Source: a virus. From it: a DNA stretch of 46,495 bases. The position numbers were made by a program, and so were the translations under genes. The notes under the pieces were generated by a model. That model did not search any database. It was given only the letters and a program-made list of their open reading frames with translations, and was not told where the DNA came from. How positions within the stretch are numbered: the stretch's first letter is position 1; every line of letters begins with the position of its first letter. Below are positions 1-46,495 of this stretch, piece by piece. The stretch covers positions 1-46,495 of IMG/VR virus record IMGVR_UViG_3300005471_000024. The stretch is one strand, 5' to 3'.

Positions 1-93
1 AAGAAGTCGTCCAAGTCCGACAAGAAGTCCGACAAGAAGTCCTCCAAGCCCGACGAGAAGAAGAAGGTCAAGATCAAGCTCAAGGGCAAGTAG
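1..93 (+). CDS. C-terminal end of a lysine-rich protein (partial)
   Basis: The reading frame is open from the first base to a TAG stop and gives about 30 residues made almost only of Lys, Ser and Asp, ending in KVKIKLKGK. Such basic low-complexity tails occur on DNA-binding proteins, but the folded part lies outside the window, so the function is unknown. The next gene starts only 8 bases after the stop, so the two are probably co-transcribed. Confidence 0.6.
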   Translation, partial: KKSSKSDKKSDKKSSKPDEKKKVKIKLKGK

Positions 94-101
94 AGCCCGC
101 C

Positions 102-2348
102 GTGGGTGAGCGACCGCCGACCCAGTTCGCCGAGACGCCGCGCCAAGCGCGGCGCTTCATGGACGAGCTGTACCAAGAAGCCTACCTCCAGGGGAAGGTG
201 ACGGCGGTCGACACCGAGTTCGTCCCGGTCACGCACGAGCCGGTCCTGATGTCCTACTCGTGGGGACGCGGGATCCGGCGCGTCGTGCGGGCCGAGCTCG
301 TCAAGGAGCACTTCGGCGACTGGCTGGTCGACCGGCAGACCAGGCTGGCCTACCAGAACTACAAGGAAGATGTCGAGACGATGGGCAAGCTCGGCCTGCC
401 CGAAGCCGAGCTCGCGCACAGCTTCTACATCGACGTGATGGTCGCCGGCGTCCTGCGGGACGAGACGCTGGTGAAGCACAGCCTCAAGGCGCAGGCCCTC
501 CACTTCCTGAAGTGGTTCCGCCGCGAGTACGGGCAGCTGTTCTGCTACGTGCCGCCGGGCAAGAAGAAGGCGATCACGATGGACCCGCGGCAGGTCATGG
601 ACGGCCCGCCGCCGGAGGCGCTGACCGACGCGGTCCTGAAGTGGGGCACAGCCAAGGGAGGGCACAAGGTCGGCCCGCGGACGGTCGACGCGTGGCGCCA
701 GCTGATGGAGGACTACGCCGGCGACGACGCCGAGAGCACGCAGATCCTGGCGGTCGACCACCGCCGCTACCTCAAGAAGACCGACTACTGGGACAAGTAC
801 GTCAGCGTCGACCGGGAGTTCACGCTGACCCTGATGCAGTGCGAGGACGCCGGCGCCCTCCTCGACCAGCCGGTCCTCCGCAAGATCCTCCGCAAGCAGC
901 AGATCCGGATCATGAGGGCCGAGCGGTGCTTCCGGTCGGTGGCCGGGAACCCGAAGCTCAACCTGCGGTCCGGGCCGCAGATGAAGAAGCTCCTGTTCGA
1001 CGAGTGGGGCTGGCCGGAGCACCCGACCATCGAGACCGACAACGGCGGCGTGTCGATGGACAAGGAGGTGCTCACCTGGTGGTCGAAGGAGCACAAGCTC
1101 GAGATGGCGGACGTGAAGCTCGCCTACAACAACGCGCGCACGATGGAGGGCACGTTCCTGACCGGGCTCCTGACCGGCGTGGACGAGGACGGCCGGCTCC
1201 GCTCCGACCTCAACCAGATCGGGGCGAAGACCTCGGGTCGCATCAGCTCGCGCAAATTCGACCGGAACATCGAGATGAGCCGGACGCTCAAGAGCGGCGT
1301 CGTCAAGACCTGGACCAAGAAGAAGAAGGTCGGGGCGAACCTGCAGAACATCCCCGCCCGGAAGGAGAAGGACCCGGACGGCATCCGCGGCGCCTTCCGC
1401 GCGCCGCTGGTCGGCGAGGTGACCGCGTGGGGAGACAGAGCGACCGAGCCCCACAAGCTGATCATCGCCGACTACTCGGGGTTCCACCTGATGCTCGTCA
1501 TCCACTTCGTCAGCAAGCTGACGAACGAGTCGGCGATGCTCGAGATCATGAAGAAGTACGGGACGCCGTCGGCGGTCCACGTGTACACGACCATCCAGAT
1601 GTTCAAGCACGCCAAGCCGCACTACTGCGACCCGGCGACGTGCAAGGACAAGACGGGACAGTGGAAGAAGGGTCACGGCGAGAACAAGAGCTTCTCGCTC
1701 AAAGAGTTCACGATGGACGACTGGAAGTTGGTGAAGCCGATCTTCCCGGACCAGTACACGTACTCGAAGAACACCAACTTCGCGCTCATCTTCCTGGGGT
1801 CGCCGTGGACGCTCGCGTACAACACCGGCCGCGATGCCAACGATCCGGAGCAGCTCGAGGAGTGCAAGCGCCACTTCGACGACTGGTACGAGCTCTACCC
1901 GGAGATCCCGATCTACCAGAACCACATGATCGACCACGGCTACGAGCACGGCTGGGTCCCGACCATCGGCGGGCGGCGCGGCCACGTGCGGATGATGCTG
2001 GAGGGCTGCGACAAGAACGGCAAGTACATCCAGGACGACGACAAGCGCAAGAAGATGATCAAGCACGGCGAGCGCGTGTGCACGAACACGCCCGCCCAGG
2101 GGAGCGAGGCCGACATCGTGAAGATGGCGCTCAACCTGATCCGGAAGAGCAAGATGCTGCGCGCGCTCCGCGTCGCCCCGCTGTTCCCGGTCCACGACGA
2201 GATCGTGTCCGAGGGTCCCGGGAGCACGTCGGAGAAGGGCCTCGCCGAGAAGATCCGACTGATGAAGCAGCCGTACCGGGAGCTCATGGACTTCGAGCTC
2301 GCGGTCGAGGGAGGCATCGGGGACAACTGGTTGAGCGGCAAGCCGTAG
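102..2348 (+). CDS. Family A DNA polymerase with 3'-5' exonuclease domain
   Basis: Replicative DNA polymerase of the Pol I type (748 aa, GTG start), without a 5'-3' nuclease domain. The proofreading exonuclease motifs are visible: D37/E39 (VDTEF), N86-D90 (NYKED) and Y205-D209 (YAGDD). Polymerase motif A is ADYSGFHL, with the metal-binding D457 but His462 where Pol I and T7 polymerase have a conserved Glu. Motif B is KNTNFALIF, with K556 and F560 kept, Phe564 where E. coli has Tyr766, and Tyr552 where E. coli has Arg754. Motif C is VHDE (697-700). The metal ligands are intact, so it is probably active but with altered nucleotide handling. It heads a plus-strand replication cluster. The family call is firm; the effect of the substitutions is inference. 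Confidence 0.95.
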   Translation: MGERPPTQFAETPRQARRFMDELYQEAYLQGKVTAVDTEFVPVTHEPVLMSYSWGRGIRRVVRAELVKEHFGDWLVDRQTRLAYQNYKEDVETMGKLGLPEAELAHSFYIDVMVAGVLRDETLVKHSLKAQALHFLKWFRREYGQLFCYVPPGKKKAITMDPRQVMDGPPPEALTDAVLKWGTAKGGHKVGPRTVDAWRQLMEDYAGDDAESTQILAVDHRRYLKKTDYWDKYVSVDREFTLTLMQCEDAGALLDQPVLRKILRKQQIRIMRAERCFRSVAGNPKLNLRSGPQMKKLLFDEWGWPEHPTIETDNGGVSMDKEVLTWWSKEHKLEMADVKLAYNNARTMEGTFLTGLLTGVDEDGRLRSDLNQIGAKTSGRISSRKFDRNIEMSRTLKSGVVKTWTKKKKVGANLQNIPARKEKDPDGIRGAFRAPLVGEVTAWGDRATEPHKLIIADYSGFHLMLVIHFVSKLTNESAMLEIMKKYGTPSAVHVYTTIQMFKHAKPHYCDPATCKDKTGQWKKGHGENKSFSLKEFTMDDWKLVKPIFPDQYTYSKNTNFALIFLGSPWTLAYNTGRDANDPEQLEECKRHFDDWYELYPEIPIYQNHMIDHGYEHGWVPTIGGRRGHVRMMLEGCDKNGKYIQDDDKRKKMIKHGERVCTNTPAQGSEADIVKMALNLIRKSKMLRALRVAPLFPVHDEIVSEGPGSTSEKGLAEKIRLMKQPYRELMDFELAVEGGIGDNWLSGKP

Positions 2349-2363
2349 AAGAGGAGCAAGAGG

Positions 2364-2831
2364 ATGAAGACGAGGAAGAGCTTCTGGAAGAGGCGCGAGG
2401 TCGGGCCGATCTCAGCGGTCCACCCGTTCACCAAGAAAACCATCACGGTGTACCCGCAGCGCGACGCCCGGATAGGAGGCGACTTGAACGCCGAGCTCCG
2501 CCGGCTCCCCGGGCTGCTGAGCTGGTGGATCTCGCTCCGCGACGAGGCCGAGAAGCTGAAGGACGACGCGCTCCACGAGGAGCACAACGTGGACGAGGAC
2601 CTCTACGAGGAGTACCGCGGGAAGGCTGCCAAGGCCGCCACCGAGACCTCGATCAAGATGAAGGTCAAGCGCGACCCGCGGATGCGCGAGGCGTTCCGGG
2701 CGCGGATGGCCGCCGAGGACATGCACCGGCGCCTGAAGGGCGCCGTGGAGGCCATCCTCGAGAAGCGGTGGAGCCTGCAGGGGCTCGTGAAGAACGCCGC
2801 GCTGGAGCGCGGAGTCAAGGACCACGCATGA
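2364..2831 (+). CDS. Hypothetical basic helical protein in the replication cluster
   Basis: A 155-aa protein rich in Lys, Arg and Glu, probably mostly helical, with a long charged central stretch (about 55-130). No family recognised. The start is set by the purine-rich leader AAGAGGAGCAAGAGG directly before ATG, a leader that recurs elsewhere in the window. It lies 15 bases after the polymerase gene and overlaps the next gene by ATGA, so it is probably translated with the replication proteins. Confidence 0.75.
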   Translation: MKTRKSFWKRREVGPISAVHPFTKKTITVYPQRDARIGGDLNAELRRLPGLLSWWISLRDEAEKLKDDALHEEHNVDEDLYEEYRGKAAKAATETSIKMKVKRDPRMREAFRARMAAEDMHRRLKGAVEAILEKRWSLQGLVKNAALERGVKDHA

Positions 2832-3106
2832 GGACGGACGGACGAGAACCAAACACGAACAACCTCCACTTCCACGACGGGTCGACCTGCCACGGCGCGC
2901 CGACGCTCGAGGCGTGCCAGGAGAGGGCGATCGCCCACCACTGGGTCGGCAAGATACTCGAGCGGGAGGACGTCTACCCGGACGGCGAGAGGGTAAAGTG
3001 CTACAGCGTGATCGCGCACGGCTTCGCTCACTACGGCAAGCAGGGGAGGTTCGTCGCCGAGGTGAAGCTGGTCGCGGTGCCGATACGAGATCACAGCGAC
3101 GCCTGA
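2828..3106 (+). CDS. Small hypothetical protein
   Basis: A 92-aa protein whose ATG overlaps the upstream stop (ATGA). It has several His and two Cys residues near the N terminus (HFHDGSTCHG, EACQE) and a C-terminal strand-like segment (FVAEVKLVAVPI). No known domain recognised. Its position between the polymerase and the ssDNA-binding protein suggests an accessory role in replication, which is inference only. Confidence 0.65.
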   Translation: MRTDGREPNTNNLHFHDGSTCHGAPTLEACQERAIAHHWVGKILEREDVYPDGERVKCYSVIAHGFAHYGKQGRFVAEVKLVAVPIRDHSDA

Positions 3107-3111
3107 GACAA

Positions 3112-3144
3112 CTTGAACCACAACACTTGAACGGGAGCTTGAAC
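3112..3144 (+). repeat. Three CTTGAAC repeats before the ssDNA-binding protein gene
   Basis: CTTGAAC occurs at 3112-3118, 3126-3132 and 3138-3144, directly before the ATG at 3146. Related leaders (CTGAACC, then GGAG, then TGAAC) precede minus-strand genes starting at 38759 and 46430. It may be part of a promoter or leader module; the role is unknown. Confidence 0.4.
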
Positions 3145-3145
3145 G

Positions 3146-4156
3146 ATGAAGAACCGAGACAAGACTGGAGAAGGCAAGAAGAAGAGGAGCGACGACCTCG
3201 ACGAGATGCGCGAGGCGTTCCGCCAGCACAAGGAGCGGGCGAAGGGCGGCGGGTCGTCGAAGAACGACTTCGACAAGCTCGAGGACGGGAAGAACCTGCG
3301 CCGCTGGCTACCGATCCCCGGGAGACGGAAGTTCTACACGGAGGGGTGGACGCACTTCGACGTCGGGCCGAACGAGCGCGCGGTGCGCTGCATCGACGAG
3401 GAGCACATCGACCCCGAGCGCGGCCTTCCGCAGTCGGGGACGAAGTGCCCTCGGTGCAAGCGGTTCCTGCGCGAGCAGGCCAGGATCAACTCCGAGTACC
3501 AGAAGGGCGACGAGGAGGGTCAGGCTGAGTGGGGTCGCATGAAGCAGAAATACTGCGCGCGTCACCAGTTCTACTCGAACACCCTCCGCGAGGACGACGA
3601 GGGTGACTTCGAGGTCAAGATCACGACCTACGGGCCGCAGGTCTGGGGCCAGCTCATGAACTACTACGTCGGCGACGACAGCAACGTCGGCGACTTCACG
3701 AGCCCGAAGAGCGGGACGTGGATGAACGTCAAGAAGGTCGACAAGGGCGGCAACAAGCGCGGCCGTCGGCGCCGCAACATCGAGTACAAGGTGTACGCGG
3801 CGGACGGCCCCGACATCTCCGAAGCGTGGGACACGATCAAGGAGGCGCTGCACGACCTCGACGCCGCCGTCGGCAAGGTCATCTCCGTGGAGGAGTTCGT
3901 CGCCATCGAGAAGGGCATCGACGTCGACAAGGACCGCAGCGACGACGACGACGGCCGCAGCCGCCGCCGGCGGTCCAGGGACGACGACGGCGACGAGCGT
4001 CGCCGCAAGTCTCGGGACGACGATGACGACGATGACGATGACGACGATCGCGAAGACGACCGCGATGATGACGACGAGGAGGACGACGAGGAGGATCGAC
4101 CCGTCCACGTCAAGAAGTCCCGTCTGGCCGAGAAGCGCCGCCGGCGGGACGACTGA
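3146..4156 (+). CDS. gp32-like single-stranded DNA-binding protein
   Basis: Predicted ssDNA-binding protein (336 aa) that would coat template strands and work with the polymerase and the RecA-like protein encoded next. The layout matches T4 gp32-type proteins: a basic N terminus, a core with a possible zinc site (CPRCKR about residues 95-98, then C and H near 131-135), and a very acidic C-terminal tail used in this family to recruit partners. Unusually, the tail (about 255-336) mixes Asp runs with Arg blocks and ends in a basic stretch (RLAEKRRRRDD). The GACGAT-type repeats encoding it are low complexity and may vary in length. Family assignment rests on architecture and context, not on a strict motif. 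Confidence 0.75.
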   Translation: MKNRDKTGEGKKKRSDDLDEMREAFRQHKERAKGGGSSKNDFDKLEDGKNLRRWLPIPGRRKFYTEGWTHFDVGPNERAVRCIDEEHIDPERGLPQSGTKCPRCKRFLREQARINSEYQKGDEEGQAEWGRMKQKYCARHQFYSNTLREDDEGDFEVKITTYGPQVWGQLMNYYVGDDSNVGDFTSPKSGTWMNVKKVDKGGNKRGRRRRNIEYKVYAADGPDISEAWDTIKEALHDLDAAVGKVISVEEFVAIEKGIDVDKDRSDDDDGRSRRRRSRDDDGDERRRKSRDDDDDDDDDDDREDDRDDDDEEDDEEDRPVHVKKSRLAEKRRRRDD

Positions 4157-4164
4157 GGCCGGCC

Positions 4165-5163
4165 GTGGCGAAGACCAAGCGAGACGCCCTGGCTGCGGCC
4201 GTGCGCGCCCTCAGGGCGAGGCACGTCGCCGCCGCGGCGGCGCGCTCCGGCAAGGAGGAGGCCGAGGCGAGGGCGCGCAACAAGAAGTTCGACGCGCTGC
4301 GCGCGCAGCTGAAGAAGAAGTACGACGGCGAGATGTTCACCTCGATCGCCAACGGGTCGCGCGCCGAGAACATCAGCGCGGTCAAGAGCGGCTGGCAGGA
4401 GCTCGACGACCTGGTCACCGGGGAGACCGATAAGGACGCCAGGACGATTCGCGGGACCGGGCTCGGGTGGCCGCGCGGGCGCATCATCGAGATCTACGGT
4501 GACGAGGGGATGGGGAAGACCACCCTGGCTCTCCACATCATCGCGGCGTTCCAGCGGGAGGGTGAGCGCTGCGGGTTCGTGGACGCCGAGCACGCGCTCG
4601 ACGTGTCGTACGCGGCCAAGCTCGGCGTCAACCTGACGGACCTGGTCCTGAACCAGCCGGACAGCGGCGGCGAGCGCGCCCTTGACCTCGTCTCCACGAT
4701 GTGCGCCAGCGGCCTGTTCGGCTGCATCGTGGTCGACTCGGTCGCCGCGCTCACGCCGCTCGCCGAGCTCGACCTCGACTTCGAGGAGAACTCGCAGCCC
4801 GGCGGGCACGCCCGGCTGATGTCGCGCGCCCTCCGCAAGCTGGTGTCCATCGTGAGGGAGAGCAACACGCTGCTCGTGTTCATCAACCAGACCCGGATGA
4901 AGATCGGGGTCAGGTTTGGCAACCCGAAGACCACGACCGGCGGCGGGGCGCTCAAGTTCTACGCCTCGTGCAGGTTCGAGATGGTCAACGTGAAGACGAA
5001 GAAGAAGGGCGACCGCGTGCTGTACCGCCGCACGCGCGTCCGCGCCGTGAAGAACAAGTGCGCCCCGCCGTTCCGCGACGTGTACGCCGACATCGCCCCG
5101 AACAAGGGCGTTATCGCCGTGCACGGGGAGTCGGAGTTCGACGGCGGTTCCGATGACGACTGA
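4165..5163 (+). CDS. recA: RecA-type recombinase
   Basis: Strand-exchange ATPase of the bacterial RecA type (332 aa, GTG start). A helical, basic N-terminal extension of about 65 residues precedes the core. Walker A is GDEGMGKTT (K118, T119) instead of the usual GPESSGKTT, Walker B is CIVVDS (D191), and DNA-binding loop L2 reads GNPKTTTGGGALKFYAS, nearly identical to cellular RecA. The tail ends in an acidic DDD. It lies 8 bases after the ssDNA-binding protein gene. It probably drives recombination-dependent replication or repair of phage DNA together with SbcCD and the Hjc-like nuclease downstream. Confidence 0.95.
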   Translation: MAKTKRDALAAAVRALRARHVAAAAARSGKEEAEARARNKKFDALRAQLKKKYDGEMFTSIANGSRAENISAVKSGWQELDDLVTGETDKDARTIRGTGLGWPRGRIIEIYGDEGMGKTTLALHIIAAFQREGERCGFVDAEHALDVSYAAKLGVNLTDLVLNQPDSGGERALDLVSTMCASGLFGCIVVDSVAALTPLAELDLDFEENSQPGGHARLMSRALRKLVSIVRESNTLLVFINQTRMKIGVRFGNPKTTTGGGALKFYASCRFEMVNVKTKKKGDRVLYRRTRVRAVKNKCAPPFRDVYADIAPNKGVIAVHGESEFDGGSDDD

Positions 5164-5178
5164 ACCGAGGAGGACAAC

Positions 5179-5448
5179 ATGAGGCTGCTCAACGTCACCG
5201 ACAGCGACAACATCGAGGCGATCGGGTTCGACCCGAAGGACAAGGGCAAGTTCCAGGGGACGCTCGCCGTGGTGTTCAAGCAACCGAACGGCAAGCCGTC
5301 GGATGAGGTCTATCTGTACGAGGGCGTCAGGTACGAGGTCTTCGTCGAGCTGATCTCCGCGGAGAGCATCGGCAAGGCGTTCTACCCTCTGTTCCGCAAG
5401 ACGAGGCACCCGTTCACCAAGAGCCTCCGGTCGGCGCTGCGGAAGTAG
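5179..5448 (+). CDS. KTSC-like domain protein
   Basis: An 89-aa protein preceded by a clear ribosome-binding site (GAGGAGGACAAC then ATG). The pattern of strands ending in ISAESIGKAFYPLFRK resembles the KTSC domain, a small fold found in phage and bacterial proteins and thought to be linked to nucleic-acid functions. It follows recA in the same operon. Function is uncertain. Confidence 0.7.
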   Translation: MRLLNVTDSDNIEAIGFDPKDKGKFQGTLAVVFKQPNGKPSDEVYLYEGVRYEVFVELISAESIGKAFYPLFRKTRHPFTKSLRSALRK

Positions 5449-5478
5449 TTGACAACGTCACCGCTATCTGGGTAGGCT
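5448..5478 (+). promoter_or_regulatory. Promoter with palindromic -35 (operator copy 1)
   Basis: GTTGACAACGTCACC (5448-5462) is an inverted repeat with one mismatch, and its left arm contains TTGACA. A -10 candidate TAGGCT lies 18 bases downstream (5473-5478). It would drive the operon starting at 5501. Six further copies occur on the minus side of the window. Confidence 0.65.
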
Positions 5479-5500
5479 CCCGCGCGAGGATCAAGAGGAC

Positions 5501-5722
5501 ATGGACATCGTTCCAGTAGCGCAGCTGCACCGGAGGGCGAGGATGGTCGTCGAGGCCATGCGCCTCCACCTGGCGTCGGCGGTCGGGGTCACCGTCCAGG
5601 GCTCCCACGTCACCGTCCGGTTCAGCGACGACAGGGGCCGCCTGCTCCAGGTCACCATGGTCGTGTGCGAGGTCGACGACGGCCGCGACGACCCAACGCC
5701 GGACCCGGACCTCGACAAGTGA
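5501..5722 (+). CDS. Small hypothetical protein
   Basis: A 73-aa protein with an N-terminal helix and two probable strands (GVTVQGSHVTVRF, LLQVTMVVCEV), ending in an acidic, proline-containing tail. No family recognised. It is the first gene after the promoter at 5448-5478 and has a purine-rich leader, AGGATCAAGAGGAC, before ATG. Confidence 0.65.
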   Translation: MDIVPVAQLHRRARMVVEAMRLHLASAVGVTVQGSHVTVRFSDDRGRLLQVTMVVCEVDDGRDDPTPDPDLDK

Positions 5723-5916
5723 AGACTGCGAGAGCCATGAGCATGCGAGAGAAGCTCGAGAGGGACGAGCTCGTCTCCAAGGTCGCCGAGGCCGCCAAGC
5801 GGTGGTGGCCGACGGTCCGCACCAAGGCGAACCACGCCCGGATGGGGAGGGTCGAGCTCGCCCTCTTTAATGCGGTCAGGGTGCTCAAGGAGCACGACGG
5901 CGAGGACACCAGGTGA
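5719..5916 (+). CDS. Small hypothetical protein upstream of SbcD
   Basis: A 65-aa, mostly helical protein. The GTG start overlaps the previous stop (GTGA), the standard arrangement here; an ATG at 5737 is the alternative. Its own stop overlaps the SbcD start in the same way. No domain recognised; it is presumably translationally coupled to the nuclease gene. Confidence 0.6.
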   Translation: MKTARAMSMREKLERDELVSKVAEAAKRWWPTVRTKANHARMGRVELALFNAVRVLKEHDGEDTR

Positions 5917-7028
5917 AGATCGCGATCTTCAGCGACCTGCACGTGCACGCGTGGGCGGAGCACTCGCGCGACGAGGACGGCGCCCCGAGCCGGCTGCGCC
6001 ACTGCGTGTCGGTGCTGGAGCGGATCCGCAAGCACTGCGTCGCCAACGGCATCAGTTCGGTGCTGTTCGGCGGGGACCTGTTCCACAAGCGCGGCGTGCT
6101 CTACACCCTGCCATACAACCTAGTGGTCGGGGAGCTCGCCGCGTGGCGCGAGTACGGGCTGCGGCTCTATGCGAACGTCGGCAACCACGACATCGCGGAC
6201 CGGCAGGGCGCGGTCCACGCCCTGCAGGCCCTGGAGAGCGCCGGGCTTCTCAGCACGGTCGAGCCCGACGGTTGGGTCAACTGGGTGCTGGACAGCGGGG
6301 TCGAGGACGACCCGGGAGTGTACGTGACCGCGGTGGCGTACTGCCCGGGAGCTGACGAGCTGCGTCGTCGGGCGCTCGCCGCCCTGAAGGAGCGGGACGA
6401 GGAGGGGACTGACGGTGCGTTCACGATCGGCCTGTTCCACCACGGGTTCCGCGGCGCGAGGGTCGGGACGTCCCTCGAGTACGTCGTGAAGGAGGACGCC
6501 GACCCCGACCAGTGGTCGGTCGGGTTCGACGCGATGTTCTCCGGGCACTACCATGCACACCAGGAGATCGGCACGCGCGGGAACGCCTGGTACGTCGGGT
6601 CGCCGATGGAGTTCGTCCGCGGCGAGGTCAGCCCTAAGGGCTTCCTCGTGCTCGACACGGTCGAGGCGGAGTTCGAGCGCGTCGATCTCGACCTGCCGCG
6701 GTTCGTCAAGCTCACCGGCGCGGAGATCGCCGACGGCGACTTCGACGTCGAGGCGCACGTCCGGGGCAACTTCGTCGACGTCGTGTTCGACAGCCTGCCG
6801 GTGTCCTGGGAACAGGTCGACGCCACGCTCCGCAAGCTCGGCGCGCTCGGCGTCAGCGCCAAGCCGACGCGCGAGGACGGGCCGTCCGCGGAGGTTCGCC
6901 TGCGAGTCGACCCGGCCGCCGGCGACCGCCAGCTGCTCGAGGCATACATGGACCACGTCGAGGTCGGGTCGGAGCGCGACGACCTGCTCCGGGTCGGGCT
7001 CGAACTACTGGAGGAGGTGACGCAATGA
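5913..7028 (+). CDS. sbcD: SbcD/Mre11-like DNA nuclease subunit (T4 gp47 type)
   Basis: Metallophosphoesterase subunit of the SbcCD/Mre11-Rad50 complex (371 aa), which processes DNA ends and hairpins. All five phosphoesterase motifs are visible: DLHVH (D8, H10), GGDLFH (D55), GNHD (91-93), the HH of LFHHGF (about 175) and SGHYHAH (about 210). The C-terminal part (about 255-371) would be the cap and SbcC-binding region. The GTG start overlaps the previous stop. The partner ATPase gene lies about 2.5 kb downstream at 9551, with six small genes between them, a spacing also seen in other phages with gp46/gp47-type proteins. Confidence 0.92.
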   Translation: MKIAIFSDLHVHAWAEHSRDEDGAPSRLRHCVSVLERIRKHCVANGISSVLFGGDLFHKRGVLYTLPYNLVVGELAAWREYGLRLYANVGNHDIADRQGAVHALQALESAGLLSTVEPDGWVNWVLDSGVEDDPGVYVTAVAYCPGADELRRRALAALKERDEEGTDGAFTIGLFHHGFRGARVGTSLEYVVKEDADPDQWSVGFDAMFSGHYHAHQEIGTRGNAWYVGSPMEFVRGEVSPKGFLVLDTVEAEFERVDLDLPRFVKLTGAEIADGDFDVEAHVRGNFVDVVFDSLPVSWEQVDATLRKLGALGVSAKPTREDGPSAEVRLRVDPAAGDRQLLEAYMDHVEVGSERDDLLRVGLELLEEVTQ

Positions 7029-7357
7029 ACTTGCCGAGAATCATCATCGACGCCGCGTTGTTCTGCCCGCACTGCGGGGCGCGCCACGTGGACGAGGCCC
7101 GCAACGGGGAGAAGTGGCACAGGCGGGCGCACACCACCCATCGGTGTCAGGCGTGCGGCGGCGACTTCGACGTGTACGTGAGCGGGCAGGCGCCGCCGTC
7201 CCCGACCGACCTCGTCGAGATGATCAACGAGGGTCTCGGGCGCGCCGGCATCCGCGGGGCGAAGCTGGTCGGCGACGGCGTGCTGGAGTTCCCGCTGGCC
7301 ACGCTCGGGAGCAAGCTCCGCAAGGTGCGGATCAAGGTCGAGGAGGTGTCCGAGTGA
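7025..7357 (+). CDS. Zinc-finger-like hypothetical protein
   Basis: A 110-aa protein. Its N-terminal half has two Cys pairs, CPHC (about 14-17) and CQAC (about 41-44), with His residues between them (RRAHTTH), typical of a zinc ribbon of the kind common in phage proteins. The C-terminal half looks like a small alpha/beta unit. The ATG overlaps the sbcD stop. Function unknown; nucleic-acid binding is possible. Confidence 0.7.
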   Translation: MNLPRIIIDAALFCPHCGARHVDEARNGEKWHRRAHTTHRCQACGGDFDVYVSGQAPPSPTDLVEMINEGLGRAGIRGAKLVGDGVLEFPLATLGSKLRKVRIKVEEVSE

Positions 7358-7650
7358 CGTTCGCGTTCGGCGACGCGAAGTGGCCCGGCGTGGCCAAGCT
7401 CACCGAGGAGGCCGGCGAGCTGATCCAGGTCGTCGGCAAGCTGATGATGACCCACGGCGAGGTCACGCACTGGGACGGCACCGACCTCCGGGTGCGCTTC
7501 GTCCTCGAGCTCGGCGACCTCGCCGCCGCGATCCAGTTCGTGGTTGGCAAGGTGCTCACCGTCGACGAGGTCAGGTTGCTTCGGACCAGGATCCAGGAGA
7601 AGTTCGAGAAGTTCGAGCAGTGGCACCGAGAGCAAGGAGAACCCGGGTGA
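7354..7650 (+). CDS. MazG-like nucleotide pyrophosphohydrolase
   Basis: A 98-aa all-alpha protein with the metal-binding pattern of the MazG superfamily: E18, E19 and E22 in KLTEEAGELIQ, then E52 and D55 in LELGDLAAAI. Enzymes of this family hydrolyse (d)NTPs to the monophosphate and pyrophosphate, and phages use them to adjust nucleotide pools. The GTG start overlaps the previous stop and its stop overlaps the next start. Substrate cannot be told from sequence. Confidence 0.75.
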   Translation: MTFAFGDAKWPGVAKLTEEAGELIQVVGKLMMTHGEVTHWDGTDLRVRFVLELGDLAAAIQFVVGKVLTVDEVRLLRTRIQEKFEKFEQWHREQGEPG

Positions 7651-8204
7651 CGATCCGCGCGACATACAAGAGCGTCCGCCTGCTGGTGGAGGACATCAAC
7701 AGGGCGATGGAGGCGGTCCGCAAGGCCGCGATGGGGAACATCCCGCTGCCGTGGGACGACCTCAACGAGCTCCGCGACCTCGTCGCACAGCTCGCCAAGA
7801 AGGCCGACCGCGTCGCCGTCGACGACCTCCCGGGCCTCGCGCCGGCCGACTACGTGGCGGCGATGAAGCCGGTCGTCGCCGAGTACCACCGACAGCTGAT
7901 GGACCGCGACCTGCTCGCGCCGTGCCTGTGCATGGATCTGCGGGCGCACGCTTGCGTCGTCCTGCTCGTGGGCGACGGCGGCTCCGTCATCAGGACCGCG
8001 CACGACCCGGACAAGCCCGACGCCGCGCTCCTGGTCGAGACGGTCGTCGGCGTCCTCGACGCGGGCCTGAGGCAGGTCGCGGCCGGCGCCGCCGCGGTGG
8101 CCGACGCCGCGGACACGTCCCCGGGAGACGTCAGGCTGTGCGGCGGCTGCGACTGCGTGGAGGGCGAGTGCCGCTGCGACGGTTGCGAGGGGCGCTCGCT
8201 TTGA
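7647..8204 (+). CDS. Hypothetical protein with cysteine-rich C terminus
   Basis: A 185-aa protein with a GTGA-overlap start. The N-terminal part is helical (about 8-60). Two more Cys occur near residue 95 (PCLCMD), and the last 25 residues hold six cysteines (CGGCDCVEGECRCDGC), a likely metal-binding knuckle. No family recognised. It sits between the MazG-like and SLOG-like genes. Confidence 0.6.
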   Translation: MTIRATYKSVRLLVEDINRAMEAVRKAAMGNIPLPWDDLNELRDLVAQLAKKADRVAVDDLPGLAPADYVAAMKPVVAEYHRQLMDRDLLAPCLCMDLRAHACVVLLVGDGGSVIRTAHDPDKPDAALLVETVVGVLDAGLRQVAAGAAAVADAADTSPGDVRLCGGCDCVEGECRCDGCEGRSL

Positions 8205-8659
8205 AGAAGCCCAACAAGATGGACTCCCGCAACCGGGACGCAAAGCTGATCTTCGCAGACCTGGAGGCCCTCGGCGCGGACCCGTGCCGCCTCGTGGTTG
8301 TCGGTTCGCACAGGCTCGACCCGGCCGACACCGCGGACGCGATCGTCGAGCAGTGGGACGCGATCGTTGACCTGGTCGGGTTCCGCCCCAGGCGCATCAT
8401 CACCGGGTGCGCGCCGGTCGGCGCCGAGAAGGCGGCGCGCCTGGCCGCCAAGCGCCTGACGGGCAAGCTCGCCGTCGTGTTCCACCGGCCGGAGCTGGTC
8501 CACAGCGTGAAGAACGCCGAGATGTTCATGAACATCTCGCTGGCGAAGGCCGGCGACGCCGGGCTCGTCCTCGCGACCGGGTCGAAGCTGACGCACCAGA
8601 ACCTGCGCGGGTCGCTGTGGGAGTGGGACAAGAAGACGTACCAGGTCGAGGTCGGCTGA
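8201..8659 (+). CDS. SLOG/Rossmann-like nucleotide-binding protein
   Basis: A 152-aa protein beginning with TTG in a TTGA overlap, or with ATG at 8219. The segment LVVVGSHRLDP, followed by a conserved turn (IITGCAPVGAEKAARLAAK), a strand (LAVVFHRPE) and MFMNISLAKAGDAGLVL, follows the DprA/LOG/YspA (SLOG) nucleotide-binding fold seen in phage proteins such as DUF2493. Ligand unknown. It lies among nucleotide-metabolism and recombination genes. Confidence 0.6.
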   Translation: MKKPNKMDSRNRDAKLIFADLEALGADPCRLVVVGSHRLDPADTADAIVEQWDAIVDLVGFRPRRIITGCAPVGAEKAARLAAKRLTGKLAVVFHRPELVHSVKNAEMFMNISLAKAGDAGLVLATGSKLTHQNLRGSLWEWDKKTYQVEVG

Positions 8660-8678
8660 CCTCAGGAAGGAGACCGAG

Positions 8679-8990
8679 ATGAGCGACAAGAAGGACGGAC
8701 CGAGCGACGAGGAAGTCAGGCTGGCGCAGCGGGAGGCGCAGAAGGCGGCGGAGACCGCCAAGGCGATGGCGCCGTACGTCGAGGCCAACAGGCTCAACCC
8801 GATGATCCTGAAGCGGGTGCTCGACCACCACGCGCCCGGCAACGAGGCGGAGGACGACGGCATCTTCGACCAGCGGTGGATCTCCTCCGACACGTTCTAC
8901 AACAACACCCTCGACTACGTCCCGGCCGAGCAGCGCCCGGCCTACAAGAGCGCCCTCGACAAGGCGTTCCCGAAGCGGAGCGGGTCGTGA
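8679..8990 (+). CDS. Hypothetical phage protein
   Basis: A 103-aa protein with a good ribosome-binding site (AGGAAGGAG, 9 bases before ATG). It has a charged helical N-terminal half (about 8-45) and an aromatic C-terminal segment (DTFYNNTLDYVP). No family recognised. Overlaps the next gene by GTGA. Confidence 0.65.
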   Translation: MSDKKDGPSDEEVRLAQREAQKAAETAKAMAPYVEANRLNPMILKRVLDHHAPGNEAEDDGIFDQRWISSDTFYNNTLDYVPAEQRPAYKSALDKAFPKRSGS

Positions 8991-9538
8991 TCGAACCCAG
9001 CCAGACGTGGCGGTGGCGCCCGTACTCCGCCCACCGATCCGTCCTGCAGGACTGGACGAACACCCTGTCGTTCATGATGCAGAGCGTGCTGATCTGCGCG
9101 ACGCGCGGGCCGGACGGCATCCGCAAGGACCACCCGGTGAAGGTCCTGATCCGCTTCCTCCGCCGGTCGTTCCTCATCTGCGCGTTCGACGGTAAGGTGA
9201 GGTGGTCGCCGTACGAGGAGGGAGGCGGGTCGTTCACCGGGCCACTCAACCTCCAGGGGCTGGGTCCGAGCGAGGGGCACATCGATAAGTTCCCCGAGAT
9301 CTACCTGCGCCACGTCGACGAGCTCCCGCACCACTTCCAGCTCCACCTCATGCATGCCGCCGAGATCCTCGGGTACAAGCACCCCGACGACGACGTGCGG
9401 AGGTTCTGGCTCGGGTTCTACCGAGCGATCGTCAACGACGCGCACCTGAACCCTGAGACCGAGGAGCAGATGGACCGGCGCCTCGGCGACAACGAGGCGA
9501 GCTGGCGCGCCGCCGAGGGCGGCGTCACCGCGCTCTAG
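8987..9538 (+). CDS. Widespread phage protein of unknown function
   Basis: A 183-aa protein of a type I recognise from many tailed phages: a stretch around TRGPDGIRKDHPVKVLIR, then GGGSFTGP, DELPHHFQLHLMHAAEI, GYKHP and a C-terminal EEQMDRRLGDNEASW. The conserved His, Asp and Trp residues hint at an enzyme or a structured binding protein, but no function is established that I know of. GTG start in a GTGA overlap; directly upstream of sbcC. Confidence 0.75.
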   Translation: MIEPSQTWRWRPYSAHRSVLQDWTNTLSFMMQSVLICATRGPDGIRKDHPVKVLIRFLRRSFLICAFDGKVRWSPYEEGGGSFTGPLNLQGLGPSEGHIDKFPEIYLRHVDELPHHFQLHLMHAAEILGYKHPDDDVRRFWLGFYRAIVNDAHLNPETEEQMDRRLGDNEASWRAAEGGVTAL

Positions 9539-9550
9539 GAGAGCTGGGCC

Positions 9551-11395
9551 ATGCACATCGCGTCGATGCGCGTCGAGAACTTCCTGTCGTTCGGGGAGGC
9601 CGTCTTCGACTTCGAGGACGCCGGGCTCGTGCTCGTGGAGGGCGAGAACCTCGACGACGACAGCGCGCGCTCCAACGGGTCCGGCAAGAGCGCGATGATC
9701 GACGCGCTCGTGTGGTGCCTGTTCGGCGAGACGCTGCGCGGGTACAAGCACGACGAGGTGATCCACCGCAGGGTCGGCGAGGGTTGCCTGGTCAAAGTGC
9801 ACCTGACCGACGGCGACGAGCTCTACACCGTCAGCCGCGCCCGCCGGCACCCGAAGCTGAAGAACGCGCTGACGGTGACGCACGACAACTTCGGCAAGGA
9901 CATGAGCGGGTCCGGCGAGAAGGAGACACAGCTGGCGGTCGACCGACTGCTCGGGTGCACGTTCAAGACCTTCGTGTCGAGCGTCGTCTTCGGGCAAGAC
10001 CGCGCGTACAGGTTCTCCCAGCTGACCGACGGCGAGCAGAAGAAGATCCTCGACGAGGTGATCGGCGTGGAGAGGTTCGCGCTCGCGTGCGCGGCGGCGC
10101 GCAAGAGGGTCTCCGGCACCCAGGCCGAGCTCGCCGCCTCCAGGCGCGCGCTCGAGAGGGCGGAGACCACCCGCGACGAGGCCGAAGCTGAGGCGGTCGA
10201 CCTCCAGGTCAAGGACACCGACTTCGCGGAAACGCAGCGGAGGAGGGTCGAGGACGAGCGCGACAAGCTCGCCACCGCCAAGGGCTGGGTGAAGAAGAAC
10301 GCCAAGGTCAACGTGGACGCGCTCAAGAAGGACGTCGAGGTGCTGCTCGCAGAGCTGGCCACGCACGAGCGGGCGGTCGAGGTCGCCGTGGCCACCGCAG
10401 CCGCCGCGAGGGCGAGCACCGTGGGGCTGGCGAAGAAGCGGGACGAGGCGGCGGCCGAGCTCAAGCGGCACCAGAAGCTGTCCGGCGACTGCCCGACGTG
10501 TGGCCAGAAGGTCGACGGCAGGAGGCACGAGCGGGTGACGGCCGAGATGCGTTCCAAGCTTGAGGGCTTGAAGGCGGAGCACGTCGTTGCGGTCGACGTC
10601 GAGACCGAAGCGAACGACCTCCTCGCCGCCGCTCGCGAAGCGCTGAAGGCGTCGCGCGGCGCCATGACCGCCGCCCAGGCCGCGCTCAACGAGGGCGTCG
10701 GGGCGGAGGCGAACATCTCGGTCTGGAGGCGGCGCGCGGCCGACCACGAGGCCAAGATCGCGGAGCTGGAGGCGGAGCGGAGCCCGTACGCCGCGCTGAC
10801 TGAGAAGGCCCGGGGCAGGCACGCGCGCGCCGCCGCCGACGCCGACCAGGTCGCGGCGAGCATCGAGGAGCTCGAGGCGTCGCTCGAACGGGCGGAGTTC
10901 TGGGTCAAGGCGTTCGGCGCGTCTGGCCTGCGCTCGTTCCTGATCGACAGCTCGCTGCCGCTGCTCAACCAGGAGGCGCGTCGCGTGTCCCGCATCGTCA
11001 CCGGAGGGGCGATCAAGGTCGAGTTCAGCGCGACCTCCGAGCAGAAGAATGCCAAGGTCGTCGACCGCTTCGAGGTCCGCGTCGACAACAAGCACGGCGC
11101 CGGCACGTACGCCGGCAACAGCGCCGGCGAGCGCGCCAAGGTCGACCTGTGTGTCGGCCTCGCGATCCAGCGCCTCGTCGCCTCCAGGTCGTCCTCGGAC
11201 TTCAACGTCGCATTCTTCGACGAGGTGTTCGACCACCTGGACTCGGCGGCGCACGAGCGCGTGCTCGAAGTGCTGGCCGAGATCGACAAGGACAGCGTCT
11301 TCGTCGTCAGCCACGATGACGACCTCAAGGCGTGGTTCCCGGCGTCGCTGAGGATCGTGAAGCGCGGCGGCTTCTCGAGCGTGGAGGAGCAGTGA
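9551..11395 (+). CDS. sbcC: SbcC/Rad50-like ATPase (T4 gp46 type)
   Basis: ATPase subunit of the SbcCD complex (614 aa). Order: P-loop SNGSGKSA (K46, S47) at the N terminus; coiled coil about 170-300; zinc hook CPTC at 314-317 (GDCPTCGQK); returning coiled coil about 325-450; ABC signature NSAGERAKVDLCVG (about 519-532); Walker B FFDE (D557, E558) and VVSHDDD at the end. The coiled coils are short compared with cellular SbcC, as in phage gp46. A ribosome-binding site (GGAGAGC) precedes ATG. It pairs with the SbcD-like protein at 5913. Confidence 0.95.
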   Translation: MHIASMRVENFLSFGEAVFDFEDAGLVLVEGENLDDDSARSNGSGKSAMIDALVWCLFGETLRGYKHDEVIHRRVGEGCLVKVHLTDGDELYTVSRARRHPKLKNALTVTHDNFGKDMSGSGEKETQLAVDRLLGCTFKTFVSSVVFGQDRAYRFSQLTDGEQKKILDEVIGVERFALACAAARKRVSGTQAELAASRRALERAETTRDEAEAEAVDLQVKDTDFAETQRRRVEDERDKLATAKGWVKKNAKVNVDALKKDVEVLLAELATHERAVEVAVATAAAARASTVGLAKKRDEAAAELKRHQKLSGDCPTCGQKVDGRRHERVTAEMRSKLEGLKAEHVVAVDVETEANDLLAAAREALKASRGAMTAAQAALNEGVGAEANISVWRRRAADHEAKIAELEAERSPYAALTEKARGRHARAAADADQVAASIEELEASLERAEFWVKAFGASGLRSFLIDSSLPLLNQEARRVSRIVTGGAIKVEFSATSEQKNAKVVDRFEVRVDNKHGAGTYAGNSAGERAKVDLCVGLAIQRLVASRSSSDFNVAFFDEVFDHLDSAAHERVLEVLAEIDKDSVFVVSHDDDLKAWFPASLRIVKRGGFSSVEEQ

Positions 11396-12045
11396 GCGTC
11401 GTCGCCAAGCCCCACAGGGACGACCTCATCAAGCACATGCGTGCCGAGCACGTGCGCAGGTCGAGGCGCGTGCTGATGTGGCAGGACAGCCGCCTGGAGC
11501 ACGAGAGCGGCGGAGGCTTCCCGGTCACCGGGCCGTGGTCGTTCCGGGAGACGTGCGAGCACCACAACTGGGACGAGATCGACGATCGCTGGCTCCGGTG
11601 CACGCGGTGCTGGTGGTGCAAGCCGAAGCTCGGCAAGCCTCCCAAGCTGGAGAAGCTGCCGGCGATCCTGAAGGGCCGGGTGCTGCCGCCGCTGTCGGGC
11701 AAGGTCGACCTGCACGAGGTCTACGCGCAGGCCGGGTTCGTGCTCGACGACGACCGCCGGTCGGTGATCTCGACCGTGCGCGTCCGCGTCGTCCAGTACA
11801 CGTGGGCCAACGTCGACTTCGACGTCCGCAAGTGCGGCGCCGACGTCAGGTTCCGCGGTCGCGGGTGGAAGGAGGCCGCGGTGTTCAACGAGACCTGGCT
11901 CCACCGCCTGGTCCAGGTCATGCGCGAGGCCCGCCCGCGCCACCCGAAGGCGCTGTGGCGGGCGATCCAGAAGGCGATGGAGAACCGCTGGCAGCCTCCG
12001 TGGGAGCGGGAGTCCTGGGACCGGCTGCCGCCGAAGACGCGATAA
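11392..12045 (+). CDS. Hypothetical protein with zinc-ribbon-like segment
   Basis: A 217-aa basic protein with a GTGA-overlap start after sbcC. Cys and His residues (ETCEHHNWDEIDD, then RCTRCWWCKPK, about 44-72) look like a zinc-binding unit of the type found in phage DNA-associated proteins. The C-terminal third is rich in Trp and Arg. No family recognised. Confidence 0.65.
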   Translation: MSVVAKPHRDDLIKHMRAEHVRRSRRVLMWQDSRLEHESGGGFPVTGPWSFRETCEHHNWDEIDDRWLRCTRCWWCKPKLGKPPKLEKLPAILKGRVLPPLSGKVDLHEVYAQAGFVLDDDRRSVISTVRVRVVQYTWANVDFDVRKCGADVRFRGRGWKEAAVFNETWLHRLVQVMREARPRHPKALWRAIQKAMENRWQPPWERESWDRLPPKTR

Positions 12046-12069
12046 CAAGAATAGGAGAGGGCGAGCACG

Positions 12070-13443
12070 ATGACGATCAACGACACATCCAACGCAACCG
12101 TATCCGTGGTCGACGACCTCGCGCCGGAGGGCGTGGCCATGCTCCAGGCGCTCTACTCGAGGTCGTCCCTGAGCCACCGCGACCACCTCGAGAAGGCCCG
12201 CCGGACGGGCGGCGCCGGGTTCATGGAGCGCTACTACGTGGGGTACAACCACAAGAGCATCGGCGACTGCGGGTCGACCACGATCTTCATGGAGGGCGTC
12301 TCGATCCTCGCCGCGAAGGCGGTCCAGGACTGGTCGCTGTACTCCGGGCAGGAGACCAGCACGCGCTACATCGACTTCGCCGTCCAGGGCGTGGTCGATC
12401 CGATCGGGACCCCGCTGTCGAGAGCCATCATCGACGACTGGATCGGGTTCTACAGCCGGAGCCGGGACCGCGTCGTCGCCTCCGTCCGCGAGCGCCACCC
12501 AATCCAGCCGGGCGAGGACCCGGCCGTCTACGAGCGCGCGGTCGGCGCCCGCGCGTTCGACGTCCTGCGCGGGTTCCTCCCCGCCGGGGCTCGCACCCAG
12601 CTGTCGTGGCACACCAACCTCCGCCAGGCCGCGGACCACCTCTCCGTGATGCTCGACCACCCGCTCGCCGAGGTGCGCGAGCTCGCGCGCCTCGTGCTGA
12701 TCGAGCTCAACGAGCGCTACCCGTCGTCGGGGTTCGACCGCGGCCGGGTCCTCGGCGTGAGCGGCGAGCGCGCCGCCGACCAGGCGCCGGAGCGCGCCGC
12801 GTGGGAGGCCAGGGCGGCCGGGTTCGCGTACGCCGCGCCCCGCGTCGCCCCGGGGGTCGCCCACGCCGACCGCGTATCATTCCACACGAACGTCCGGCTT
12901 GGCGCCCTCGGGGACGATGAGGTCGAGCTCCTGGCCTCGCGCCCGCGCGGGTGCGTCCTGCCACACTTCTTCTCGCGCGCCGGCACGTGCGACATCAAGT
13001 TCCTGCTCGACTACGGGTCGTGGCGCGACGTCCAGCGCCACCGGAACGGCGTGTGCCGCGCGCCGCTGCTGACGACCGACCTCGGGTTCGAGCCCTGGTA
13101 TCTGGAGCAGCTCGACGACGGGCTCCGCTCGGACGCGATCGACCTGATCCACTGGCAGATCAGGCGCATCTCGCGGGTGACCGACGACCCGGCGGCGCGC
13201 CAGTACATGGTCGCGCTCGGGTTCAGGGTCCCGACGATCCTGAGCTACGCGCTGCCGGCGGCCATCTACGTGCTGGAGCTCCGCTCCAGCCGCGCGGTGC
13301 ATCCAACGCTGCGCCGGCGGGTCCTGGCCGCCGCGGAGCAGTTCAAGCGGGAGCTGCCCGGGATCGCGCTGCACGTCGACACCTCGCCCAGCGAGTGGGA
13401 CGTGCGCCGCGGCCGGCAGACGATCACGGAGCGCGCGCCGTGA
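12070..13443 (+). CDS. thyX: Long ThyX-like flavin-dependent thymidylate synthase
   Basis: A 457-aa protein related to ThyX, which makes dTMP from dUMP using FAD and methylenetetrahydrofolate. It is about twice the usual ThyX length and looks like two ThyX-type halves. The first half has NHKSIGDCGSTTIFMEG and LYSGQETSTRYIDF, the latter matching the end of the ThyX signature. The second half has YGSWRDVQRHRNG, carrying the RHR of that signature. No single canonical RHRxxS...S motif is present, so activity is not assured. The ribosome-binding site is AGGAGAGGG. It fits with the MazG-like and polymerase genes in supplying DNA precursors. Confidence 0.75.
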   Translation: MTINDTSNATVSVVDDLAPEGVAMLQALYSRSSLSHRDHLEKARRTGGAGFMERYYVGYNHKSIGDCGSTTIFMEGVSILAAKAVQDWSLYSGQETSTRYIDFAVQGVVDPIGTPLSRAIIDDWIGFYSRSRDRVVASVRERHPIQPGEDPAVYERAVGARAFDVLRGFLPAGARTQLSWHTNLRQAADHLSVMLDHPLAEVRELARLVLIELNERYPSSGFDRGRVLGVSGERAADQAPERAAWEARAAGFAYAAPRVAPGVAHADRVSFHTNVRLGALGDDEVELLASRPRGCVLPHFFSRAGTCDIKFLLDYGSWRDVQRHRNGVCRAPLLTTDLGFEPWYLEQLDDGLRSDAIDLIHWQIRRISRVTDDPAARQYMVALGFRVPTILSYALPAAIYVLELRSSRAVHPTLRRRVLAAAEQFKRELPGIALHVDTSPSEWDVRRGRQTITERAP

Positions 13444-13907
13444 GCGACGTCGAGGTCTACGACCCGAAGTTCGACGACTTCCACGGCGAGCCGATGGTGA
13501 CCTGGCGCGAGAAGAGCGGCGCCGCGGCGCGAGTCACGCTCAATCTCCTCGAGCAGTACAGGCGCTGGAGGAACGACCAAAAGGGACCCAGGTACAGCCT
13601 GCCCGAGGCGTTCTGGCAGACCAACGGCCCGGCGATCGTCCGCGCGCTCGGGTACTGTGGCGCCAAGGCGCTCGTGTTCGACTGGGTCACCGACCGCAAG
13701 GTCTGCTACCGCTGGTTCGCGAAGAAGCCGGGGACGACTGGCGCCGACTGGTACCACGTGTGCTCGGTCAGCGCCGAGGGCGGGACGCTCGGCGCCGACT
13801 CGCGCGTGAACGTCGAGCTCCCGAACGGCGAGTCGGTCCACTTCTCGTTCATGAACCTGCAGATGCAGGACTGGGTCAAGCCGGAACCGAAGGTCGAGGA
13901 GGGTTGA
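13440..13907 (+). CDS. Hypothetical protein
   Basis: A 155-aa protein with a GTGA-overlap start after the ThyX-like gene. The segment ALVFDWVTDRKVCYRWF and the closing strand VNVELPNGESVHFSF suggest a beta-rich fold. No family recognised. Ends two bases before the next gene. Confidence 0.6.
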   Translation: MSDVEVYDPKFDDFHGEPMVTWREKSGAAARVTLNLLEQYRRWRNDQKGPRYSLPEAFWQTNGPAIVRALGYCGAKALVFDWVTDRKVCYRWFAKKPGTTGADWYHVCSVSAEGGTLGADSRVNVELPNGESVHFSFMNLQMQDWVKPEPKVEEG

Positions 13908-13908
13908 G

Positions 13909-14178
13909 ATGATCGATGTGGTCGTGTTCGGCAACGTAGACATGACGTGGCATGGTTTCATGGACCACGACGAGCACGTGCTCGTCGCGACCAAGCTGTC
14001 GTCGTGGAAGTTCCTGTGCGTGACGCCGTCCGACGAGTACGAGACGGTCGAGCCGGAGCCGAAGCCGACGGCGGTGCCGACCGTGTGGAAGCACGACCGC
14101 GCGAAGGTGACGTGCAAGTCGTGCCTCGCCGTGCTCGACGGCGAGGTCGTCATCGAGAGAAAGACGGTACCGCTGTGA
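13909..14178 (+). CDS. Small hypothetical protein with a CxxC pair
   Basis: An 89-aa protein: an N-terminal strand-rich part (VVVFGNVDM, EHVLVATKL), a Glu/Pro linker (VEPEPKPTAVP), and a C-terminal piece with CKSC. No family recognised. It overlaps the methyltransferase gene by GTGA. Confidence 0.6.
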   Translation: MIDVVVFGNVDMTWHGFMDHDEHVLVATKLSSWKFLCVTPSDEYETVEPEPKPTAVPTVWKHDRAKVTCKSCLAVLDGEVVIERKTVPL

Positions 14179-14825
14179 CAACCAACCTCAGGCCGAACAT
14201 GCTGGCGCACCTCCTGTCCATCGGCGCCGCGGGGTCGACCGGGAGCGGCTTCAAGGCGCACACCATGCGCGTGGTCACGTCCAGCAAGAAGCACAAGTGG
14301 AGGAGCGACCCGAAGCTGATCCACCTCATCGAGGAGTTCGCGCGCGGGAGGATCGGGCTCGACCCGTGCGCGTCGAAGCTCGAGAGGTTCCACTTCGCCG
14401 ACGTGAACTACTCGCTGCACAACGGGCTGGACGGCCTCGTCGCCCCGTGGGTCGGGTTCGGCGTGGCGTACGCGAACCCCGAGTACAAGCGCCCGCTGAG
14501 CACCAAGTTCGTCCGCAAGGCGGTCGACGAGTTCGTCGCCGGCGTCGTGCGCGACCGGCTCGGGCGCCCGGTCCTCGCGCAGTCCGACCCGAAGCTCAGG
14601 TGCGGTCGCGGCGACCACCTGTTCCTGCTGCTGCCCGCGCGCCCGGACACGAAGATGTTCCAGCAGGAACTGCTCCCGTTCGTCACGGCGATGTGCTTCT
14701 GGCGGGGCCGGCTGAAGTTCAGCGGCAGCGACCCGGCGCCGTTCCCGTCGCTGATACTGTACTTCGGGCACGAGCCCAAGCGGTTCCGGCGGCTGTTCGA
14801 GAAGCACGGCTGGGTCCCGGGGTGA
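14175..14825 (+). CDS. Phage-type DNA N6-adenine methyltransferase (Dam family)
   Basis: A 216-aa protein resembling phage Dam-type adenine methyltransferases, which transfer a methyl group from S-adenosylmethionine to adenine N6. Visible are KWRSDPKLIHLI, RIGLDPCASKLE, a catalytic-type motif ANPEY, LLLPARPDTKMFQQ and the C-terminal FWRGRLKFSG...APFPS. The catalytic motif in this group is normally NPPY or DPPY; here Glu replaces the second Pro. The GTG start overlaps the upstream stop. It could protect phage DNA from host nucleases; target sequence unknown. Confidence 0.8.
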   Translation: MTTNLRPNMLAHLLSIGAAGSTGSGFKAHTMRVVTSSKKHKWRSDPKLIHLIEEFARGRIGLDPCASKLERFHFADVNYSLHNGLDGLVAPWVGFGVAYANPEYKRPLSTKFVRKAVDEFVAGVVRDRLGRPVLAQSDPKLRCGRGDHLFLLLPARPDTKMFQQELLPFVTAMCFWRGRLKFSGSDPAPFPSLILYFGHEPKRFRRLFEKHGWVPG

Positions 14826-14870
14826 TCTGGTGATAGCCTAGGCGGCAAGAGGACCAAGAGGAGGAGACGG

Positions 14871-15203
14871 ATGACGAGCGAAGCGGACAACCTGGTCGCC
14901 ATGGCGCAGAAGCAGCTCGACGAGCACAAGGAGTGGCTCGCCGGGCAGATCGTGGAGATCCCGCCCGACATCCTGAAGGTCGGCCAGATGCTGCTGCTCG
15001 CTCAGCAGGCGCGCCAGATCACGCTCCGCGTGGCCCAGGCCGCCAAGGTCGTCAGCGTGGTCTGGGAGTACCCGGACGAGCTGGCCGCGTGGCTCCAGTC
15101 CGACCTCGCGCCCAGGCACCTGCGCGACGACTTCGCCGGCGGCCACGTGGTCGACCCCAACAAGCCGCTCACGTCGGTGAGGCGCGTCCATGACGAGACC
15201 TAG
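14871..15203 (+). CDS. Hypothetical protein
   Basis: A 110-aa mostly helical protein with the clearest copy of the recurrent leader AAGAGGACCAAGAGG, followed by AGGAGACGG and ATG. No family recognised. Its end overlaps the resolvase-like gene by 14 bases. Confidence 0.65.
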   Translation: MTSEADNLVAMAQKQLDEHKEWLAGQIVEIPPDILKVGQMLLLAQQARQITLRVAQAAKVVSVVWEYPDELAAWLQSDLAPRHLRDDFAGGHVVDPNKPLTSVRRVHDET

Positions 15204-15900
15204 CATTCACGACGAGCTGCAGCAGAACGGCGGCTACCGGCGCGTGGGGAAGGACCTCGACGCGCTCAAGACGGCGCTGCGCGAGAGCGCCGGCAAGGGA
15301 GCCAGCCGCGGCAAGGCTGGGCGCGAGCCGGTCACCTCGGTCGCCAAGGTCGAGTCCGACCGCGCACGCAAGAACAGCCGGGTGAAGGGCACCCGCGCCG
15401 AGCTCGACGTCGCCGAGATGTTCTCGCGGTGGTGCGGCGAGGTCGTCCGCCGCACGCCGGGGAGCGGCGGGTGGTCGAGCGCCAAGTTCGGGGTGACCGC
15501 CGACCTCGTGTGCCCGAACAAGAGGTTCCCCTTTCACGTCGAGGTCAAGCACCGCGAGGGCTGGGCGCTCGACGACCTCGTCACCGGCGCGCGCCGCGAG
15601 CACGACAAGAGCATCGTGCAGTGGTGGAGACAGTGCGTGGATTCGTGTCCCCGCGAGAGCCTCGGCAAGGCTGGGCTCCATCTGGCGAAGGCGCCGCTGC
15701 TCGTGTTCCGCCGCAACTGGCAGCCGTGGCTGGTGATGATGCGGGACCTCACGTTCAGCAACGAGGTCAACGACGCGGGTCCCGCTCGGTTCACACTGCC
15801 GTGGGCGGAGTGCCCGGACGTCGCGGTGATGAGGCTCGAAGTGTTCCTCGACCTCGAGCCCGTCCCCAAGGGTCTCAAGAACCACAGGAGGGATCGGTGA
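15190..15900 (+). CDS. PD-(D/E)XK nuclease, Holliday-junction resolvase (Hjc)-like
   Basis: A 236-aa protein with the endonuclease core of Hjc-like resolvases: E71 in KGTRAELDVAEMF, a loop rich in Gly and Ser (RTPGSGGWSS), D105 in TADLV, and E118/K120 in HVEVKHRE. This matches the Glu...Asp...Glu-x-Lys pattern of the fold. About 60 extra N-terminal residues are basic and probably flexible. It would cut branched recombination or replication intermediates before packaging. Phages often use such nucleases instead of RuvC, which matters here because RuvB is also encoded but RuvC is not seen. Another role for the nuclease fold cannot be excluded. Confidence 0.75.
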   Translation: MTRPSIHDELQQNGGYRRVGKDLDALKTALRESAGKGASRGKAGREPVTSVAKVESDRARKNSRVKGTRAELDVAEMFSRWCGEVVRRTPGSGGWSSAKFGVTADLVCPNKRFPFHVEVKHREGWALDDLVTGARREHDKSIVQWWRQCVDSCPRESLGKAGLHLAKAPLLVFRRNWQPWLVMMRDLTFSNEVNDAGPARFTLPWAECPDVAVMRLEVFLDLEPVPKGLKNHRRDR

Positions 15901-16088
15901 TCGACGTCGAGAAGGTCCGCGCCCGCATGCTCGCGGCGATCGACCGCGCCAACGCGACGCGCGGCGCGGAGAACGAGATGCCTGGGCTCCGCGCCGCGAT
16001 CGAGGCGTGGCCCGACCGCCGGCCGGCGGGGCGCCTGCCGGCGGAGGCCAAGGCGTTCCTGGAGCGCGAGCTCGGAGGTGACCCGTGA
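15897..16088 (+). CDS. Small hypothetical protein
   Basis: A 63-aa, mostly helical protein with a GTGA-overlap start after the resolvase-like gene and a GTGA overlap with the next. Alternating Arg, Glu and Ala residues; no family recognised. Confidence 0.55.
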   Translation: MIDVEKVRARMLAAIDRANATRGAENEMPGLRAAIEAWPDRRPAGRLPAEAKAFLERELGGDP

Positions 16089-16546
16089 GCCTCGAGAAGA
16101 TCGCCGACATCCTGAAGGTTGACGAGGTGAAGCTGAACCACGGTCCGAAGGGCGTCGCCGTGCACGTGTGCATCAACAAGTCCTGGTTCAGCACCGCCAT
16201 CGACAACGACAAGCTCGGGGACCGCCGGCTCGAGGTGATCGCGGAGCACCTGGCGTTCCTCGCCGACGCCCACATCCCGAGGGTCCGGGACCTCCGCAAG
16301 AGCCAAGCGGACGCCGCGACGGCCGCGGCGCTACAGGCCGAACGCGAGACCCAGTTGCGACGTGGGCAGGGTTGGGGCCGGGACTGGTTCGACAAGCCGT
16401 ACGACGGCCCGCTGCGGCAGGTGGTCAAGTCGGAGTCACCTCCGGCCGTGTTCGAGCCGCCGTCCGAGCCCGCGCCCGAGGGGCCGGCCGCCGAGGCGAT
16501 GCCGAGCCGGTTCCACGCCATCATGGCCGAGCTGAGGTGCCTGTGA
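16085..16546 (+). CDS. Hypothetical protein
   Basis: A 153-aa protein with overlaps at both ends. The N-terminal 70 residues look folded (VKLNHGPKGVAVHVCINKSW); the rest is a helix and a Pro/Glu-rich linker (SESPPAVFEPPSEPAPEGP) ending in a short helix. No family recognised. Confidence 0.6.
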   Translation: MSLEKIADILKVDEVKLNHGPKGVAVHVCINKSWFSTAIDNDKLGDRRLEVIAEHLAFLADAHIPRVRDLRKSQADAATAAALQAERETQLRRGQGWGRDWFDKPYDGPLRQVVKSESPPAVFEPPSEPAPEGPAAEAMPSRFHAIMAELRCL

Positions 16547-17001
16547 ACGTCTGGATCGGCTCCGAGCGCGCCCGCATGGCGGAGCTCCTCGGCGTGGACG
16601 AGATCGTCGGGATCGCCTCGGCCGGGCCGGCGATCGGGTTCGCGCTCCGCGTCGGGCGGACGTGGGAGAAGGTCACGATCGACGATCCGTTCATCCTGTC
16701 AGCAGCTTCCCCGCCGGCCGCGCTTAAACGGATCACGAGGCAGCTCTTCGACGCGGCGCGAGCATTGAAGGTCCGTGCCTGTATGCAAGCTGCGATCGAT
16801 GAGCTCAGAGAGTTCAACGTCGCCGCCGAGACCATCGCGCCTCTCGACTACAGGTTCTCGATCGTCGCCGACTCGTCGATCCCGCCCGACAGCTTCGAGC
16901 TGCGCTCCGGCAGCCAGCGGGTCGTCGTGAAGAACGTCGGCATCGGGCGAGTCCCAACCAACCGCTTCGAGGCGGTAGCTGAGGAGCTGAAGAGCACATG
17001 A
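16543..17001 (+). CDS. Hypothetical protein
   Basis: A 152-aa protein with overlaps at both ends. The middle and C-terminal parts repeat a pattern also seen in the previous gene: a strand pair, then a helix ending in RFEAVAEELKS. The previous gene similarly ends RFHAIMAEL. The two may share a small domain, but I cannot name it. Confidence 0.6.
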   Translation: MNVWIGSERARMAELLGVDEIVGIASAGPAIGFALRVGRTWEKVTIDDPFILSAASPPAALKRITRQLFDAARALKVRACMQAAIDELREFNVAAETIAPLDYRFSIVADSSIPPDSFELRSGSQRVVVKNVGIGRVPTNRFEAVAEELKST

Positions 17002-17381
17002 GAAGGCCGCGCTACGTCACGTTCGAGTGCCAGAGGGGCCACCGCAAGGACTGGCTGCTGGAGACCAACGACGACGGGTCTCCGATCTACGAGGTCTCCG
17101 AGCACGGCGGCCACGAGGTGAGGCCGATGTGCCTGACCTGCCACCTGGACAACAGGGAGGGCGGCGTCAACATCGATAGCGAGGAGATGCTGCCCGTCGA
17201 CTGCGTGTTCGACGGCTACGTGAAGACCATCGTGAAGGGGAACAGCGACTTCAACGAGCGCGAGCGCGAGCGGCTCGAGAAGCGCCAGGATGACCACTGG
17301 AAGAGGCAGGGCAGGGACGAGGCCATCGACCGCGAGAGGGCGTTCCTGAAGAAGCAGGGCGTGGTCGGAGGCGTCAGGTGA
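16998..17381 (+). CDS. Hypothetical protein with two Cys-containing pieces
   Basis: A 127-aa protein with an ATGA-overlap start. An N-terminal FECQRGHRKDW and later MCLTCHLDN suggest a zinc-binding unit; the C-terminal third is a highly charged helix (FNERERERLEKRQDDHW). No family recognised. Confidence 0.6.
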   Translation: MRRPRYVTFECQRGHRKDWLLETNDDGSPIYEVSEHGGHEVRPMCLTCHLDNREGGVNIDSEEMLPVDCVFDGYVKTIVKGNSDFNERERERLEKRQDDHWKRQGRDEAIDRERAFLKKQGVVGGVR

Positions 17382-17641
17382 AGAAGCTCCCAGGCGACCA
17401 GCAGGTCAACTTCCTGATGGCCCTGCTCGTCAACGTGGTCAGCTCGATCGTGGAGCATGGCGAGGACGTCAGCGTCGGCCTCGCGCAGACGCCGGCGCGC
17501 GTAATCTTCACCGTCCGGGTGCACCACGCGGACATGGGGCTAGTGATCGGCGAGGGAGGCAAGACCGGGGACGCGATCCGGCGGATCGTGTGGACGGCCG
17601 CGAAGAAGACCGACAGGCGGGTCGACATCGACTTCGTGTGA
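17378..17641 (+). CDS. KH-domain RNA-binding protein (KhpA-like)
   Basis: An 87-aa protein that is essentially one KH domain. A strand (RVIFTVRVHH) is followed by the helix-loop-helix VIGEGGKTGDAIRRIVW with the signature loop GEGG at 58-61, then a final strand (RRVDIDFV). The size and layout resemble KhpA, a small bacterial RNA chaperone. Phage-encoded KH proteins are uncommon. It is the last gene of the left operon, before a strong hairpin. A role in mRNA handling is plausible but inferred. Confidence 0.75.
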   Translation: MKKLPGDQQVNFLMALLVNVVSSIVEHGEDVSVGLAQTPARVIFTVRVHHADMGLVIGEGGKTGDAIRRIVWTAAKKTDRRVDIDFV

Positions 17642-17658
17642 GGTCGGCTGGGCGCCTG

Positions 17659-17679
17659 GGGTGCGCCGCGGGCGCACCC
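17659..17679 (+). terminator. Probable transcription terminator hairpin
   Basis: GGGTGCGCC, a GCG loop and GGCGCACCC form a perfect 9-base-pair stem 18 bases after the stop of the KH gene. There is no following T run, so termination may need Rho. It separates the long left operon from the promoter at 17725. Confidence 0.6.
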
Positions 17680-17724
17680 GCCGCGCCGCCGCATGCTGCC
17701 GGAAGGTGAGGCCGGCCGAGCTCG

Positions 17725-17753
17725 TTGCGTGCGCCCTCCCGGCCCGTTAGACT
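17725..17753 (+). promoter_or_regulatory. Sigma70-type promoter giving a leaderless message
   Basis: TTGCGT, 17 bases, then TAGACT. Only 6 bases separate the -10 box from the GTG start at 17760, so transcription should begin on or next to the start codon. Unlike the other promoters here, the -35 is not part of a palindrome. Confidence 0.55.
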
Positions 17754-17759
17754 GGACGC

Positions 17760-18020
17760 GTGGGCCGCAGGCGAAGGCGCAAGCCGGTGATCAAGATCGA
17801 GCTGTTTCGCAAGGCGAAGTGGCTGGTGGCCAACGGCATGCCAAGCTCCTACATCGCCGACAAGCTCAGGATCTCGCGCACGACCGAGCTGTACTGGCGC
17901 CAGCTCATGGACCACGACGGCGCCGTCAAGGCGCTCAGGAGGCGCGTGCTGCAGCTCCCCGAGCGGTACCGCGAGCAGATCGCCACCGCCATCCAGGACG
18001 CGAGGCAGAGGGCAGCATGA
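17760..18020 (+). CDS. Helix-turn-helix DNA-binding protein
   Basis: An 86-aa basic protein. After an Arg/Lys-rich N terminus, AKWLVANGMPSSYIADKLRISRTTELYWRQL (residues about 20-50) has the spacing of a helix-turn-helix. It starts with GTG just after a -10 box and has no ribosome-binding site, so it is probably translated as a leaderless message. Possible regulator or terminase-related protein. Its stop overlaps the endonuclease gene by ATGA. Confidence 0.65.
   Translation: MGRRRRRKPVIKIELFRKAKWLVANGMPSSYIADKLRISRTTELYWRQLMDHDGAVKALRRRVLQLPERYREQIATAIQDARQRAA
18007..18019. repeat. Direct repeat flanking the HNH gene (left copy)
   Basis: GAGGGCAGCATGA is found here and again at 18427-18439. 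The two copies bracket the HNH endonuclease gene and each provides an ATGA junction, consistent with insertion of the endonuclease between two genes that used to overlap directly. Confidence 0.6.
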
Positions 18021-18439
18021 AGACGCACGGGATGTACAAGTCGGTGACCTACTCGACGTGGCGGGCGATGATCTCGCGTTGCACCTTCCCGAGGAACAAG
18101 AGGTTCAACCGCTACGGCGGCCGAGGCATCCGCGTCTGCAGGCGCTGGCTTGGGAAGCGAGGGTTCCAGAACTTCCTCGCTGACATGGGTGAGCGGCCGG
18201 CAGGAGCAACCATCGGCAGGATTCACAACGACGGGAACTACATGCCAAGTAACTGCGAGTGGCAGACCGCTGATGAGCAGAGGGTCAACAAGGTCAACGT
18301 TCACCGGCTGACATTCGAGGGTGAGACGCTGACAGCGAAGGCGTGGGCGCTCAAGCTCGGGATCGACTATCGGAATCTTCGACGGCGGCTGAAGCAGGGG
18401 TTGCCGATCGAGCGAGTTCTACTTCGGAGGGCAGCATGA
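18017..18439 (+). CDS. HNH-type endonuclease, probably a mobile (homing) gene
   Basis: A 140-aa protein of the phage HNH/homing group: RFNRYGGRGIRVCRRW, FLADMGERP, RIHNDGNYMPSNCEWQ and ADEQRVNK form the typical nuclease core (about 25-95). The C-terminal LTFEGETLTAKAWALKLGI...LRRRLKQG is a NUMOD/helix-turn-helix-like DNA-binding segment. Codon use is visibly less GC-biased than in the neighbours. It lies between two 13-base direct repeats. Homing endonucleases cut alleles lacking them and spread by repair. Confidence 0.85.
   Translation: MKTHGMYKSVTYSTWRAMISRCTFPRNKRFNRYGGRGIRVCRRWLGKRGFQNFLADMGERPAGATIGRIHNDGNYMPSNCEWQTADEQRVNKVNVHRLTFEGETLTAKAWALKLGIDYRNLRRRLKQGLPIERVLLRRAA
18427..18439. 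repeat. Direct repeat flanking the HNH gene (right copy)
   Basis: Second copy of GAGGGCAGCATGA, 420 bases after the first. Removing the 420 bases between them would join the helix-turn-helix gene directly to the gene at 18436 through one ATGA overlap. Confidence 0.6.
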
Positions 18440-18618
18440 GCGAGTTGTCCAAGTTCGTGGTCACGCCGACGGGCGTGGTGATGCACGCCGAGAACCACCG
18501 CAAGCTGGTCGAGAGCTTGCGGGCGTCCAAGAGCCGCCTGGTCGAGCTCCTCGAGCCCGCGAGGCCGTTCGCCGGCTTCGGGGTCGCCGACGCCGTCGCG
18601 GAGCTCGGCCGGCCGTGA
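18436..18618 (+). CDS. Small hypothetical protein
   Basis: A 60-aa protein with an ATGA-overlap start and a GTGA overlap with the next gene. A strand-like N terminus (FVVTPTGVVMHAENHRK) leads into a helix (LVESLRASKSRLVELL). No family recognised. Confidence 0.55.
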   Translation: MSELSKFVVTPTGVVMHAENHRKLVESLRASKSRLVELLEPARPFAGFGVADAVAELGRP

Positions 18619-19538
18619 GCTCGTCCAGGAGGGACCGCACGACGGCGCCGCGGCCGGGCACCCGGGCCAGCCGAGCGAGGCACGTCGACGACCGCAACGT
18701 CAAGCCGCCGGCGGGGTACCGCCCGCGCGGCAAGCGCAAGCCCGGCGAGGCCGCGATGGAGGCCCAGCTTGCGTCCGCGCCGCCTCCCGAGGTACCGTCG
18801 GACGTCACCGAGGGCGGCCAAGCGCCTCCTTCGTCAGCGCCGGCGGTTTCCGTGAGTCCACCGGGAGCCGCCGGCGCGCTCCTCCAGGTCGACCCCGACG
18901 ACCTGCCGCCGCCGGCGGACCCGTGGTGGACGCCCGAGCGCGAGCGCGCCTTCGTGATGACGCTCCAGGGGATGCCGCAGCACCAGGTAGCGGCCGAGCT
19001 CGGCCGCGACCGCCACACGGTGGCCCGGTGGGCGGACGACGAGCGCTTCGCGCAGCGGCTGTTCGACGAGAACGCGGCGCGCTTCCGCGCCAGCCGACAG
19101 CGGCGGTCGATCCAGACCGTGCGGCTCACCGACAAGGCCGACCACCTCGCCAACAAGCTGCTCGACAAGGCGATCAAGCTCGCGGACGACGGCAAGGACG
19201 ACCTCTCGACCCGGCTCGCCGCCCGGGACTGGCTGCAGGAGTTCCGGGAGAACAGCCGCCGCGAGGACGAGATCTACGGCCTCAACAGGGAGCGCGTCGA
19301 CGTCAGCGTGAACGGCCAGGTGCAGCACAACCACAAGGGCAAGGTCGGCGTGACCTTCAGGGCGTTCCTCGCGACCTCGCTGAGCGGCATGGGCGTCGAC
19401 GCCGACAAGGAGGAGGTCGACGTGTCGCGCGCCGACGAGGCGCTGGTGGCGATCGCCGAGCGCGCCCTGACGGAGGGGACGTTCCTCGATGAGCTCGTCG
19501 AGGAAGAGAAGCGGCAGCGGCTCGCCGTCGAGCGCTAG
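18615..19538 (+). CDS. Helix-turn-helix protein, candidate small terminase subunit
   Basis: A 307-aa protein with a GTGA-overlap start. The first 100 residues are Pro/Arg-rich and disordered. WTPERERAFVMTLQGMPQHQVAAELGRDRHTVARWADDERF (about 106-148) is a helix-turn-helix like that of phage small terminase subunits. A long helical region follows, including AARDWLQEFRENSRREDEI. The large terminase is about 3.5 kb away on the opposite strand. The stop (TAG) shares the palindrome CTAG with the stop of the convergent gene. DNA binding is likely; the terminase role is inference. Confidence 0.6.
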   Translation: MSSSRRDRTTAPRPGTRASRARHVDDRNVKPPAGYRPRGKRKPGEAAMEAQLASAPPPEVPSDVTEGGQAPPSSAPAVSVSPPGAAGALLQVDPDDLPPPADPWWTPERERAFVMTLQGMPQHQVAAELGRDRHTVARWADDERFAQRLFDENAARFRASRQRRSIQTVRLTDKADHLANKLLDKAIKLADDGKDDLSTRLAARDWLQEFRENSRREDEIYGLNRERVDVSVNGQVQHNHKGKVGVTFRAFLATSLSGMGVDADKEEVDVSRADEALVAIAERALTEGTFLDELVEEEKRQRLAVER

Positions 19539-20062
19539 CTGACCTGGATCCCGACGAAGTCGACCGCCACGCCGAACTTCGCGCTCGCGCTCGACCACCG
19601 CACGCCGGTCACGTGCACCACGAACCTCAGGAGGTCGTCGTTTCGCACGATCATGACCAGCACCTCGTCGTTGGGCCGCAGGTTGGCGTCGGTCGTCGTG
19701 GAGAACGACCCGGACACCGTCGGCGGCCTGAGCGCCTCGTCCGACAGCACGCCGAGACGGACCAGCTCGGCGTCGGCGTAGCGCGACCAGGTCAGGGAGA
19801 GCTCGGTCGTCTGGATCGCGGCGCCGTTGACCGCGACGATCGTGGTCGTCTTGTCGATCCGCTTGAACTCAGGTCCATCGGGCCAGCCGAGCATCGCCGC
19901 GGCTCCCTCATCGATGAGCTTCGTGGTGAGCGGCGCGGTCTCGTACGTCGGCGCGGGTGCGGTCTGGCGGTCGACGCCGGCGAACCCGTCGTCCGGCACC
20001 CGGTCCTCCAGCTTGCCGGCGAGCTCCTCCGCCAGCGCGTCCCACCTGGTGCGGATCGTCAC
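19535..20062 (-). CDS. Hypothetical protein
   Basis: A 175-aa protein, last gene of the minus-strand block, convergent with the helix-turn-helix gene and sharing the four bases CTAG at the stops. The C-terminal half is rich in strands (NDEVLVMIVRNDDLLRFVVHV, FGVAVDFVGIQVS), which would suit a virion or receptor protein, but no family was recognised. It starts with GTG 4 bases after the preceding stop. Confidence 0.65.
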   Translation of the reverse strand: MTIRTRWDALAEELAGKLEDRVPDDGFAGVDRQTAPAPTYETAPLTTKLIDEGAAAMLGWPDGPEFKRIDKTTTIVAVNGAAIQTTELSLTWSRYADAELVRLGVLSDEALRPPTVSGSFSTTTDANLRPNDEVLVMIVRNDDLLRFVVHVTGVRWSSASAKFGVAVDFVGIQVS

Positions 20063-20066
20063 GACA

Positions 20067-20684
20067 TCACCGAGCGTCTGGGTCGTGGATGACGTTCAGC
20101 TGCTCCGGCGGGACCTCCTGCCGGCGCGTCGGCTCGTCGCGGAACTCGTCGGTCTCGGCCTCCTTCTTGGCCGCCGACGCGTGCGCCGCCGCGAGCAGCG
20201 TGCGCAGCTGCTCGACGTCGCTGCGCGCGAACCTCGTGTCCTGCTTCGACGTCTCGAGCTTCGCCTGGAGGTCGCGGATCGTGTTCTCGGCGACCTCGAG
20301 CTGCACGAGCGTCAGGGTCAGCCCCTCGCAGAGCTTGGCGATCGCGTCGGCGTCGAGCAGGATCAGGGAGAAGATCGTCGAGTCCAGCCCGTGGCAGAAC
20401 TCCCGGACCAGCTGCTGGCCGACGGTGGTCGGGGACCCGTCCTCGTCGTACGGCGGGACCAGCGCGAGGCCGCGCCTCGCCAGGTCGCGCAGCCACAGCA
20501 TGTCGTCCCTGCTGATCCCGGAGTGCTGCCGGACCTCGTCCACGGCGCGGATGGTGGCCGCCGCGAGCCGGTGCAGCCGCCCGCGAGGCGTGTCCGCCGG
20601 GTGCTTGGTCAGGCGGAGGTCGGTCTTGGTGGCGCCCTTCGGGATCGCGATCTGGACCCCCTTGGGGCCGCTTCCGTTCTTCAT
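20067..20684 (-). CDS. Hypothetical protein with coiled coil
   Basis: A 205-aa protein. The start is fixed by the recurrent leader AGAGGACCAAGAGGAC immediately before ATG, even though the same frame stays open far upstream. The middle of the protein is helical and a coiled coil (about 120-175) precedes a charged tail ending QLNVIHDPDAR. No family recognised. Confidence 0.7.
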   Translation of the reverse strand: MKNGSGPKGVQIAIPKGATKTDLRLTKHPADTPRGRLHRLAAATIRAVDEVRQHSGISRDDMLWLRDLARRGLALVPPYDEDGSPTTVGQQLVREFCHGLDSTIFSLILLDADAIAKLCEGLTLTLVQLEVAENTIRDLQAKLETSKQDTRFARSDVEQLRTLLAAAHASAAKKEAETDEFRDEPTRRQEVPPEQLNVIHDPDAR

Positions 20685-20710
20685 GTCCTCTTGGTCCTCT
20701 CGAGACTTCT

Positions 20711-21503
20711 TCAGTCCGGTCTGTAGGTCAGTACGACATCCCTCCTGGCCCTCCCTCTGCCCCGCTCGTAGTAGGTGTGGTCTATGTAAAGCATCACGCC
20801 CGCCGGCGGCCTGAGCCCGCGCTCCTCGAGCTCCATGACGTTCGGCACGACGCCGACCCTGCTCGGGTGGTCCCGACCGAGCCTGTTGCGGAGGTCGAAC
20901 ACCATGGACCGCAGCCAGGAGTCCGCCTGCTCCGACCCTCCGAGGACCCACACGGTCGGGTTCGTGGTGGCGAGGTAGTGCCTCGCCAGCAGCTCCACGA
21001 CGCCCCTCGTGGTCCGCCCCGTCGCGCGCTCGACGTCCGGCATGACCGCGAACGCCTCGCAGCTCCTCCCCACCCTCTCGGCGTGCTCGTCCCTCGATAG
21101 CCCGCACGCGCCGCACGTGTTCGAGTTCTCGTTGCGTCGCCGGTCGGCGTACGCGTCGAAGTCCTCGAGAACGAGGATGGACGTCATCGCGCGGGTGAGC
21201 TCGCGCATCATCGGGTCGTCGCGGGCGATCTCCACGTCGTTGACGCCGTCCACGACGACCGAGGGCCGCGCGGCTCTCGGCAGGGCACCGCGGGCCGCGT
21301 TGATGGCCCGCGTGACGGCGTCGTCGAGCTGGCGCCTCGCGGCCGGGGTCAGCCGTCGCCGGGCTTCTTCCGACGGTGGCGGTGCTCGCGCGCAGTTCCC
21401 CTGGGTCTGGGTCCGGTGCCGTCGGTGACGGCGTCTCGATCTCGGTCGTCAGCTCCAGTGCGATCATCGCGAACCGAGGGTCTGGTCTGTTGTCGCCCGG
21501 CAT
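20711..21503 (-). CDS. Hypothetical protein with CxxC motif; apparent frame change near the N terminus
   Basis: The start side (ATG at 21503, MPGDNRPDPRFAMIALEL) is in one frame and the well-formed body (LDDAVTRAINAARG ... YIDHTYYERGRG) is in another. Codon third-position bias switches around 21385-21400, near a GGGGAAC stretch, and a +1 shift would join them. Otherwise the body would have to start at an internal GTG (21253) without a ribosome-binding site. The body contains a CGACG...C zinc-like cluster and a probable Rossmann-like strand (PTVWVLGG). A sequencing error, a real frameshift or a programmed shift are all possible. Function unknown. Confidence 0.5.
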
Positions 21504-21511
21504 CAGACGAC

Positions 21512-21542
21512 AACCTACCAGGTTCGGGTTGACGATGTCAAC
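21512..21542 (-). promoter_or_regulatory. Promoter with palindromic -35 (operator copy 2)
   Basis: GTTGACGATGTCAAC (21528-21542) is a perfect 6-base inverted repeat with a 3-base spacer. On the minus strand it gives TTGACA, 18 bases, then TAGGTT (21517-21512). The ATG at 21503 follows after 8 bases, so the message would be leaderless or nearly so. Confidence 0.65.
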
Positions 21543-21552
21543 TCGAAAGAGA

Positions 21553-22200
21553 TCACTCGCCGGTGGCCATCTTCCGGGCGCGGGTCCGCGCCGCCGTCAT
21601 CATGGCGATGAAGTCGTCGACCTGCTCGCTCTCCAGGACGCGTGCGGTCAGGACGCTGCCGGTGTCGGACAGGATCTCGTACTCGAGGACAACCGACCCG
21701 TCCTGGCGGCCCGTGGCGGTGTACCCGCACACGGTCGCCGGCGGCTTCTTCTCCAGGGGCCTGGCCTGTGCCTGCGGCTTCGGGGCCGGGACCGCCGGCC
21801 TGCGGGGCACGACGCGCGCCACCTCGTCGTCGGTCGGGAACTCCAGCGCCCTGGGCGGGATCTGCGGCTGCTGGGGCGCCTCTTCGGTCTTGGCGCTGGC
21901 GCGCCGCCGGAGCTCGAACCGGACGTTGGCGAAGCGCGTCTGCGACGCGTCGTCGTTCCGCGTGGAGAGCGCGCGGAGCTCGGCCTCGAGCTCCTCGGTG
22001 GTCATCGCGTCCAGCGGCCCGGCGGGCGCCGGCGCCGGCGAGCCGGGCGGGCGCTCGGTGGGCTCGCCGCGGCGCTTCAGCTCGGACTTGATGGCGTTCA
22101 CCCGGTCCTGCTGCTGTGGCGGGATGCCGTCGGGCCACGTCAGGGCGATGGTCTCCAGGTCGGCGCGCAGTGCATCTGCGGATAACAGTTTCACGGACAT
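21553..22200 (-). CDS. Hypothetical protein with disordered linkers
   Basis: A 215-aa protein with ribosome-binding site AAGGAG before ATG. Two short helical repeats (ALRADLETIALTWPDGIPPQQQDRVNAIKSELKRR and a similar unit at about 65-102: ELEAELRALSTRN...VRFELRRR) are joined by Pro/Ala-rich linkers. The C-terminal part is a compact alpha/beta region (VVLEYEILSDTG). A similar helical unit occurs in the next gene upstream. Function unknown; possibly virion- or packaging-associated by position next to the large terminase. Confidence 0.65.
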   Translation of the reverse strand: MSVKLLSADALRADLETIALTWPDGIPPQQQDRVNAIKSELKRRGEPTERPPGSPAPAPAGPLDAMTTEELEAELRALSTRNDDASQTRFANVRFELRRRASAKTEEAPQQPQIPPRALEFPTDDEVARVVPRRPAVPAPKPQAQARPLEKKPPATVCGYTATGRQDGSVVLEYEILSDTGSVLTARVLESEQVDDFIAMMTAARTRARKMATGE

Positions 22201-22250
22201 GTCTTCGTCTCCTTGGTTTCCGTAGTTGAGATCGCCAGTCCAGAGGATGC

Positions 22251-23006
22251 TCACCGACTGGCTTCGATGACGGCGTCGACCATTCGCTCGGTCAGGCCGT
22301 TGAGTGTGGGGTCGAACTGGAACAGGTCGCCGGCGTGTCTGGCGACGAGGTCCCGCGCGTCGTCTCTGGACAGCGGGTTGCGTCCGGCACGTGAGGTGGC
22401 CGTCGGCAGGCCCACCATGGCGTTGAGCTCGGCCTCCAGGCTCTTCGTGGTCGGGGCTGTCTCATTGAAGACGGCGACGGCCTTCTCGAGCCCGCTCGCG
22501 GCGATCACCTTCGCCAGCAGCGCGAGCCGCGCCGCCGCCTCGTCGCGCTGCGACTTGAACAGCTCGGCCTCGACCACGAGCTTGGCCTGCTCGGCCTCCA
22601 TCGCGATGATCTTGAGGGTGAGGGCCTTGTCGAGGTCGCGCTGCGCCCGGCTCTCGCGCTCGGCGCGCTCGTCGTCGGTCTCCGGCGTCGGCTGCTCGTC
22701 GCGCGTCTCGCGGCGCCGCTTCAGCTCCTCGCGGACCTGCTGGAACCGGAGCGGGTCGGCGGCGATCCGGTCCGACAGCTCCCTGAGCTCGGCCTCCAGG
22801 CTCTCCGTGGCGCGCTGCTTGTCCGACGCCCCGCTGCCGGCGGACTCCACGCACACCGGCATGCCGATGCTGCCCCAGTCGATCGCGATGTTCGTCGGGC
22901 GCCATTGCCAACCGTCGCCGGCGCGTCGCCTCTGTATCGGGCAGTTCACGCACTGCTCCACGTCGGAGTTCTTGTAGATCTGTCTCCAGGTGTGCTCTCT
23001 GCTCAT
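22251..23006 (-). CDS. Hypothetical coiled-coil protein
   Basis: A 251-aa protein. AAGAGGAG is well spaced for the ATG at 23006; an ATG at 23015 is less likely. The N terminus has CVNCPIQRRR and a Trp-rich stretch. The middle contains a unit (SLEAELRELSDRIAADPLRFQQVREELKRR) like the repeats in the neighbouring gene, then a long coiled coil (about 110-170), and SLEAELNAMVG near the end. It lies directly downstream of the large terminase. Function unknown. Confidence 0.65.
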   Translation of the reverse strand: MSREHTWRQIYKNSDVEQCVNCPIQRRRAGDGWQWRPTNIAIDWGSIGMPVCVESAGSGASDKQRATESLEAELRELSDRIAADPLRFQQVREELKRRRETRDEQPTPETDDERAERESRAQRDLDKALTLKIIAMEAEQAKLVVEAELFKSQRDEAAARLALLAKVIAASGLEKAVAVFNETAPTTKSLEAELNAMVGLPTATSRAGRNPLSRDDARDLVARHAGDLFQFDPTLNGLTERMVDAVIEASR

Positions 23007-23027
23007 GGTGCTCATCTCCTCTTGTTG

Positions 23028-24821
23028 TCACTCGAACGAGAAATTGAACCGCGACTGCTTGCTGAGCCGCTCCATGCAGAGCAGCGCGCTGCCGAACGCG
23101 TGGGCGAGGTGGTCCTCGCCGCTGGTCTTGACCGTCTCGACGACCTGCTTGGTCTCCTCGTCGATCTCGCGGAACGGGACGAGCGATTTCAGGTGGCGCT
23201 TGAGGGCGTCGACTATCGGGATCTCGAGGTTGGGGAACCCGATCTCGCGCTCCTTGACCACGCGCGCCGCGTTCTTGAGCTGGATCAGGCGCGAGACCGT
23301 CACCCGCGCGCGGCTCGGGTCGCTCCACTCCGGCACGAACGTCTTCGACGTCTTCGGGTTCTGGTCGTACTGCTGTATCCAGAACTTGCCCTCGTCGCCG
23401 TTCGGGCACATCGCGCGGAGCATCAGCGCGTTGCGGTCCTTGCCGTAGCCCGCGTCCGCCGCACCCATGTCCGGGTTGAACTGGTTGACGTAGCTGAGGA
23501 CCCTCTTGGCGCTCTCGAGCTCGACCTGGGTGTCCTCGAAGACGTCGACCCCGATGACGTACGGGCGCTGGTTGTACTTGTTGCGCCCGAGCACGACGAC
23601 CCAGTTCAGGTTGCCCCAGTCGACGCCGTACGTCACGTGCGACCACGCCGGCGTGCGCGACGTGTACAGCTGGTGGCCGGCGCACGACCTCTCGAAGTCG
23701 ACGTCGTTGAGCATCTCCATGTCGGAGCCGGCCGGCACGCCGACGACGTAGTTCAGCCAGATCTCCGGGAACCGCATATCGATCTTGTCCTGCATCACCT
23801 GCGTCGCGGAGATCCACGCCGCCATGAGCTGGGAGATCGCGTAGCCGCGGATGTGCTTCCGGTCGGGGTACTTCGGGACCCACTCGCCGCTGTACACGCG
23901 GTCGAGCTCGCCGCGGCACTTCTGCTTCCGGCACTGGAACTCGAAGGCGCCGGGCGGGAGCTCCTGGCAGCCGATCGGGAAGCTCTTCACCTGGATGATG
24001 TTCTCCTTGTGGTCGATCGGCTGCCGCTCGCCGCAGCGCTTGCACCTCACCAGCCACGTCTGCTGGTCGCTCTTGGAGAACGGCAGGTCGATGCCCTGGC
24101 GCGGGAGGGTCGGCGTGGAGATCTCGCGGAAGAAGCCCCACTTGCTGGACTTGAGCGCCTCCTTGAAGGCGAACTCGATCTTGTCCCGCATCCGGTCCTT
24201 CTCGTCGAGCGTGACGCCGTCGGCCGGTTCGCCCTCGCCGAGGTTGGACTCCCACGCCGACCTGAACAGCCAGTAGCTGTCGCCGACGCGCCGGGTGAAC
24301 ACCTGGTTCGGCGTCCCGACGAGCGCGGCCATGCGCGGCGTGTCCGCGAACGCCGCCGCGACGCGCGTGTTGCTGAAGTCGGTGAGCTGCTTCTCGCGAG
24401 GGAACGTGGTGATCCACTTCGTCCCCGGGTGGTGGGCGAGGAAGTGGAACACCTCGTTCTCGGACACCTCGGTCACGCCCACCTGCCGCGACTTCTCGTA
24501 GACCTTGTGCTTGTGCATGTCGCGCATCGGCTGGCGCTGCCACGGCCGGTGCCGCTGGAGGCGCCCCAGCACCTCGGTGTCGTAGTCGCTGTCGGCCACG
24601 AGCGTCCGGCGGAGCTCCCCGAGCGACTCGTCGGTCAGGGCGCGCGTGTTGTCGAAGATGATCGGGTCGCCCTTCACCCGGCGGTTGAGCATGCACCACA
24701 CCACCGGGTCCCGCTCCGCGATGGCCTCCAGTCCGGTCATCGCGTCGGTCTCCGGCGGCAGGTCGATGAGCGTCGATATCTTCACTGGGTCAGCATCGCG
24801 GAAAGTGAGGAGGCGTTCCAC
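23028..24821 (-). CDS. terL: Terminase large subunit (DNA-packaging ATPase-nuclease)
   Basis: Packaging motor protein (597 aa, GTG start). The ATPase domain has a terminase-type Walker A, KSRQVGVTE (110-118), and Walker B, VTLDEKDRM (D206, E207). Two Cys pairs (RCKRCGE, QCRKQKCRG) then give a zinc-binding insertion. The RNase H-like nuclease domain shows YGVDWGN, AADAGYGKDRN and EDHLAHAFGSALL with the expected acidic residues. GGAGGAG lies directly against the GTG, which is closer than usual. No better start was found before an in-frame stop at 24918-24920. An inverted repeat lies upstream at 24923-24965. Confidence 0.93.
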   Translation of the reverse strand: MERLLTFRDADPVKISTLIDLPPETDAMTGLEAIAERDPVVWCMLNRRVKGDPIIFDNTRALTDESLGELRRTLVADSDYDTEVLGRLQRHRPWQRQPMRDMHKHKVYEKSRQVGVTEVSENEVFHFLAHHPGTKWITTFPREKQLTDFSNTRVAAAFADTPRMAALVGTPNQVFTRRVGDSYWLFRSAWESNLGEGEPADGVTLDEKDRMRDKIEFAFKEALKSSKWGFFREISTPTLPRQGIDLPFSKSDQQTWLVRCKRCGERQPIDHKENIIQVKSFPIGCQELPPGAFEFQCRKQKCRGELDRVYSGEWVPKYPDRKHIRGYAISQLMAAWISATQVMQDKIDMRFPEIWLNYVVGVPAGSDMEMLNDVDFERSCAGHQLYTSRTPAWSHVTYGVDWGNLNWVVVLGRNKYNQRPYVIGVDVFEDTQVELESAKRVLSYVNQFNPDMGAADAGYGKDRNALMLRAMCPNGDEGKFWIQQYDQNPKTSKTFVPEWSDPSRARVTVSRLIQLKNAARVVKEREIGFPNLEIPIVDALKRHLKSLVPFREIDEETKQVVETVKTSGEDHLAHAFGSALLCMERLSKQSRFNFSFE

Positions 24822-24922
24822 CTCCTCCGCCGGGTTTGCCCTCTGCGCTCCGAGGTCGAGTGACCCACCGGCCTGTCGGCTTGGGCGAGTCCCCTTGCGG
24901 GTAAGGTAGCCACCGGACTATT

Positions 24923-24965
24923 GGGCGCGCGTCTTAACCTGAGATCGGGATTCGGGCGCGCGCCC
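24923..24965. repeat. Long inverted repeat in the gap upstream of terL
   Basis: GGGCGCGCG (24923-24931) and CGCGCGCCC (24957-24965) form a 9-base-pair stem around a 25-base loop. It lies in the 150-base gap between the terminase start and the stop of the membrane-protein gene. It could be a terminator, a regulatory structure, or part of a packaging site. No convincing promoter was found in the rest of the gap. Confidence 0.45.
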
Positions 24966-24971
24966 TCAAGC

Positions 24972-25274
24972 TCATCGTTCCCCTTCTGGCGCCGTCGCGG
25001 CGACCCACTCCCGCTCGTCGCCGACGTAGTTGTACCAGGTCGTGCTCGCGGGGCAGCGCAGCCACAGCTCGCCCCGCCCGCGCGGCGCCGGCGCGCTCCT
25101 GGTCACCGGCCGGCGCTCGATGGCCTCGGAGCGGCGGGACTGGACCGCCGCTCCCCACCGCGCGCTCCCCACGCAGAACGCGGCTCCCGCCGCCAGCTTG
25201 ACCGTCCACCAGAGGAATCGCCGCAGGAGCGACGCCAGCGTGCTCCTGTGCGGCCGAAGCGCCTCTAGGGTCAC
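24972..25274 (-). CDS. Small single-pass membrane protein
   Basis: A 100-aa protein with GTGA-overlap start. One hydrophobic helix (about 19-41: FLWWTVKLAAGAAFCVGSA) follows a short basic N terminus; the rest is an Arg-rich linker and a C-terminal segment (CPASTTWYNYVGDEREWVA). Membrane topology is clear but the function is not. A lysis or envelope role is possible but unsupported. Confidence 0.6.
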   Translation of the reverse strand: MTLEALRPHRSTLASLLRRFLWWTVKLAAGAAFCVGSARWGAAVQSRRSEAIERRPVTRSAPAPRGRGELWLRCPASTTWYNYVGDEREWVAATAPEGER

Positions 25275-26134
25275 GGCTCGTCCTCGCGCGGCCGGATCGT
25301 GGACGCGAGCTTGAGGAGTTGGTCGCGGGCCTTGTCGAGGTTGCTCATCTCGGCCGCTACCGCCTTGACCATGGTGTCGCCGAACGTCCCGTCGCCCAGG
25401 TCGACGTCGTCGCCGAACGCCCGCTTGACGAGCTTCACGGCGTCGCTGTCCTCCCAGCGGTCCACCTCCCAGAGGTCGTCGGCCCCGGTCGGGTGCGCGT
25501 ACGCCGTCTCGGCCTCGGTCAGGTCGCACTTCCTCACGGCGACGGTGCGCATCACGCGGCGGTGGCTCGTCCTGGCCGGGAGCCGGAGGCGGTCGCGCTC
25601 CTCCCGGAGCTGGTCGCGCTCGGACCCGAGCCGCAGGACGCGGGCCTCCGCGTCGAGCGGCTGCCCCGCGGAGACCGGCTCGCCGTAGCCCGTCATGCGG
25701 GGTACGCCGAGCGCGTCCAGCGCGGCGCCGATCCGGTCGATCTTGGCCTCAGCGTCGAGCTTCTCCAGGATGTCCCGCCGGCCGCGCTTGGTCAGCACGC
25801 CCTCGGCGCGCTCGTAGAAGCGGTCCCGCGCCTCCTTGCCACCCGGCAGTTTCCGAAGCTGGACGAGGGCCATGCCGAGCGCGAAGAACAGCGTGTCGAG
25901 CTCGTCGGTCGTGTAGTCCCGCCGGTCGTGCTCGTCGCCGGCGTCGACCACGATCTGGAGCGCCCTGGCGACCTGCGCGTCGGCCTCGGTGCGCGGGTCG
26001 ACCTCCATGGTGACCTCCGCGCCGAACCTCGGGCAGCCGTCGTTCACGCACCTGTAGGCGGTCCCCGACGGGTCCTTCCTGACGAACCCGAGCGCCCGAC
26101 CGCAGTCGGCGCACGTGGGCTTCGGGAGGCTCAC
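25271..26134 (-). CDS. Hypothetical protein with N-terminal zinc ribbon
   Basis: A 287-aa protein starting at GTG in a GTGA overlap. The N terminus has CADC, then CVNDGCPRF (residues about 8-35), a four-Cys zinc ribbon. Helical regions follow, including a charged coiled coil (VLRLGSERDQLREERDRLRL), then a strand-rich segment (RTVAVRKCDLTEAETAYAHP). No family recognised. It is in an operon with an RHH protein. Confidence 0.65.
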   Translation of the reverse strand: MSLPKPTCADCGRALGFVRKDPSGTAYRCVNDGCPRFGAEVTMEVDPRTEADAQVARALQIVVDAGDEHDRRDYTTDELDTLFFALGMALVQLRKLPGGKEARDRFYERAEGVLTKRGRRDILEKLDAEAKIDRIGAALDALGVPRMTGYGEPVSAGQPLDAEARVLRLGSERDQLREERDRLRLPARTSHRRVMRTVAVRKCDLTEAETAYAHPTGADDLWEVDRWEDSDAVKLVKRAFGDDVDLGDGTFGDTMVKAVAAEMSNLDKARDQLLKLASTIRPREDEP

Positions 26135-26376
26135 CGCGCCGCTCGCTTGCGCATCTCGGTCGGGAGCGCGTCGTTGACTGCCTTGCGGATCCAGGCCGAG
26201 ACGTTCGGGAACCCGAGCTGGTTGGAGTACCTCTCCCACATCTCGAAGTCCCTCGAGCTGCACCGGAGCTGGTGCCGCTTGTCCAGGTCAGGCGGCAGGA
26301 CCTTCGGCCGCCCCGGGGGCTTCTTTGCGCCGCCCTCGCCACCGTCGTCATCAGGCTTGCGCTTCGTGTTCGCCAT
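26131..26376 (-). CDS. Ribbon-helix-helix DNA-binding protein
   Basis: An 81-aa protein. A basic, Gly/Pro-rich N terminus is followed by KRHQLRCSSRDFEMWERYSNQLGFPNVSAWIRKAVNDAL, which has the strand-helix-turn-helix spacing of Arc/CopG-type RHH proteins. Its ATG lies 7 bases after the -10 box of a palindromic promoter, so it is first in its operon and probably translated from a leaderless message. It could be the factor that binds the GTTGAC-N3-GTCAAC palindromes, including the one before its own gene, but that is only a hypothesis. Confidence 0.7.
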   Translation of the reverse strand: MANTKRKPDDDGGEGGAKKPPGRPKVLPPDLDKRHQLRCSSRDFEMWERYSNQLGFPNVSAWIRKAVNDALPTEMRKRAAR

Positions 26377-26383
26377 GATCGAT

Positions 26384-26413
26384 CTTCTATCGGTTCTTGT
26401 TGACATTGTCAAC
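26384..26413 (-). promoter_or_regulatory. Promoter with palindromic -35 (operator copy 3)
   Basis: GTTGACATTGTCAAC (26399-26413) is a perfect inverted repeat. The minus strand reads TTGACA, 17 bases, TAGAAG (26389-26384), and the RHH gene starts 7 bases later. Confidence 0.7.
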
Positions 26414-26810
26414 GCTTTGCTTTGGAGAGGAGCCTCTCCGCCGCGGCGTCCGCGACGCGCAGCACGTGCTCGTCGTGGCAAGACAAGTCTCCGTAGCCGC
26501 TCACGGAGTACCCGATCAGCTGCATCAGATGCTGGTAGTCGTCCCTGTCCTTGCCGGTCCTGTCGAACGTCGCGGCGAGCACGTCGGAGCACGCGGTCTT
26601 GAGTCCTTCTAGGTTCAGGGCGCGCTCGGCGATCTCGTCGGCGATCTGCCGCGGCGTGAACGTCTCGAGGACGCGCCACGAGTCGGACGGCGCTCCGGCG
26701 AGCCCGTAGGCGACGGACAGGGAGCCGAATACCGGCGACGTCAGGAGCGCCAACGCGTGGAGGAGGTCGTCGTCGCTGACGCGGCGGCTGGTGGTCATCT
26801 CGAGCTTCAC
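26409..26810 (-). CDS. Hypothetical protein downstream of the Topo VI-A-like gene
   Basis: A 133-aa protein with GTGA-overlap start, mostly helical (DDDLLHALALLTSPVFG, TPRQIADEIAERALNLEGLKT), with a His/Cys piece (GDLSCHDEHVLRVAD). Its end overlaps the palindromic operator by 5 bases. No family recognised. It is translationally coupled to the Spo11/Topo VI-A-like gene, so a related role is possible. Confidence 0.6.
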   Translation of the reverse strand: MKLEMTTSRRVSDDDLLHALALLTSPVFGSLSVAYGLAGAPSDSWRVLETFTPRQIADEIAERALNLEGLKTACSDVLAATFDRTGKDRDDYQHLMQLIGYSVSGYGDLSCHDEHVLRVADAAAERLLSKAKR

Positions 26811-27871
26811 TGGCGGCTCCTCTCGATGGCGGCGCGCACGCGAGCGCGCTCGGCGTCCTCGCGCTTGATGACCGCGTCCATCAGGTCCTTGTCGACGTGG
26901 CGCGCGATGGCCTGCTCGACGGTCCGGTTGAGTTCGCGGGGAGGCAGCGCGTCCACCTCCCAGCTCTGGCTGCCGAACTTGGCGATGTATGCCTTCGCCC
27001 GGCTGTCCGTGATCTTGGCCGGGTTCGGCGGTGGGTTGAACCTGCGGATCTGCGGCATGGTGAGCGCGATCTTCTCGACCGTCAGGTTCGGCACGCCGAA
27101 CTCGGCCAGGCGGTCGCGGATGTCGCGCACCATGTCCTCGCCACTCGGGTCGTGGTCGCCGAGGTAGAGCAGGCGAACCTCCTTGTCGAAGTCGGTGCCG
27201 CCGTCGGCGTCGAACGCGAGCGCCGTCACGCCGCAGTCCTCCCCGCACGCGGCGCACTTCCGGCCCTCGCGGTCGTCCACGAAGGCGTTGCACCCGGAGC
27301 ATGAGACCTGGACGTTGTCTGCGCCCACGGCCTCGAGCATGCGGTCCGCGGCGGCCTTCATCGCGCTGGCGCTGGAGTAGCCCTTGTTGACGGCGAGCGG
27401 CACGTGCCACTTCCGTGCGATCGGGGAGAGCACGCCCGAGAGCGCGTCCTTTTCGACCCAGAGCTCCACGTACTTCGGCTGGTCCTTCCAGCGGGGCAGC
27501 CGGAACTGGGCGACGGCGGCGTCGACGATGTCGTCGACCGAGTCCCACTCGTTCGGCACGCTCGGGGACCGCCCGCGGTCCTCGATCGCGTCCCAGCTGA
27601 TGAGCCCGGCGTAGCGCGCGTCGACCAGCACCGAGATCAGGCGCTGGTAGTTCTTGGGCGTGTTCTTGGTGTCCGCCGGCAGCCCCATCCGCGCGTTGTA
27701 CGCGGCGTCGATCCACGAGGCCGGCAGCAGGTCGTCGCCGATGAAGCGGTAGTAGACCTGGCGGGCGCTGAGCTTCTGCCCGTCATACTCGGCGATGACG
27801 GCGTCGGCCTTGGCGATGATCGACAGCGTGTCTTCGCGGAAGTTGGTGACGCGGAACTGTTGCTTGCTCAT
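26807..27871 (-). CDS. Spo11/Topo VI-A-like protein (stand-alone, Mini-A type)
   Basis: A 354-aa protein with the two hallmarks of topoisomerase VI subunit A and Spo11. A winged-helix region has LSARQVYYRF, where Y41 is in place of the catalytic tyrosine. A Toprim domain has ELWVEKDA (E140) and LLYLGDHDPSGEDM (D239, D241). Between them CSGC (191-194) and CAAC..C (206-213) form a zinc-finger-like insertion not typical of the family. No Topo VI-B-like ATPase partner is seen in the window, which fits the Mini-A group reported from mobile elements. It has the leader AAGAGGACCAAGAGG before ATG. It may cut or bind DNA for replication or recombination; activity is unproven. Confidence 0.8.
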   Translation of the reverse strand: MSKQQFRVTNFREDTLSIIAKADAVIAEYDGQKLSARQVYYRFIGDDLLPASWIDAAYNARMGLPADTKNTPKNYQRLISVLVDARYAGLISWDAIEDRGRSPSVPNEWDSVDDIVDAAVAQFRLPRWKDQPKYVELWVEKDALSGVLSPIARKWHVPLAVNKGYSSASAMKAAADRMLEAVGADNVQVSCSGCNAFVDDREGRKCAACGEDCGVTALAFDADGGTDFDKEVRLLYLGDHDPSGEDMVRDIRDRLAEFGVPNLTVEKIALTMPQIRRFNPPPNPAKITDSRAKAYIAKFGSQSWEVDALPPRELNRTVEQAIARHVDKDLMDAVIKREDAERARVRAAIERSRQ

Positions 27872-27921
27872 ACCCTCTTGGTCCTCTTCTGTCGGTGTGA
27901 CGCTGCGGTTAGCGGGTGGTT

Positions 27922-28326
27922 CTAGTCGTCCAGCGCGGCGATGCGCCTCTGCAGCTCCTTCTCGGACAGCTCGCTCAGCTTGCCGGCCTGCTTCTCGGCG
28001 AGGATGGCCAGGAGCTTCTCCTTCTCCTGCTTCTTCGCGGCACGGCTCTTAGCGGCCTCCTCCTCGGCGAGCTTGACCTCGATGATGTACTTGACGGTCT
28101 CCAGCGTGGCCTCGCGGCGCGCGTGCTCGGGCGTCTTGGTCGTCTCGACGAAGTTCTCCTCCAAGACGTCCTTGAACGCCTTGTTGGCGGCCTTGGCGAT
28201 GGCGTTGAGGTTGAAGTCGTCGCGTCCGCGGAGCGGGACGTCCCACAGCTGCTCGACGGACAGCTCCCCGCGGATGGACGCGAAGCGGAGCTTGTTGCGG
28301 GTGGCATACTCGAAGATGTTCTGCAT
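27922..28326 (-). CDS. Hypothetical phage protein, helical with coiled coil
   Basis: A 134-aa protein. The N terminus (MQNIFEYATRNKLRFASIRG, then LSVEQLWDVPLRGRDDFNLNAIAKAANKAF) is a pattern I recall from other phages; the C-terminal half is a charged coiled coil. Function unknown. It lies just downstream of the large YfaP-like gene and is probably co-transcribed with it. Confidence 0.7.
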   Translation of the reverse strand: MQNIFEYATRNKLRFASIRGELSVEQLWDVPLRGRDDFNLNAIAKAANKAFKDVLEENFVETTKTPEHARREATLETVKYIIEVKLAEEEAAKSRAAKKQEKEKLLAILAEKQAGKLSELSEKELQRRIAALDD

Positions 28327-28355
28327 GGTCTCTTTCTCTCAGTGCTGGTTGTTGG

Positions 28356-30614
28356 TCAGGAACCGACGTGGATGTTGAACACGCGCTGCTTCTTGCCCTG
28401 CTGGACCCGGGCGAGGAAGCTCGTGCGCTTCGTCGACGAGAAGCCGAGGCCCGCCAGCGCTCCCTCGGTGGGCTGGCACTTGGTCTTGTCCCCGATCACC
28501 TCGAACACCTTGCGGTGCGGCTCGAGGCGCGGGTGCAGGAACTCGTTGTAGATGCCGCGCGTGGGCTCGTCGCACGTACACCCGCGCAGGATGAAGAACG
28601 TGTGCTTGTTGCCCACGGCGTTCGAGCCCCAGTAGTTCGGGCTGAGCGTGACGGCGTCGACCTGGACGTACTGCTCGGTCGTGAGTCCCCACTTGGTCAC
28701 GGCGATGTTCGACGCCGTGATGGTAGGGTCCATGATCTCGGCGCGGTCGATCGCGCCCTCCTTCATGTGCAGGGTCACGACGTGGACGTCCTGCTTGTGG
28801 CGGACGGTCTTGTTGTAGGAGAAGTGCTTGAGCTCGCCGCCGCACTCCACCTCGACCACGAAGCCGGCGTTGCTGGTCTCGCGCTGGCAGTAGTTGTTGA
28901 TGACGACCCGGTAGGCGCCGCTGGTCATCTTGTCCATCCAGACGACGTTCTCCACGGGCTCGCGCGTCGTGCCGCTGCCTGCGTTCATGTCGACGTCGAG
29001 CACGCCGCCGGTCCAGCCGCGCTTGTTGCCGAAGTAGATGTGCTCGTGCAGGCCGCGGGTGCCGCGGCCGGCCGGCTCGTGGACGTGCAGGTCGAGGTCG
29101 TCGAAGTTGGACCACGACAGCGAGATGCGGAGGGCCGCGCCCTCGACCTTGCCGCCGGCCTTCTTGACGCGCTCGGCGATCGAGTCGGTGACGTTGCCGC
29201 CGTAGCTCCAGGCGAAGTCGTTGGTCCAGCGGAACAGCTGCCGGGGCTCCGGGTTCACGGGTGCGGTCAGCGACATCAGGTTGCCGAGGTGCTCGCCCTT
29301 GAGCAGGACCTCCACGCTCGTCGCCGCCGGCAGCACCTGCTCGACGAAGGTCTCGAGCCCGATGTCCTCGGCGCGCTCCTCGTCCTTCTTCGTGCTCTGC
29401 GGGTTCGCCGTCGTCGCGACCTTCATGAGGGCGTCCGCGAGCCCGCCCTTCATGGCGGGCTTGACGCTGCCGTCGACCCACAGCACGTCGTTGACAGAGA
29501 CGTCGCCGATGGTGGCGAAGCGGCGCTCCAGCGCCGGCTCGAGGCCCAGCGCCTCGATGGTCTCCATCGCCTTCTTCACCATGGCCGGCGTGATGACGGC
29601 GCTGGTGCGCTTGTAGTTGGTCGGCGCCACCTTCGTCTCGAACGAGGCGACGGCTCGCTCGACGTCCACGCCCTCGCTCAGGTCCTGCGCGAGGGTGCCG
29701 ATCACCGTGTTGCGGAAGCGCGACGCGGGGCCTGTGGCGTTGGTCCAGGCGAAGATGGCCTGCGTGTGCGCGTCCTTGGACAGGAACGCGCGCTGCGCCG
29801 CCATGAACTGCGCGACCGCGGCCTTGTGCTCGGCGCCGCGGTACAGGTTGTTGGCCTCGATGAGCGCGAGCACCGTGTCCAGCGCCGACGGCGCCAGCTC
29901 GACGAGGCCGCGGGTGAAGACCTGCACCGTGGTGCGGTAGTCGCCGCGGGCCTGGTCGGGCGACGCGGCCCGCAGCGCCTCGGGGATCAGACCCGTGTGC
30001 AGGTGCCTCCAGGTGCGCGCCACGCCCTCGTCGAGCGACCGCGTGACGTCGGCGCCGAAGCTGGTCTCGTTCCGGCCGACCCGGTAGAGGTCCGAGATGC
30101 CCTTGGCGAGCACGGCGTCGCGCAGCGCGTCGGCCACGAACTCGTACGGGTACGGCGCCTTCTTCGCCGCCTCGTCCCAGACGGTGCGGACTGCGCCCTG
30201 GTCGTTGACGGCGACGACGTTGCCGGCGCGCCGGATGAAGTGCCGGCAGCACGAGCAGTCGTGCTCGGTCTGCTTCCGGTAGAGAGGGTTGGTGCCGGCG
30301 GGGAACGCCTCCAGGTAGCGCCGGTACAGCGCGTCGCCGTCCGCGCCAGTGACGTAGACCTGCGGGGCGCCGGCGACGGCCTGGAAGGAGGCGGCCACGA
30401 TCTTCGCGAATGTCGGGAACTTGTTGGTGGTCATCTTTGTGGTTTTCCTTTTGGTCCTCTTCTGCTCGGACGACGCCGCGATCTGCTCCTGCATCAGCCC
30501 GTGGAGCTTCGCCTGGCACCGCGAGCAGCCGGCGAGGTGGGTGCGGAACGACTCCGCCTGCGCCTCGTCTAGCTCGTGGTCGAAGAACAGCTCCAGGTCG
30601 GGGCAGTCAGCCAC
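28356..30614 (-). CDS. Large phage protein: anti-sigma-type zinc finger fused to a YfaP-like C-terminal domain
   Basis: A 752-aa reading frame starting at GTG directly after a promoter. Residues 1-45 look like the zinc-binding domain of anti-sigma factors: DLELFFDHELDEAQAE followed by H-x3-C-x2-C (THLAGCSRC). A basic linker follows, then a second start (ATG at 30434, residue 61) preceded by AGAGGACCAAAAGG, a copy of the recurrent leader. The body has HDCSCCRHF (about 105) and long helices. The C-terminal region has LSWSNFDDLDLHVHEP, GGVLDVDMNAG and GAYRVVINNY, resembling the YfaP/DUF2135 beta-sandwich. Two isoforms are likely. Function unknown; the short form is the phage-type protein, and the long form might bind a sigma factor. 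Confidence 0.75.
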   Translation of the reverse strand: MADCPDLELFFDHELDEAQAESFRTHLAGCSRCQAKLHGLMQEQIAASSEQKRTKRKTTKMTTNKFPTFAKIVAASFQAVAGAPQVYVTGADGDALYRRYLEAFPAGTNPLYRKQTEHDCSCCRHFIRRAGNVVAVNDQGAVRTVWDEAAKKAPYPYEFVADALRDAVLAKGISDLYRVGRNETSFGADVTRSLDEGVARTWRHLHTGLIPEALRAASPDQARGDYRTTVQVFTRGLVELAPSALDTVLALIEANNLYRGAEHKAAVAQFMAAQRAFLSKDAHTQAIFAWTNATGPASRFRNTVIGTLAQDLSEGVDVERAVASFETKVAPTNYKRTSAVITPAMVKKAMETIEALGLEPALERRFATIGDVSVNDVLWVDGSVKPAMKGGLADALMKVATTANPQSTKKDEERAEDIGLETFVEQVLPAATSVEVLLKGEHLGNLMSLTAPVNPEPRQLFRWTNDFAWSYGGNVTDSIAERVKKAGGKVEGAALRISLSWSNFDDLDLHVHEPAGRGTRGLHEHIYFGNKRGWTGGVLDVDMNAGSGTTREPVENVVWMDKMTSGAYRVVINNYCQRETSNAGFVVEVECGGELKHFSYNKTVRHKQDVHVVTLHMKEGAIDRAEIMDPTITASNIAVTKWGLTTEQYVQVDAVTLSPNYWGSNAVGNKHTFFILRGCTCDEPTRGIYNEFLHPRLEPHRKVFEVIGDKTKCQPTEGALAGLGFSSTKRTSFLARVQQGKKQRVFNIHVGS

Positions 30615-30620
30615 GGATGC

Positions 30621-30650
30621 AGCGTACTTGTTTGCGTTGACGTTGTCAAC
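30621..30650 (-). promoter_or_regulatory. Promoter with palindromic -35 (operator copy 4), leaderless
   Basis: GTTGACGTTGTCAAC (30636-30650) is a perfect inverted repeat. The minus strand reads TTGACA, 17 bases, TACGCT (30626-30621), and a GTG start 6 bases later. Confidence 0.7.
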
Positions 30651-30654
30651 AGAA

Positions 30655-31173
30655 TCAGCGTTTCTTGCGGATCGGGATGTTCTGGAGCGGGACGCGCGTC
30701 TTCGCCGTGCGCCCGCTGACCCGGCTCAGGTGGTCGACAATCGGCTGCCCGGTCGCCTCGGCGCCGCGCCTGACCAGCTCGCGTTGCAGCTTCGCGCCCT
30801 CGTTCTGCGCGTCGTCGTCCCAGCTGTGGGTGCCGGCCTCGCGGTGGTACCGCACGAACTCGACGGTGTTGGAGAACACGGCGACCTTGTCCGGCGGCAG
30901 GGTCGGGAAGCCGCGCGTGCGCGGGCGCTGCATCTTGTTCGCCATGAAGATCAACGCGCCCGCGCACATCGATCCGCTCTCCTGAGCCGACCACTTCTCG
31001 AGCCAGTCCGGGTCGTCGTAGTCGATGGTCTGGTGGCACGGCAGCGGCTCGTCGCGGTTCATGCAGTCGATGAAGCTCTCGGGCGAGCCGGCGCCGAGCC
31101 ATCCCGGCATGGCCGCGCGGCGGAACGGGCAGTCGGAGCACGGCTGCTTGGTGGGTGGCCTGTAGGTCGTCAC
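30655..31173 (-). CDS. Cysteine-motif phage protein (DUF6283-like)
   Basis: A 172-aa protein with GTGA-overlap start. KQPCSDCPFRRAAMPGW, then PCHQTIDYDD and MCAGALIFMANK give four Cys and one His in the pattern of the DUF6283-type proteins of phages and actinobacteria, which could hold a metal or Fe-S centre. The rest is helical and basic, ending in RIRKKR-like residues. Function unknown. Confidence 0.65.
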   Translation of the reverse strand: MTTYRPPTKQPCSDCPFRRAAMPGWLGAGSPESFIDCMNRDEPLPCHQTIDYDDPDWLEKWSAQESGSMCAGALIFMANKMQRPRTRGFPTLPPDKVAVFSNTVEFVRYHREAGTHSWDDDAQNEGAKLQRELVRRGAEATGQPIVDHLSRVSGRTAKTRVPLQNIPIRKKR

Positions 31174-31556
31174 TGGCGTCCTCCGCACGCGCCGACCAGC
31201 GGTGTCATGCGTGAGACCTCGTACGCCTCGCCGGCGACCAGCGTGCCGAGCAGCGCGTACTTGCCCCAGGTCGGGATCTTGTCCGTGACCGCCACCCACA
31301 GGGTGGACGCGTAGACCAGCCCGAACGCGGTCACGAGCTTCGGGGCGCCGGGCGCCGAGCCAAGCAGCGGGTTGCTCTCCTGGTAGTAGTAGCCGTCCCG
31401 TGCCGGGCAGTCCCACCGTCCGCCGCAGGACACGTTGAGCGTCTGGCGGACGTCGCAGAAGGTGAGCGTCACGGCGCTCGCGGACAGCACCGCGACGCGA
31501 TCGGCGTGGGTGCAGGCGGACAGCGCGGCGAGCGCTGCGATCACGGCGGTCTTCAT
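31170..31556 (-). CDS. Putative lipoprotein with a hydrophobic C-terminal half
   Basis: A 128-aa protein with a short signal sequence and lipobox: MKTAVIAALAALSAC, where LSAC would be cut before Cys15 and lipidated. The mature part has four more Cys (TFCDVRQ, SCGGRWDC, ACGG) and two weakly hydrophobic segments (LVTAFGLVYASTLWVAV, YALLGTLVAG). It could sit in the envelope as a superinfection-exclusion or lysis protein, but nothing specific supports either. ATGA-overlap start. Confidence 0.65.
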   Translation of the reverse strand: MKTAVIAALAALSACTHADRVAVLSASAVTLTFCDVRQTLNVSCGGRWDCPARDGYYYQESNPLLGSAPGAPKLVTAFGLVYASTLWVAVTDKIPTWGKYALLGTLVAGEAYEVSRMTPLVGACGGRQ

Positions 31557-31840
31557 TTGGAGCTCCCCTTGGTGTGCTCGATCCAGCTGTCGAGGCGATC
31601 TCCGAGCAGGGTCAGGCGAGCCTCGACGACTGCCAGGCGCTGGGTTCCGGTCTTGAACGCGCGCATCGCGTTCACCAGCAGCTCGCGGTCGAGCATCCCG
31701 TGCTCCTCCGCGAGCTGCTTGAACTCCGCGCGCTCGGCCTCGGTGAGGGTGATGTGCAGCGCGGTTGAGCGCCTCCGCTTCTTGCGGTCGGCGGCGGACG
31801 CGCGGATCGCGTCGAGCCGCTTCTGGTTGGTCTCAGCCAC
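31553..31840 (-). CDS. Small RHH-like protein with C-terminal helix
   Basis: A 95-aa protein with GTG start. After a basic stretch (DRKKRRRS), TALHITLTEAERAEFKQLAEEHGM...LLVNAMRAF has the spacing of a ribbon-helix-helix protein. A C-terminal helix (RLAVVEARLTLLGDRLDSWIEH) could dimerise. Possible regulator. Confidence 0.55.
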   Translation of the reverse strand: MAETNQKRLDAIRASAADRKKRRRSTALHITLTEAERAEFKQLAEEHGMLDRELLVNAMRAFKTGTQRLAVVEARLTLLGDRLDSWIEHTKGSSK

Positions 31841-32072
31841 GGCGGCCTCGCTTCTTGTTCATCACGTCGTCGAGCAGCGGGTCGTGCCGCAGCTTCGAGT
31901 AGGCGTTGTCGCACCCGAACTTGCGGTTGACCTCGACGAAGCGCTCGGCGAGGCTGTCGGCGCCGCGCTTCGTCTTGCGCGTCGCGATGCGCACAGCGCT
32001 CGCGTTGCAAACGAAGCTCGCGAACACGTCCCAGCGGTACCCGCTGCGGATCGAGTTGCGCTCCCCGATCAC
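31833..32072 (-). CDS. Small hypothetical protein
   Basis: A 79-aa basic protein with GTGA-overlap start. It begins with GERNSIRSGYRWDVFASFVCN and ends with a Lys/Arg-rich tail (VMNKKRGRRG). No family recognised. Confidence 0.55.
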   Translation of the reverse strand: MIGERNSIRSGYRWDVFASFVCNASAVRIATRKTKRGADSLAERFVEVNRKFGCDNAYSKLRHDPLLDDVMNKKRGRRG

Positions 32073-32326
32073 GGCGCCGCCTCGGCGGTGACGCGCAGGA
32101 CGATCATCACCGTCCACGCGTGCTCGTCGTCGCGGTCCGGGAGCTCGACGTGGTGGTACATCGGGATCTCGAACGGCGCGTTGATCTTCGGGAAGCTGAG
32201 GTAGTCGTTGCTCAGGTGCTTCGTGACCTCGGCGCCGCACGTCGGGCACGTGTCGGTGATCTCGATGGGCAGGCGGCAGCGCTTGATGTCGAGCGACAGC
32301 GGCTCGCCGGTCATCTCGATCTTCAC
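32069..32326 (-). CDS. Small hypothetical protein with CPTC
   Basis: An 85-aa protein with GTGA-overlap start: two strands, a CPTCGAEVTKHL zinc-like turn, then PFEIPMYHHVEL and a final strand (WTVMIVLRV). It may bind a metal through Cys and His. Overlaps the next gene by GTGA. No family recognised. Confidence 0.6.
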   Translation of the reverse strand: MKIEMTGEPLSLDIKRCRLPIEITDTCPTCGAEVTKHLSNDYLSFPKINAPFEIPMYHHVELPDRDDEHAWTVMIVLRVTAEAAP

Positions 32327-32748
32327 GGCTTCATCCTTTTCACGGAGAGGAAAAACTCGTCGCCGTCGTATGCGGTCAGGCCGAGGATGTGGAGCACGAA
32401 CCACATCGTCGACCCGATCGGGTCGCCGCGCTTGCTGGCGATCGGCTGCCTACCGGGAGCGGACACGATCACCTTGCCATTCCCGAGGAACTTGATGGCC
32501 GCGTCCTCGACGCGTTTGCGGCCCTGGGCGCCGGTCGCGGGCGTTCGCTGCTCCCGGAGGCCAGTTGCGGGATCCCGGCGGTCGCGCCGCTTCCAGTAGC
32601 GCCAGTCCTCGTACGCGAACCGCGCGCACTCGGTGCTGTGCCCGTGGCCGCTCTTGTACTTCTGGCCGCGCGCGTACGAGCACGTGCAGTCCGCGTCCCT
32701 GGCGGCCCTGACCCGAGGGCTCCTCGGGGCGTGGTCCCTCTTCTTCAC
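32323..32748 (-). CDS. Hypothetical basic protein
   Basis: A 141-aa protein with GTGA-overlap start. The N-terminal part contains DADCTCSYARGQKYKSGHGHSTECAR, a Cys/His cluster; the C-terminal part looks folded (IKFLGNGKVIVSAPG, MWFVLHILGLTAYDG). No family recognised. Confidence 0.55.
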   Translation of the reverse strand: MKKRDHAPRSPRVRAARDADCTCSYARGQKYKSGHGHSTECARFAYEDWRYWKRRDRRDPATGLREQRTPATGAQGRKRVEDAAIKFLGNGKVIVSAPGRQPIASKRGDPIGSTMWFVLHILGLTAYDGDEFFLSVKRMKP

Positions 32749-32969
32749 GACGTCACCGCCTGCAACACGCGGAGCCCATACTCGATGAGGAGAGTCGCCA
32801 GCTCCTTAGTCTCCAGTTTGTACTTCTGTTCGATCGCTATGGCGGCTCTGGTGAGTTCGACCCTCGCGTCGGCGACGCGGATGCCGCGGGTGCGCGCTGT
32901 ACGAACCTTCTTACTGGCGGCCACGATCCGAGATGCCGTGCTCGCTGGACGTCCTCCGGTGACTCTCAC
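32745..32969 (-). CDS. Small hypothetical protein next to RuvB
   Basis: A 74-aa basic protein with GTGA overlaps at both ends, directly downstream of ruvB. The C-terminal helices (ARVELTRAAIAIEQKYKLETKELATLLIEYGLRVL) could form a small helical hairpin. No family recognised. Confidence 0.55.
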   Translation of the reverse strand: MRVTGGRPASTASRIVAASKKVRTARTRGIRVADARVELTRAAIAIEQKYKLETKELATLLIEYGLRVLQAVTS

Positions 32970-33964
32970 GACGTCACCTCCGGCGCTGGGTTGACGGCTG
33001 GCCGCCGAGCGCGTCCGCGCTCGGTGTGCCGGTGCAGGTGCTTGACCGCGTCCGGCAGGGCGATCCGGCCCTTCGGGGTGCGGGCGATCAGGCCGAGCTC
33101 GAGGAGCACCGGCTCGATGATGCCCTCGATGGTGCCGCGCTCGATGCCGAGCTGCGCCGCGAGGGTCGTCACGCCGACCGGCGAGCCGAGCCGCTCGCAC
33201 AGCACGCCGAGGTACTCGCGGTCCTTGGGGTCGAGCCCGAGCGAGTCGAGCCCGAGCGCGTCGAACGTGGCGTCGGCGATCTCGAGCGTCAGCGCCGGCT
33301 CGCCCGCGGACTCCATGAAGTCCCGGCACGCGCGCACGTGGTTGTTGGTGACGCGCGGCGTGCCGCGGCTGCGCCGGGCGATCGCGTCGGCGACGTCGGA
33401 GCCGAACGCGTCGAGCCGGATCCCGAGGCGACCCATGGTGCGCTTCGCGATGGTCGCGAGGTCGGGCACCGAGTAGTGCTCCAGCTGGAACCTGTAGTTG
33501 AAGCGGTCGCGCAGCGGCCCGGTCAGGAGGTGCGCTCGCGTGGTCGCGCCGACCAGGGTGAACGGCTGCAGCGGGAGCCGCACGACGCGCCGGTTGGCGG
33601 ACAGGTCGACGTGGCCGTCCTCCATCGCCGTGTACAGCAGCTCCTGCATCGTGGACGACAGCCCGTGGATCTCGTCCAGGAACAGCACGTCGTGCCGGCC
33701 GAGCGTGGTGAGCAGCCCGGTGAGCTCGCCCTTGTGCTCGATCGCCGTGGCGACCGCGGCGCAGAGCTTGGTGCCCATCTCGGCGGCGACGATCTGGGCG
33801 AGCGAGGTCTTGCCGCAGCCGGGCATGCCGGCGAGTAGCACGTGGCCACACGCGCGGTCGCCGTGGCGCGCCGCGACCACGGCGCGCCGGAGCACCTCGA
33901 TCGTCGGGCGCTGGCCGACGTAGTCGTCGAACGACGCGGGTCTGACGTCCTTGTCCTTGCTCAC
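32966..33964 (-). CDS. ruvB: RuvB-type Holliday-junction branch-migration ATPase
   Basis: AAA+ motor of the RuvAB branch-migration complex (332 aa, close to cellular RuvB). Seen: RPASFDDYVGQ at the N terminus, Walker A GMPGCGKT (46-53), Walker B LFLDEIH (D97, E98), GATTRAHLLTGPLRDRF with the arginine finger region (about 138-155), RSRGTPRVTNN, and a winged-helix C terminus (GVTTLAAQLGIERGTIEGIIEPVLLELG). RuvB needs RuvA to be loaded on junctions. No RuvA is encoded, but two genes upstream a protein ends in a RuvA domain III-like segment. GTG start overlapping the previous stop. Phage-encoded RuvB is rare. Confidence 0.93.
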   Translation of the reverse strand: MSKDKDVRPASFDDYVGQRPTIEVLRRAVVAARHGDRACGHVLLAGMPGCGKTSLAQIVAAEMGTKLCAAVATAIEHKGELTGLLTTLGRHDVLFLDEIHGLSSTMQELLYTAMEDGHVDLSANRRVVRLPLQPFTLVGATTRAHLLTGPLRDRFNYRFQLEHYSVPDLATIAKRTMGRLGIRLDAFGSDVADAIARRSRGTPRVTNNHVRACRDFMESAGEPALTLEIADATFDALGLDSLGLDPKDREYLGVLCERLGSPVGVTTLAAQLGIERGTIEGIIEPVLLELGLIARTPKGRIALPDAVKHLHRHTERGRARRPAVNPAPEVTS

Positions 33965-34131
33965 GACTTGGTCTCACCGTTCTCGAGGTCGTCGATCAGT
34001 CGGGCGATCTTGGTCGCGGCTTCGTGGATCATCTCGGGTTGTGCGGGGATACTGACGTTGTACCGTCGCAAGGTCTCGTCCAGCTTGGCGGCGACGATCC
34101 CAAAGACGGCTTCTTTCGAGAGCTTGCTCAT
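33961..34131 (-). CDS. Very small protein between RuvB and the coiled-coil gene
   Basis: A 56-aa protein (MSKLSKEAVFGIVAAKLDE ... RLIDDLENGETKS) with an ATGA overlap at its start and a GTGA overlap with ruvB. Coding is supported by the overlaps at both ends and by its amphipathic helical pattern. No family recognised; its place in the ruvB cluster hints at a joint role. Confidence 0.6.
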   Translation of the reverse strand: MSKLSKEAVFGIVAAKLDETLRRYNVSIPAQPEMIHEAATKIARLIDDLENGETKS

Positions 34132-35054
34132 GCGCGCTTCCGGGTCTTCGGTTTGGCGCGGGAGCGCGTCAACTTCCCTTCGCGTCCGGCGCGGTACCGC
34201 TCGATGTCGGCCTCGCGCCGCTTCACCTTGCTGGTGAGCTGCTTGACCAGGCGCTCCAGGCGGAGGTTCTCCGTGGCCAGCACGCCGGCGTTGTCCGCCG
34301 CACCTTGCGCCATGGCGATCGCTTCGTCGCGCTGTTTCATGAACCCGGCGCGCAGCTGGTCGACCTCGGCGTCGCGCTGCGAGACGAAGTGGGCGAGCGC
34401 CTCCTCAGCCTCGCGGCGCTTGGTGGTGAGGAACAGCCGGTCCTTGGAGAGCTCCTCGCACTTCTCCTTGAGCGCGGCGGCATCCGCGAGTGCCTCGGCG
34501 ACCGACTCGGCGCCGAACATCTGGCGGAGCTGGACGTGCAGCGTGCTCAGGTTGCTCTCGGCGTTGTTGGCGCGGTCCTGCGTCGCGAGCAGTTCGCGGC
34601 CGAGCCAGGTCGCACCCTGCTCGGTGGTCAGCTCGTCCATCGGCGCGCCGCCGGCGCGCAGCACGGCGTCGATCCGCGCCGTCTCCGCGCGGCGCCCGCG
34701 GGCCTCCTCGGCGTACTTCTCGGCGCTCCTGGCCTCGTTCGCGCGAGCCAGCTCCTTGTCGTCGCGCTCGTGTGCGAGTCGCTGGATCCGCTCGGGGAGG
34801 TCGATCTCGAGGTCGAGAGTCTCGCCGGTTCGCGGGATCCCGGCGGCGTCGAGCGCCTCCGCGGCGGCGAGCAGCCGGCGCTGGTCTGGGGTGTTCTCGG
34901 GGATGTCTTCTGCGTCGGTCATGGTTGGTCCTCGGTGTGAGCGCCGCCGGCCGTCGAGCACGGCCAGCAGCGGTGTAGCGATCATGATGAGCCCCGCGTA
35001 GGCGATCGCCTCGACCAGGCGCGGGAGTAGGAGTAGATACCTCAGCAGCCTCAC
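34128..35054 (-). CDS. Membrane-anchored coiled-coil protein (possible two starts)
   Basis: A 308-aa frame whose GTG start overlaps the stop of the RuvA-III-like gene. Residues about 1-33 form a hydrophobic membrane helix (LLRYLLLLPRLVEAIAYAGL, MIATPLLAVL), followed by basic residues. From the in-frame ATG at 34922 (residue 45, with AGGACC upstream) the protein is acidic and then mostly coiled coil (about 95-295), ending in a basic tail (RSRAKPKTRKRA). The long form would be an inner-membrane coiled coil; the short form would be soluble. It lies between the RuvA-III-like protein and RuvB, so a shared complex is plausible. No family recognised. Confidence 0.6.
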   Translation of the reverse strand: MRLLRYLLLLPRLVEAIAYAGLIMIATPLLAVLDGRRRSHRGPTMTDAEDIPENTPDQRRLLAAAEALDAAGIPRTGETLDLEIDLPERIQRLAHERDDKELARANEARSAEKYAEEARGRRAETARIDAVLRAGGAPMDELTTEQGATWLGRELLATQDRANNAESNLSTLHVQLRQMFGAESVAEALADAAALKEKCEELSKDRLFLTTKRREAEEALAHFVSQRDAEVDQLRAGFMKQRDEAIAMAQGAADNAGVLATENLRLERLVKQLTSKVKRREADIERYRAGREGKLTRSRAKPKTRKRA

Positions 35055-35626
35055 GGCTTCGCGGCGGCCCGGCGGAGCGCGCAGGCGACCCAGGACTCCA
35101 GGCCGCCAGCGCGCTCCGCGAGCGTGCACGCGTCGAGCGCCGCCTCCGCGGCGGCCCGCTTGTAGCCCGCGCCCGTGAGCGCGGCGACCGCGTCCTCGCG
35201 GATGATCCGAGCGGTCTCCTTCGCCTGCTGCGCGTCCAGCTCGAGGTCGCGCAGGAGCGCGTCGGCCGGCGGGATGATCGGGATCTGCTGCGGGGCCGGC
35301 CGGCGGTAGAGCGTCTCCGCGGCGAGCGGGTCGCGGCTGCGCCTCTTCTCGAGCGGGATGACTCGCGGTTTGCCCGACAGCATGTTGCGCACGCGCTGCT
35401 CGCGCGGTCTCCCGACGACGTCGAGGGCGCTGTGCTCGTCGCCGGCGAGCGTGAACGGGATGTGCTTGGCGTCCCGCCGTGACGGTCCGAGTGCGCGCTC
35501 GTGCACCCTCGGGGTCCTCCCGCGACGCCAGCGCTCCACGCGTCCACGGAGCCAGTAGCCGACCCACAGGGAGGCCAGCGAGCCGACGGAGAATCCGATG
35601 ATCAGGCAGTCCAGCTCCTTGTTCAC
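35051..35626 (-). CDS. Membrane-anchored protein with RuvA domain III-like C terminus
   Basis: A 191-aa protein starting with GTG after ribosome-binding site GGAGGGG. Residues 7-26 (CLIIGFSVGSLASLWVGYWL) are a membrane helix with basic residues after it. The middle (about 35-125) is Arg- and Pro-rich, probably flexible. Residues 141-188 (DAVAALTGAGYKRAAAEAAL ... LESWVACALRRA) follow the RuvA domain III pattern AVAALxxxGYKxxxA...LExxxxxALR, the small helical domain that binds RuvB. The DNA-binding domains I and II of RuvA are absent. Together with ruvB three genes on, it suggests that RuvB is held at the membrane. The domain call is by eye. Confidence 0.65.
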   Translation of the reverse strand: MNKELDCLIIGFSVGSLASLWVGYWLRGRVERWRRGRTPRVHERALGPSRRDAKHIPFTLAGDEHSALDVVGRPREQRVRNMLSGKPRVIPLEKRRSRDPLAAETLYRRPAPQQIPIIPPADALLRDLELDAQQAKETARIIREDAVAALTGAGYKRAAAEAALDACTLAERAGGLESWVACALRRAAAKP

Positions 35627-35645
35627 GTTGCCCCTCCAGGTTCAG

Positions 35646-35675
35646 GTTGTATGGTTACTGGGTGACGTTGTCAAC
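35646..35675 (-). promoter_or_regulatory. Promoter with palindromic -35 (operator copy 5)
   Basis: GGTGACGTTGTCAAC (35661-35675) is the inverted repeat with one mismatch. The minus strand reads TTGACA, 17 bases, TACAAC (35651-35646), then CTGAACC and GGAGGGG before the GTG of the RuvA-III-like gene. It should drive the ruvB cluster. Confidence 0.7.
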
Positions 35676-35688
35676 ACAAACAGCGCGG

Positions 35689-35982
35689 TCAGTTCGCGCC
35701 CGGCGAGGCCGGCGCGTCCGGGGCGTCGTCCGGCTCCTGGTCGTCGCCGACGATCTCGTCTTCCTTCGTCGCCGCGCGCATGACGGTGTCGAACGCGTCG
35801 AACGCCTCGGCGAGCTGCCTGGCGAGCTTCGCGAGCTTGTGGTGGCGGTCGGCGACCGACTCGCCAGGGTTGAGCGGCCTCGTCTTGAGGTCGGCGAGCG
35901 CCATGATCTCCTTGCTCAGCTTCCGCTGCTGGTTGACCAGGGAGTTCGCGACCTCGTCCGCGGTGAACAGCAGGACCGGCAT
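35689..35982 (-). CDS. Small hypothetical protein
   Basis: A 97-aa protein, helical in the first two-thirds (EVANSLVNQQRKLSKEIMAL, KLAKLARQLAEAFDAFDTVM), with an acidic disordered tail. It is the last gene of its block, just before the promoter at 35646-35675. No family recognised. Confidence 0.6.
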   Translation of the reverse strand: MPVLLFTADEVANSLVNQQRKLSKEIMALADLKTRPLNPGESVADRHHKLAKLARQLAEAFDAFDTVMRAATKEDEIVGDDQEPDDAPDAPASPGAN

Positions 35983-35985
35983 GGC

Positions 35986-36693
35986 TTAGTCGTCCTCGCC
36001 GGCGCCGGGCTGCGTGATCTCGCCCCAGTTGTAACCGCCGTGCCCGGCGTGCGGGTCGTCGCCGGGGTTACCTTCGGGGCGCCTGCCCCACTTCGAGCCG
36101 ACGCCTCCCTCGAGCGAGATCTCGGTCATCTTGACGGTGGGGTCGATCGGCGCCGGCGGCAGCGCCGGGACCTCGTCGTGCACGGGCAGCGTGATGACGA
36201 CCGGAGGCTCGACGACGCTCTCGTCGTCTCCGTACTGGTAGCTGTGCCACCACTTCTCGAGGTCGGCGCGCGTGATCCTGCCGGTCTCGACGAGCCACTC
36301 CGAGAACCCGTTCTGGCAGTCGATGCGGGTCATGAACTGCGAGAGCGACTCGTCGCACGCGACGAGCGCGCCGGCCAGCGCGGCGTACTGCTCGTCGTCG
36401 CCCGGCCCGATGCGGTGGTTGGTCGGCCAGCGGTCGCCGGCCAGCTCGATCACCGTGTACCTGTCCTTGGCGCGCAGCGCGGCGACCACGTCAGGCTCCA
36501 GGCCGGCGGTCGCCTCGGCGAGGTGGCGGTCGCCCATGCGATGCTGCTCCTTCACCACGAACCGGGCGCCCTTGTTCCAGACCGGCATCTTGCGCCAGTC
36601 GCGGGTGCACCGGCGGTCGGGGCGCGGGTTCTGGACGTCGCGGTCGAGCTTGTACGTGCCAGGCGGGATGTCGATGTCGTTCTGGTCGGTCAT
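35986..36693 (-). CDS. Hypothetical protein with disordered C terminus
   Basis: A 235-aa protein. The first half looks folded (KGARFVVKEQHRMGDRHLAE, DRYTVIELAG), the segment LSQFMTRIDCQNGFSEWLV suggests helices, and the last third is Pro/Gly-rich. No family recognised. Start at ATG 36693, one base after the previous stop. Confidence 0.6.
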   Translation of the reverse strand: MTDQNDIDIPPGTYKLDRDVQNPRPDRRCTRDWRKMPVWNKGARFVVKEQHRMGDRHLAEATAGLEPDVVAALRAKDRYTVIELAGDRWPTNHRIGPGDDEQYAALAGALVACDESLSQFMTRIDCQNGFSEWLVETGRITRADLEKWWHSYQYGDDESVVEPPVVITLPVHDEVPALPPAPIDPTVKMTEISLEGGVGSKWGRRPEGNPGDDPHAGHGGYNWGEITQPGAGEDD

Positions 36694-36694
36694 G

Positions 36695-37087
36695 TCACTT
36701 GTTCCCCATGTGGTCTTCGTTGGCGAACTCCTCGGCGACCTCGTCGATCCGGGCGCACAGCTCGGCGACCCGGTCGGCGCAGTGCCGCGCCGTCGGCACC
36801 TCGCGCATGCGCTCCTCCACCGCGCGCAGCTTCAGCCCGCACTCGGTGAGCGCGTCGCCGACCCAGCTGAACAGCGGCTCCTCATCGGGCTGGAACTCGC
36901 CGACCTTGACGGCGTACGCATAGTCGCGCCCGGTGTGGACGGTCGGGTCGGGCGCGTCGCGCCGCTCGACGGTGGCGGTCATGTACGGCCCGTCGACGCT
37001 GGTTACGCGCAGGACGTCGCCGTACTTGCCGAGCTCGCAGTCGGCGATGAGCTTGAGGACATCGCCCTTGTTCCATCGGTTCGGCAT
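36695..37087 (-). CDS. Hypothetical protein with possible SH3-like N terminus
   Basis: A 130-aa protein. The N-terminal strands (GDVLKLIADCELGKYGDVLR, TATVERR) have the look of a small SH3/KOW-like barrel. Then come acidic linkers and C-terminal helices (RVAELCARIDEVAEEFANED). No family recognised. Confidence 0.55.
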   Translation of the reverse strand: MPNRWNKGDVLKLIADCELGKYGDVLRVTSVDGPYMTATVERRDAPDPTVHTGRDYAYAVKVGEFQPDEEPLFSWVGDALTECGLKLRAVEERMREVPTARHCADRVAELCARIDEVAEEFANEDHMGNK

Positions 37088-37089
37088 CG

Positions 37090-37470
37090 TCAGTTCTCCT
37101 TGGCGCGTTGCGCGATGATGCCGCCCTCGACGAGGCCGGCCACAGCCTCCATCTCAGCCGACGAGATGCGAAGCTTGCCGCTGACGTAGACCAGCGCGTG
37201 AGCAACGGCCCAGAACGCGCGCAGCGGCTCGCTCTCGGCGGACTCCGCGGCGGAGGCGACCCGCTGGATGGCGTCCCAGTTCGGCACGATGCTGCTGGTC
37301 ACGGTCTTGGCGGTCGCCGCGACGCGGTAGCCGTCGACGACCGCGCGCTGGATCGGGGTGAACGTGTGGAGCTTGAAGTTAGTCAGGCGGACGCCGCGCG
37401 CCTGCTCGTCGTACACGAGCAGGTCGGCTAGTGTGACGCCGTCGTACTCGACATGCATCGGGTGCGTCAC
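37090..37470 (-). CDS. Hypothetical protein
   Basis: A 126-aa protein starting with GTG (MTHPMHVEYDGV); an ATG four codons on is the alternative. It has helices in the middle and C-terminal part (PIQRAVVDGYRVAATAK, EPLRAFWAVAHALVYVSG). No family recognised. Confidence 0.55.
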   Translation of the reverse strand: MTHPMHVEYDGVTLADLLVYDEQARGVRLTNFKLHTFTPIQRAVVDGYRVAATAKTVTSSIVPNWDAIQRVASAAESAESEPLRAFWAVAHALVYVSGKLRISSAEMEAVAGLVEGGIIAQRAKEN

Positions 37471-37471
37471 G

Positions 37472-37822
37472 TCAGTGCCCCTTGTGCCAGGTATTGCCGC
37501 CGTCGTGGCTGTGGGTGCCGGCCGCGACCTGCTGCGGGTTGACCTTGCGGCCCGCCATGGCCTCGGCGCGCTGGACGGCCTGGCGCAGCGCGAAGCTGTT
37601 CTGGGCGGTGAGCGTGCGGTACGCGCACACGTCGCTCACGCCGCTGCGGTCCTCCTTGGACCAGTTGGTGAACGCGATCGCCCCGGTCGCTGAGATCTTG
37701 ACGCCGACCCGGCCGAGGTTCAGCTCGGCCTCGAGCTTGGCGATGGCCTCCTTGATCTCGGCGTCGCGCTGCGCCTGGGTCTTGCCGGGTGGGGTGTAGG
37801 TGTCGCATGGCATGGCATTCAC
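37472..37822 (-). CDS. Small hypothetical protein
   Basis: A 116-aa protein. GTG at 37822 overlaps the previous stop; ATG at 37813 has a better-placed AAGGAG and is equally likely. A helical N terminus (AQRDAEIKEAIAKLEAEL) is followed by a strand pair (VGVKISATGAIAFTNW) and a His-rich tail (GTHSHDGGNTWHKGH). No family recognised. Confidence 0.6.
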   Translation of the reverse strand: MNAMPCDTYTPPGKTQAQRDAEIKEAIAKLEAELNLGRVGVKISATGAIAFTNWSKEDRSGVSDVCAYRTLTAQNSFALRQAVQRAEAMAGRKVNPQQVAAGTHSHDGGNTWHKGH

Positions 37823-37935
37823 TCCTTGCGGGTGTCGGGTTTACGTTGCGCGCGGCGCCGGATACCCTCGCGGTGGGCTCCGATCAGCACGATCGGACCC
37901 ACCACGAGGAGGAACGCCGCCAGGTAGATGATCAC
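37819..37935 (-). CDS. Very small single-pass membrane protein
   Basis: A 38-aa protein consisting of a membrane helix (VIIYLAAFLLVVGPIVLIGA) and a basic cytoplasmic-type tail (HREGIRRRAQRKPDTRKE). GTG start in a GTGA overlap. Overlaps on both sides and the clear helix support it as real. Function unknown. Confidence 0.6.
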   Translation of the reverse strand: MIIYLAAFLLVVGPIVLIGAHREGIRRRAQRKPDTRKE

Positions 37936-38759
37936 GACTCGATCTCGATCGCCGGGGTCGTCGGCGGGGCGCACGTCGCCGGGATCTCCAGCTGCTCGCC
38001 GCCCTCGATGTCGAGGTCGGCGAAGCGCTGGCGGTCGATGGAGGGCGACGGCTCGACGGCCTCGGCGGGCTCGTTGCTCATGTCGAGGAACGCGATGCGC
38101 GCGCTCTCGATCTGGCCGCGGGCGATGTCGAGGAGCACGGTGTTGCGGTCCTCGCCCTCCTGCTCGATGCGCCTGACGATGGCCGTCGCCGCGGCCCGCG
38201 CCTGCTTGATGGCGGCGTCGACCTTGGCCTTCTTGTCGTCGCTCAGCATGTTGCCGAGCTCGCGGGCGCGGTTGGCCGCCTCGCGGATCTTCTTGGGGTC
38301 GAACTCCTTGACCCCGGCGTCCATGCGCACCACGAGCTCGGCGATCTCCGCCGTGATGGCGCGCGCGGCCTCGGCGTCGTCGCTCGCCACGCGGCCCTTG
38401 AGCGCGTGGACGGTGACCCGGGTGTGGGTGGCCGCGTCGTTGTGCGCGTCCACCATCTGGCGCGCCTGGCGGATGGCCGCGTCGAGCGCGCCCTCCTGGT
38501 CGGCCGGGCAGAGTAGGCCGAACGCCGTGCTGCTGCACACGCGGCTGATCAGCGCGGTCGCCTTGGAGCGGCACGCGGTCGCCGCGTCGTACTCGGCCTT
38601 GTCCTCGATCACGCGGCGGGTCTCCCACCGCGCGACGTCCTGGCCCTCCTCGGCCGGCTTGTCGGTGTCGAGGTCGATGCGCTGGTAGGAGACGCCGCCG
38701 GTCACGGTCGACTTGACCGAGACGAGCAGGCCGGGGCGGATGACGGATGCTTTGGACAT
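37932..38759 (-). CDS. Hypothetical helical protein
   Basis: A 275-aa protein, first gene after the promoter at 38781-38810, with the leader CTGAACCTGGAGACCTGAAC before ATG. The middle is strongly helical (AIRQARQMVDAHNDAATH, IREAANRARELGNMLSDD, IKQARAAATAIVRRIEQE), with an acidic, Pro-rich C terminus. No family recognised. It begins an operon running toward 35689. Confidence 0.65.
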   Translation of the reverse strand: MSKASVIRPGLLVSVKSTVTGGVSYQRIDLDTDKPAEEGQDVARWETRRVIEDKAEYDAATACRSKATALISRVCSSTAFGLLCPADQEGALDAAIRQARQMVDAHNDAATHTRVTVHALKGRVASDDAEAARAITAEIAELVVRMDAGVKEFDPKKIREAANRARELGNMLSDDKKAKVDAAIKQARAAATAIVRRIEQEGEDRNTVLLDIARGQIESARIAFLDMSNEPAEAVEPSPSIDRQRFADLDIEGGEQLEIPATCAPPTTPAIEIES

Positions 38760-38780
38760 GTTCAGGTCTCCAGGTTCAGG

Positions 38781-38810
38781 GTTGTACCGCTTAGCGTTGA
38801 CGTTGTCAAC
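38781..38810 (-). promoter_or_regulatory. Promoter with palindromic -35 (operator copy 6)
   Basis: GTTGACGTTGTCAAC (38796-38810) is a perfect inverted repeat. The minus strand reads TTGACA, 17 bases, TACAAC (38786-38781), then CCTGAACCTGGAG before the gene at 38759. Confidence 0.75.
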
Positions 38811-38816
38811 ACGAAT

Positions 38817-38874
38817 CGTGCGGTCCGGCGAACCGCCCGGGTGATCCGAGCGGCTCGACGGGTCGCGCGACCCT
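38817..38874 (-). repeat. Structured intergenic element, copy A
   Basis: Minus-strand order: AGGGTCGCGCGACCCGTC, GAGCC, a hairpin closed by CTCGG/CCGGG, GGTTC, then GCCGGACCGCACG. The outer CG-rich arms pair, CGTC faces GCCG as an internal loop, and the inner stem is about 11 base pairs including G-T pairs. It lies 6 bases upstream of the promoter palindrome at 38796. Confidence 0.65.
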
Positions 38875-38877
38875 TGG

Positions 38878-38901
38878 GCGCTGGGTATATATACCCAGCG
38901 C
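38878..38901. repeat. Perfect 24-base palindrome with TA-rich centre
   Basis: The two 12-base arms (GCGCTGGGTATA and its complement) are perfectly self-complementary, with TATATATA at the centre. It sits between the stop of the gene at 38931 and element A. It could be a strong terminator hairpin for that gene or a binding site for a dimeric protein. The gap 38760-38930 also holds element A and the promoter, and no gene. Confidence 0.6.
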
Positions 38902-38930
38902 TAACCCCAGGGTTGCCTACGTCGTCGACG

Positions 38931-39215
38931 CTACTTGCTGTCGAGCGGGTCGGGCGCGGCGTGCTTGCTGAGCATCGCGCGCATCTGCTCGAGGTGCGGC
39001 GTGGTGTCCTCGCCGAGGATCAGGACGTTGTTGCCGGTGGCGAACTCGACGACGGCGTCGACCGCGTCGACCAGGGCGGCGCGCGGGATGGTCTCGACCG
39101 CGTCGGGCGCGCCCGGGGCGGGCCGCGGCAGCACGGTCTGGGCCTCGCCGACGAGGGTGCCGTCGTCGGCCTGGAACACGGGGATGCGGATGATGAGGTC
39201 GTAGATCTTCTTCAC
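38931..39215 (-). CDS. Small hypothetical protein
   Basis: A 94-aa protein starting at GTG 39215 after GGAGACAGACACC. It begins KKIYDLIIRIPVFQADDGTL (strands), then a Pro-rich turn, a helix (AALVDAVDAVVEFATGN) and a strand (NVLILGEDT). No family recognised. Confidence 0.6.
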   Translation of the reverse strand: MKKIYDLIIRIPVFQADDGTLVGEAQTVLPRPAPGAPDAVETIPRAALVDAVDAVVEFATGNNVLILGEDTTPHLEQMRAMLSKHAAPDPLDSK

Positions 39216-39244
39216 GGTGTCTGTCTCCTCGGTTGTTTGGTGGA

Positions 39245-39301
39245 CGTCGCGTCCGGCCAACCCTCGACGGTCGTCGAGGGCTCGACGGGCGCTGCGGCCC
39301 T
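39245..39301 (-). repeat. Structured intergenic element, copy B
   Basis: Starts 5 bases after the stop of the gene at 39307. Minus strand: AGGGCCGCAGCGCCCGTC, GAGCC, the hairpin CTCGAC-GACC-GTCGAG, then GGTTGGCCGGACGCG. Nearly identical to copy C, 3.2 kb away. Confidence 0.7.
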
Positions 39302-39306
39302 GGCAG

Positions 39307-39423
39307 TCAGCGGCGGGCCGTGCGGCGGGCCTCGCGCGCGACCTGCCTGTAGAGACGCTCGCGGTGCAGCTGGGCGAACACGAGCAGGTACGGAATCATG
39401 GCGCGGCCGATCTTCTCGAGCAT
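39307..39423 (-). CDS. Very small hydrophobic-basic peptide
   Basis: A 38-aa peptide: an amphipathic hydrophobic stretch (IGRAMIPYLLVFAQLH) and an Arg-rich C-terminal half (RERLYRQVAREARRTARR). Ribosome-binding site GAGGAGGGA before ATG. It lies 11 bases after the AAA+ ATPase gene. It may associate with membranes. No family recognised. Confidence 0.5.
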   Translation of the reverse strand: MLEKIGRAMIPYLLVFAQLHRERLYRQVAREARRTARR

Positions 39424-39434
39424 GTCGTCCCTCC

Positions 39435-41066
39435 TCACAGGTCCAGCGTGCGCGTGTCGCCGCCGGCCTCGTCCTCGGGCGTCGACGCCTTGCGCGCCCG
39501 CTCGCGAGCCCAATCGCGCAAGCTGTCCAGACGCTCGCGCGCGGTCTTGGACAGCGGGACGACGGTGCGCGCCGCGGCGTGCAGGTCCTCGGTGCAGATC
39601 TGGCGCTGACCATCCTCGAACGCCGTGAACAAGGCGTCGGGCACGAGCGCGCTGATCTCGGCGCCGGTGAAGCCCTCGGTGAACCGGGCGACCTCGGCGA
39701 GGTCAACCTGAGCCGTGAAGCTGACGCCCTTCTGCACGGTGGGGTCGGTCGGGCGCGCCTCGGGGAAGCGTCGACGCTGGCGGAGCGCCGCGGCGATGAT
39801 CTGCTCGCGCTCCACGCGGGTCGGCAGGTCGACCCAGAAGATCTCGTCGAACCTGCCCTTGCGCAGCAGCTCCGGCGGCAGACCGCGGATCTCGTTCGCG
39901 GTGGCGATGACGAACACGTTGCCCTCGCGCTCCTGCATCCACGAGAGCAGCGTGCCGAGCGCGTCGGCAGCGACGCCGCCGTCGCCGGCCGGCCCACCGG
40001 CACCGGCGAGCGCCTTCTCGATCTCGTCGGCCCACAGTATGCAGGGCGACACGGTCTCCGCGACGCGCAGGGCCTTGCGGATGTTGCCCTCCGACTCCCC
40101 GACGTACTTGCTACGCAAGGCGCCCATGTCCAGGCGCAGGAGCGGCATCTGCCACGCGCTCGCCACGGCCTTCGCGGTGAGGCTCTTGCCGCACCCGGGG
40201 ATGCCGAGGAGGAGCGCGCCGCGCGGCGCGTCCAGGCCGAAGTCCCTGGCCTCCTGGGTGAACGCCGCGCGGCGCGCGCGGAGCCACTGCTTGAGCAGGT
40301 CGAGCCCGCCGATGGCGTCGAGCCCGCGCGGGTCCGGGTCGTGCCACGTGAGCACGCGCTCGCGGGCGATGATCCGGCGCTTCTCCGAGGCCACCATCGC
40401 CGGGTCGATCGTCTTCGTGGTGACGAGCGAGCGGCTGTAGGTGTTGGCGATCTCCTCGGCGCTGAGGCCGAGGGCCGCGTCGATCGCCAGTTCGCGGGCG
40501 CCGTTCGGCGTGGCGGTGTCGCGGATCTCCGCGGGCAGCGCGGTGATCACGTCGTCGATGATCCGCGTGACGTCGTCGCGGTCGGGGAGCGGGTAGTCGA
40601 TGACGGTCGCGCCCGACAGCTCGATGGGAACCTCGCTGCTCGGCGTGAGCAGGATGATCGCCCGCGCCTCGTTCGGCACGGCGCTCTGCAGCTCCCTGCT
40701 CAGCGAGCGCAACGTGCGCAGGATCATCGGGTCGAACCACCTGTGCAGGTCGCGCATGACCAGTATGGTGCGCTGCTTCGTGCCGCGGAGCCAGCGGAGC
40801 GCCGCGTTCGGGTCGCCGTTGCTCTCCACGGTCTTCAGGACCGGCTCGCTCGTCTTCTGGCCGGTCTTCTGGTCGGTCTTCTCGACGACCGTCCACTCCG
40901 TGATGCCCGTGGAGCAGTCCCAGTACCTGATCAGGTACTTCGCTGCCCCGCACGCGTCGGTCAACGCGCGCTCGACGCGCTGCTCCTCGCGCGACGTGAT
41001 CCACAGCAGTGTGTTGCGCGCTCGAAGCAGCGCGGTGATGTCGGCGTTGACTTGCTTGGCGTTCAT
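39435..41066 (-). CDS. Ycf46-like AAA+ ATPase
   Basis: A 543-aa ATPase. The start is ATG 41066, after AGAGAGGACGCA. The N-terminal half (about 1-230) is a degenerate AAA-like domain without a Walker A motif (LVMRDLHRWFD is visible). Residues about 250-500 form an active AAA+ domain: DAIGGLDLLKQWL, GIPGCGKSLTAK (K294), SKYVGESEGNIRKAL, CILWADEIEKAL (D347, E348), ATANEIRGLPPELLRKGRFDEIFWVDLP. This layout matches Ycf46 proteins of chloroplasts and cyanobacteria and their phage relatives, whose role is poorly known. It has its own palindromic promoter. It would remodel some protein or complex during infection. Confidence 0.9.
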   Translation of the reverse strand: MNAKQVNADITALLRARNTLLWITSREEQRVERALTDACGAAKYLIRYWDCSTGITEWTVVEKTDQKTGQKTSEPVLKTVESNGDPNAALRWLRGTKQRTILVMRDLHRWFDPMILRTLRSLSRELQSAVPNEARAIILLTPSSEVPIELSGATVIDYPLPDRDDVTRIIDDVITALPAEIRDTATPNGARELAIDAALGLSAEEIANTYSRSLVTTKTIDPAMVASEKRRIIARERVLTWHDPDPRGLDAIGGLDLLKQWLRARRAAFTQEARDFGLDAPRGALLLGIPGCGKSLTAKAVASAWQMPLLRLDMGALRSKYVGESEGNIRKALRVAETVSPCILWADEIEKALAGAGGPAGDGGVAADALGTLLSWMQEREGNVFVIATANEIRGLPPELLRKGRFDEIFWVDLPTRVEREQIIAAALRQRRRFPEARPTDPTVQKGVSFTAQVDLAEVARFTEGFTGAEISALVPDALFTAFEDGQRQICTEDLHAAARTVVPLSKTARERLDSLRDWARERARKASTPEDEAGGDTRTLDL

Positions 41067-41102
41067 TGCGTCCTCTCTGGTCTGGGTCCTGTGTTGGGTG
41101 GG

Positions 41103-41132
41103 AGCATGAGGCTTACGGTTGACAATGTCAAC
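41103..41132 (-). promoter_or_regulatory. Promoter with palindromic -35 (operator copy 7)
   Basis: GTTGACAATGTCAAC (41118-41132) is a perfect inverted repeat. The minus strand reads TTGACA, 17 bases, CATGCT (41108-41103), about 36 bases before the ATG of the AAA+ gene. Confidence 0.65.
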
Positions 41133-41148
41133 AGTAACCCGCACGCCA

Positions 41149-41331
41149 CTACCCGGCCATCACGATCACGGCCGCGTCCATCCGTTCGAGCATCCTGCGC
41201 GCCGCGGCGAGCTTCGCCAGCTCGCGGAGCGACTCCGGCTTGCCGTCCTCGGCCAGCTCATCCTCGATCATCTCGGCGTTCTGGACGTACTGGGCGAGCG
41301 CGTCCCACAGCGCCTCGAAGTCGACGCTCAC
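41149..41331 (-). CDS. Small hypothetical helical protein
   Basis: A 60-aa protein with GTGA-overlap start, helical throughout (FEALWDALAQYVQNAEMIED, LRELAKLAAARRMLERMDAA). It is the last gene before the operator at 41118. No family recognised. Confidence 0.55.
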   Translation of the reverse strand: MSVDFEALWDALAQYVQNAEMIEDELAEDGKPESLRELAKLAAARRMLERMDAAVIVMAG

Positions 41332-41816
41332 GGCTTGCGCATCCACATGCGCGTGAGCGCGTCGATGTCGATGGAGTTGAGCATGCTGTGCACGTAGTCC
41401 GCGATCGCGTCGCACGCGGCCGGAGACAGCTTGGCGTCTGCGTACGTCAGGCGTTCGATGCGGATCGCCTCGACGCCGTCGTAGCTGAGCACGCGGCCCT
41501 GGCGCGTCCAACGCTCTGCCGGGACCTCGGTGGTGTCGCACGCCTCGTTCGCCGGGATGCCTCGCGCGTGGCCGGCGCACAGGCAGTTCATCGAGAGCAC
41601 GCACGCCGGGATGTGGGTCTGGTTGTACTCGACGATGAACGCGCGGGCGGCTCGGCGCGCCGCGCCGTCGCGGCCGAAGCGGCGCTGTCGGCCGCGCTTG
41701 TCCTTGAGCGCGTGGTGCCCGACGTAGACGATGAGCACGCGGTCGCGGATGAGTCGGCCGCTCGCCCCGCTGGGGTCACGGGTCACGCGGATCATGTCCT
41801 CGGTGAGCTTGTTCAC
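41328..41816 (-). CDS. Hypothetical protein
   Basis: A 162-aa protein with GTGA-overlap start. A basic stretch (HHALKDKRGRQRRFGRDG) is followed by ARAFIVEYNQTHIPACVLS, a Cys pair (NCLCAGHARG) and a helical C terminus. No family recognised; the Cys/His cluster could bind a metal. Confidence 0.6.
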   Translation of the reverse strand: MNKLTEDMIRVTRDPSGASGRLIRDRVLIVYVGHHALKDKRGRQRRFGRDGAARRAARAFIVEYNQTHIPACVLSMNCLCAGHARGIPANEACDTTEVPAERWTRQGRVLSYDGVEAIRIERLTYADAKLSPAACDAIADYVHSMLNSIDIDALTRMWMRKP

Positions 41817-42070
41817 GACGACCCCACGGTGGACTCCAGCCCTCGCCGAGTGGCTTCGACCGTGAGCGCGCGCAGCCCTCGCCGGCTGAGCGTGACGTAG
41901 CCCGGGTGACGGTGCCCTCGTGTGCCGCACGAGACGCGGCGAACCTCGCGGAGGTGCCCACGGCGGCGCAGCACGTCCCGCGTGCCGGCCGGCAGGTCGT
42001 GCCACCAGATCTCTGGGCTCCACCCGAGGTGCTGCATGGTGCGGAACTGCGCGTCGGTGATCTTCACCAT
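41813..42070 (-). CDS. Small winged-helix-like protein
   Basis: An 85-aa basic protein. TDAQFRTMQHLGWSPEIWW, DVLRRRGHLREVRRVS and GYVTLSRRGLRALT are in the order of a winged helix: helices, then a strand-turn with basic residues (HRHPGYVTLSRRG). Possible DNA-binding role. Confidence 0.6.
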   Translation of the reverse strand: MVKITDAQFRTMQHLGWSPEIWWHDLPAGTRDVLRRRGHLREVRRVSCGTRGHRHPGYVTLSRRGLRALTVEATRRGLESTVGSS

Positions 42071-42072
42071 GG

Positions 42073-42393
42073 CTACACGTACCTCGCCAGCTCTGAGCCC
42101 ACGAGGACGCGCACCACGAGCCGGCTGTCGACGCAGGTCACCTCGCAGTCGTCGAGGAGCGGCTCGACGTCGCCGATCACTTCGTCATCGACGATGTACA
42201 GGTCGGAGCGTGGCATGGCCTCGCCGATCATGCGGCACGCCGCGGGGAACCCGGGGTAGGTGTCGTCGCCGTCGTCCTCGACGGCGAGCGGGCCGTGGTA
42301 GAGGTCGGTGGTCGCGAGGCTGATGAGCCGACGGATCGGCTCGTCGAGCGCGACGTGTTCGCGGATCGCGTTGGCTTGTGCTCTGGTCAGCAT
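42073..42393 (-). CDS. Small acidic hypothetical protein
   Basis: A 106-aa protein with leader ACGAGGAGCAAGCC before ATG, a leader shared by several right-arm genes. Strand-rich and acidic (LYIVDDEVIGDVEPLLDDCE), ending in VRVLVGSELARYV. No family recognised. Structured element C lies directly upstream. Confidence 0.6.
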   Translation of the reverse strand: MLTRAQANAIREHVALDEPIRRLISLATTDLYHGPLAVEDDGDDTYPGFPAACRMIGEAMPRSDLYIVDDEVIGDVEPLLDDCEVTCVDSRLVVRVLVGSELARYV

Positions 42394-42418
42394 GGCTTGC
42401 TCCTCGTGTTGTGGTGTG

Positions 42419-42475
42419 CGTTGCGTCCGGCCAACCCTCGACGGTCGTCGAGGGCTCGACGGGCGCTGCGGCCCT
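42419..42475 (-). repeat. Structured intergenic element, copy C
   Basis: Begins 9 bases after the stop of the gene at 42485. Sequence almost identical to copy B, including the CTCGAC-GACC-GTCGAG hairpin. The close match suggests recent duplication or gene conversion. Confidence 0.7.
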
Positions 42476-42484
42476 CGGCGTCGG

Positions 42485-42841
42485 TTACTCGTCGTCGAGC
42501 CACGTCTTGATCTTGGGCGCTACGCCGAGCTCCCTGAGCTGCTCGCAGAGCCTGAAGACCTGCATCTTCAGCCCCTCCTGATCGTGGTGCGCCATGTTCA
42601 TCAGTCGGAACGCGGCGTGCAGGTGCTCGATGGCGTGCTTGGCGTTGCCGTCGACGGCCGAAGTGTACGCGGGCTCTGGCTCTGCGGTGACGCGCTCCCA
42701 CATGTCGACGGTGCGGATGATGGCCGGCTCGATCGGGTCGGGGTACATGTTGAGCGAGGACTCCGCGCTCACCAGCTCGCACAGCGCGCTCTGGATCGCG
42801 GCGTACTTCGCGACGCGCGTGGTGTCGATCGGGTCGCTCAT
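42485..42841 (-). CDS. Hypothetical protein
   Basis: A 118-aa protein with an ATGA-overlap start. Helical, with AIEHLHAAFRLMNMAHHDQE and MQVFRLCEQLRELG. No family recognised. Confidence 0.6.
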   Translation of the reverse strand: MSDPIDTTRVAKYAAIQSALCELVSAESSLNMYPDPIEPAIIRTVDMWERVTAEPEPAYTSAVDGNAKHAIEHLHAAFRLMNMAHHDQEGLKMQVFRLCEQLRELGVAPKIKTWLDDE

Positions 42842-42951
42842 GACTCGTCCTCGAGCGGCTGCAGGATCACGCCGCGACCGACGTGGGTCTCGAACGCGAG
42901 GAACCGCCAGAATAGGTACACGGCGGTGTACTGGCCGCAGCGGTACATCAC
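42838..42951 (-). CDS. Very small hypothetical peptide
   Basis: A 37-aa peptide with an aromatic, moderately hydrophobic core (CGQYTAVYLFWRFLAFETH). The GTG start overlaps the stop of the previous gene and its stop overlaps the next start, which supports translation. No family recognised. Confidence 0.5.
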   Translation of the reverse strand: MMYRCGQYTAVYLFWRFLAFETHVGRGVILQPLEDES

Positions 42952-43391
42952 AGCCACCCGTGCTTGAGCGCGTACCCGCCGTCGCTGTCCGGCTGACCGT
43001 TGCGGCGGCCGTGCGGCTTGCTCGTCCCGTTCGGCCACAGCGTGCGGCCGAGGTTGTAGACGAGGTGGAACCCCATGTCCATCCCGCACCCGCCGACCAC
43101 GATCCCGCCGTGCTTGCCGATGCGGTACCCCAGGGCGCGCGCCGCGAAGTAGTCGAGCGTGGTGAGCGCCTCGCGCCCCAGGTTGGCGATCACGCCGTCC
43201 TCGTGCACGCGCACGTTCTTGCCCAGCTGCGCGATTACGCTGCGGTCGATGGCGACCAGCGAGATCTCCCGCTGCATGCCGCTCCTCGAGACGTGGCGCG
43301 CGATCGTGTACACGGTGTCGCCGGGCGCGACGGTCCGCAGCAGTCGCTCGATGGCTTCCTTGCGCTCGGCCTCGGACTTGCTCTTGCTCAT
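42948..43391 (-). CDS. Widespread phage protein of unknown function
   Basis: A 147-aa protein with leader ACGAGGAGCAAGCC. It has a pattern I recall from many phages: DTVYTIARHVSRSGMQREIS, then GGCGMDMGFHLVYNLGRTLW, and a C-terminal GGYALKHGWL. The conserved His and Asp residues suggest a compact folded domain. Function not established. Confidence 0.7.
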   Translation of the reverse strand: MSKSKSEAERKEAIERLLRTVAPGDTVYTIARHVSRSGMQREISLVAIDRSVIAQLGKNVRVHEDGVIANLGREALTTLDYFAARALGYRIGKHGGIVVGGCGMDMGFHLVYNLGRTLWPNGTSKPHGRRNGQPDSDGGYALKHGWL

Positions 43392-43423
43392 GGCTTGCTC
43401 CTCGTGTTCGTGGTGTCCAGCAG

Positions 43424-43456
43424 CGCGCGAGCGGTGCGCTCGCGCGGCCGACGGGC
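43424..43456 (-). repeat. Hairpin, possible degenerate copy of the structured element
   Basis: CGCGCGAGCG, loop GTG, CGCTCGCGCG form a perfect 10-base-pair stem. On the minus strand it is preceded by CCCGTCGGCC, like the conserved CCCGTCGAGCC of the element family. It lies 12 bases after the stop of the gene at 43469. Confidence 0.55.
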
Positions 43457-43468
43457 ATCACGCCTCGT

Positions 43469-43753
43469 TCAGGTGGAGTGGAAGCGGGCGCCGGGCGCGA
43501 ACGCGATGAACGCATTGACCCGCGCGATGTGCCTGGTGATCGGGTCCCAGCTCCACCCGGGCGCGTAGTCGTCGAACCACACGCAGTCGTCCTCGTCGAG
43601 CCACATGCGGCAGCTGCGGAGCCACCCCTCGTACACGCCGACCGCGGCGGACGCGTTGCCCGCGACGCGCAGCGCGAGGTCGGTGATCTCGGTCGGCGTC
43701 TGCACGAGGGTGAATTCCTCGTGCGTGCCTCGCAGGGTGAGGTTGCGGCTCAC
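43469..43753 (-). CDS. Small hypothetical protein
   Basis: A 94-aa protein with GTGA-overlap start. Acidic and aromatic (MWLDEDDCVWFDDYAPGWSW), with ITRHIARVNAFIAFAPGARF at the end. No family recognised. Confidence 0.6.
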   Translation of the reverse strand: MSRNLTLRGTHEEFTLVQTPTEITDLALRVAGNASAAVGVYEGWLRSCRMWLDEDDCVWFDDYAPGWSWDPITRHIARVNAFIAFAPGARFHST

Positions 43754-44367
43754 GGCTCGCACGCACCGTCGACGTGTGCCGCGGCGCCGTCGATGCGCTT
43801 GGGGCAGTCCGGGTTGCCACACGGGTCCTGCGACGTGGCGACGAGCTTCCCTGTGGCGACGCTGTAGATCGGGAACGGCGCGGGGTTCTCGTCGTCGAAC
43901 CAGTCCGGTCCGGGGCAGTAGGCGCGCTCGCCGTCCTCGCGAGGGTTCGCGAGGTAGCACGCGCCCGGTGCGCACGGGCTGCAGAACGCGGCGCGGGTGA
44001 AGTACGGCGAGCGGGTGAACCACACGTCCTGCGACGAGTCGATGTGCGCGTCGTACTCGCCGTCGCTGCACTCCCTCGCGCTCGGCTCGTCGCCGTACTG
44101 CTGCTCCTCCTCGAACGGCTTCTCGCACGACGGGCAGATCGTCCAGAACCCGTACTGCTTGCCGGCCGGGCGATTGTCCGCGGTGAAGTGCGTGTCCTCG
44201 GGCACCTCGTCGCCGCAGTGCGGGCACGCCGCGTCGTAGCGGTCCTCGAAGCTCTCGTGTGCGAATTCCCCGAGCCGGCCGAGCGGGATGACGCCGTAGC
44301 GGATGCCGGTGCTCGGGTCGCGGTTGACGGTCGATCCTGCCGGGCTGTAGTCGATTCCTCTGGACAT
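43750..44367 (-). CDS. Cysteine-rich phage protein of unknown function
   Basis: A 205-aa protein resembling a type common in tailed phages: GIRYGVIPLG near the start, CPHCGDE and CPSCEKPF zinc knuckles (about 48-82), WFTRSPYFTRAAFCSPCAPG, then AYCPGPDWFDDENPAPFPIY. A likely multi-zinc protein; function unknown. Leader ACGAGGAGCGAAGCC before ATG. Confidence 0.75.
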   Translation of the reverse strand: MSRGIDYSPAGSTVNRDPSTGIRYGVIPLGRLGEFAHESFEDRYDAACPHCGDEVPEDTHFTADNRPAGKQYGFWTICPSCEKPFEEEQQYGDEPSARECSDGEYDAHIDSSQDVWFTRSPYFTRAAFCSPCAPGACYLANPREDGERAYCPGPDWFDDENPAPFPIYSVATGKLVATSQDPCGNPDCPKRIDGAAAHVDGACEP

Positions 44368-44394
44368 GGCTTCGCTCCTCGTGGTGGTTGCGTT

Positions 44395-44451
44395 CGCGCA
44401 GTCTGGCGAATCGCCCGGGTTACCGAGCGGCTCGACGGGTCGCGCGACCCT
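44395..44451 (-). repeat. Structured intergenic element, copy D
   Basis: Begins 6 bases after the stop at 44458. Minus strand: AGGGTCGCGCGACCCGTC, GAGCCGCTCGG, loop, CCGGGCGATTC, GCCAGACTGCGCG. Close to copy A, with one inner pair changed to a mismatch and others kept. Confidence 0.65.
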
Positions 44452-44457
44452 CGCGGC

Positions 44458-44739
44458 TTAGATGCCGCTCTCGAAGTAGTATGACTCGCCGGACCAGATG
44501 CACGTGCTGCCCTGGTAGCGCTCGCCCACGACGTTCGGCATGTGATTGGTGAACTCGACGCGGATGTCACCGCAGCAGTTCGGGATGTGACCGTTCGACT
44601 CGTCGATGGACGTTCCCAGGCTAGATGCCACTTGGTTGGCGAATTCGCGTTCGTCCATGGGCTCGTCGTCGCTCAACTCACGGTTGAGATACACGTAGCC
44701 TTGATCGGGACCCTCGTTGCGATAGACGATGACGTGCAT
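44458..44739 (-). CDS. Small hypothetical protein
   Basis: A 93-aa protein with leader AAGGAGTGAGCC before ATG. It has strands (MHVIVYRNEG, QGYVYLNREL) and two Cys in NCCGD plus one later (STCIWSG). Codon use is less GC-rich than its neighbours, a possible sign of recent transfer. No family recognised. Confidence 0.6.
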   Translation of the reverse strand: MHVIVYRNEGPDQGYVYLNRELSDDEPMDEREFANQVASSLGTSIDESNGHIPNCCGDIRVEFTNHMPNVVGERYQGSTCIWSGESYYFESGI

Positions 44740-44742
44740 GGC

Positions 44743-45237
44743 TCACTCCTTGGTTGCGTACGTGTCTGAGCTGAATGTGCAGTCGCCGCACTCCATGTGC
44801 GGAACCTTGAGGTCGAAGCGCGCGTGGTCGTCGAACCATGACACGCCGTGACCCATCGCCTGCATCGCGAGGTCGGAGCCGAATTCTTCGGGGTCGATCT
44901 CGCGGACGCGGTCGGCGAGCGCTGCGCTCTCGGCGAGCACATACACGCTGCAGCTGTTCAGGTTCTCGAGGAGTGCCCACAGCTCACCGGCCAGCGCGTA
45001 GGCGAGCGGCGGGGTCTCCGGGGCGTGATCCTCCCAGCGTCCGCCGCCACCCGGCTGGGGCAGCGACGTGCGCTCCTCGCGCTCCTCGTCGGTCAACTCG
45101 TTGTCTGTCGAGTGTCCCTCCTCGACGTGGTCGGCGTACGCCGACACGAAGAATGCCCGCGCGGCGCCGTCGAGCCATGCGTCGCGGAACATGTTGCCGC
45201 TCCCGACGTGGCTGTGGTCTTGGTCCTGCATGTTCAT
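44743..45237 (-). CDS. Hypothetical protein
   Basis: A 164-aa acidic protein. The start is ATG 45237, after AGAGAGGAGCG. It has WLDGAARAFFVSAYADHVEE, LAYALAGELWALLENLNSCS and a C-terminal MECGDCTFSSD with a Cys pair. No family recognised. Confidence 0.65.
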   Translation of the reverse strand: MNMQDQDHSHVGSGNMFRDAWLDGAARAFFVSAYADHVEEGHSTDNELTDEEREERTSLPQPGGGGRWEDHAPETPPLAYALAGELWALLENLNSCSVYVLAESAALADRVREIDPEEFGSDLAMQAMGHGVSWFDDHARFDLKVPHMECGDCTFSSDTYATKE

Positions 45238-45263
45238 CGCTCCTCTCTGGTCGTGGTGTGTCA

Positions 45264-45318
45264 CGCGGCCTGGCGAGCCTACCAGCATGCTGGCAGGCTC
45301 GACGGGCCGCGCGGCCCT
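45264..45318 (-). repeat. Structured intergenic element, copy E
   Basis: Begins 5 bases after the stop at 45324. Minus strand: AGGGCCGCGCGGCCCGTC, GAGCC, an inner hairpin built on CCAGCATGCTGG, GGCTC, GCCAGGCCGCG. It gives the cleanest version of the two-stem fold: CGCGGCC with GGCCGCG and GAGCC with GGCTC. Confidence 0.7.
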
Positions 45319-45323
45319 CACAG

Positions 45324-46076
45324 TCACTTCGCGGTCTTGATCCAACCCGGTGCGACCGCGTCGCCCTTGGCAACCAGCACACCGCGCTTGTAACCATGCT
45401 CGTACTCGGGCGCGAGGCCACGCTCGGTGGCGTGCGCGCCTCGGAGGCCATCCTGGTAGCCCACAAAGTAGGGCATCCAGTCGGCCGGGCGCGCGTCACT
45501 GGTCTGGTCGATGGTGAGCTCGTCGACGCCTCCCATCTTCGCCATGATGCGCGCGTCGTGCCGACCCTCGGACACGCCGCGTGCGATCGCGCTGTTCACG
45601 TCGCCGCGCATGTACTCGGCCGCGGTGGAGCCGATCTTGTTCACCGGGCGCTTCATGCGCCGCGCCATCTCGCGGGCGTCGCGCCTGAGCATGTGGGCTT
45701 CACCTCGCGCGAGGCGCAGCAGGCGACCCCAAGCGTTCCCCTCCCAGGACTCGAGCGGCGCCTTGCAGCCGTACTCGTAGCAGACCACCGCGCGCCACGC
45801 GTCGGTGAGGTCGCTGGGATCTTCTGGACCACACGAGCGCAGCGCGCTCGCCTGGGTCTCGGCGTCGATCGCGTCGAGGTCGACCAGCGCCAGCTCCACG
45901 ACGTACGTGTCGTGACCCTCGTTGTCCCGACCGCACGCCTCGTCCATGTTCGTGAGCTCGATGACCTGGAATTGGCGTCCGGTCGTGCGCCGGAACCACT
46001 TGCCTCCGTAGTCTTCTGGGCTGATGTCTCCGGTGTAGTGCCACGTGGTGTCTGGCTTGACGGTGGTTGCTGGCAT
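45324..46076 (-). CDS. Hypothetical protein, phage accessory type
   Basis: A 250-aa protein with leader ACGAGGAGCAAGCC. The N-terminal part is acidic with strands (RQFQVIELTN, DTYVVELALVDLDA). The middle is helical and basic (ARGEAHMLRRDAREMARRM), and the end repeats Gly-Tyr patterns (FVGYQDGLRG, YEHGYKRGV). No family recognised. Confidence 0.65.
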   Translation of the reverse strand: MPATTVKPDTTWHYTGDISPEDYGGKWFRRTTGRQFQVIELTNMDEACGRDNEGHDTYVVELALVDLDAIDAETQASALRSCGPEDPSDLTDAWRAVVCYEYGCKAPLESWEGNAWGRLLRLARGEAHMLRRDAREMARRMKRPVNKIGSTAAEYMRGDVNSAIARGVSEGRHDARIMAKMGGVDELTIDQTSDARPADWMPYFVGYQDGLRGAHATERGLAPEYEHGYKRGVLVAKGDAVAPGWIKTAK

Positions 46077-46103
46077 GGCTTGCTCCTCGTGTGTGGTCAG
46101 CTT

Positions 46104-46161
46104 CGCGCGGTCTGGCGAGCCTACCAGAGTTGCTGGTCGGCTCGACGGGTCGCGCGACCCT
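46104..46161 (-). repeat. Structured intergenic element, copy F
   Basis: Begins 5 bases after the stop at 46167. Minus strand: AGGGTCGCGCGACCCGTC, GAGCC, GACCAG-CAACT-CTGGTA, GGCTC, GCCAGACCGCGCG. The inner hairpin differs in sequence from copy E but keeps pairing. Confidence 0.7.
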
Positions 46162-46166
46162 GGGCG

Positions 46167-46337
46167 CTACTCTTCGACGTACTCGGGGCACCAGCGCTCG
46201 CACATCGCGACGCCGCGGCAGTTGGCGCAGCGGCGCAGCGCGCGGCGCAGCTTGTCGCGGCCGAGCGCGATGGTGGCGACCGCCTCGCGCTCGAGTTGGG
46301 CGCGGCGCGCGGCGACGGTCTGCTCGTTCGCCAGCAT
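46167..46337 (-). CDS. Very small protein with four cysteines
   Basis: A 56-aa protein: a charged helix (AARRAQLEREAVATIALGRD) and a C-terminal cluster CANC...C...C (RRCANCRGVAMCERWCPEY), a possible zinc knuckle. Its ATG directly follows the stop of the membrane peptide upstream. No family recognised. Confidence 0.55.
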   Translation of the reverse strand: MLANEQTVAARRAQLEREAVATIALGRDKLRRALRRCANCRGVAMCERWCPEYVEE

Positions 46338-46430
46338 CTAGCGCCTCCCTCGGGCGAGCAGGAACAGCAGCAGGAGGATCGCGAGGCCGATCGCGAGGGA
46401 CAGCTGCGACGCGTGGACGGTGATGGTCAT
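46338..46430 (-). CDS. Very small membrane peptide
   Basis: A 30-aa peptide with one hydrophobic helix (SLAIGLAILLLLLFLLA) and a basic end (RGRR). Leader CTGAACCGGAGGCTTGAACC before ATG, like the leader of the gene at 38759. Function unknown. Confidence 0.5.
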   Translation of the reverse strand: MTITVHASQLSLAIGLAILLLLFLLARGRR

Positions 46431-46474
46431 GGTTCAAGCCTCCGGTTCAGGTTGTGGGTGCGAGGTCTGTCGGC

Positions 46475-46495
46475 CGCCGCTCGCGGTGAGCGGCG
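46475..46495. terminator. Hairpin at the right window edge
   Basis: CGCCGCTC, a 5-base loop and GAGCGGCG form an 8-base-pair stem. It could terminate the gene that lies beyond the right end on the minus strand. No promoter was convincing between here and 46430. Confidence 0.4.

Follow-up and report, generated by a model that had tools for sequence, protein, structure and literature searches.

RuvB is usually considered jointly with RuvA and with DNA junctions. A phage sequence in which ruvB stands near a gene for a putative membrane protein ending in a RuvA-like segment raises the question of what would hold and drive such a motor, and where in the cell it would act. The stretch analysed here (the window), 46,495 bases long, makes up a complete IMG/VR record, which is classed as linear.

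RuvB in a fragment of a tailed phage genome

The record covers only part of a larger tailed phage genome, given that its terminase (23028-24821) resembles those of SPO1-type phages of ~130-150 kb, which are the closest at 33-36% identity. A search for a complete relative through the terminase returned fragments only, and among named phages the right half of the record had no close DNA relative. The left arm encodes a DNA polymerase, a UvsY-like protein, UvsX, SbcCD/gp46-47 and a RusA-like resolvase (15190-15900). The record thus shares UvsX, UvsY-like and SbcCD/gp46-47-like genes with the T4-type recombination machinery (UvsX, UvsY, gp46/47, UvsW, gp49), but differs from it in holding RuvB together with the RusA-like resolvase.

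The gene at 32966-33964, on the minus strand, encodes a true and complete RuvB, a AAA+ double-stranded DNA motor assigned to its family by Pfam, NCBIfam, alignments with phage and cellular RuvB and a tree. Pfam RuvB_N (1.4e-48), AAA_lid_4 and RuvB_C cover the full-length protein and are all over their cut-offs, NCBIfam NF000868 scores 330.1 bits against a cut-off of 282, and TIGR00635 reaches 294.9, slightly under its 299.05. Walker A and B, the arginine finger, sensor 2 and a winged helix with a basic DNA-binding wing hairpin of the R-T-P-R-G-R type are all present, and the motifs GMPGCGKTS, LFLDEIH, LRDRF, RGTPR and RTPKGR align with cellular RuvB. The initial annotation had correctly placed this gene and the neighboring open reading frames, and its description of RuvB as complete is borne out by these profiles. 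Related sequences from uncultured phages extend the family to eight distinct members, the other seven being 69-90% identical to the window RuvB. In the tree they form one clade with a support of 100/100 on a very long stem (stem length 3.0), far from cellular RuvB.

Architecture of the adapter and its C-terminal domain

Upstream of RuvB, a protein of 191 amino acids, here called the adapter, is encoded at 35051-35626 on the minus strand; its start codon is GTG, preceded by the SD-like GGAGGGG. It had been described from the sequence as a membrane helix, a flexible Arg/Pro-rich middle and a C-terminal segment with the RuvA domain III pattern, and all three parts were recovered. One N-terminal membrane helix is predicted at residues ~5-26, followed by a disordered, fast-changing Arg/Pro-rich middle (38-120) and a RuvA domain III-like C-terminus (~139-189). 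An AlphaFold (AF2) model built from six sequences has a helix at 3-37, low confidence through the middle, and then the expected helices at 121-152, 157-165, 169-172 and 176-189, with a pLDDT of 84-92 over most of the block from 121 to 189.

The predicted membrane helix is only moderately hydrophobic and glycine-rich (KD 1.4-1.75 across homologues), and it is the most hydrophobic segment among the 49 window gene products scored, a small membrane peptide described below lying outside those 49. Its glycines G11, G15 and G23 are conserved among the adapters, as is domain III, with a poorly alignable middle between them, and crude NG86 dN/dS estimates for domain III are ~0.3-0.6, compared with 0.5-1.5 in the middle. 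This conservation supports the prediction of a membrane helix, and the positive charges that follow it would place domain III inside the cell. Residues R143, D145, A148, A149, L150, G154, Y155, A160, D165, A166, C167, R172, W179 and A183 are invariant.

The domain III-like part, delimited by the model, by structure comparison and by these invariant residues, corresponds approximately to positions 35060-35212 (minus strand). Pfam RuvA_C matches the window adapter at residues 143-185 with an E-value of 0.0038 and 18.1 bits, under the cut-off of 24, and this match taken alone is suggestive. RuvA_C is, however, the leading Pfam family for the adapters and is matched by all seven of them, with UBA families unmatched. 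In six-frame searches the adapter is the sole place in each record where RuvA_C matches, and in one record (L005) the score passes the cut-off (24.7 versus 24). A local hidden Markov model derived from five sequences of RuvA domain III was ranked against 2,533 open reading frames from nine loci; six adapters took ranks 1-6 and the seventh (L027) came 14th. None of 12,000 shuffled domains reached the three best adapters (16.4-20.8 bits), the best shuffle scoring 12.7, which indicates a RuvA-III-like segment exceeding chance.

Comparison of the adapter with RuvA domain III by hhalign gives a probability of only 77.6%, across the first two helices. With the adapter model as query, Foldseek against the PDB returns RuvA at all of ranks 1-25, with probabilities up to 0.99 and a best E-value of only 0.19, in a score that also draws on sequence. 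VIA-align superposes RuvA domain III with Z values of 5.5-7.4 and an rmsd of 1.2-2.1 A over 46-52 residues, and UBA structures with Z values of 4.0-5.1; a Z below 8 can mean a common arrangement, and a modest Z is expected for a domain of 50 residues. A BFVD fold search gave no matches, and neither phmmer nor hmmsearch recovered RuvA when the adapter was compared with PDB sequences, so that curated profiles, together with the fold, carry the sequence evidence. The C-terminal part of the adapter resembles RuvA domain III and is probably homologous to it.

The UBA and RuvA domain III folds are alike, and the C-terminus might instead be a UBA-like three-helix module that binds another protein, its likeness to RuvA domain III and its proximity to ruvB being functionally unlinked. 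The presence of UBA domains lower in the fold list, the moderate hhalign probability and a key contact residue that is not conserved (the L170 position, discussed below) would agree with such a module. We consider it quite improbable, since RuvA_C rather than any UBA family leads in every adapter, RuvA fills the first 25 Foldseek places, and the linkage to ruvB persists while the intervening genes change.

The adapter nevertheless does not qualify as a RuvA, as it lacks domains I and II. The whole-RuvA model TIGR00084 aligns over its C-terminal 51 positions only (14.9 bits against a cut-off of 85), and the helix-hairpin-helix domain II of RuvA was not found in the adapter, the remainder of which consists of the predicted membrane helix and the disordered linker.

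Gene linkage and the search for RuvA

A search for the same gene order in other phages found the adapter in seven distinct lineages, namely the window, L001, L003/L004 (which gave identical proteins and were counted as one), L005, L006, L007 and L027. It always lies upstream of ruvB, at a distance of 0.2-1.6 kb and on the same strand, with intervening genes that vary among phages. One further member of the RuvB clade (L002) showed no adapter on a contig that stops 3.5 kb upstream of ruvB, in rearranged surroundings, and may still carry one farther out. Outside these loci, no adapter was found in a pattern scan of 84,980 bacterial and archaeal genomes, in named phages searched by tblastn, or in viral contigs other than the ruvB-linked ones.

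The interval between the two genes in the window (34128-35054) had been read as a single second protein with a membrane helix and a long coiled coil. Both features are there, but the single protein is not upheld: in L003 and L005 a stop codon closes the membrane peptide, and the coiled coil has a separate start. In the window and L001 a single open frame covers both, and the window has an internal ATG at 34922, at a place equivalent to the start of the L005 homologue. The interval therefore probably comprises two genes on the minus strand, one for a small single-pass membrane peptide of ~43 amino acids (VRLLRYLLLLPRLVEAIAYAGLIMIATPLLAVLDGRRR..., 34923-35054), delimited by frame comparison with relatives, and one for a coiled-coil protein (34128-34922) with its likely own start at 34922. 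A 56-amino-acid open reading frame (33961-34131, minus strand) directly precedes RuvB and overlaps both neighbors at its start and stop. Given that the membrane peptide and coiled-coil pair is missing at this place in L006, L007 and L027, neither gene is essential to the adapter-RuvB unit.

RuvA and RuvC had been reported missing from the window, and accordingly neither the profile for the RuvA OB domain I (RuvA_N, PF01330) nor that for RuvC (PF02075) matched anywhere in the 46,495 bases. RuvA_N was likewise absent from 18 related records, making 19 partial genomes in all. As the record is a fragment, the absence of RuvA holds for the sequence available, and a distant ruvA may possibly lie in the uncovered part of the phage genome. 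The combination that the initial annotation had proposed, a RuvB next to a membrane protein ending in a RuvA domain III-like segment and lacking RuvA, thus stands in its architecture, by the fold comparison and by synteny in seven lineages; its statement on RuvA applies to partial genomes.

The RuvB regions of Acinetobacter phage MD-2021a and of Wolbachia phage WO were considered as phage counterparts and set aside, both being ordinary bacterial ruvA-ruvB in chromosomal surroundings. Three further RuvB regions of named phages are unannotated and served as sequences only. In the open-access literature, no membrane-borne domain III and no phage RuvB with such a partner was found; one published phage protein annotated with RuvA_C is like the adapter by annotation alone, and its paper names no RuvB.

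The RuvB hairpin and a possible motor at the membrane

In bacterial RuvAB (PDB 1IXS, 7PBL, 7X7P), RuvA domain III sits on the presensor-1 hairpin of RuvB. The phage pair resembles this system in its complete RuvB, in a domain III-like helical domain carried on a flexible linker and encoded near ruvB, and in the hydrophobic strand residues of the hairpin, which the window RuvB retains. Unlike bacterial RuvAB, the phage adapter has a predicted membrane helix in place of the junction-binding domains I and II, and other genes separate it from ruvB. The hairpin tip is also shorter: four tip residues are missing in all eight clade members, compared with none of the 43 cellular RuvBs listed. The AF2 model of RuvB, poor and used for the hairpin only, places strands at 118-123 and 126-131 with low confidence (pLDDT 50, from a 7-sequence alignment). 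In helix alpha-3, the cellular VEExLYP reads MQELLYT in the phage RuvB. Since 23 of 125 conserved columns are altered in phage RuvB, these interface changes are not specific proof.

In the adapters, L150 corresponds to E. coli RuvA L167 and is invariant. The equivalent of L170 (A153 in the window) is Ala or Ser in all adapters, unlike the Leu or Met of the cellular RuvAs examined. In E. coli, L167A and L170A each abolish RuvB activity in vivo (PMC2628435). The Ala or Ser may accordingly be read in either of two ways, as arguing against ordinary activation of RuvB or, together with the shortened hairpin, as marking an interface that has been re-fitted. Shortened hairpin and small residue are compatible with a private pair that would have co-evolved.

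The same residues bear on two other explanations. The adapter might be a decoy that catches host RuvB at the membrane and halts host branch migration, the altered hairpin protecting the phage's own RuvB. A domain III freed of the parts that bind junctions would compete naturally, and the phage hairpin is unlike the cellular type; yet Ala or Ser at the L170 position would be unexpected in a mimic of host RuvA, and the adapter gene lies near the phage's own ruvB in all seven lineages that have it, which makes a decoy highly improbable. Alternatively, the phage RuvB could act on Holliday junctions with host RuvA, while the adapter, as a competing ligand of the hairpin, stores RuvB at the membrane, localises it there or switches it off. 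Cellular RuvA and RuvB can function across species (PMC9477746), the phage RuvB keeps its DNA-binding and catalytic residues, and one phage RuvB (L028) has the hairpin in a record where no domain III partner was found. However, the changes in the hairpin tip and in alpha-3, the site of cellular domain III, run through the whole clade and suggest a different partner; the tip deletion is foreign to the cellular RuvBs listed, from which the clade is separated by its long stem. A role with host RuvA is thus unlikely.

Seven distant phage RuvB-like proteins (L029 and L031-L036) offer a further comparison. They share with the present family the AAA+ motor, a RuvB-like C-terminal winged helix and the absence of RuvA_N from the record, but they have lost the presensor-1 hairpin, and their records are without a RuvA_C match. 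L028, with its hairpin and no RuvA_C match, is the exception.

We propose that the membrane adapter replaces the junction-binding part of RuvA as tether and stator for the phage RuvB motor, and we put the probability of this at about one half. The single N-terminal helix would be embedded in the cytoplasmic membrane, leaving the C-terminal part in the cell interior, and the flexible linker would offer the RuvA domain III homologue to the phage's own RuvB, where it would dock on helix alpha-3 and the presensor-1 hairpin. Domain III of cellular RuvAB tethers RuvB, promotes nucleotide exchange and ATP hydrolysis and acts as a fulcrum (Wald 2022, PMC9477746). The equivalent contact in the phage might hold the RuvB hexamer at the membrane and run it on double-stranded phage DNA. 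With the adapter serving as stator, the membrane, and not a RuvA-bound junction, would be the reference against which DNA is moved. Such a motor would most likely be used for the processing, at membrane-associated replication sites, of branched DNA from the T4-like recombination set (UvsX, UvsY-like, SbcCD/gp46-47, RusA-like resolvase).

This membrane-tether reading draws on the RuvA_C matches in all adapters, the RuvA-like fold and the linkage to ruvB despite changing intervening genes. It is consistent with a RuvB that keeps its catalytic and DNA-binding residues and its hairpin hydrophobics while sharing the four-residue deletion, with the loss of the hairpin in distant relatives whose records have no RuvA_C match, with the lack of RuvA_N in 19 records, with a domain III conserved next to a drifting middle, and with an adapter helix that is the most hydrophobic segment among the gene products scored. 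Counted against it are the Ala or Ser at the L170 position, the sub-cut-off RuvA_C score, the moderate hhalign probability, the weak Foldseek E-values, the VIA Z values below 8, the moderate hydrophobicity of the glycine-rich helix, L002, where no adapter was seen, the incomplete genome, and L028.

The pair could also serve as a membrane-docked DNA pump for packaging or DNA segregation and not for recombination. Packaging is normally driven by terminase at the procapsid and not at the membrane, and this phage has its own terminase motor. The RuvB-adapter cluster does lie on the strand of the terminase large subunit, ~8 kb upstream of it, and the RuvB hexamer translocates double-stranded DNA (PMC9477746, PMC10272136), but we regard such a pump as a remote prospect.

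A broader reading of the tether is that these phages have a RuvA-independent RuvB machine, in which domain III has been separated from the core that binds junctions and is carried by a membrane helix; the result would be a stator-held, membrane-anchored double-stranded DNA motor with a privately co-evolved interface. We advance this tentatively and would sooner doubt than assert it. If true, RuvB motors would be addressable, through domain swapping, to places other than the Holliday junction. A natural, split-off and membrane-anchored domain III would test directly whether domain III suffices by itself to keep hold of RuvB and drive it, a mechanistic issue that recent cryo-EM work has raised. 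It would also suggest that DNA is moved at the membrane during phage replication. For swap mutants, the natural Ala or Ser at the L170 position and the shortened RuvB hairpin are ready-made starting points.

Gene content of the RuvB cluster and its flanks

The RuvB cluster of the window is flanked on one side by a large PHROG 1735 protein (28356-30614), which has no annotated function and is often found in phages that infect Gram-negative bacteria, and on the other by a large PHROG 8638 protein with an AAA+ ATPase region (39435-41144); the two possibly form an ATPase-partner pair. The small membrane peptide gene (34923-35054) and the coiled-coil gene (34128-34922) share a single open frame in the window and in the related locus L001, possibly a fusion or read-through, and are separate genes in L003 and L005. 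Across the locus of the RuvB cluster, proteins are identical in L003 and L004, two IMG/VR contigs from different samples.

RuvB and RuvB-like proteins in other records

A phage-borne RuvB with the presensor-1 hairpin, the element that in cellular RuvB binds domain III of RuvA, is encoded in a 172 kb record (L028, 5950-6942), close to genes resembling those for thymidylate synthase and dihydrofolate reductase. No RuvA domain was found for it in that record, and host RuvA may be its partner. Distant phage RuvB-like AAA+ proteins (L029, L031-L036, around position 6000) have lost the hairpin and kept a RuvB-like winged helix; no RuvA domain was found in their records. The ruvB matches in two phage database records (CAKLQF020000007.1 and MN180249.1) sit within ordinary bacterial ruvA-ruvB neighbourhoods and are apparently chromosomal DNA.

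Ancestry of the phage

Named relatives of the window's PHROG 11021 protein (37932-38759) occur in mycobacteriophages only, whereas the terminase of the phage is SPO1-like, which points to mosaic ancestry.
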